Notes under the pieces: generated by a model | Seen by the model: only the letters and a program-made list of their open reading frames with translations | Database searches by the model: none | What the model was told of the DNA's origin: nothing | Translations under genes and position numbers: made by a program | Assembly (NCBI GenBank): GCA_001004905.1 | Contig: LCRY01000002.1 | Span: forward strand, 343,054 to 378,128 | Length of the DNA stretch: 35,075 nt | Direction: 5' to 3' | Source of the DNA: Parcubacteria group bacterium GW2011_GWA1_56_13 | GTDB lineage: Bacteria > Patescibacteriota > Minisyncoccia > Phycocordibacterales > Phycocordibacteraceae | In this document: piece by piece, positions 1 through 35,075 of the stretch | How the letters are laid out: every line of letters begins with the position of its first letter | Position numbering within the stretch: position 1 is the stretch's first letter

Positions 1-2220
1 TGTGCGCGAGCCGGTCTATGAATTCTCCGCCGATATTCGAGGTAAGTACGATGATGGTATTTTTGAAATTGACCTTGCGACCCTTGCCGTCGGTGAGGTG
101 TCCCGAGTCGAGCACCTGCAGAAGGATATTGAACACCTCCGGGTGCGCCTTCTCTATTTCGTCGAAGAGCACCACCGCATACGGGCGGTGCCGGATGCGC
201 TCGGTCAACGTGCCTGCCTCCTCATAGCCGACGTAGCCGGGCGGCGCGCCGATGAGCTTGGCGACCGAGTGCTTCTCCATGAATTCGCTCATGTCGACGC
301 GCACCAGGGCATCAATATCGTTGAACATGAACTCCGCGAGTTTCCGCGAGAGTTCGGTTTTCCCGACGCCCGTGGGTCCGAGGAAGAGGAACGAACCTAT
401 CGGACGGTTGGGGTCGCTAATGCCCACGCGGGAGCGTTTTACGGCATCGGTTACCTTTTTCACCGCATTGTCCTGGCCGATGATGCCTTTCTTCAGCGTT
501 TCCTCCATGCGGGAGAGTTTCGCCGCTTCCTCCTCGAGCATTCGGGCGACCGGGATGCCGGTCCAGCGACTTACCACCGCCGCGATATCCTGCTCGGCCA
601 CCTCCTCGTTCAGCACGCGGCGCGACTTCTGCAACGTCTTCAGGCGCTTGAGTTTCGTCTCAAGCTCTTTCCGCAAGTGCGGCATCTTGCCGTAGCGTAT
701 CTCCGCGACCGTGCCGAGATCGGCGGCCGCTTCGGCGTTATCCGCTTGTATCTTGAGCGCCTCGAGCTCGGTCTTGTTCGCACGGATGCCTTCGAGCACC
801 TCCTTTTCGTTCTTCCACTTGAGCCCGAGCTCGCTCGTTTTCTCCTTCAGATCAGCGACCTCGGCGTCTATATCCTTGATGCGCTCCTTGATCTCTTTCG
901 TACGCTCGCCGTCGAGGTCCTTTTGAAGCGCCTGCCGTTCGATCTCCAGACGGCGTATCTTGCGGTCGGTCTCCTCCAAGAGCGGCGGCTTATTCTCAAG
1001 CGCGATGCGGAGCCCGCTCGCGGCCTCGTCAATGAGGTCGATTGCCTTGTCCGGAAGGAAGCGGTCGCTGATGTAGCGAGCGGAGAGTTCGACCGCCGCA
1101 ACGATAGCGCCATCGGTGATGCGTACGCCGTGAAAGAGCTCGTACTTGTCCCTGAGTCCGCGCAAAATGGCGATACCGTCTTCTATGGACGGCTCCTGCA
1201 CGAACACCGACTGGAATCGGCGCGTGAGCGCGGCGTCTTTCTCTATGTATTTCTGGTATTCCTTGAGCGTGGTCGCACCGATGACGCGTATCTCGCCGCG
1301 CGAAAGAGCGGGCTTGAGCATATTCGATGCGTCGAGCGAGCCCTCCGCGCCGCCCGCGCCCACGAGCGTGTGAAGCTCGTCCACAAAGAGGACGACCTTC
1401 CCTTCCGCCCGCTCCACCTCTTTCATCACATTTTTCATGCGCTCTTCGAATTCGCCGCGATATTTCGTTCCGGCGATCATGAGGCCGAGGTCGAGCGAGA
1501 GCAGCTCTTTGCCCTTCAAGGATTCGGGTACATCTCCGGTCGCCATGCGCGCGGCGAGCCCTTCGGCGATCGCCGTCTTCCCCACGCCCGCTTCGCCGAT
1601 CAGGACTGGATTGTTCTTCGTACGGCGCGCAAGGATTTGGATCACCCGGTTTATCTCGATGTCGCGGCCAATGACCGGATCAAGCTTGTTCTCGGCCGCG
1701 AGCTTCGTCAGATTGCGCGAATACTTGGCGAGCGCGCGGAAACGCTTCGGCTCCACTGTTTGCCCGTCTTTCGAGCTTTTCAGTTCCTTGAGGATGGCGA
1801 GCGCGGCATCGCGGCCTATCGAGAAGCGGGCAAGGATGTCTCCTGCGGGACCCGGATGTTCTATGACCGCGAGGAACAAGTGTTCGGTGCCGACGAACGT
1901 GTCGTTCATCCGCGCAGCGATCTTTCCCGACGCTTCGAGCGCCTGGGCGAGGTCGGGAGTGAGGTAGATCTGATACGAAGGCGAGAGCACCGTGGCGCTC
2001 TCGGGCGCCTCGAGATTTTCAAGGACTGCGTCCGCGAGCATGATGGTATCGACCTCCATCCGGTCGAGCATCGAGAATACCAGCGATTCTTCCTGGAGCA
2101 CCAGGGCAGCGAGCAAATGGAGCGGCGAAACATGATTTTGTCCGCGCTCTATCGCAAGCTCGTGCGCTCGGCGCACGGCTTCCTTGGCTTTGGTGGTGAA
2201 GTTATTAAACGGCGGCATTG
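1..2220 (-). CDS. clpB: ATP-dependent chaperone ClpB/ClpC-type AAA+ protein, C-terminus cut off by window start
   Basis: Reverse-strand translation from ATG at 2220 gives [40 protein letters not shown] (Clp N-domain), [15 protein letters not shown] (Walker A 1), a coiled middle domain, and [23 protein letters not shown] (Walker A 2). The frame is open to the window edge, so the ORF track omits it. Confidence 0.95.
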
Positions 2221-2230
2221 TGGGGTTATT

Positions 2231-2983
2231 CTAGGTCGCAGGTGTTGAAGATACGGTGAGGAGCGCGGTTATCTTGTTTGCGGGAATAAGGAGCCCGGGC
2301 GTCCCTCCCGCACTGATGCCGATGAGGTTGCCCGAAAGGTCGACCGCCGCGCTCCCCGCTCCGATGTCCGGCAGTGTGGTGTGAATGCCGCCCTCGCTCA
2401 CGCGCGCGACGATGCCGGTGGAAGCGGAGCCGTCCGCCCCTATGGCGAGAACCGTCTGTCCGAGTTTCAGGTTGCTTGCGGTGATGAGGACCGGCGGGGT
2501 CACCTTCGGTAATGAGGCATTGTCCGCAAAACCATATACGGTGATTCCTTCACCCGCTTGCGCAAGCGACGCGGCAACATATATGCCGCCGGGAAATTCA
2601 ATGAGTGCTTCCTTCGGCAGAATGTCCCGAGACGCGGTCGCAACGACCCGGGATTTGGGAAGATAGGTGCCGACGGAGGCGATCGGCGTCGAAGTGCCGG
2701 TCTCAAGCGCGTAAATATTTACGGCGCGTGTCGCGTCCGCCCCGAGCGCGGCGGTCACGAGATCCTGATTTGACGGCGCGGGGGCCTGGACGATCGCCGC
2801 GGGCGCCGTAGCCGCGACCGTTTCGATCGTGCGTTCGACGACGCGATTCACGGTCTGCGTCACGTATGCCGGCGTATGGTCGAGCAGAGAAACCGTCAGG
2901 ATGCCGGTTGCGACCGATGTCACGAAGTTCACGAGTATCGTGAGCAATATGAGCTGGGCTTTCGAGAGTTCCTCTATATTCAT
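2231..2983 (-). CDS. Membrane-anchored trypsin/HtrA-like protein, catalytic residues apparently degenerate
   Basis: 250 aa with an N-terminal TM segment. The C-terminal half NLKLGQTVLAIG...STGIVARVSEGGIHTTLPDIGAGSAAVDLSGNLIGI aligns by eye with the DegP/HtrA protease core. Confidence 0.6.
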   Translation of the reverse strand: MNIEELSKAQLILLTILVNFVTSVATGILTVSLLDHTPAYVTQTVNRVVERTIETVAATAPAAIVQAPAPSNQDLVTAALGADATRAVNIYALETGTSTPIASVGTYLPKSRVVATASRDILPKEALIEFPGGIYVAASLAQAGEGITVYGFADNASLPKVTPPVLITASNLKLGQTVLAIGADGSASTGIVARVSEGGIHTTLPDIGAGSAAVDLSGNLIGISAGGTPGLLIPANKITALLTVSSTPAT

Positions 2984-3017
2984 ACCACTATAATGCTACC
3001 CTTGGCCGTTGGCGTCA

Positions 3018-3121
3018 ACCCCGTACCACTTTCGGGGAATGAATAAGGAATAAAAGGTTCCATACCTCGCGGGTATGCAACAGTCATTATGCAGCCGCGT
3101 CTCCCGAAAGTGGTGCGGAGT
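3018..3121. repeat. Second inverted-repeat bounded element with the same arm family
   Basis: Left arm ACCCCGTACCACTTTCGGGGA (3018-3038), right arm TCCCGAAAGTGGTGCGGAGT (3102-3121), internal hairpin CATACC-TCGCG-GGTATG (3061-3077). Confidence 0.65.
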
Positions 3122-4214
3122 CAATAAACGCGACGGCTCGCGCGAGTGCGCGGGCGAAACGGACGAGTTCGGAAGAGCGGGTATCCGGCCCCCAGGAGAT
3201 CCGTAGCGTCGCGCGGGCGCGGGCAGGGTCCCCAAAGAGCGCGAGAACCGCGCGAGACCCTTCCTCCGAATCGGTTTCGCATGCGCTTCGGGTAGAAACC
3301 GCGAACCCGGCTTCGTCCATGAGAGCGACGAGGTAATCGGTGTCCCGGCCCGTCAGCGAGACGTTGAGGATGTTCGGTGCCTGCGAACGTCCTTCATTTA
3401 TATGCACGTCCGGTATGGTTCCCGTAATGGCTGAAATCAGCGCTAGTCGCTGCGCTTGTGCGGCGGCATGGAATTGTTCGCGGCCCCGCGCGGCGGCGCG
3501 AAGCGCCGCCGCGAAGCGCTGCGTGAGTTCATACGCCTCGCTTCCGGAACGCAATCCGCGTTCCTGGCCCCCTCCTTCGTAGAGCGGAACGATGGGTATT
3601 GTCCGGTGCGCGACGAGCGCGCCGATACCGCGGATGCTGCTGACTTTTGAAGCGTCGAATGTGAGCATATCGGCACCGAAATGCGCACGGGTTATCTTTT
3701 GGGTTGTCGGCGCCTGCGATGCGTCCACATGCAAAATGGCATGAACTTTTTTCAATGCCGCCGCGACCTCGCGCGTATTCCATACCACGCCGGTCTCGCC
3801 GCACACCGCTTCCATGGAAACAAGCGCCGTATCATCTCTCACTACCTTCGCAAGCGCTTGGGTATCCACGCGACAATCTCTGATCGGCAGCGGCTCGACG
3901 GCGACTCCTTCCTGTGCGAGCAGTTTCGCATTTTCTACGATGGATGCATGCGCGCTTGGTAAATAGAGCACATGAACGCTTTTCGCTCCCCTTGCCTTGA
4001 GCGCCCGCGCGTGCCCCAAGAGAGCAAGCGCGTTCGCCTCGGTCGCGCCGCCCGCGAAAATGACGTCATCCGCCTGCACTTCGGCGAGCCGGGCGATGAC
4101 GGTGCGCGCGCTTTCCAACATCTGCTTCGCCCGTCTTCCCTCCTCATGAGGGGAGGAAGGGTTGCCGCTTACGCCCGCTGCGAAATCCAAATATGCTCTC
4201 TGCTTCCAAAACAT
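3087..4214 (-). CDS. Cysteine desulfurase (NifS/IscS-type, class V aminotransferase)
   Basis: MFWKQRAYLDFAAGVSGNPSSPHEEGRRAKQMLESAR, GATEANALAL, DASKVSSIRGIGALV (PLP Lys), EGGGQERGLRSGSE, RSACETDSEEGSRAV (catalytic Cys). Start chosen at MFWKQ instead of the longer ORF. Confidence 0.9.
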   Translation of the reverse strand: MFWKQRAYLDFAAGVSGNPSSPHEEGRRAKQMLESARTVIARLAEVQADDVIFAGGATEANALALLGHARALKARGAKSVHVLYLPSAHASIVENAKLLAQEGVAVEPLPIRDCRVDTQALAKVVRDDTALVSMEAVCGETGVVWNTREVAAALKKVHAILHVDASQAPTTQKITRAHFGADMLTFDASKVSSIRGIGALVAHRTIPIVPLYEGGGQERGLRSGSEAYELTQRFAAALRAAARGREQFHAAAQAQRLALISAITGTIPDVHINEGRSQAPNILNVSLTGRDTDYLVALMDEAGFAVSTRSACETDSEEGSRAVLALFGDPARARATLRISWGPDTRSSELVRFARALARAVAFIDSAPLSGDAAA

Positions 4215-4296
4215 AACAGGTATTCTACATGAGATGCCTCCATGTTGGTCGGCACAGATTGCAGTTAGGTCATTTTTGTGATGAAATAGCGTCATT

Positions 4297-5766
4297 ATGG
4301 CGCGGGAGGCACGACCGCCCGTCATTGCGGTGATGGGCCACATAGACCACGGCAAGTCATCCCTTCTGGATTACATCCGGAAGTCGAACGTCGTTGCGGG
4401 CGAGGCGGGCGGCATCACCCAGCACGTCGCCGCGTATATCGCCCTCCATAACGGCCGGCCGGTCACCTTCCTCGACACTCCCGGACATGAAGCATTCAAG
4501 GCACTGCGGGAACGCGGCGCCGCCGCTGCGGATATCGCCATCCTCGTCGTCGCCGCAGACGAAGGAGTGATGCCGCAGACGCTCGACGCTCTCGCCGCGA
4601 TACGGGAGGCGAAGATCCCGTTCATCGTCGCCATCACGAAAATAGACAAGAATAACGCCGACATCGAGCGCACGAAGCAGTCGCTCCTTGAGAATCAAAT
4701 ATTCATCGAAGGTATGGGTGGCGACATAGCGTACGCACCGGTGTCTTCCAAAACCGGCGAGGGAGTATCGGAATTGCTTGACCTCGTCCTCCTTTCGGCG
4801 GACCTTGCGGAACTTACCGCCGATCCCGAAAAGAGTGCGACCGGTTTCGTGCTCGAATCAACGCAGGACCCGAAACGGGGCGCCTCCGCCACGCTCATCG
4901 TGAAGGACGGCACGCTCGCCAAGGGAGGATTCGCCGTCGCGGGAGATGCGTACGCTCCCATACGCTTTATCGAGGACTTCCGCGGCGCGCGCGTGGAGCA
5001 TGCGGGACCGTCGCAGCCGGTCCGCATCTCGGGATTCAATACCTTGCCAGCTGCCGGCGCACTGTTCAGTGTCGCGGAAAGCAAAAAAGAGGCCGGGGCG
5101 CTCGCGGAAGAACAGGCCAAAATGCTCGCCTCCTCTTCCCAACGCGATGCGGCGGCGGAGGGAGTCGTCGAGCTTCCTCTTGTCATAAAGGCGGACGTCG
5201 CTGGTTCCGTAGACGCCATCGCTCACGAACTTCTAAAGATAACCGACGAGCGCGCGTCCATCCGCATCCTTTCTTCGGGCGTCGGCAGCGTCTCGGAGAG
5301 TGACGTCAAGGTCGCGCACGCCGCCGACGGAGTCATCATCGGATTCAACGTATCGGCGGACCCCATCGCAAGCGAATTGGCCCAGCGTGATTCCGTCGGT
5401 ATTTTTCTCTTCTCCATCATTTACGAACTTTCGGCGAAGGTCAAAGAATTGCTTGCGGCGCGCGTGCCGAGCATCGCGATCGAAAAAGAGCTCGGGCGGG
5501 CGCTCGTGCTGAAACCCTTTTCCTCCGGCGCGAAGAAGCAGGTGCTCGGCGCGCGCTACGTCTCCGGCATCCTCACCGTCGGCGACCGCGTGAAGATCGT
5601 GCGGAAGGAAATCGAGATTGCGCGCGGCAAAATAGCGAATCTTCAGCAGGCACGCGCGGACGTAAAAGAAATAAAAGTGGAAGGCGATTTCGGCGCCGAG
5701 ATCGAGGCGCGCGAGAACGCGGCGTACGGCGACGAACTCATCGCGTTCGTCGTTGCCGAATCATGA
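4297..5766 (+). CDS. infB: Translation initiation factor IF-2, short form
   Basis: [59 protein letters not shown]; full IF-2 domain order downstream of the G domain. Confidence 0.95.
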
Positions 5767-6095
5767 ACCCGGTCCCGGGACCGCAGGATCGCCGGCGACA
5801 GAGCGGGCGCGCGACCGAGATAGTCGCGCGCAAAGCGGCGCGCTTCATCGCGCGGGAGGCCGGCAGCGACTCTCTCATCACCGTCATTCGCGCGGAGACG
5901 CGGGCGCACGGTGAACACGTCCTGATCTTCGTCAGCGTCTTCCCCGTCGAAAAAGCCCGCGCGGCACTGGCCTATCTCGAACGCCAGCGCGGGGCATTTT
6001 CGGATTATTTAAAGGAGCACTCGCACCTGCGCCTCCCGCGCGTTGATTTTCTCCTTAACAACGGCGAACAATCAGGAGGCCCGGGCGGGAATTGA
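5763..6095 (+). CDS. rbfA: Ribosome-binding factor A
   Basis: Overlaps the infB stop (ATGA); RbfA-like KH fold pattern ITVIRAETRAHGEHVLIFVSVFPVEKARAALAYLERQRGAFSDYLKEHSHLRLPRVDFLLN. Confidence 0.75.
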   Translation: MNPVPGPQDRRRQSGRATEIVARKAARFIAREAGSDSLITVIRAETRAHGEHVLIFVSVFPVEKARAALAYLERQRGAFSDYLKEHSHLRLPRVDFLLNNGEQSGGPGGN

Positions 6096-6148
6096 ACCCG
6101 CGCATAACGGTTTTGCAGACCGTCGTGTTACCACTTCACCACCGGGCC
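6077..6148 (-). tRNA. tRNA-Cys (GCA)
   Basis: Reverse strand GGCCCGG...GGTCTGCAAAACC...GGGTTCAATTCCC...CCGGGCC-T; 7-bp acceptor stem, anticodon GCA, U discriminator. Confidence 0.92.
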
Positions 6149-6189
6149 TTACTACGACAATAACAGAGAAGATAGTATCATCAAAAGAT

Positions 6190-6277
6190 GCCGAGGTGGC
6201 GAAATTGGTAGACGCGCGACGCTTAAAACGTTGTAGGCCCTAATCGGCCTATGTGGGTTCGACTCCCACCCCCGGCA
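6190..6277 (+). tRNA. tRNA-Leu (UAA)
   Basis: GCCGAGGTGGCGAAATTGGTAGACGCGCGACGCTTAAAACGTTG, long variable arm, GGGTTCGACTCCCACCCCCGGCA. Confidence 0.92.
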
Positions 6278-6283
6278 CAGATA

Positions 6284-7096
6284 ATGCAAAAGAGAAACAA
6301 GCGTATAGGGATTTTCGATTCCGGATTCGGAGGATTGCACGTCCTTCGCTCGATAGTGAGTGCACTGCCGCAGTACGACTACGCGTATCTCGGCGATACG
6401 GCGCGCGCTCCGTACGGCGACCGACCGCAGGAGACGATATACGCATATACGAAACAGGCCGTGGACTTCCTCTTCCGGCATGAGTGCGGTATCGTCGTCA
6501 TCGCGTGCAATACCGCCTCGAGCGAAGCGCTCCGCAGAATACAGGACGAATATGGCGCCGCGAAAAAGGTGCTCGGTGTGCTCATTCCCGCCGCAGAGGT
6601 CGCCGTGGAGCGGACGACAAAGGGGCGTATAGGCGTCATCGCGACGCACGGAACCGTCGCCTCGAACAAATTCGTCCGGGAACTCACGAAGCTCGATCCG
6701 ACCGTGCGCGTGTTTCAGAACGCGTGCCCCCTGCTCGTGCCCCTTATCGAGTCGGGAGAACACGGCTCCGCCGAGATGGAAACCATTCTGAAAAGATATC
6801 TTGACCCGCTGCTGCGCAAAAAAATCGACACGCTTATTCTGGGCTGCACGCATTACGGCATCCTGGAGCGGAACATACGCAAGGTCGTGGGACCAACGGT
6901 GCACATCGTCTCGGAAGCAAGAGTCGTTCCGAAAAAATTAGCGGCCTACTTTAAAAAGCATGGCGAAATAGAGGCGACGCTCGGCAAGCGGTCGAACATC
7001 CACTTTTACTCGACCGACCGCACCGATAATTTCAAAATTCTCGGAAGCAAGCTCTTCGGCAAGAAAATCCAGGTCAAAAAAGCCACGCTTCGATAA
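6284..7096 (+). CDS. murI: Glutamate racemase
   Basis: RIGIFDSGFGGLHVLRSI, YLGDTARAPYGDR, IVVIACNTASSEALR, LILGCTHYGIL. Longer ORF start at 6251 lies inside tRNA-Leu and is not used. Confidence 0.95.
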   Translation: MQKRNKRIGIFDSGFGGLHVLRSIVSALPQYDYAYLGDTARAPYGDRPQETIYAYTKQAVDFLFRHECGIVVIACNTASSEALRRIQDEYGAAKKVLGVLIPAAEVAVERTTKGRIGVIATHGTVASNKFVRELTKLDPTVRVFQNACPLLVPLIESGEHGSAEMETILKRYLDPLLRKKIDTLILGCTHYGILERNIRKVVGPTVHIVSEARVVPKKLAAYFKKHGEIEATLGKRSNIHFYSTDRTDNFKILGSKLFGKKIQVKKATLR

Positions 7097-7105
7097 AGTC
7101 AGTAG

Positions 7106-7187
7106 TGCTGGGGGAGAGACTCGAACTCTCATGCCTTGCGGCGTTAGCTCCTAAGGCTAGTGCGTCTACCAATTTCGCCACCCCAGC
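7106..7187 (-). tRNA. tRNA-Leu (UAG)
   Basis: Reverse strand GCTGGGGTGGCGAAATTGGTAGACGCACTAGCCTTAGGAGCTAACG...GAGAGTTCGAGTCTCTCCCCCAGCA; anticodon TAG, long variable arm. Confidence 0.92.
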
Positions 7188-7254
7188 GCTTTCAAAGCAT
7201 ACTATGTTCTGTTATATTTTTCTTTACGAGGAACTACTTACTATTCCTCACCCC

Positions 7255-7327
7255 GCGCCCATAGCTCAGTTGGTAGAGCTGCTCCCTCTTAAGGAGAAGG
7301 TCCCAGGTTCGAGTCCTGGTGGGCGCA
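7255..7327 (+). tRNA. tRNA-Lys (CUU)
   Basis: GCGCCCATAGCTCAGTTGGTAGAGCTGCTCCCTCTTAAGGAGAAGGTCCCAGGTTCGAGTCCTGGTGGGCGCA; loop CTCTTAA, anticodon CTT. Confidence 0.92.
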
Positions 7328-7328
7328 C

Positions 7329-7356
7329 TTGACAAGTACGTAGTTTTGTGTACCAT
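7329..7356 (+). promoter_or_regulatory. Sigma70-like promoter for the SPFH operon
   Basis: TTGACA (7329-7334), 16-nt spacer, TACCAT (7351-7356), two bases after the tRNA-Lys gene. Confidence 0.5.
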
Positions 7357-7413
7357 ATACGCCAGAAGTCTGGCTCGATTCCGAGCTGGATACGTACATT
7401 CCAGGAGAAACCA

Positions 7414-8466
7414 ATGCTCCGAATATTCGTGGAAAAATTCGTGGATAAGGAACACAAACTGATCAGGTGGAAGACCCTCTTCGTATGGGGGCCGATTCAA
7501 GCCCTCCTCGGTTTTTTCCTGTTCTACTTCATCGCTTCATTCGCCTTCGAGTTCCTGAACGGGAGCTTGGGTGCGAAGTACTTCGTCCATAACAGCATCA
7601 CGGTTGGGGCGACATTCTTTCTTGCTTTCGCCTACTTCTATCTTCTGGCGCTTGCGAAGGTAAAAGAAGCATATGTTGGCCAACCAACGCTTCTCGGCGC
7701 TCGGCGAAATGAATTCGTTCTACCGGAAGGCTATTCTCTTATCTTGCCGTGGCCATTCATGGGTTACAGCGAGATTCCGGTTCAGCCAACCACAACCGAG
7801 CTTAAGGAGCCGATGGAAATCCTGGTGTCGAAGCAACCGGAAAAAGACAATGACGGCACTCAACCCACGCCGCCGGTCCAACCGAATCCAAACGAGCCGC
7901 CAGCTTATCAGGTGCGGATGAAAATCTCCATGTCAATTCTATGGGAGGTTGAGCCCGAAAACATCCTGAGCTACACGGCTGTCGATGGAGGAAGGGCCGG
8001 TGTTGAAAAAGCTCTGGTGGAAGTTATGCGGCGCAGCATTCGCGAAAGGGCGCAACATCTCTCTGACACGCAGGTCTTTACCGGCCAGGAGGTCTTTGCG
8101 ACAGAGGTTCAGAAAGCGCTTGAAGAAGACCTCGATAAGAACAAGCCTGGGATGAGTCTTGTAAAACGCCTCGGTATTAAAATCATCAAGGTACAGACCG
8201 TGAAGATCGTTCCGTCGGATGAGGAATTGACGAAACGGTATGAACGGCTTCGTAGCGAAGACCTCGACAAGCAGGCCGAAACGAACCAGGCAAACCATCT
8301 CGCGGACAACCTGGTGGACAAATTCAAGTCGAAGGGAGTCTCCGCTGACATGGCGTTCCTAGGTGCGCTCGCGATGACGAAGGACGCGAAACTTGTGGGG
8401 GTCGTTGGCAACGCCGGCGATTTCACGAAGGGACAAGTGGCAGCTGGTGAAGGAGGTGGGCGATGA
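7414..8466 (+). CDS. SPFH/band-7 (stomatin/prohibitin-like) membrane protein
   Basis: Two hydrophobic N-terminal segments, then KISMSILWEVEPENILSYTAVDGGRAGVEKALVEVMRRSIRERAQ... and GIKIIKVQTVKIVPSDEELTKRYERLRSEDLDKQAE. AGGAG Shine-Dalgarno before ATG 7414. Confidence 0.7.
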   Translation: MLRIFVEKFVDKEHKLIRWKTLFVWGPIQALLGFFLFYFIASFAFEFLNGSLGAKYFVHNSITVGATFFLAFAYFYLLALAKVKEAYVGQPTLLGARRNEFVLPEGYSLILPWPFMGYSEIPVQPTTTELKEPMEILVSKQPEKDNDGTQPTPPVQPNPNEPPAYQVRMKISMSILWEVEPENILSYTAVDGGRAGVEKALVEVMRRSIRERAQHLSDTQVFTGQEVFATEVQKALEEDLDKNKPGMSLVKRLGIKIIKVQTVKIVPSDEELTKRYERLRSEDLDKQAETNQANHLADNLVDKFKSKGVSADMAFLGALAMTKDAKLVGVVGNAGDFTKGQVAAGEGGGR

Positions 8467-8891
8467 CGTTCTACCAAAATATCGGGACCCCCGTTCGGTC
8501 ATCGGCAAAGTATCTTCTTGTCTTAGGGGTGGTCCTGCTCCTTGTCGGAATGGGGTACAGCGCGTATCTCTATAACAAAGCACGTGCTCCATCCACGCCT
8601 TCGCAGAACAGTGGCGTGCGGCCGGAAATCCCGCTTGCAGGCAGTCCGCGAGCTTCAGGAACGCTGGTCATACCGGCAGGCGGAAAGTCGGATCTTATCC
8701 CGCCTCTAGAAGGCAAGTATCCCGAGTTCACGGGGTTCGGCAAGTTCCTGACGCACAACGTGCGTCTGGACGGGACCGAGTGTGCGTTTGGGGAGGCGGG
8801 TTGCGTGAATGGCCCGCGTCTCAAGGGCTATTACATAAGCAACGAATCGGGCGCGACGATCACCGTTACGTTCGAATTCAAGCCCGGGTGA
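8463..8891 (+). CDS. Small single-TM hypothetical protein coupled to the SPFH gene
   Basis: 142 aa, ATGA overlap with the upstream stop, N-terminal TM (YLLVLGVVLLLVGMGYSAYLY), extracytoplasmic tail with two Cys. Confidence 0.7.
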   Translation: MTFYQNIGTPVRSSAKYLLVLGVVLLLVGMGYSAYLYNKARAPSTPSQNSGVRPEIPLAGSPRASGTLVIPAGGKSDLIPPLEGKYPEFTGFGKFLTHNVRLDGTECAFGEAGCVNGPRLKGYYISNESGATITVTFEFKPG

Positions 8892-8907
8892 AGTTCTTTC
8901 GGGCGCA

Positions 8908-8946
8908 AAGGTCGCACGGGTTATTCCGAGCGGCCTTTTTCTTTTT
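8908..8946 (+). terminator. Rho-independent terminator after the SPFH operon
   Basis: AAGGTCGC/GCGGCCTT stem followed by TTTTTCTTTTT. Confidence 0.75.
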
Positions 8947-8955
8947 GTCCGTTCC

Positions 8956-9240
8956 CTACTGCGATATCTTTGTGACCGGCTTGACGTTTGGATTATCCGG
9001 GAAAACGGCTTTAAGCGCGAAATTAATGATGCCATACGCGCCGAACATGATGACGAGCCCGATAAGTCCCCACAGAATGGCCCGTTTCCCTTCCGTGCGC
9101 TTCGTTTCGTCCGCCGCATGCGCGATGAACTCAAACACGCCCCAAATGAAAAGAACGAACGCCGCACCCGCGAGGAGCAGGATAATCGGATTAACGATCT
9201 CGACGACGACCTTTCCGAGGAATTGGTCGAGAACAACCAT
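8956..9240 (-). CDS. T4SS pilin/VirB2-like two-TM small protein (array member 1)
   Basis: IVNPIILLLAGAAFVLFIWGVFEFI...RAILWGLIGLVIMFGAYGIINFALK; same two-TM core as neighbouring ORFs. Confidence 0.7.
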   Translation of the reverse strand: MVVLDQFLGKVVVEIVNPIILLLAGAAFVLFIWGVFEFIAHAADETKRTEGKRAILWGLIGLVIMFGAYGIINFALKAVFPDNPNVKPVTKISQ

Positions 9241-9603
9241 TTACCTGACCTGAACGCCTGACGTCGGGACGCCGCCGGTAGGACCCGATGTATTGCCGAA
9301 GCTCACCGTGCCGGTGAGGATGTTCACGAGACCCCAGATGGAGACCATCACGAAGAAGCCGATGAGACCCCAAAGCATGAGATTCTTTCCTTTCTCTCTC
9401 ACCTCTTCGGAATTTGCTCCGAAAATAAAGGTGTAAAACGCGCCCCAGAGGAACACGATGAAGGCGATGGCGAAGAGCACGGGGACGAGCACGTTGTTTA
9501 TGATGTTGATGATGAAAGAGCCGGCGTCCGCAACGTTGTTGATCGCGGCAAACGAAACGAGCGGCAGGGCGAATGCGGCAAGGAGGGCGAATGCTTTTTT
9601 CAT
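9241..9603 (-). CDS. T4SS pilin/VirB2-like two-TM small protein (array member 2), signal peptide
   Basis: MKKAFALLAAFALPLVSFAAINN...IINNVLVPVLFAIAFIVFLWGAFYTFIFG...GKNLMLWGLIGFFVMVSIWGLVNIL. Stop codon abuts the ATG of member 1. Confidence 0.75.
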   Translation of the reverse strand: MKKAFALLAAFALPLVSFAAINNVADAGSFIINIINNVLVPVLFAIAFIVFLWGAFYTFIFGANSEEVREKGKNLMLWGLIGFFVMVSIWGLVNILTGTVSFGNTSGPTGGVPTSGVQVR

Positions 9604-9629
9604 AATATTGGTAAGCGGATAACAAAGTA

Positions 9630-9657
9630 ATTGTAACGTTCCTCCTGGCGCGGTCAA
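9630..9657 (-). promoter_or_regulatory. Promoter for pilin-like members 2 and 1
   Basis: Reverse strand TTGACC-16 nt-TACAAT, about 20 nt upstream of the ATG region. Confidence 0.5.
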
Positions 9658-9729
9658 GGCGCTCCTGCGCGCCGTGTGGATAGTCCGCCGAGACGCTTCT
9701 GGGCTTGGGAGCGCGAGCGTATGGGTCTC

Positions 9730-10104
9730 TTACAATCTCGGCGGAGTCGGCGGAGCCGCCATGATGGACAGGCCGAAGGTCGTCATCACTATGTATACGA
9801 GCGCCCACACGGACAGGATGACAACAAAGCCGATAATGCCCCACAGCGTGAATTGCCGCCCCGTCGCGCGCTCGGCCTCATCATCGGCGCCGAGGATGAA
9901 ATACTTGTATACGCCGTAGAGGAACACGATGAAGGCGACCGCGATGAGTACGGGAACGAGCAGGCTGTTAATGACGCCGACGATGCTCTGTGAATACCCC
10001 TGGAGATACGTCGGGTTGATGCCGGTCTGGGCAGACGCAATGAGCGGAAATCCGGAGGAAGCGACAACGACGAGAACTGTAGCGAGATGAGAGAATTTGC
10101 TCAT
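9730..10104 (-). CDS. T4SS pilin/VirB2-like two-TM small protein (array member 3), signal peptide
   Basis: MSKFSHLATVLVVVASSGFPLIASAQTGINPTY...INSLLVPVLIAVAFIVFLYGVYKYFILGADDEAERATGRQFTLWGIIGFVVILSVWALVYIV. Confidence 0.75.
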   Translation of the reverse strand: MSKFSHLATVLVVVASSGFPLIASAQTGINPTYLQGYSQSIVGVINSLLVPVLIAVAFIVFLYGVYKYFILGADDEAERATGRQFTLWGIIGFVVILSVWALVYIVMTTFGLSIMAAPPTPPRL

Positions 10105-10565
10105 TGTATTCTGTACGATTGCGGCGGCGGCGGCGCATAGGAGCCGGCAAGGCCGAAGGTGTTCGCGACGACATTCACGAGGCCCCAGAGCGATATCATG
10201 ACCACGAAGGCGATGAGACCCCACAGCAGGATTTTGTGCCCCTCATCCACCTTCCCCGGGTCGCCTTGCGAGAAAATATACTTCAACACGATGCCGTAGA
10301 GGAACACGATGAAGGCGATGGCGAAGAGCACCGGCACGAGCACGTTATTAATGATGTAGAGGATGGTGGATGCGACCTGGCAGATATTGCTCGCCCCGCA
10401 CATAAAAGGACCTCCGCTTCCAAAACTTATGGAGAAATTCCTGTTGGAGAACTGGAAATTGCCGCTTGAATCGGAATAGATGGATGTTTGGGCAAGGGCG
10501 AGCGACGGCGCCAAGAGTACTGCCGAAGCGGCCAAGACGGTGACGAAACGAGTCATTGATTTCAT
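10101..10565 (-). CDS. T4SS pilin/VirB2-like two-TM small protein (array member 4), signal peptide
   Basis: MKSMTRFVTVLAASAVLLAPSLALAQTS...IINNVLVPVLFAIAFIVFLYGIVLKYIFSQGDPGKVDEGHKILLWGLIAFVVMISLWGLVNVV; ATGA overlap with member 3. Confidence 0.75.
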   Translation of the reverse strand: MKSMTRFVTVLAASAVLLAPSLALAQTSIYSDSSGNFQFSNRNFSISFGSGGPFMCGASNICQVASTILYIINNVLVPVLFAIAFIVFLYGIVLKYIFSQGDPGKVDEGHKILLWGLIAFVVMISLWGLVNVVANTFGLAGSYAPPPPQSYRIQ

Positions 10566-10585
10566 ATGCGGTTCAGTATGACACA

Positions 10586-10864
10586 TCACCTAGCGGGCGC
10601 GATGCCGAGCGTGGATAACAGCAAATTCACGAGGCCCCACACCGAAAGGAGCACTACCATGCCGAGAATGCCCCAGCCGATGAATTGACGTCCTTCCGAG
10701 CGCTTCGCCTCATCCCCTCCGTGAAGGAAGAAGTAGTTTATGACCCCCCAGATGAAGACAACGAACGCGAGCGCGAAGATAAGCGGCACGATGACGGTAT
10801 TGATGACGCCGATGACGCCGGTGGAGCCGCTGCCGACGAATTGAGCGAAGGTCATACCCGTCAC
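10586..10864 (-). CDS. T4SS pilin/VirB2-like two-TM small protein (array member 5)
   Basis: INTVIVPLIFALAFVVFIWGVINYFFLHGGDEAKRSEGRQFIGWGILGMVVLLSVWGLVNLLL. GTG start overlaps the GIY-YIG stop (GTGA); internal ATG at 10855 is an alternative. Confidence 0.7.
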   Translation of the reverse strand: MTGMTFAQFVGSGSTGVIGVINTVIVPLIFALAFVVFIWGVINYFFLHGGDEAKRSEGRQFIGWGILGMVVLLSVWGLVNLLLSTLGIAPAR

Positions 10865-11127
10865 ACTAAACGGCCTCGCAGGCTGTACTGCAAGCGACGT
10901 TTAAGCGCCGCTCGCGCTCCTTGGGAGGCCTTCAGGCGAAACTCTCTTCCTTTTGCATCGGTTTGCGACATGTACGCTTCGTAGTATATCAGTTGAAATG
11001 GCAGGCGGGATCGTGTTGACCGTGCAGTTCCCATAGAATGCCCAGCGAGACGGCGTCGTAAGTCAGTTGTGAATCCAGTGTAGAGTCGGTTGTCTTTCTT
11101 ACTGTGTAGAAGATATACGTAATACAT
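10861..11127 (-). CDS. GIY-YIG domain nuclease (UPF0213/YhbQ-type)
   Basis: MYYVYLLHSKKDNRLYTGFTTDLRRRLAGHSMGTARSTRSRLPFQLIYYEAYMSQTDAKGREFRLK. Confidence 0.85.
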   Translation of the reverse strand: MYYVYLLHSKKDNRLYTGFTTDLRRRLAGHSMGTARSTRSRLPFQLIYYEAYMSQTDAKGREFRLKASQGARAALKRRLQYSLRGRLV

Positions 11128-11165
11128 GGTCGTCTCGCAAGGCCGTTTTAGTGTGTCGGGTCATA

Positions 11166-11663
11166 TTACTGGCCGACCGAAAGCGCTTGCACCGTCGCTT
11201 TGATGCCGATGGCTATCGCCTGCGAACCAAGGAGAATGAGCGCTCCGACAACGGTCCATAGGAGGGCGGCTCGCGCCTCGGTTATCTTTGACTCGTTCCC
11301 CCGAGCCGCTACAAAAAGGTAACCGACGTACACCATCATCAAAATGACGACAATGGTGCCGATACGTATGACGAACGCCAGGATATTCAAGAGGAAGCTC
11401 TCTAGATTCCCTCCTCCTTGGAGCGGGTTGAGGAGCGAAGTGTAGGTGACGGGCTGTGAGAGACCGGTTTGGGTGGTGGGGCTCGTGAGGCCTTGTTGGA
11501 TATTAGTGCGCGGATCTATGGCACTGCACGTTCCATCGCTCAACCGCGGTCCGGTGACTATCTGTCCGTTAACCGTCGTCACGCAGTCGGTATCGGCATG
11601 TACAAAAAACGGCGCGCCGAATGATGCGACGAGCGCGAAGGAAACGATGATGGAGAAACGCAT
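11166..11663 (-). CDS. T4SS pilin/VirB2-like two-TM protein (array member 6, divergent), signal peptide
   Basis: MRFSIIVSFALVASFGAPFFVHADTDC...LESFLLNILAFVIRIGTIVVILMMVYVGYLFVAARGNESKITEARAALLWTVVGALILLGSQAIAIGIKATV. Confidence 0.7.
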   Translation of the reverse strand: MRFSIIVSFALVASFGAPFFVHADTDCVTTVNGQIVTGPRLSDGTCSAIDPRTNIQQGLTSPTTQTGLSQPVTYTSLLNPLQGGGNLESFLLNILAFVIRIGTIVVILMMVYVGYLFVAARGNESKITEARAALLWTVVGALILLGSQAIAIGIKATVQALSVGQ

Positions 11664-11665
11664 AC

Positions 11666-12967
11666 TTATTGTTGCGAAAGGAGGGCGCCCAAGGAGCGCT
11701 CGGCGGAAACGAGCGCGGCTTCGGGCGTGGAACGACCGCTTATCACATTCCCAATCATACTCGAGAAAACCGCATCGGTGTCCAACGGCGCTGGGGACAG
11801 CCACCCTTCTGTGTACAGGGCTTCGGCATAGCTGACCGCCTTCGCAGGATCGACGGGCATCGTCGCGAGTACGTCGAGAACCGCGGGAGTGAGGCCGGCC
11901 GCGTCGGCGGCCACGACCTGCTCGGTCGAGTTGGAGAGGATCGCTGCGGCTTGATAGGCGCCCGCGGCATTCTTCGCCCCCCGCGGGATCATAAATGCGT
12001 ACATGAGGCCGTAGGCCTTCTTTGTGGCGGCGGTCGCGGGCTGCGGTAGCGGCGCGACGTCGAAATTGAGATTTGGATTCGCAGAACGCAGGTAGCGCGC
12101 TTCGGACGAATACCCGAGATAGAGCGCCAGGTCGCCGACCAGGAACATCTGCCGCGAATCGGACAGCGAGCCGTTCCATGTGTATGAGACCTTCGACGGG
12201 TCGGCGAACTGGGTGTAGAAGCCGAGTACCGCCTGGCCGGGCGGCACGCCCTCTGACGCCATCGAGCCGAGATCGGCAATGGGCGCGCCGCTCGCCGAGT
12301 AAGAAGAAAGCGGCGCGCCCGCCTGGAGGAAGAGCGCCGAGAGTATTCCGCGAGCGTCATGGACATTGCCATAGGTGCCGAGTGCGATCAGTCCGCGGGT
12401 GATCTGCCTTGCCGGAGTGAGGATCGCGACGTTTGGCACAAGGCCGGTCATCGCTTCCCAGGTCGCGGGCGGTTTCGCAATGCCATTGCTCGAGAGGATG
12501 GAGCGATTGTAAAAGAGCACGAGGGGGTCAACGAGGAACGGTATGCCGTAGTAGCCGTCCGGTCCCGTGAAAATCTCCGTCCCCTGCACGAAGGTAGAGG
12601 TGAATGCCCTTGGGGGCAGCGTATCGAACCCTATCGGCGTGATGAACTTCGTAAGCGCGAAAAGCACTTCCTGCGAAGCAAGAACCAGGTCAGGGGCGGC
12701 GCCGGTCGCTATCGCGGAGGCGAGTTCGGAGGGGAGGGTCGCCGGTTCTTTTTGTTCGTACGAAACATCCTTGAGGACCGAATTCGTTTGTGCGACCGCA
12801 ATGAACATCGCACGCATATCGTCCTTGGGGAGTGTGCCCCACACGACGACCGAACCAACCGCATCCCTGCCGCCGTTGCTTGAATATGTCGCGAAGACGA
12901 ACAGGCCGATGAGCGCGCCTAGTCCGAAAACGCCGAGCAAAATTCCTTGGAAAAGGGATAGCCTCAT
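11666..12967 (-). CDS. Membrane-anchored extracellular solute-binding protein, family 1-like
   Basis: N-terminal TM; PDLVLASQEVLFAL, YYGIPFLVDPLVLFYNRSIL, PPATWEAM, AYGLMYAFMIPRGAKN typical of family 1 SBPs. Stop lies 2 nt before the ATG of pilin-like member 6. Confidence 0.75.
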   Translation of the reverse strand: MRLSLFQGILLGVFGLGALIGLFVFATYSSNGGRDAVGSVVVWGTLPKDDMRAMFIAVAQTNSVLKDVSYEQKEPATLPSELASAIATGAAPDLVLASQEVLFALTKFITPIGFDTLPPRAFTSTFVQGTEIFTGPDGYYGIPFLVDPLVLFYNRSILSSNGIAKPPATWEAMTGLVPNVAILTPARQITRGLIALGTYGNVHDARGILSALFLQAGAPLSSYSASGAPIADLGSMASEGVPPGQAVLGFYTQFADPSKVSYTWNGSLSDSRQMFLVGDLALYLGYSSEARYLRSANPNLNFDVAPLPQPATAATKKAYGLMYAFMIPRGAKNAAGAYQAAAILSNSTEQVVAADAAGLTPAVLDVLATMPVDPAKAVSYAEALYTEGWLSPAPLDTDAVFSSMIGNVISGRSTPEAALVSAERSLGALLSQQ

Positions 12968-13010
12968 AATTCGACGGGACTCACTATGGCCCTGAATAAA
13001 ATTGAATGGG

Positions 13011-13589
13011 TCATGGTGCGGTAAAGATAACGCCATAATGATGCGGTCCGGCGCGCAACGACTTCACTTTATGGAAGCCGCCGTTGATGAAAAGCGCTTC
13101 GGCCTGATGCTCGGACACGACTCGCTCGGGCGTGGGACCCATCCCGCCGTAGCTTCCTGCCCAATCAATGACCATGAGCTTGCCGCCTGTTTTTAGAACG
13201 CGCTTTATTTCCGCGAGAAGGCCGTCGCGGTTCTCTATCTGAAAAAGCGTATTGGCGAGTATGACCGCGTCGAGCGATGCGTCGCGCAGATGACTACCGC
13301 CCAACGTTTCGACATCGCCCCACACCGTTTCAATGATATGCCGATGGTGCTCGTGCGCATTGAGCTTGATGTGCTTGAGGACGTCCTCTTGCACGTCGAT
13401 CGCGTAGACCTTGCCGCTATACCCCACGATCGCGGCCGCCGCGCGCGCGTAATGCCCGCTCCCGGCCCCGAAATCGGCGGCCTTCATGCCTTCGCGTAAG
13501 CCGAGCTGGAGAATGTTCTCTCTCGGAGAACTGAAATGAGCGTTCATAATCGCGAGCAAATCGAAGAGCCCATAGGTATACCGTACCAT
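13011..13589 (-). CDS. Class I SAM-dependent methyltransferase
   Basis: KAADFGAGSGHYARAAAAIVG, VYAIDVQEDVL, DAVILANTLFQIENRDGLLAEIKRVLKTGGKLMVIDW. Confidence 0.88.
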   Translation of the reverse strand: MVRYTYGLFDLLAIMNAHFSSPRENILQLGLREGMKAADFGAGSGHYARAAAAIVGYSGKVYAIDVQEDVLKHIKLNAHEHHRHIIETVWGDVETLGGSHLRDASLDAVILANTLFQIENRDGLLAEIKRVLKTGGKLMVIDWAGSYGGMGPTPERVVSEHQAEALFINGGFHKVKSLRAGPHHYGVIFTAP

Positions 13590-13624
13590 GCGCGACCCGC
13601 TACGGGCCGCGTAATTAACACTAT

Positions 13625-13658
13625 GAAAAAGATGAGGGCCGCTCCTCCGGCGCGGCCC
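13625..13658 (-). terminator. Rho-independent terminator (minus strand)
   Basis: Reverse strand GGGCCGC/GCGGCCC stem followed by TCATCTTTTTC. Confidence 0.6.
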
Positions 13659-13669
13659 CTTCGTGGGTT

Positions 13670-13870
13670 TCAGTGAAAAATGTATTTGGTCTGCTCGGCG
13701 AGCCGTTTGCGCGGCGTCATCACCGTTTCTCTCACCGCCAGATACTTCGAGAAAATATCCTCGAACGCTTCTTCCTCGTCCTGTCCGAGTCCGATGATGT
13801 CATGGGTTGATTCCTGCGGTTTGCCGTCGATCTCGAACTCGTTCGGCCCCGGCACCCGTACCACCGTCAC
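13670..13870 (-). CDS. Small hypothetical protein
   Basis: 66 aa, GTG start overlapping the stop of an upstream 32-aa ORF; followed by a terminator. Confidence 0.4.
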   Translation of the reverse strand: MTVVRVPGPNEFEIDGKPQESTHDIIGLGQDEEEAFEDIFSKYLAVRETVMTPRKRLAEQTKYIFH

Positions 13871-13965
13871 TCCGGGCCTATGAAGATATCGTAGGGAACG
13901 TCAGCCACCCTCGAGAGGCCCAGTCGGGACGCAAGCTGCTTCCTGAAGTCATCCCACGCGTTCAT
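13867..13965 (-). CDS. Candidate 32-aa small ORF coupled to the next gene
   Basis: MNAWDDFRKQLASRLGLSRVADVPYDIFIGPE* on the reverse strand with GGGAGAA upstream; stop overlaps the next start. Absent from the ORF track (too short). Confidence 0.35.
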   Translation of the reverse strand: MNAWDDFRKQLASRLGLSRVADVPYDIFIGPE

Positions 13966-14061
13966 GATGTTCTCCCGTTAGAACTTCGTACGCACCCCAC
14001 TACATAATATCTCCGCCCTCGCTCCCCCACAAGAGCGGGATGTGCGTACTAAAAATAGGTA

Positions 14062-16539
14062 TTACAGCGCGACCATCGAGGCAATGGAGTCGCTCGGGCG
14101 CAATTTCATCACGCGGACGCCCTGCGTAGCGCGGCCGAGCGAGGGAATCTCGGCGACCGAGGTGCGTATCACCTGTCCTTTTTTGGAAATGACGACAAGC
14201 TCCTCCTCTGCGGCATCGCCAATGATGACGCGAGCGCCGATGATCTCGCCGGTCTTCGGTGTAACCGCCGCGGTCTTGATGCCCGAGCCCCCGCGGCCCT
14301 GGACTTTGTATTCGGAGATTTTCGTGCGCTTGCCGTAGCCCTTGCTCATGATTACCAGAAGCGACGCGTCTTTCGCTCCGCCCGGAATGATCTCGGCGGA
14401 GACAATCGTATCGCCTTTTTTCACGCTCATGCCGCGCACGCCGCCGGCGGTGCGGCCCATTTCGCGCACGTCGCCTGCTTCAAAACGAATGCTCTGGCCC
14501 TTTGCCGTTACGATGGAAACGGTATCGCTCTTGCCGGCCAGGCTCGCCGAAACAAGCGTGTCGCCGCCCTTGAGATTGATGGCGATGATGCCCGAGCGGC
14601 GCACGTCGGCGAAGTTCTTCGCCGCGACCCGCTTCACCGCGCCCGCCTCGGTGACGAACACGACCGAAGACGCATTGAGCGCCGCGCCCTTCGGCACGGC
14701 GAGCACGCTCGTGACCGACTCTTCGCCCGCGAGCGGAAGGAAATTCATAATGCTCTTGCCCTTGGTCGCGCGCTTCCCTTCCGGAATGTCGTACATCTTG
14801 AGCTGATACACCTTTCCAAAGTTAGTGAAGAAAAGAAGATCGCTGTGTGCCGAAGCGACGAGGAAGTGCGTTACGATGTCTTCTTCCTTCGTCGCGATAT
14901 CCACGACGCCGACGCCGCCGCGCTTCTGTCGCCGGTACTCGCTCGGGTTCGTCCGCTTCACGTAGCCGCCCGCCGTCAGCACGAGCATGGAGTCCTCGTC
15001 CGGCACGAGGTCTTCGGCAGAAATATTCTGCACGCCTCCTTTCACTATCTTCGTCCGACGGTCGTCGCCGTACTTCTCGCCAAGCTCAAGGAGTTCCTTC
15101 TTTACCACCGCGAGGATGGTCTTTGCCGACGAGAGTATCCCTTTCAGGGCCGTGATGAGCGCCTGGACTTCCGAGAGCTCGTCCTCGATCTTCTTGCGCT
15201 CAAGGCCGGCGAGCTTGGAAAGGCGCATTTCGAGGATGGCGGCCGCCTGGGGCTTGGAAAAACCGAATTTTTTCTGCAATGCGAGCGAGGCCGCCGGAAT
15301 ATCCGCCGCCTTCTTGATGAGCGCGATGACCTCGTCGATGTGGTCGAGCGCTTTGGAGAGGCCGAGGAGAATATGCTCGCGCTCCTGCGCCTTCCTGAGG
15401 TCGAATTGGGTGCGGCGCTTCACCACTTCCTGCCGATGCTCAATGAAGTGCTCGAGTATGCCGTGGAGAGAAAGCATCTCCGGCACGCCATCCACGAGCG
15501 CAAGCATGTTGTAGTGGAACGTGCTTTCGAGCGGCGTGTGCTTGTAGAGCGCATTTAATACCGCCTGGGGATGTGCGGTGTTTTTGAGCTCGACCACGAC
15601 GCGGATATCGCCGCCGGCGGATTCGTCCCGCAGATCGCGGATGCCTTCGAGCTTCTTTTCGCCGACCAGTTCCGCGATGCGGATAATAAGCTCGCTCTTA
15701 TTCACGCGATACGGGATGGACGTAATAATGATGCGAGCATCTCTCTTGCCATCGTCGACGACCTCAGCTTCCCCGCGCACCACCACCGGCCCCTTTCCGG
15801 TACTGTAGGCATGCCGGATGTCCGCCTGATTGAACGCGACGCCTCCAAGCGGGAAATCGGGGCCTTTGATGTGCTGGAGCAGGTCCTCGGTCGTCGCTTC
15901 GGGATTCTCGATGAGATGGACGGTCGCGGCGACCACTTCGCGCAGGTTATGGGAAGGAATTTCGGTCGCCATGCCGACCGCGATGCCGAATGTCCCGTTC
16001 AAAAGGAGGTTCGGGAGCGCGGATGGGAGCACCTGCGGCTCTTCGCGGGTCGCATCATAATTCGGGTTCCATGCGACCGTCTCCTTTTCGAGATCGGCCA
16101 AGAGCGCCTCGGCGATGCGCGAGATCTTGGCCTCGGTGTAGCGCATCGCCGCCGGCGAGTCGCCGTCGATGGAGCCGAAATTGCCCTGCCCGAGCACGAG
16201 CGGATAGCGATGGGAGAACTCTTGCGCCATCTTCGTCATGGAGTCGTACACCGCCGTGTCGCCGTGCGGGTGATATTTGCCGAGCACGTCGCCCACCACA
16301 AGAGCGCTCTTGCGGAACTTCGCGCCGGGAAGAAGTCCCAACTCCTTCATCGCATACAAGATGCGGCGGTGGACCGGCTTCAGTCCGTCGCGCACATCCG
16401 GAAGGGCGCGACCCGTGATGACCGACATCGCGTAATCGACATACGACGTGCGCATCTCCGAAACGATCGGTTGGAGGATGACATTTGCGGCGACAGGTGT
16501 CGCCGCGTTGCTGTCCTGATCTGTTTTCCCGCGCGCCAT
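14062..16539 (-). CDS. gyrA: DNA gyrase subunit A
   Basis: [71 protein letters not shown]-terminal pinwheel repeats. Confidence 0.97.
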
Positions 16540-16557
16540 GGTGATACAAGTGTCTGA

Positions 16558-16905
16558 TTAGAAAGGAAGTATCGTCTGCTCCGCTTTCTTGCCCGCCGTC
16601 GCCGAGGAGTCCGCATCGACGATCTCTATGCGCGCCGGTCCGGACGTATTTGATTGAACCGCGGCAGCGGTCCCGGCAAGATTTTGCGGCCCGGCATTGC
16701 CCGAAACGGTAGGCGCCTCCGCCTCACCCGCGTTCCCCGCGAACGAAGTGTTTTTGAGCGCGAATGCGCCCGTCCCGATCGAGCTCGCGAGCCACACGAG
16801 CGCTATGAGCGCCGTGCCGGCGGCGGCGGCACCGAACGCGACCCGTCTGCGGATGTGGTGCGGCTTGCCCTGTATGTGTTCAATGTGTTGAAAGACGGTC
16901 CTCAT
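16558..16905 (-). CDS. Small single-TM hypothetical protein
   Basis: 115 aa; TM segment FGAAAAGTALIALVWLASSIGTGAF, low-complexity extracytoplasmic tail. Confidence 0.55.
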   Translation of the reverse strand: MRTVFQHIEHIQGKPHHIRRRVAFGAAAAGTALIALVWLASSIGTGAFALKNTSFAGNAGEAEAPTVSGNAGPQNLAGTAAAVQSNTSGPARIEIVDADSSATAGKKAEQTILPF

Positions 16906-16945
16906 GAGCTTTTTCTTAGCGAGTAATCGAGCTTAGTAAAAGCTC

Positions 16946-17095
16946 ACCCCGCACCACTTTTGCGGAACGGTCGTTCCAGCGACCCGCGGGCGAATAGCCC
17001 GGCCCTATTCGGGCCAGGGTCGCTACGACCTTGTTGAAATATTGGTGATTGTTTCGAGTCGGTGACATACGGTTTAGCAAAAGTGGTGCCGGGGT
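16946..17095. repeat. Inverted-repeat bounded palindromic element, MITE/REP-like
   Basis: Left arm ACCCCGCACCACTTTTGC (16946-16963), right arm GCAAAAGTGGTGCCGGGGT (17077-17095), internal 8-bp stem AGCGACCC (16978-16985)/GGGTCGCT (17017-17024). Confidence 0.65.
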
Positions 17096-17105
17096 CTAAG
17101 AGAAT

Positions 17106-17780
17106 CTAATTCGCTTTGCTCATAACATTCTCTAAGACCAGTATACTCCCCGTTCGGCCAAGCAGGTCCTTTTTCTTCAGCGTGAGCTTATCCGCCTTCT
17201 CGCTCCCGTTGCCCGCCTCCTTAAGGAACGCTTCCAGCGCCTTCGGCTGCCCGATGCCGCTCCAGTGCATGGGGACGATGATCTTCGGCTCAAGGGAGAC
17301 CGCGAGTTCATGCGCCTTGGCTCCGGTGAGTACGCCGCCGCCGCCCACCGGCACGAAAAGGACATCTATCTCATCAATGCTCTCGCGTGCTTCCTGCGAG
17401 AGTTCGGTAGTTGCGAGTGCGCCGAGGTGCACGAGCGTCATGTCTTCGAGTTGGACGCTATATATCGTATTAATGTACCCCGGACGCTCGCCCTGTGCGG
17501 CCTTGGCCGAAGCGGGATAGGCGCTCTGCGAAAGAAATCCCTGGATGACGACGCCGGCGCGCTCGTACTCGCCGGGGCCGGTGATGGCAAAGGGAACCTT
17601 ATCGCCGTACGTCACCTCTTCGATGCCGTTCATGTCAGGGTGGTCTCGGGAGACGAGCGCGATATCCGCGCCGAAACGCACGGGCGGTAACGTCCCGTTC
17701 TTACCGATGGGGTCGAACGCGAGCGTCAGATCGCCGAAGGTCACCTTGAAGCACTGCCCGCCGTGGTGCGTAATAACCAT
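17106..17780 (-). CDS. MBL-fold (metallo-beta-lactamase-like) protein, metal-site motifs degenerate
   Basis: MVITHHGGQCFKVTFGDLTLAFDPIGKN...ADIALVSRDHPDMNGIEEV...FAITGPGEYERAGVVIQG...LVHLGALAT...DVLFVPVGGGGVLTGAKAHELAVSLEPKIIVPMHW. Confidence 0.8.
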   Translation of the reverse strand: MVITHHGGQCFKVTFGDLTLAFDPIGKNGTLPPVRFGADIALVSRDHPDMNGIEEVTYGDKVPFAITGPGEYERAGVVIQGFLSQSAYPASAKAAQGERPGYINTIYSVQLEDMTLVHLGALATTELSQEARESIDEIDVLFVPVGGGGVLTGAKAHELAVSLEPKIIVPMHWSGIGQPKALEAFLKEAGNGSEKADKLTLKKKDLLGRTGSILVLENVMSKAN

Positions 17781-17878
17781 ATTTACCCTCCATTTTAGCA
17801 TGAAAACCGAGCGTGCGGTAGTGGATTTCCGGTCAAAATAATGAGAGGTCCGCAATACATACCGGAGGCGGGGACCCG

Positions 17879-17906
17879 TTGTCGAAAAACAAAATTCTGG
17901 TATATT
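17879..17906 (+). promoter_or_regulatory. Promoter of the candidate ncRNA
   Basis: TTGTCG (17879-17884), 16-nt spacer, TATATT (17901-17906). Confidence 0.55.
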
Positions 17907-17911
17907 CAGAG

Positions 17912-18080
17912 GTGGACGCCGTGTCGGAATTGGCGTCCCTGTAACCCTCAACGGATGAGGAGCAGCCGATGGACTACCGCTACGCGCCAGGGCAGGCACA
18001 GGGGGTCTGATTCCTTGGAGCGCGTGAATACCTCCCAAAGATGCACATTCGGGACCTTGCTTCGGCGGGTCCTTTTTTTT
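17912..18080 (+). ncRNA. Candidate structured ~165-nt ncRNA of unknown class
   Basis: Promoter upstream; 7-bp hairpin GGACGCC/GGCGTCC; alternative long helix GGAATTGGCGTCCCTGT/ACAGGGGGTCTGATTCC; hairpin CCTCA-ACGGA-TGAGG; UUCG-loop terminator with T8; no convincing coding frame. Confidence 0.55.
18051..18080 (+). terminator. Rho-independent terminator with UUCG tetraloop
   Basis: GGGACCTTGC-TTCG-GCGGGTCC followed by TTTTTTTT. Confidence 0.85.
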
Positions 18081-18217
18081 CAACAACCCGCATGCTATAG
18101 TGCGCCCGTTGCGTGCCGGAGAACTAGGGGCCAGCTAACCCTTGCGCCGCGTATCCCAAGCTTGTCGAAGGAAACGGTTCAAGTACTGCCCGCGAAAATC
18201 CGCACCACTTTTAATAT

Positions 18218-19393
18218 ATGTCCGAAGTGAAAGATGCGCTCGCCGGTGGCGGACCCGCCACCAGCGGGAAAGCCCTGCCTGCGCAGACAGGAGCCCCGAT
18301 ACCGACCATCCACGTCGCTGAAGGCCATCCGATGGCCTCCTTGGTTGACGCCATTCCGGCGCCGCCGGTGGCGGGTGACCTCGTCGAGGGCACCATCATC
18401 GCCATCAGCCGCGGACGCGTGTATATCGACCTGCCGCCGTTCGGGACCGGCCTCATTTACGGCCGCGAATACCTCAACGCCGCGGACGTCCTGCGCAAGG
18501 CGAATCAGGGTGACATCATCAGCGCGAAGGTCGTGGACCCGGCGGGCCGCGATGGCTATATCGAACTCTCCTTGAAAGAAGCACGGCAGGCGGCCATCTG
18601 GGGCGAAGCCGAGCGGGCTATCGTCGCACAGACGCCGTACTCGCTCACCGTCGAGGAAGCGAACAAGGGCGGACTTATCCTTTCATGGCAGGGCATTTCC
18701 GGATTCCTTCCCGCCTCGCAGCTCTCCAAAGAACATTACCCGCGCGTGCCGGAAGGCGACAAGGAGAAGATACTCGGCGAGCTCATGCGTCTTGTCGGGC
18801 ATCCGCTCTCGGTGCGCATCATTACCGCCGACGCGAAGGAGGGCAAACTTATATTCTCCGAACGCACGGGGAACGAAGCGGAAGAGAAAGCATCGCTTAT
18901 AGATAAGTACCAGGTCGGCGACGTCGTCGAGGGCGAGGTGACGGGCATCGTTGATTTCGGCGTCTTCGTGAAATTGGAGCCGGGGCTTGAGGGGCTCGTC
19001 CATATCAGCGAGCTCGACTGGGGCCTCGTGGAGGACCCGCATATGTTCTCTTCCGTCGGCGACAAAGTGAGAGTCAAAGTCATCGAGATAAAGGACGGCA
19101 AGATCTCGCTCTCCATCAAAGCGCTCAAGGAGAATCCATGGCACACCGCGGCCGAACGCTACAGCAAAGGCATGGAGGTGCCGGGGGTCGTCATTAAATA
19201 CAACAAGCATGGTGCGCTCGTCTCCATCGAGGAAGGCGTTGCCGGCCTCGTGCATGTGAGTGAATTCTCAACACCGGCGGAACTTCGCGAGACCCTGGAG
19301 CTCGGGAGGACGTACCCCTTCGTCATTTCCCTCTTTGAACCGAAGGAACAGCGCATGACGCTCACGTTCGCAGGCAAGAAAAGTAATCTATAG
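18218..19393 (+). CDS. rpsA: 30S ribosomal protein S1 (multiple S1 domains)
   Basis: Repeated S1 domains, e.g. GDVVEGEVTGIVDFGVFVKLEPGLEGLVHISELDWG and GMEVPGVVIKYNKHGALVSIEEGVAGLVHVSEFS. Confidence 0.93.
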   Translation: MSEVKDALAGGGPATSGKALPAQTGAPIPTIHVAEGHPMASLVDAIPAPPVAGDLVEGTIIAISRGRVYIDLPPFGTGLIYGREYLNAADVLRKANQGDIISAKVVDPAGRDGYIELSLKEARQAAIWGEAERAIVAQTPYSLTVEEANKGGLILSWQGISGFLPASQLSKEHYPRVPEGDKEKILGELMRLVGHPLSVRIITADAKEGKLIFSERTGNEAEEKASLIDKYQVGDVVEGEVTGIVDFGVFVKLEPGLEGLVHISELDWGLVEDPHMFSSVGDKVRVKVIEIKDGKISLSIKALKENPWHTAAERYSKGMEVPGVVIKYNKHGALVSIEEGVAGLVHVSEFSTPAELRETLELGRTYPFVISLFEPKEQRMTLTFAGKKSNL

Positions 19394-19408
19394 GTCAGGT
19401 ATGAACGA

Positions 19409-19438
19409 AATCACGCGGCGCCGAGGCACCGCGTGATT
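19409..19438. terminator. Possible bidirectional terminator between rpsA and a convergent ORF
   Basis: AATCACGCGG/CCGCGTGATT perfect 10-bp stem, 10-nt loop; weak T-tract. Confidence 0.5.
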
Positions 19439-19440
19439 CT

Positions 19441-19671
19441 TCATTCTGCTCCTACGCCGCCGTACGAGTCGATGGCCGCAATGCAGGCCGAGAGCTTGTC
19501 TCTCGTTTTCTGGTGCTCCGGTGCTTGTACTTGGTCGCTATCGAGATAGTCCTTCAACCTCTTTTTTAGCTCGGCCCTAACCCCACCGTCATGAGGAATC
19601 AGGAAATTCCCCTCGAGAAATTCTTTATCGAAATAGACGTTCGGAACTTTCAATGGGATCTGTTCGAACAT
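19441..19671 (-). CDS. Small hypothetical protein
   Basis: 76 aa; TACACT-N7-ATG promoter layout directly upstream. Confidence 0.5.
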   Translation of the reverse strand: MFEQIPLKVPNVYFDKEFLEGNFLIPHDGGVRAELKKRLKDYLDSDQVQAPEHQKTRDKLSACIAAIDSYGGVGAE

Positions 19672-19690
19672 GCTACAAAGTGTATCAGAA

Positions 19691-20290
19691 CTATTGGCGC
19701 GTGTTCGCGAATTGAGTGGCCGAACTGATACCTTCGGTCGCGAACAGGCGCAGGGCTTCGGCAGCCTTCTTGAATATCTTTTTCGCGGTCGCTTCCTCGC
19801 CGGGCTTCCACTTCCCTATCACTTGTTTAATCACTTTTTCTTCGCCCTGCACTTTTTTTGCCTGATTCTTTTTGCCCGGAGCAGAAATGCCGATGCGTAT
19901 TCTGGCGAAGTCCTGTGTCCTTGCTGCGCGCATGACGCTCTCGACCCCTTTGTGTCCGCCACTGCCGCGCCCGAATACCATCTTTATAGTGCCAAGCGGC
20001 AGGTCGAGGTCATCGTGGACGACCAGCAGGTTCTTCGCGGCTTTCGGCGACTTCACGAACGCGGCTGCCGCCTTCCCCGAGTTATTCATCATGGTCTCCG
20101 GCAAAACGAGCGTCACTGCCTCTTTCCCTATTCTTCCCGCGACGACGAGTGCGTTCGCTTTTTTATTGAAATCGAATTCTCCGAATCCCTCCTGCTTCGC
20201 AAGAAGCTCCACGGCGTTCCTTCCGGCGTTGTGCCGCGTCTTCTCGTATTCCTTCCCCGGATTCCCGAGCCCGACGATAATAAGTGCCAT
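19691..20290 (-). CDS. pth: Peptidyl-tRNA hydrolase
   Basis: MALIIVGLGNPGKEYEKTRHNAGRNAVELLA, PETMMNNSGKAA, LLVVHDDLDLPLGTIKM, GSGGHKGVESV, RIRIGI. Confidence 0.95.
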   Translation of the reverse strand: MALIIVGLGNPGKEYEKTRHNAGRNAVELLAKQEGFGEFDFNKKANALVVAGRIGKEAVTLVLPETMMNNSGKAAAAFVKSPKAAKNLLVVHDDLDLPLGTIKMVFGRGSGGHKGVESVMRAARTQDFARIRIGISAPGKKNQAKKVQGEEKVIKQVIGKWKPGEEATAKKIFKKAAEALRLFATEGISSATQFANTRQ

Positions 20291-20350
20291 GCGGAGAATG
20301 CTACCACGAATGAAACTTGCGCAGTTTCTACCTTTAAGTACAATGCCCCC

Positions 20351-20941
20351 ATGTCTGACACTTGGAAGGATCTTTTCAAAGATCTTTTCACACTCGCGCT
20401 CCTTATCGTCGTCGTGGTCATCCCGATCCGGGTCTTTGTCGTTTCGCCGTTCATCGTCGACGGCGATTCCATGCATCCCACGTTCGAAAATCTCGATTAC
20501 CTCATCATTGATGAACTTATCTACAATTTCAAGGCGCCTGAGCGCGGTGATATTATCGTCTTCCGTTATCCAGGCGACCCGTCCATTTTCTATATCAAGC
20601 GCATTATCGGGCTCCCCGGTGAAACGGTTTCCATCAATCGCGGCGCTGTGACTATTACTAACGCAGCCGGGGAAAAAATGACGCTCGATGAGCCGTACAT
20701 CGTGAACGAGGACGCGACGTATACTAAAAGCGTTTCGCTTCTCCCCGGAGAATATTTCGTCATGGGCGACAACCGTCCAAACTCTTCCGACAGCCGGGTT
20801 TGGGGACCGCTGCCAAAAAAGGACATTATCGGCCGCGCTGACCTGCGGCTTCTGCCCATATCGAAAGCTGCGTTCTTCCCCGGTACCGCGTCATACGCGA
20901 GCGACGACAACGAGGCCGCGACAATTCCCGCGGCACTATGA
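20351..20941 (+). CDS. lepB: Signal peptidase I
   Basis: VSPFIVDGDSMHPTFENLDYLII (catalytic Ser), RGDIIVFRYPGDPSIFYIKRIIGLPGE (Lys), YFVMGDNRPNSSDSRVWGPLP. Confidence 0.96.
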   Translation: MSDTWKDLFKDLFTLALLIVVVVIPIRVFVVSPFIVDGDSMHPTFENLDYLIIDELIYNFKAPERGDIIVFRYPGDPSIFYIKRIIGLPGETVSINRGAVTITNAAGEKMTLDEPYIVNEDATYTKSVSLLPGEYFVMGDNRPNSSDSRVWGPLPKKDIIGRADLRLLPISKAAFFPGTASYASDDNEAATIPAAL

Positions 20942-20984
20942 CCCACGCAATGCCATTCAGGGTCATAGTGAGTCATATCGAACT

Positions 20985-22130
20985 ATGACACGCGACACCA
21001 TCCCGGCCGAGGAACTGTTGCATAAGGCGCGCGCGATCGGCCAGTATTACGGATTTACACCGCTTTCGCACGTAACGTCTTCCGCGCGCGGAAGCGCCCG
21101 TTCGAAAGAGCGCTATCCGGACGCGGTCACCGCGCTCGCGCTCGATTCGGTCGCCGACACGGTCGCCAGCTTCTTGCGGCAATGCCAGAAAGCCGGGTGC
21201 ACGCCCACTACGCGGCAGCCGCTGTTCCTCTGGCATACGAATATCGCTCCCGGACGGCCCGCGCAGAAGCGCGCGGTCATCCAATTCCATGCGCTCGGCT
21301 CCGATCGCGCCATCGCGGACGCCGTCGTCATTCGCGCGCTCCTCGCGCTGGCGCGCGATCTCTTCCACGAAGAGCCGACGCTGCATATTAATTCGATGGG
21401 CGATAAGGAGACGCGGGCGCGTTACGCGCGGGAACTGGCGATTTTTTTCAAGAAGCGTTCGGAAACGCTTCCGGAGGAGTGCACGGAGCGTGCCAAGCAC
21501 GACGTCTTCCTTGCCGCCGAATTCGCCATCCTCCGCGAATGCGCGGAGGACCTTCCCGCACCGACCGAACATCTCTCGGACGCGAGCCGAAAACGCTTTG
21601 AAGACCTGCTCGAATATCTGGAAATGACAGAGACGCCCTATGGGCTCGCACGCACGCTCATCAGCCGCGGCTCGGTATGGAATGATACTTGTTTCGAGGT
21701 GCGTGTCGGCGGCAACCGTGTCGCATGGGGTTCGCGCTATAACGACCTCGCGCGCCATTTTTTCCCCAATGCTCCCTTCAGCGCGATCGGCGCGGTCTTC
21801 CAGGCGACGAGCGAAGGGAAGGTCGTGGTCAAGGCGAAATCCCCGCGTCTGCGATTTTCCTTCGTCCACATCGGCGATGAAGCGAAACGGCTTTCCATCC
21901 GCCTCGCCGAAGAGTTCAGGCGAGCCCACGTCTCGCTCGCGCAGGATATCGGTGTGGAATCGCTTACCGAACAGCTGCACCTCGCCGAACGGCGTAATAG
22001 TCCGTATCTCCTCATCATGGGGCGCAAAGAGGCGCTCGAACACACGGCGATATTGCGCAATCGCCAGACCCAGGAAGAGATCATTCTTCCGCTCAACGGT
22101 CTCGCCGAGCGCCTCAAATCGTTTGCGTAA
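20985..22130 (+). CDS. Histidyl-tRNA-synthetase-like paralog, catalytic motifs degenerate
   Basis: ALGSDRAIADAVVIRALLAL...LHINSMGDKETRARYARELAIFF..., AWGSRYNDLARHF, and a HisRS-type anticodon-binding domain (FVHIGDEAKRLSIRLAEEFRRAHVSLAQDIGVESLTEQLHLAERRNSPYLLIMGRKE). Confidence 0.75.
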   Translation: MTRDTIPAEELLHKARAIGQYYGFTPLSHVTSSARGSARSKERYPDAVTALALDSVADTVASFLRQCQKAGCTPTTRQPLFLWHTNIAPGRPAQKRAVIQFHALGSDRAIADAVVIRALLALARDLFHEEPTLHINSMGDKETRARYARELAIFFKKRSETLPEECTERAKHDVFLAAEFAILRECAEDLPAPTEHLSDASRKRFEDLLEYLEMTETPYGLARTLISRGSVWNDTCFEVRVGGNRVAWGSRYNDLARHFFPNAPFSAIGAVFQATSEGKVVVKAKSPRLRFSFVHIGDEAKRLSIRLAEEFRRAHVSLAQDIGVESLTEQLHLAERRNSPYLLIMGRKEALEHTAILRNRQTQEEIILPLNGLAERLKSFA

Positions 22131-22160
22131 GTCCGCGGAGATGTGGTAGAGTCCTCCCAC

Positions 22161-22433
22161 ATGACAGCAGGCACGAGAGTGGAAGTGCGCCGCGGAAAGA
22201 ACGAAAGTTCGACCGCGCTCATTCGCCGATTCACCCGCAGAGCGCAGGGGCTTGGTCTCGTGCGCGAAATGCGCGACCGGCGCTATTGGCAGCGTTCCAA
22301 GTCAAAGAACGTCGAACATAAGCGCGCGCTCATCTCGAAGGTCCGCCGCGAAAAATATAATGAGCTCGTGAAGCTCGGGAAGATCGACCCGGCGGCGAAA
22401 AGGGACTCCCGGGGTAGGGGCGGTAAGCGCTAG
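22161..22433 (+). CDS. rpsU: 30S ribosomal protein S21-like
   Basis: VEVRRGKNESSTALIRRFTRRAQGLGLVREMRDRRYWQRSKSKNVEHKR, basic, bS21 pattern. Confidence 0.75.
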   Translation: MTAGTRVEVRRGKNESSTALIRRFTRRAQGLGLVREMRDRRYWQRSKSKNVEHKRALISKVRREKYNELVKLGKIDPAAKRDSRGRGGKR

Positions 22434-22435
22434 GA

Positions 22436-22930
22436 ATGTCCGGCATTTCGATAAAAAATTTCACCCGCCGACATTCAAACGTGTGGGCGGATTTGCCGTT
22501 TGCGGCAGTGGCGAAGGAAATCCTTCCTGACTGGGACATTTCTCTTGTCTTTGCCGGGGCGACGCGCGCTCGCGCGCTCAACAAAAAACTGCGCGGCAAA
22601 ACATATGTTCCGAACGTGCTCTCGTATGTCGCGAACAAGAATAGCGCGGAAATCATCATATGCCCGAGCGAAGCGGGAAAACAGGCCCCCGACTTCCTGC
22701 TTCCCGCCTCCAGTTTCCTGCTCCTGCTCTTTATCCACGGCGCACTGCATATAAAGGGGTGGGCGCATGGTGCTAGGATGGAGAGATGCGAACGAGATTT
22801 GCTGGCGAAATTCCTGTCCGCGCCCACCGACGCGCTACACGCGGGTGCCCATGAGACGACGCATCGCCACCGGCATCGACATCGGGACGTACCAGGTAAA
22901 AATGGTCGTCGTCGAGGAGCTTTCCGATAA
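22436..22930 (+). CDS. ybeY: Endoribonuclease YbeY
   Basis: LSYVANKNSAEIIICPSEA...LFIHGALHIKGWAHGARME: HxxxHxxxxxH zinc motif. Confidence 0.85.
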   Translation: MSGISIKNFTRRHSNVWADLPFAAVAKEILPDWDISLVFAGATRARALNKKLRGKTYVPNVLSYVANKNSAEIIICPSEAGKQAPDFLLPASSFLLLLFIHGALHIKGWAHGARMERCERDLLAKFLSAPTDALHAGAHETTHRHRHRHRDVPGKNGRRRGAFR

Positions 22931-24011
22931 GCGCACAGGCGCGCGGCAGCTCCGTATCCTCGGTACCGGCCTCGCCGAGAGCAAGGGCCTGCGGCACGGC
23001 TACATCGTCAACAAGGAAGAAGTTTCAGCGAGCATTCAGAAGGCGAAAGAGGAGGCCGAATCGGTCGCCCGGGTGCCGATACGCACTGGCTTTCTGGCCG
23101 TGGGCGGCATATCGCTCGACGAGGCGCGCGCGACCGGCTCTGCCATCATCTCGCGCGCCGATCAAGAGATAACTATCCTGGACATCGAGCAGGCGGGCAA
23201 GATGGCGCGCGAAGCAGCAGCGCCGGGATTTCTCAACCGGCACGTGCTCCACAGCATTCCGCTCGAGTATCGCGTCGATGGTGCCAAAGTGCTCGGCGAT
23301 CCGCTCGGTATGCGGGGCGTCCGGCTCGAAGTCGATTACCTGTTCGTCACCTGCCTTGCCCAGCATGAGAACGTGCTTTCGCAGGCGGTCGAGGATGCGG
23401 ATATCGAGGTGATCGACCGGATGGCTTCCCCGCTCGCGGGCTCCTACGTATTGCTCGAAGGCGACCAAAAGATGAAAGGATGCGTGCTCGCGAACATCGG
23501 TTCGGAAACCATCTCCATCGTCGTCTATGACGAGGGCATTCCGGTCTCGGTCAAAGTATTTCCGATGGGCTCGAGCCACATCACGGACGATATCGCCTTG
23601 GGACTGCGCATCTCGCTCGAGGAAGCCGAGCGCGTGAAGATCGGCCGGCTCTCCGGAGCGATGTATCCGCGCAAGAAAGTGGAAACGCTCATCCAGAGCC
23701 GCCTTATGGACATGTTTGCGCTCATTGATAAGCACCTGAAATCGCTCGGGCGCCACGGCCCGCTGCCTGCCGGCATCATCATCTCGGGCGGCGGTGCGGG
23801 CGTGGGGTCCATCAGCGAGATCGCTCGGGGGTCCCTGAAACTCCCCGCACGGCTCGCGGAGTTCCGTCTTCCCGCCGATGCGAAGATTCGCGACGCGACA
23901 TGGGCGGTCGCATACGGCCTCGCTATCTGGGGGCTCACGGGCGACACGAACGCGCCGAAGAAGAGTATGGGCACGGTTATCGCGAAATTCTTCCAGCAAT
24001 TCCTTCCATAA
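22851..24011 (+). CDS. ftsA: Cell division protein FtsA
   Basis: MRRRIATGIDIGTYQVKMVVVEE, LADIEVIDRMASPLAGSYVLLEGDQKMKGCVLANIGSETISIVVYDEG, IIISGGGAGVGSISEIA. Start chosen in agreement with the actin-fold N-terminus. Confidence 0.92.
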   Translation: MRRRIATGIDIGTYQVKMVVVEELSDKRTGARQLRILGTGLAESKGLRHGYIVNKEEVSASIQKAKEEAESVARVPIRTGFLAVGGISLDEARATGSAIISRADQEITILDIEQAGKMAREAAAPGFLNRHVLHSIPLEYRVDGAKVLGDPLGMRGVRLEVDYLFVTCLAQHENVLSQAVEDADIEVIDRMASPLAGSYVLLEGDQKMKGCVLANIGSETISIVVYDEGIPVSVKVFPMGSSHITDDIALGLRISLEEAERVKIGRLSGAMYPRKKVETLIQSRLMDMFALIDKHLKSLGRHGPLPAGIIISGGGAGVGSISEIARGSLKLPARLAEFRLPADAKIRDATWAVAYGLAIWGLTGDTNAPKKSMGTVIAKFFQQFLP

Positions 24012-24094
24012 ATGACGAGCCGTATCCGCGGATTGTCAATATTTGCATATTGTTCCCTTCTGCTATCATAACGAACACATCATAATTTTCTTAT

Positions 24095-25321
24095 ATGTCC
24101 AAACGCATTGAGCCAGAGGTTGAGACGTTTGCACGGATTCGCGTCGTTGGTGTCGGGGGGTCTGGCAACAATGCGATCAATCACATGATCACGTCGAAGG
24201 TTCGGGGTGTCGAGTTCGTTGCCGTGAACTCCGATGCGCAGGATCTTCACCGCTCGCTCTCGCGCCGCAAGATCCACATCGGCAAGAATCTCACGCGCGG
24301 GCTGGGTACGGGCATGAATCCCGACCTCGGAAAACGCGCCGCCGAGGAGACGCGCCAGCACATTCAGGAGAGTTTGCAGGGATCCGACATGGTGTTCATC
24401 ACCTGCGGCATGGGCGGCGGCACGGGCACGGGCGCGGCGCCAATCGTCGCGAAGATCGCGAAAGAGGTCGGGGCGCTCGTCATCGCCATCGTCACCAAGC
24501 CTTTCGGATTCGAAGGCGCGCAGCGCAAGGAGATCGCCGAACGCGGTCTCGCCGACCTCAAGAAAGAAGTTGACGCGTACATCGTCATCCCCAACGACAA
24601 GCTGCTCGGTGTCGTCGAGCAGGCACTTTCGCTGAAGCAGGCCTTTGCGCTTTGTGATGAGGTCCTGCGCGAGGCGGTTGAGGGCGTGTCTGACATCATC
24701 CGCACCCCGGGCGACATCAACACCGACTTCAACGACATCAAGGCGGTCATGGAAGGCGCCGGCCCGACCCTGATGGGCATCGGCATCGCCGAGGGCGACG
24801 AGCGGGCGAAGGAGGCGGCGAAGCGCGCGGTCAATTCTCCGCTACTCGATATTTCCATCTCCGGCGCCAAGGGAATTCTCTGGGTCGTCGCGCACTCGGA
24901 CGATCTCGGCATCATGGAGGTGCACGAGGCCTCGAAGATCATCAGCGAGTCGGTGGACAAGAACGCCAAGATCATTTGGGGCGTGATGAAGGACAATAAG
25001 CTCAAGAAGGGACAGGTCCGCATTATCGTCATCGCCACCGGATTCCCCGAAAGCGCGGTGCACGCCTCCCACTCCGCAATGGAACGTTCTCTCTTCAGCA
25101 TGCCCGCGGAGAAACGCGAGGACGAGCGCGGGCGTATTTATCACGAAATGCTGAAGCGGGACGATAAGTCCGAGGCGAAGGAAGAAAAAGCCGCGCCGAT
25201 GCCAAAGGAAGACCCTATCGTGACCGCCATCCCCCACAAGCGCGAAGAGACCCCTCCCGCTCCGGAAGACGACGAGACCTGGGGCGCCATTCCGGCATTT
25301 TTGCGCAGACACAAGAAATAG
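24095..25321 (+). CDS. ftsZ: Cell division protein FtsZ
   Basis: IRVVGVGGSGNNAINHMI, MVFITCGMGGGTGTGAAPIVAKIAKE, NTDFNDIKAVMEGAG, C-terminal peptide AIPAFLRRHKK. Confidence 0.98.
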   Translation: MSKRIEPEVETFARIRVVGVGGSGNNAINHMITSKVRGVEFVAVNSDAQDLHRSLSRRKIHIGKNLTRGLGTGMNPDLGKRAAEETRQHIQESLQGSDMVFITCGMGGGTGTGAAPIVAKIAKEVGALVIAIVTKPFGFEGAQRKEIAERGLADLKKEVDAYIVIPNDKLLGVVEQALSLKQAFALCDEVLREAVEGVSDIIRTPGDINTDFNDIKAVMEGAGPTLMGIGIAEGDERAKEAAKRAVNSPLLDISISGAKGILWVVAHSDDLGIMEVHEASKIISESVDKNAKIIWGVMKDNKLKKGQVRIIVIATGFPESAVHASHSAMERSLFSMPAEKREDERGRIYHEMLKRDDKSEAKEEKAAPMPKEDPIVTAIPHKREETPPAPEDDETWGAIPAFLRRHKK

Positions 25322-25354
25322 GTGGTAGTGAGTAGTGTGTAGTAGAATACAAAG

Positions 25355-26278
25355 ATGTTTGATTTGATGATTATCGGCGGGGGGCCCGCCGGAGTGGCGG
25401 CTGGCGTGTATGCGGCGCGCAAACGATTAAAGACCGTGCTTATTGCCGAAGAGATCGGTGGGCAGTCCGTCGTCTCTGAGGGGATTGAGAATTGGATCGG
25501 GTCGCCGAAGGTACATGGGACTGAACTCGCGAAAATGTTCGCGGCTCACCTTGATACGGTAAAAGGCGATGTCGTCACGCTTGAGCTAGGTCAGCGCGTA
25601 ACTAAACTTGCAAAGATCGAGGGAGCTTTCAAAGCAACAACGAAAAACGGGTCGGGGTACCGTGCAAAGGCGGTGCTCGTCGCCTCGGGCGCCGGGCGGC
25701 GAAAACTCGATATTCCGGGAGCGGAAAAATTCGAGAACAAAGGCGTCACCTACTGCGCCTCCTGCGACGGCCCCCTTTTCGCGGGTCAGGACGTCGCGGT
25801 GGTCGGAGGCGGCAACGCCGGCTTTGAAACGGCGCTCCAGCTACTTGCGTATGCGAAGTCCGTCACGCTCATCCACAAGCATAAAGAATTCAAGGCCGAC
25901 CCGGTAACCGTCGAGAAGGCCCGAGCGCACCCGAACATGCGTGTCATTGCCCATGCGGAGCCGACTGAGATCATGGGCGATCAGTTCGTGACCGGCCTTA
26001 AGTATTTGGATAAGGATTCGGGAGAAGTGAAAGAGTTCGCCGTCTCCGGCGTGTTCGCCGAAGTTGGCGTCATCCCGAATACGAGCTTCGCCGAGGGGTT
26101 GCTCGAGCTTGATGCGATAAAACGCATCAAGGTGGACCCGCGCAATCAGCGTACGAGCGTTGACGGAATATGGGCCGCCGGGGACGCCACCGACGAGCTC
26201 TACCACCAGAACAACATCGCCGCAGGCGACGGCGTCAAGGCGCTCGAGGACATCTACCTCTGGGTCAAAAAGCATTAA
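25355..26278 (+). CDS. trxB: Thioredoxin-disulfide reductase-like FAD/NAD(P)H protein
   Basis: LMIIGGGPAGVAAGVYAARK, VTYCASCDGPLFAGQDVAVVGGGNAGFETAL (CxxC), DGIWAAGDATDE. Confidence 0.9.
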   Translation: MFDLMIIGGGPAGVAAGVYAARKRLKTVLIAEEIGGQSVVSEGIENWIGSPKVHGTELAKMFAAHLDTVKGDVVTLELGQRVTKLAKIEGAFKATTKNGSGYRAKAVLVASGAGRRKLDIPGAEKFENKGVTYCASCDGPLFAGQDVAVVGGGNAGFETALQLLAYAKSVTLIHKHKEFKADPVTVEKARAHPNMRVIAHAEPTEIMGDQFVTGLKYLDKDSGEVKEFAVSGVFAEVGVIPNTSFAEGLLELDAIKRIKVDPRNQRTSVDGIWAAGDATDELYHQNNIAAGDGVKALEDIYLWVKKH

Positions 26279-26283
26279 CTGTA

Positions 26284-26315
26284 TAAAAAATCAGGGCAGC
26301 GACGTGTCGCTGCCC
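26284..26315 (-). terminator. Terminator of the minus-strand 26340-26957 gene
   Basis: GGGCAGCGA/TCGCTGCCC 9-bp stem followed on the minus strand by TGATTTTTTAT. Confidence 0.8.
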
Positions 26316-26339
26316 GGTTAGGCATGTGCCCGAAGATTC

Positions 26340-26957
26340 TTACCGCGTCGCCCAGAGCGAGAGACCGATGAGCGCTGCGGCGAGTCCTCCGAGCGTGAAC
26401 GCCGTGGGGAGATCGACGATCGGCCCCGTCGGGTACCAAATCGGGTTTCGAATGGCGACCCATATCTTGAACGGCACGTGCGTGCCAATCACGAAATGCA
26501 GGAACAGGAGCCCCGACACAGTCCAGACTTCCGCGGGGGAATGTATGGACGGTGCTAGATAGAACAGCACGAGTACCGCTATGCCGGCAGTCATGTAGAA
26601 CAGGTGGATCCAGCCCGCGGTAGTCAGCATCCCATCATGCGTATGCGCTTCCGGGATTTTCATCCCGCCCGGCACATAGAGATACATGTGCATGGCGTAA
26701 CTGGCAGCGAGACCGAAGGCGAGGGCGATGAACAGGAGCTTCCATTCCCATGTCCCTCCATGCGTGTCGATGATGTACGCCATGAGCGGCGCAAACAGAA
26801 ACACGTCCGACCACATCCCGCCGTGATAGAGGAACGGCAATCCGTACGTCTGGCGGAAGAGGACGTCCGTCGGCGTGAAAAAGTCATCCCTGTAGGCGAA
26901 CATTCCCTGCAACAGTACCGGTACGACGAAGACAACAAGCCACGTTTTAGAGAACAC
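26340..26957 (-). CDS. Multi-pass membrane protein of unknown function
   Basis: 205 aa, about 5-6 hydrophobic segments; GTG start preceded by AAAGAGG. Confidence 0.7.
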   Translation of the reverse strand: MFSKTWLVVFVVPVLLQGMFAYRDDFFTPTDVLFRQTYGLPFLYHGGMWSDVFLFAPLMAYIIDTHGGTWEWKLLFIALAFGLAASYAMHMYLYVPGGMKIPEAHTHDGMLTTAGWIHLFYMTAGIAVLVLFYLAPSIHSPAEVWTVSGLLFLHFVIGTHVPFKIWVAIRNPIWYPTGPIVDLPTAFTLGGLAAALIGLSLWATR

Positions 26958-27048
26958 TTCACACCTCTTTTTCGGTTAGTGAATTACAAACAGTATAACA
27001 AAACGATATTGTTTGTCAATGGCGTTGGCGATGTGTGAGAATGCACTC

Positions 27049-27858
27049 ATGCGCGAGTATTATTTTGCGGAGCGCGGCATCTGCTATCGGACGAATGAGT
27101 TTCAGACTGGTAGACAGACGCTGGTCTGGATTCATGGGCTATCCGGCAGCGCGTCCGCGTGGTTTCCCTACGAACGGATTTTTGAGAAATATAATCTGCT
27201 CACATTTGACCTACGAGGACACGGCAAGTCTGGCAGGCCTAAACACTACGAGGATTATGGGCTGAAAGAATGCGCCGATGACGTGTATGAACTGCTTGAA
27301 CATTTGCACATTGATACATGCATTATCGTGAGCCACTCGTTTGGCACTCTCATAGCGCTTGAGTTTGAGAACACATACAAGAGAAAAGTATCTGCACTTG
27401 TTTTATTAAGTCCGACGTCATTTTTATATCAAATCAGATTGCACAAGTTTGTAAGGATTGCAGTCCGAGCCGTAATTAGCATTTGCAGGATTCTGCCGTT
27501 TCGCACCATGAGGCGGGGCCGCGTAGATTATTCTATATTTTCATATACCGGCGATTGGGACCTGCGGAGGATAGTACGGGACATTTACAACACAACCGTT
27601 CATTCGTATATATATTGTCTCAGTCAGATGTATGCAAAGAGCTACGATGAAGACTGGAAAAGAATTTCGGCACCTACATTGATAATGCATGGCATAAGCG
27701 ATGGATACGTTCCCGTGCAAAATTCAGTGCGGTTAGCAAACGAAATTCCACAATCCGAACTTGTACTACTAAAGGGAGCAAATCACATCATTGTTCTCAA
27801 CAACATTGCCGAAGTTTCGGAAAATATTGAACGTTTTTTGACTTCCACTAGGTCTTAA
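27049..27858 (+). CDS. Alpha/beta hydrolase
   Basis: TLVWIHGLSGSASAWFPYERIF, LLTFDLRGHGKSGRP, IIVSHSFGTLIALE (nucleophile elbow), PTLIMHGISDGYVP, GANHIIVLNN. Confidence 0.9.
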   Translation: MREYYFAERGICYRTNEFQTGRQTLVWIHGLSGSASAWFPYERIFEKYNLLTFDLRGHGKSGRPKHYEDYGLKECADDVYELLEHLHIDTCIIVSHSFGTLIALEFENTYKRKVSALVLLSPTSFLYQIRLHKFVRIAVRAVISICRILPFRTMRRGRVDYSIFSYTGDWDLRRIVRDIYNTTVHSYIYCLSQMYAKSYDEDWKRISAPTLIMHGISDGYVPVQNSVRLANEIPQSELVLLKGANHIIVLNNIAEVSENIERFLTSTRS

Positions 27859-29026
27859 AGTCGTCTATCGCACTCTCGTAAATATTTTCCCATTCTCGGG
27901 CGATAGTGTCGGGAGAGAATTGCTTGACGAAGTTGCGCGCGCCGGCGCTCATGCGCTCCTTGAGCGCCCGGTCGATAAGCAGCAATGAAATTTTTTCCGC
28001 GAGCGCCCGGTAATCGCCGGGTTCTACCAGAAAGCCGCAGTCGCTCGGCGTGTAATCGGGCAGCCCGCGGGAGCGGGCGCAGACCGCCGGAATGCCGCTT
28101 GCGTATGCTTGCATGAGCGCGATGGATTGGCTGTCAGAGGTGGACATCATCGCGAACACGTCGGCTGTTTTATATACGTGCGGAAGGGTCGCGCGGGAAA
28201 GAAATCCGGTGAACTGCACGTGCCTGCTGATGCCGAGCTTCCGCGTGAGCGCTTTAAGTCCCGGTTCGGCTGCGCCATGGCCGGTCGCGACGAACATGAG
28301 TGTCGGGAATTTTTTTACCAAAAGCGCGACGGCGCGCAATACGACGTCTATCCTCTTTTCCGTGCCGAGGCGGCCGACAAAGAGCACCACGGGACCCGTG
28401 AGACCGAATGAACGCCGGTGGTCGGCTTTCTCTCCCGGGGTCGCCGGCAAGAAAGCGCCGAGCTCCGCGGGGTTGGCGACCGCGCGCGCCGGTCGACGGA
28501 ACCCCTTCTCCCGCATGCGGGTTATGAGCCCCTTGTATGGCGTGGTGACAAAACCGCAGTGGTTGTAGTACCACGCGTCGTATGCGCGCATGATCGGCGG
28601 CACGGGGAAGAAATCTTCGATCGCGGTATGGTTCGTGCCGATAAGCGGCACGGAGAGGCGTCGCGCGGCGTGCAGGGCTTCCCAACCGACGCCGTAGGGG
28701 CTCTGCGTGTGAATGAGGTCGGGTTTGAACGCCGCGAGAAACGCGAAACTCCCGCCAAGCGGAAGGACGAAGCGCGACTGCCCGGTGGGAGAGAAAGGCA
28801 GAGGCAGGGACGGCAGCCGCACGATCGGCATACCGTCGATAGTGTCGTCTTCCCTTCTCTCTGGATGCTGGCGTTTGGCGATGCGGTAGTCCCTCGGCGA
28901 ATAGTGCGGGCCGACGTAACATATCTCGTACCCGCGTCTTTGTAATTCTAGGCCGGTCGTGATGATGGTGTCGGTGATGCCGGAGAGTTCCGGGTAAAAG
29001 TTATCGCTGAAGAAGGCGATGCGCAT
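27848..29026 (-). CDS. Glycosyltransferase family 4 (GT-B)
   Basis: MRIAFFSDNFYPELSGITDTI, VVLFVGRLGTEKRIDVVLRAVALL, VFAMMSTSDSQSIALMQAYASGIPAVCAR. Confidence 0.92.
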   Translation of the reverse strand: MRIAFFSDNFYPELSGITDTIITTGLELQRRGYEICYVGPHYSPRDYRIAKRQHPERREDDTIDGMPIVRLPSLPLPFSPTGQSRFVLPLGGSFAFLAAFKPDLIHTQSPYGVGWEALHAARRLSVPLIGTNHTAIEDFFPVPPIMRAYDAWYYNHCGFVTTPYKGLITRMREKGFRRPARAVANPAELGAFLPATPGEKADHRRSFGLTGPVVLFVGRLGTEKRIDVVLRAVALLVKKFPTLMFVATGHGAAEPGLKALTRKLGISRHVQFTGFLSRATLPHVYKTADVFAMMSTSDSQSIALMQAYASGIPAVCARSRGLPDYTPSDCGFLVEPGDYRALAEKISLLLIDRALKERMSAGARNFVKQFSPDTIAREWENIYESAIDDFKT

Positions 29027-29032
29027 CGTTAG

Positions 29033-29040
29033 AGTATACT
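29033..29040. promoter_or_regulatory. Palindromic AGTATACT, candidate bidirectional -10 element
   Basis: TATACT on both strands, each exactly 6 nt from the ATG of the divergent genes (29026 minus, 29047 plus). Confidence 0.55.
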
Positions 29041-29046
29041 ACCGGC

Positions 29047-29799
29047 ATGAAAGTAAGTTTCTCCATCCCGGCCTATAACGAAGAGGCCGCCATTGGGGGA
29101 TGCCTGCGCTCGGTCCTCGCGGAAATAGAACGAAGCGGGGTCAGTGCCGAGGTCGTCGTCGTCGACAATGCCTCGACGGACCGGACGAAAGAGGTCGCGT
29201 CGGGCTTTCCCGGAGTGCGCGTGGTTTCTGAAGCGACAAAAGGGCTCACGCATGCACGGGCCGCCGGCATGCGCGCTACTGACGGGGACATCCTCGCGAA
29301 TATCGACGCCGATACGCTGCTCCCGCCGGGATGGCTTACGACCGTCGCAACGCGGTTCTCGGCCGACCCTCGCCTCGTGGCGCTTTCCGGCCCGTTCATT
29401 TATTACGATCTCTCTCCGTTCGGCCGCGCGCTCACGCGCTTTTTCTACGGCATCGGCTATCTGTTCCACCTGTTCAATCACTATGTCCTGCGGACGGGTG
29501 CCATGCTCCAGGGCGGTAATTTCGTCATTCGCCGCGACGCGTTCGAACGGGCCGGCGGGTTCGACACGTCCATCGTGTTCTACGGAGAAGATACGGACGT
29601 GGCGTGCCGGCTCGCGAAAGTAGGAAAAGTCACCTGGACGTGGCAATTGCCCGTCTATTCCTCGGGCAGGCGCCTCAAGGCCGAAGGCATCGTCACGATG
29701 GGCTGGCGGTATACGCTGAACCACCTTTCGGTCATTTTCCTCAGACGCCCAGCGACGACGCACTACAAGGATGTCCGTGAACGGAAAGTGCCGAATTGA
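29047..29799 (+). CDS. Glycosyltransferase family 2
   Basis: MKVSFSIPAYNEEAAIGGCLRSVL, VVVVDNASTDRTKEVA, ILANIDADTLLPPGW (DxD), QGGNFVIRRDAFERAGGFDTSIVFYGEDTDVACRL. Confidence 0.94.
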   Translation: MKVSFSIPAYNEEAAIGGCLRSVLAEIERSGVSAEVVVVDNASTDRTKEVASGFPGVRVVSEATKGLTHARAAGMRATDGDILANIDADTLLPPGWLTTVATRFSADPRLVALSGPFIYYDLSPFGRALTRFFYGIGYLFHLFNHYVLRTGAMLQGGNFVIRRDAFERAGGFDTSIVFYGEDTDVACRLAKVGKVTWTWQLPVYSSGRRLKAEGIVTMGWRYTLNHLSVIFLRRPATTHYKDVRERKVPN

Positions 29800-29801
29800 T
29801 A

Positions 29802-30440
29802 TTACGATTTCGCCCCCCCGCCGGGCGGCGGCATATTTTCGGCTTCTTTTTCCTCTTTAAGGAATCGCCTGCGCATGCGCCAGCTCAAAATGTAGTATCC
29901 GGAGATGACGATGCCGATGAACACGGCCGCGTATTGCACGTTCTCGATGATATTTCCGATGCTTCCTCCGAGCGAGGCCCCCAGGAAATACCCGAGGAAA
30001 AGGAGCGTGCCGTACTGCAGGACGGCTACGACACTGCCGTAGGCGAAGAATGTGCGAAGCGGCATCTTCACCATGCCGGCGACCACGATGAATGCGGAAG
30101 CGATGCCGTAGGAAAGTTTTCCGATGAGCATTGTCATGCCGGGACGCCGTTCCCATAATACGCGCACGTGCTCCAGGTGGTCCGGCGTGACCCCGATTTT
30201 GGCGAGCATGCGTTTCGCGAAATCCGTGCGGCCGCCGAAGTGGCCGATGGCGTAATACATCAAGTCGAGTCCCACATCGCGCACGAAAAACAGCGGCGCG
30301 AGAAAATATATGTTGAAGTAACCCAGGGCCGCGAGCGTTCCGGCGACGAACGCGACCACGGGGCCTTCGATAAAAGACAGCGGGATGAGTATCCAGTAGC
30401 GGTACTGAAGAATGATTTCCGTGATCGAATCCATCGGCAT
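29802..30440 (-). CDS. DedA-family membrane protein
   Basis: IEGPVVAFVAGTLAALGYFN, GRTDFAKRMLAKIGVTPDHLEHVRVLWERRPGMTMLIGKLSYGIASAFIVVAGMVKMPLRTFF. Confidence 0.8.
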   Translation of the reverse strand: MPMDSITEIILQYRYWILIPLSFIEGPVVAFVAGTLAALGYFNIYFLAPLFFVRDVGLDLMYYAIGHFGGRTDFAKRMLAKIGVTPDHLEHVRVLWERRPGMTMLIGKLSYGIASAFIVVAGMVKMPLRTFFAYGSVVAVLQYGTLLFLGYFLGASLGGSIGNIIENVQYAAVFIGIVISGYYILSWRMRRRFLKEEKEAENMPPPGGGAKS

Positions 30441-30540
30441 GGTTTGCGGTCAGTATACTACGCGCGTCCGCGCGGAACGCTCTCTGGTCTCATCGGATTT
30501 TCACCCCGCATGCCCTATCCTACCCTCTCCGTCTCACCGT

Positions 30541-32421
30541 ATGACCCGACGAAGACATGCTCTGCAGATGATCGGTTCGGCCGTGGCGCTCTTTTTTTTA
30601 GCAAGCACTCTTAGCCCCACTGTCATTTGGGCGGTCTCCAAGCAGGGCTATACGCCCTCCGGACTCGTGGACACGAGCGGCAATGTCCTGTACGTCGAGA
30701 GCAGCACGACGCCCGACGTCTATCGGGCCGCGCCAATTCCCTCATCCACGTTTACCACTTCTCCGACTTTCTCGGCTCTTTCGACCAGCTCGCTTTCTAC
30801 GCAGAGCGCTGCCGCACTCGGGCCGAACCTCATTCCGAATCCGTCGCTTGAAACATCGGACGCAAGCGGCTTGCCGACCGGATGGAAAAAAGGAGGGTAC
30901 GGGACCAATACGCGCGTGCTCACCTACCCGACAACGCCGGCGCAGGATGGTGCCAGGGCCGCACAGGCGTCCATCACCGCATACACGTCCGGCGATGCGA
31001 AGTGGTATTTCAACCATATTCCCGTCACTGCAGGCCAGACGTACCAATTCTCGGATTGGTCCTTCTCGAACGTGAGCTCCGAAGTGGACGTACAGGTAAA
31101 AATGAATGATGGAACATTCAGGTATATCGTACTCGCGCACCCCGGACCGAGTGCCTCGTACCAAAACACGACGGCGCAATTTACCGTGCCCGCCGGTGCC
31201 GTATCGCTCACCGTTTTTCATGTCATCAAGCAAGTCGGTTCGCTCACCGTTGACAATTATTCGCTGAACCAGGTCACATCCGGAAATTCGGGAAACCTGG
31301 TGGTAAACGGCGACTTCGAGACCGTCGGTTCCGGTAGCTTGCCTGCGAATTGGAACAAGGGCGGCTGGGGTACAAATACCCGCTCCTTCTCCTATCCCGT
31401 TTCCGGCGTCGGCGGGAGCAAGGCCGCACGGGTTTCGATTACGAATTATGCGTCCGGTGACGCTAAGTGGTATTTCACCCCCCTTTCGCTCGCAAGCGGA
31501 TTCTATACGTATGCCGATTCGTATCAATCAAATATCCAGAGCATCGTGGTCGCGCAGTATCACCGTACCGACGGGACATTCACGTATGATGACCTCGCCA
31601 CTGCGCCGCCGGCATCTACCTTCACGCGGCAATCGGTTAATTTCGCCGTGCCTGCTGGCACGCAGGATGTCACAGTGTTCCGCGTTATCAAAGGAGTCGG
31701 CACGCTCACGCTGGACAACGTATCTATCGTTCCGAGTACCAACACCGCAATCGGAGCTTTCCCCAACGGTGCTGTCACGCTTTCTTTCGACGACGGGTGG
31801 CTGTCGCAGTATCAAAACGCCATCCCCTCGATGAACGCGCACGGATTCAAAGGCACGTTCTATATCGTTTCCCACCGGTTTGCCGATACCGGTTTCCCCG
31901 GGTTCATGAGCAAGACGCAGATCCAGGATCTGTTCCGCATGGGCCATGAGATCAGCGCGCATACAGAGACCCATCCGCACTTGACCCAGCTCACTGCCGC
32001 CGAACAACAGCAGGAAATCAGCGGCTCGCGGCAAGACCTGTTAGCCATGAATGTGGGCCCGATCAATGCTTTCGCATATCCCTACGGCGAATACGATTCG
32101 ACCACCATCCAGATAGTGAAGGACGCCGGATTCTCAAGCGCCCGAAGCACCATTAACGGATACGCCACCGCCGCTTCGGATCATTACCAGCTGCCTCGCC
32201 AGGTCATACTCAATACGACGACCGCGAGCCAGGTGCGGGGATGGGTCGATCAGGCGGTCTCGCAAAAATCCTGGCTCATCATCGCGGTCCATCAGGTTGA
32301 TGGGAGCGGAGAAGCGTACTCGACCACCCCGGCCACGTTCGGCCAAATCGTGGATTACCTGGCGCAAAAAGGAGTGCCGGTCATCACTATTGATCAGGGG
32401 GTGCAGAAATTGGCGCCATGA
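30541..32421 (+). CDS. Secreted polysaccharide deacetylase (NodB domain) with two tandem N-terminal binding-type modules
   Basis: AVTLSFDDGWLSQYQNAIP, MGHEISAHTETHPHLTQL, NAFAYPYGEYDSTTIQIVKDAGF; two ~156-aa repeats (PTGWKKGGYGTNTR... and PANWNKGGWGTNTR...) upstream. Confidence 0.9.
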   Translation: MTRRRHALQMIGSAVALFFLASTLSPTVIWAVSKQGYTPSGLVDTSGNVLYVESSTTPDVYRAAPIPSSTFTTSPTFSALSTSSLSTQSAAALGPNLIPNPSLETSDASGLPTGWKKGGYGTNTRVLTYPTTPAQDGARAAQASITAYTSGDAKWYFNHIPVTAGQTYQFSDWSFSNVSSEVDVQVKMNDGTFRYIVLAHPGPSASYQNTTAQFTVPAGAVSLTVFHVIKQVGSLTVDNYSLNQVTSGNSGNLVVNGDFETVGSGSLPANWNKGGWGTNTRSFSYPVSGVGGSKAARVSITNYASGDAKWYFTPLSLASGFYTYADSYQSNIQSIVVAQYHRTDGTFTYDDLATAPPASTFTRQSVNFAVPAGTQDVTVFRVIKGVGTLTLDNVSIVPSTNTAIGAFPNGAVTLSFDDGWLSQYQNAIPSMNAHGFKGTFYIVSHRFADTGFPGFMSKTQIQDLFRMGHEISAHTETHPHLTQLTAAEQQQEISGSRQDLLAMNVGPINAFAYPYGEYDSTTIQIVKDAGFSSARSTINGYATAASDHYQLPRQVILNTTTASQVRGWVDQAVSQKSWLIIAVHQVDGSGEAYSTTPATFGQIVDYLAQKGVPVITIDQGVQKLAP

Positions 32422-32425
32422 GCCG

Positions 32426-32458
32426 CCGCAAAAATCGCCCGGCACAAAGCCGGGCGAT
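32426..32458 (-). terminator. Terminator of the GH18-like gene
   Basis: ATCGCCCGGC-ACAAA-GCCGGGCGAT perfect stem; minus strand continues TTTTTGCGGC. Confidence 0.75.
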
Positions 32459-32469
32459 GGCGCACTGAC

Positions 32470-33444
32470 CTACGGAGAACGGAATAGGTTCCAAATGCCT
32501 GAATCTTCCCCGCCGAGCCGCCAAAAAGCGAATTTCTGGATGCCCAGCGCGCGAGCTATCCGCACTTTTTCCCCGACGCTCTGCGCGTTCTCGTACTGCA
32601 CGATGCCTCGCAGGTCGGTATAACGGGACATCTTGCTCGCCGCATCCACCAAGGGCGTGATGCGCTGCTCGTCGGCGCGCACTTGGTACTGCATCCATGT
32701 GCCGCTGCCCACGTTCGGGCTCCAGTCCAGGCCGTAGATGGCGATGCCGTGCGAAAGCTTCTGCACCGGTATCGCCTTGAGGGCGCGCTCCAGATGCAGG
32801 CGCATTTTGTCGAGCTCCATGATCGGTCCGGGCCTCGCCGGCTTCGAACCGTACGTCATGAGGCGCACGGAATCCGCGACCTTGCCGATGCGCATCCATG
32901 ACGGAATAACTCCGTCGCTTCCCTGCACTTCAAGCGAAACGGCAAGCGTCTTCCCTTCCCGGTGCAATGCCGCCGCGAGTTCTTCGACAAGCGACGCTAA
33001 CTGCTCGAGCTCCGGCATGCGGATGCCTTCGTAATCGAGGTCAATGCCGTCGTAATGCCCCCAGACAACGAGGTCCGCCAATTCCTTTGCGTGTGCGGCG
33101 CGGCGCGCCCGGTCGCGCAGTATCGGGAGAACGGATTCAACCTTGGTGTCGGCGGTCCCGACAAGCGGCCGTAGGATGATGCCATTGGCTCGCGCGATAT
33201 CAACGAGCTGCGCGTCATTGACGAACGCCTTCGGTATGGCGATGACCCTTCCCTCCGGCGAGATCATGTACCACGCCGGCGCGACTTCGGCGATGAGCTT
33301 CGCATGTTGCTGTACCGATTCCACCGCGGCAGCCCAGTCCCGCTGATGCAGCCACGCAGTGACCGTTCGCGCATCCTTGGCTTCATTCACCTGCGAGAAC
33401 AGCGCCACCGCGATCGCTAGAAACGCATCGGCTTTTTTGGGCAT
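32470..33444 (-). CDS. Glycosyl hydrolase family 18-like secreted protein
   Basis: GHYDGIDLDYEGIRMPE (DxxDxDxE motif), AVSLEV, VRLMTYGSKPARPGP, FAFWRLGGEDSGIWNLF; AAAGGAG upstream. Confidence 0.85.
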   Translation of the reverse strand: MPKKADAFLAIAVALFSQVNEAKDARTVTAWLHQRDWAAAVESVQQHAKLIAEVAPAWYMISPEGRVIAIPKAFVNDAQLVDIARANGIILRPLVGTADTKVESVLPILRDRARRAAHAKELADLVVWGHYDGIDLDYEGIRMPELEQLASLVEELAAALHREGKTLAVSLEVQGSDGVIPSWMRIGKVADSVRLMTYGSKPARPGPIMELDKMRLHLERALKAIPVQKLSHGIAIYGLDWSPNVGSGTWMQYQVRADEQRITPLVDAASKMSRYTDLRGIVQYENAQSVGEKVRIARALGIQKFAFWRLGGEDSGIWNLFRSP

Positions 33445-33481
33445 CACTATACTCCTTTGGTCATGTTGTTGAAGAAGGAAC

Positions 33482-33506
33482 GGAACGCATACACAGTATG
33501 CGTTCC
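33482..33506. repeat. Perfect 11-bp hairpin in the 5' region of the GH18-like gene
   Basis: GGAACGCATAC-ACA-GTATGCGTTCC. Confidence 0.8.
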
Positions 33507-33588
33507 CGGGGCACAGGGTATATGAGGGATAATGTCATTTTGATTAACTCCAAAACCCGGCATTCCTGTGCAAAAAATCACGCCCGCT

Positions 33589-33655
33589 CCACAATACAAG
33601 GTGGAACCCCACAATACAAGGTGCCCACAATACAAGGTGGAACCTTGTATTGTGG
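33589..33655. repeat. Three direct copies plus one inverted copy of CCACAATACAAGG(TG)
   Basis: CCACAATACAAGGTG at 33589, 33609 and 33625; inverted CCTTGTATTGTGG at 33643-33655, giving a 13-bp hairpin with TGGAA loop. Confidence 0.85.
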
Positions 33656-33737
33656 ATTCGCCCAACGGAACCCCAACGCGAGGACGGCTCGGCAGGAGAG
33701 GTTGGGCTCTCAATGGTGCGGTGCCAAGCCGCGTACC

Positions 33738-34862
33738 CTACAAACCGAGCGACGCCGGGTCGACCTTAATAATGCGGTCATCGGAAGCTATCGGATTCCC
33801 GCGACCGTCGCGATTGTTGGTGAGCACGTAGAGCATGCCGTCCGGGCCGAGGGCTACGGTGCGCAGCCGACCGTATGTTCCCCGCACATAGGCCTTCACG
33901 TCGGCTGCTCTGCCGCTTGAAATGTCGGCAACGTAGAGCGATGCGCCGCGCAGCCCGGCGAACAGCACATGTCCTCGCAGGTACGCCATGCCCGATGGTG
34001 CCCATGTCTCGGACGGACCCGAATTCACCTGCGGGCTCACCATACCTTCGCGCGATTCATCGCCCTCTATGACGGGCCAGCCGTAGTTCGCCCCTTTCAC
34101 TATTTTATTGAGTTCGTCGTAGCCCGATCGTACCCCCGAGCGCCCGTGCTCCGTCGCCCACAACTGTCCCGTATCATCCCAGGCGATGCCTTGCACATTG
34201 CGATGTCCGTATGAATAGACCGCATTGCCGAAAGGGTTGTCGGAAGGAATGGTGCCGTCACCGTTCACGCGCAAGATTTTCCCCGCGAGTGTCTTTGTGT
34301 CTTGCGACCTGTTCTCATCGCCCGCGTCGCCAGTCGTAATGTAGAGCATGCCGTCCGGGCCGAACGCGATGCGCCCGCCGTCGTGATTGGCGGCGCCGGG
34401 AATATGTTCGATAATGACGGTCCGTTCGGAGAGTATCGTCCCGCGCAGTACGTAACGCTCAACACGATTCATGAGACCGTCGCCGCTCGCGGTCGTCATG
34501 TAGAGATAGATCCAGCCGTTCCTCACAAAGTCGGGATGAAGCGCGAGGCCAAGCAGACCACCTTCCCCGCGATGCGCGACACCAGAGACCTCGATGGCAC
34601 TCCGTCCCGTCCCGATGCGAAGCATCCTTCCGGGTCGCTCCGTCACTAACAGGTCACCTCCCGGCAAGAAGGCGATCTCCCACGGTATGTTGAGTTTGTC
34701 GGCTATTACTTCCTCGTCCTGCGCCGCGCCCTCCGTTTTTCCACTCTCAAGCACGCTCCCCGTCGGTTGGAAGAGGTAAGAACGGATTTCGGCCCGGTAC
34801 GCATACAACGCGAACACGGCGAGGAGCACCAGCAAGGCAAACGTAATGTGCGTCTTTTTCAT
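33738..34862 (-). CDS. PQQ-dependent sugar (aldose/sorbosone-type) dehydrogenase
   Basis: LNIPWEIAFLPGGDLLVTERPGRM, HRGEGGLLGLALHPDFVRNGWIYLYMT, GGRIAFGPDGMLYITTGDAGDENRSQD, YSYGHRNVQGIAWD, NYGWPVIEGDE. Confidence 0.92.
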   Translation of the reverse strand: MKKTHITFALLVLLAVFALYAYRAEIRSYLFQPTGSVLESGKTEGAAQDEEVIADKLNIPWEIAFLPGGDLLVTERPGRMLRIGTGRSAIEVSGVAHRGEGGLLGLALHPDFVRNGWIYLYMTTASGDGLMNRVERYVLRGTILSERTVIIEHIPGAANHDGGRIAFGPDGMLYITTGDAGDENRSQDTKTLAGKILRVNGDGTIPSDNPFGNAVYSYGHRNVQGIAWDDTGQLWATEHGRSGVRSGYDELNKIVKGANYGWPVIEGDESREGMVSPQVNSGPSETWAPSGMAYLRGHVLFAGLRGASLYVADISSGRAADVKAYVRGTYGRLRTVALGPDGMLYVLTNNRDGRGNPIASDDRIIKVDPASLGL

Positions 34863-34887
34863 CGTACGATTTTACCAAATCGGGTTC

Positions 34888-35075
34888 TTACATTTTAGCA
34901 AAATGGTTCTTAATAATAAATGCGCGACCAGATCCTGACTTGAGATATCTCTCAAATGCGAATGCTTTGTATTTGTCTTCGACAGCAAAGTAAAATTCTA
35001 GAGTCACCGGTAAACGGTTAGCGGTTGCTGGCACATTGCCTTTTTGATGCCTCTCTAAACGGTCTGCGACATTGT
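34888..35075 (-). CDS. GIY-YIG endonuclease, N-terminus beyond window end
   Basis: Reverse-strand frame open from the edge: NVADRLERHQKGNVPATANRLPVTLEFYFAVEDKYKAFAFERYLKSGSGRAFIIKNHFAKM*. Not in the ORF track because it has no start in the window. Confidence 0.85.
   Translation of the reverse strand, partial: NVADRLERHQKGNVPATANRLPVTLEFYFAVEDKYKAFAFERYLKSGSGRAFIIKNHFAKM

Follow-up and report, generated by a model that had tools for sequence, protein, structure and literature searches.

A T4SS-family pilin gene array headed by an orphan solute-binding protein gene in a Parcubacteria genome

To what machinery do six small two-helix membrane proteins encoded together in this genome belong, and why does their operon begin with a solute-binding protein (SBP)? 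The six genes span 8956-11663 on the minus strand of the window, the 35,075-nt stretch of DNA analysed here, and each encodes a first transmembrane helix (TM1), a charged loop and a second helix (TM2), the layout described in a first-pass annotation along with an LWGLIGFVVM-type core motif that we find in p2 and p4. That annotation called the genes consecutive; we find that a GIY-YIG gene separates p6 from the other five (p5-p1). It also overlooked the SBP gene, which lies 2 nt upstream of p6 and opens the conserved operon of the array.

8956..9240, minus strand: p1, short T4SS_pilin-family protein of 94 aa, without signal peptide; PF18895, 35.0 bits
9241..9603, minus strand: p2, T4SS_pilin of 120 aa, Sec signal peptide, helical hairpin; PF18895, 37.3 bits
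9730..10104, minus strand: p3, T4SS_pilin of 124 aa, signal peptide ending ASA-Q; PF18895, 35.0 bits
10101..10565, minus strand: p4, T4SS_pilin of 154 aa, signal peptide ending ALA-Q; PF18895, 36.5 bits
10586..10855, minus strand: p5, T4SS_pilin of 89 aa from the conserved ATG, without signal peptide; PF18895, 37.9 bits
10861..11127, minus strand: GIY-YIG endonuclease gene, not a pilin; PF01541, E=7.5e-14
11166..11663, minus strand: p6, TrbC/VirB2-like pilin of 165 aa, signal peptide, divergent orthologue group; PF18895, 21.5 bits
11666..12967, minus strand: SBP, 433 aa, N-terminal TM anchor (H5-27); PF13416, 74 bits
13011..13589, minus strand: class I methyltransferase (MTase), in the synteny gyrA-MTase-SBP-array; assigned by reading the sequence

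The gene coupling noted earlier holds at two junctions, with p4 and p3 overlapping by ATGA and p2 and p1 abutting; the GTGA overlap proposed for p5 is probably not its true start, the conserved start in sequence comparison being the ATG at 10855 (MTFAQFVG), which begins 5 nt past the GIY-YIG stop. The N-terminus of p1 is conserved as M-x-V-L-x-x-F-L, and p1 occupies the last array position in all complete arrays of the genus. At the other end, the MTase is a conserved upstream neighbour of the SBP whose operon membership is uncertain. Promoter sites do not exceed the number in shuffled sequences (one consensus match lies upstream of p2, at 9657-9630 on the minus strand), and terminator-like sites outnumber those in shuffles yet sit inside genes, so neither scan is used here; a search of Rfam gave no match and one of PHROGs no informative match. 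Two plus-strand genes at 7348-8891 converge on the 3' end of the array, one encoding an SPFH/Band_7 protein and the other a 142-aa membrane-anchored protein that is recognised at this position in only some relatives.

Pilin family membership, signal peptides and fold

Profile searches with curated Pfam cut-offs uphold the earlier assignment of the array to the T4SS-pilin/VirB2-like family. All of p1-p5 exceed the PF18895 (T4SS_pilin) cut-off of 26.6 bits, scoring 35.0-37.9; p6 itself falls under it, and six tested p6 orthologues pass (26.8-41.6 bits). For PF04956 (TrbC/VirB2, cut-off 27.9 bits), p6 scores 20.7, p2 16.2 and p1 12.0 and the other members give no match; the cut-off is passed by two p6 orthologues, at 28.0 and 31.2 bits. 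The nearest NCBIfam model is NF045849, the Mbov_0395-family pilin-like conjugal transfer protein, whose cut-off is reached by p3 alone (40.4 vs 40). Five members over the PF18895 cut-off, together with recurrence of the array beside gyrA in relatives, make it more than a chance grouping.

Signal peptides had been included in the layout of the members; by inspection they are present in p2, p3, p4 and p6 and absent from p1 and p5, and nearly all of the p1 and p5 orthologues inspected likewise have none. The AlphaFold2 model of p2 is a helical hairpin (helices 24-61 and 66-103, pLDDT 81), and two predicted helices joined by a short charged loop fit a VirB2-type pilin, a feature that is not specific to such proteins. 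A Foldseek search with the single-chain p2 model returns no significant match (best E=0.64), so the fold alone is no proof of a VirB2 pilin; an alignment profile of p2 weakly matches the pKM101 TraM pilin, 8cw4 (E=0.066).

Just left of the window, the protein at L016:6062-7039 (G000:C2:341061-342038) starts with a pilin-like region of two TM helices (PF18895 E=0.0075), to which a VanY-like D-Ala-D-Ala carboxypeptidase domain is fused; that domain scores 22.1 bits, below its cut-off.

Age of the paralogues and the GIY-YIG gene

Nearly all relatives carry the array in the same place beside gyrA; neither placement in unrelated families nor loss of conservation, the outcomes named beforehand as telling against a pilin array, is what we observe. 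Arrays were gathered from 23 loci of the same genus and 16 of the same order; most genomes of the genus share one gene order, SBP-p6-p5-p4-p3-p2-p1. In a tree of 134 array members, the nearest neighbour carries the same position label in 125, an agreement that is partly circular because labels were assigned from best BLAST matches, and for which gene order is independent support; the nearest neighbour lies within the same genome for only 4 of the 134. Orthologues of p6 form a clade of their own (24/24, support 1.0). On these sequence comparisons we regard the array members as old, position-specific paralogues, each an orthologous lineage. Recent tandem duplication of array members, suggested earlier from near-identical TM1 DNA, is ruled out by the tree and the gene order.

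The near-identity itself is confirmed, with exact TM1 matches of 34 nt between p2 and p4 and 26 nt between p4 and p3, and gene conversion, the other explanation offered at the time, fits it. Between p2 and p4, identical codons are used at 26 of 40 identical residues, vs 17 expected from codon usage. With the comparison run on core regions only, exact tracts of at least 24 nt are seen in 8 of 205 pairs within a genome vs 5 of 2315 between-genome pairs with different labels, and one relative (L054) has a within-genome tract of 56 nt. This pattern supports occasional short-tract gene conversion acting on old paralogues.

The same tracts speak for a rival view, in which the paralogues are major pilins able to replace one another, diversifying and recombining to meet different hosts, as is proposed for the VirB2 copies of Bartonella Trw; for Patescibacteria VirB2 arrays, host-range or antigenic variation is put forward in PMC12102498. 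Against this stand a gene order that does not vary and orthology that follows array position across the genus, along with the position-specific presence or absence of signal peptides, which point to specialised subunits; we therefore judge variation of this kind quite unlikely. Position-specific paralogy argues for a built hetero-assembly, not a set of interchangeable variants. In Bartonella Trw, tandem, sequence-variable VirB2 paralogues likewise occur in a T4SS (PMC12857230). The array resembles the Trw VirB2/VirB5 copies in its tandem VirB2 paralogues and differs in that its paralogues appear old and position-specific, no VirB5 is identified and the T4SS is of monoderm type.

The GIY-YIG gene has no counterpart in relatives' arrays, being found in 0 of 80 named gyrA loci and in none of 40 array loci, and from this distribution we read it as an insertion specific to this lineage. 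The genome encodes four more strong GIY-YIG genes, one of them at the right window edge (from ~34930), and the stand-alone gene in the array may be a mobile or homing-type gene.

T4SS genes elsewhere in the genome

The first-pass annotation, seeing no VirB4/VirD4-type gene, had suggested that the proteins might form a heteropolymeric pilus or a membrane channel in place of a classic T4SS. The genome is 704 kb in 7 contigs and is rated 100% complete, and the best named matches of its gyrA are Ca. Kaiserbacteria/Paceibacterota records. Its T4SS genes were located by family searches and in selected stretches. We find VirB4 (E=4.7e-26) at C1:24635-25546 and PrgI (E=2.5e-9), both beside dnaA, where a split VirB4-N/TrsD-like protein and one further T4SS pilin also adjoin; a second VirB4 and PrgI lie on the 6.9-kb contig C6 with a VirB6-sized membrane protein, the TrsD-like and VirB6-like calls being made by position and size only, with no Pfam match. 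A T4CP-like ATPase is encoded as well. These genes rule out the absence of a T4SS from the genome, and the heteropolymeric pilus or channel remains the best idea, no longer as an alternative to a T4SS. The stretch L013:4861-15389 (G000:C1) places the VirB4, PrgI, TrsD-like and pilin genes beside apparent dnaA, dnaN and yidC.

Among 59 relatives, 53 encode VirB4, away from the array, and 57 encode T4SS pilins; G031 and G036, each a single contig, have hundreds of kb between virB4 and the array. With the array so far from virB4, its pairing with the VirB4 T4SS is made by family and co-occurrence. Since the genome does encode T4SS genes, we most likely have here the distal set of VirB2-type pilins of a chromosomal Patescibacteria T4SS, and we put the probability that the array belongs to a VirB4-driven pilus or channel at roughly 70%.

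The available text of Quinonero-Coronel et al. 2025 (PMC12102498) describes Patescibacteria VirB2 arrays of 2-11 divergent genes of the same Pfam family, either contiguous or interrupted by a single non-pilin gene, with a distal T4CP and with VirB4, TrsD and PrgI near dnaA, and by this likeness our array is an instance of an already published kind. Relative to the arrays covered in that text, it differs in lying far from virB4, in belonging to a Kaiserbacteria-type Paceibacteria genome and in being preceded by an SBP. The six VirB2-like pilins of Ca. Southlakia epibionticum are essential according to a review (PMC12857230), and in Paceibacteria on methanogens the highly expressed secreted proteins include T4SS pilins (PMC10936435). 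The locus bears on how Patescibacteria contact and feed on hosts, their T4SS being essential in the one tested strain.

The solute-binding protein at the head of the operon

The SBP belongs to the SBP_bac_8 family (PF13416), of maltose-binding type, and carries an N-terminal membrane helix. Its AlphaFold2 model (mean pLDDT 95) matches oligosaccharide-binding proteins in Foldseek (E ~1e-21), and the closest protein by sequence is CpMnBP1, 4r9f. It shares fold and family with the SBPs of carbohydrate ABC transporters, such as CpMnBP1 and maltose-binding protein, and differs from them in being TM-anchored, in sharing an operon with pilins and in having no detected BPD_transp_1 permease (PF00528): none is found in this genome, rated complete, by a search whose controls are positive in 14 of 14, and the cognate permease of an SBP-dependent ABC importer is accordingly lacking from what we detect here. 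No BPD_transp_1 permease is found in 36 of the 59 relatives either, most of which keep the SBP, and single-permease PF00528 genes occur in the other 23.

The link to the pilins is persistent. The SBP is present in 53/59 relatives, nearly always as a single copy, and stands with at least two pilins in 49 of the 54 gyrA loci that have more than 6 kb of downstream DNA. Relatives with the SBP have at least five pilins in 51 of 53 cases, and the six relatives lacking it have 0-3 (Fisher P=6e-7), a co-loss to which missing contigs in incomplete bins can contribute. Over the phylum, 147 of 192 genomes hold a relative in a search with the SBP profile; among 40 loci sampled from these matches, in genomes listed as outside this class, 25 have at least two same-strand pilin genes directly behind the SBP, usually starting within 60 nt, and in the other 15 no pilins are recognised behind the SBP relative and, as judged by hydrophobicity, no permease pair adjoins it.

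One could hold the operon link to be incidental, the SBP and pilins being merely co-transcribed surface proteins and the SBP serving some other transporter; the single permeases of some relatives and the SBP relatives with no adjoining pilins are what such a view would lead one to expect. The 2-nt spacing of SBP and p6, the close spacing of linked loci outside the class, the persistence of the linkage, and the retention of the SBP in genomes with no detected permease, this one included, make it improbable.

The best reading of the locus is a conjugation-type pilus or channel built of several pilins, with the orphan SBP as a surface receptor or tip, a function that we infer from family and gene neighbourhood. 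Patescibacteria would use their chromosomal T4SS in epibiotic life, with the array supplying pilins. The signal-peptide pilins (p2, p3, p4 and p6) and the signal-less p1 and p5 would insert as hairpins in an N-out/C-out orientation that leaves the charged loop inside, and VirB4 with VirB3/VirB6-like proteins would extract these to build a single hetero-polymeric pilus or envelope channel with a fixed place or dose for each paralogue. The membrane-anchored SBP, proposed as an accessory because it has no detectable ABC permease of its own, would act as a receptor or a tip or base protein on the host-facing surface. We hold only tentatively, and at low confidence, that the SBP is a true component of the pilus or channel and handles a ligand. 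Equally speculative, and rather doubtful at present, is the broader idea that it was co-opted throughout the phylum as a fixed part of a hetero-pilin T4SS, whether as receptor, tip or gate, such that host oligosaccharide-like ligands would be sensed or imported via a conjugation-derived pilus or channel and not an ABC transporter.

A pilus-free channel or scaffold, in which the hairpins form a hetero-oligomeric pore in a single membrane and the SBP delivers its ligand for ABC-independent uptake, would suit the signal-less members and the phylum-wide position of the orphan SBP immediately before small two-TM proteins, and is the least probable reading, as the members belong to a T4SS pilin family, VirB4 co-occurs, and we know of no precedent for VirB2 proteins as a solute channel.

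For the hetero-pilin T4SS with its accessory SBP, the part not found in the open-access literature searched is the operon link between the array and an orphan SBP: our search there found no link between an SBP and pilins or a T4SS in Patescibacteria, Parcubacteria or CPR, and subscription papers may note one. A conserved orphan SBP in a pilin operon offers a concrete, testable handle through its ligand, its location and its knockout.

Several of the 15 pilin-free loci seem to hold a different SBP group adjoining VanW-like or GroES/GroEL genes. Six loci (L209, L211, L213, L214, L216 and L217) encode a second Patescibacteria SBP group, whose members have N-termini that are long and rich in proline and no adjacent permease; their gene surroundings are conserved, with VanW-like and nucleotidyltransferase genes and sometimes GroES/GroEL.
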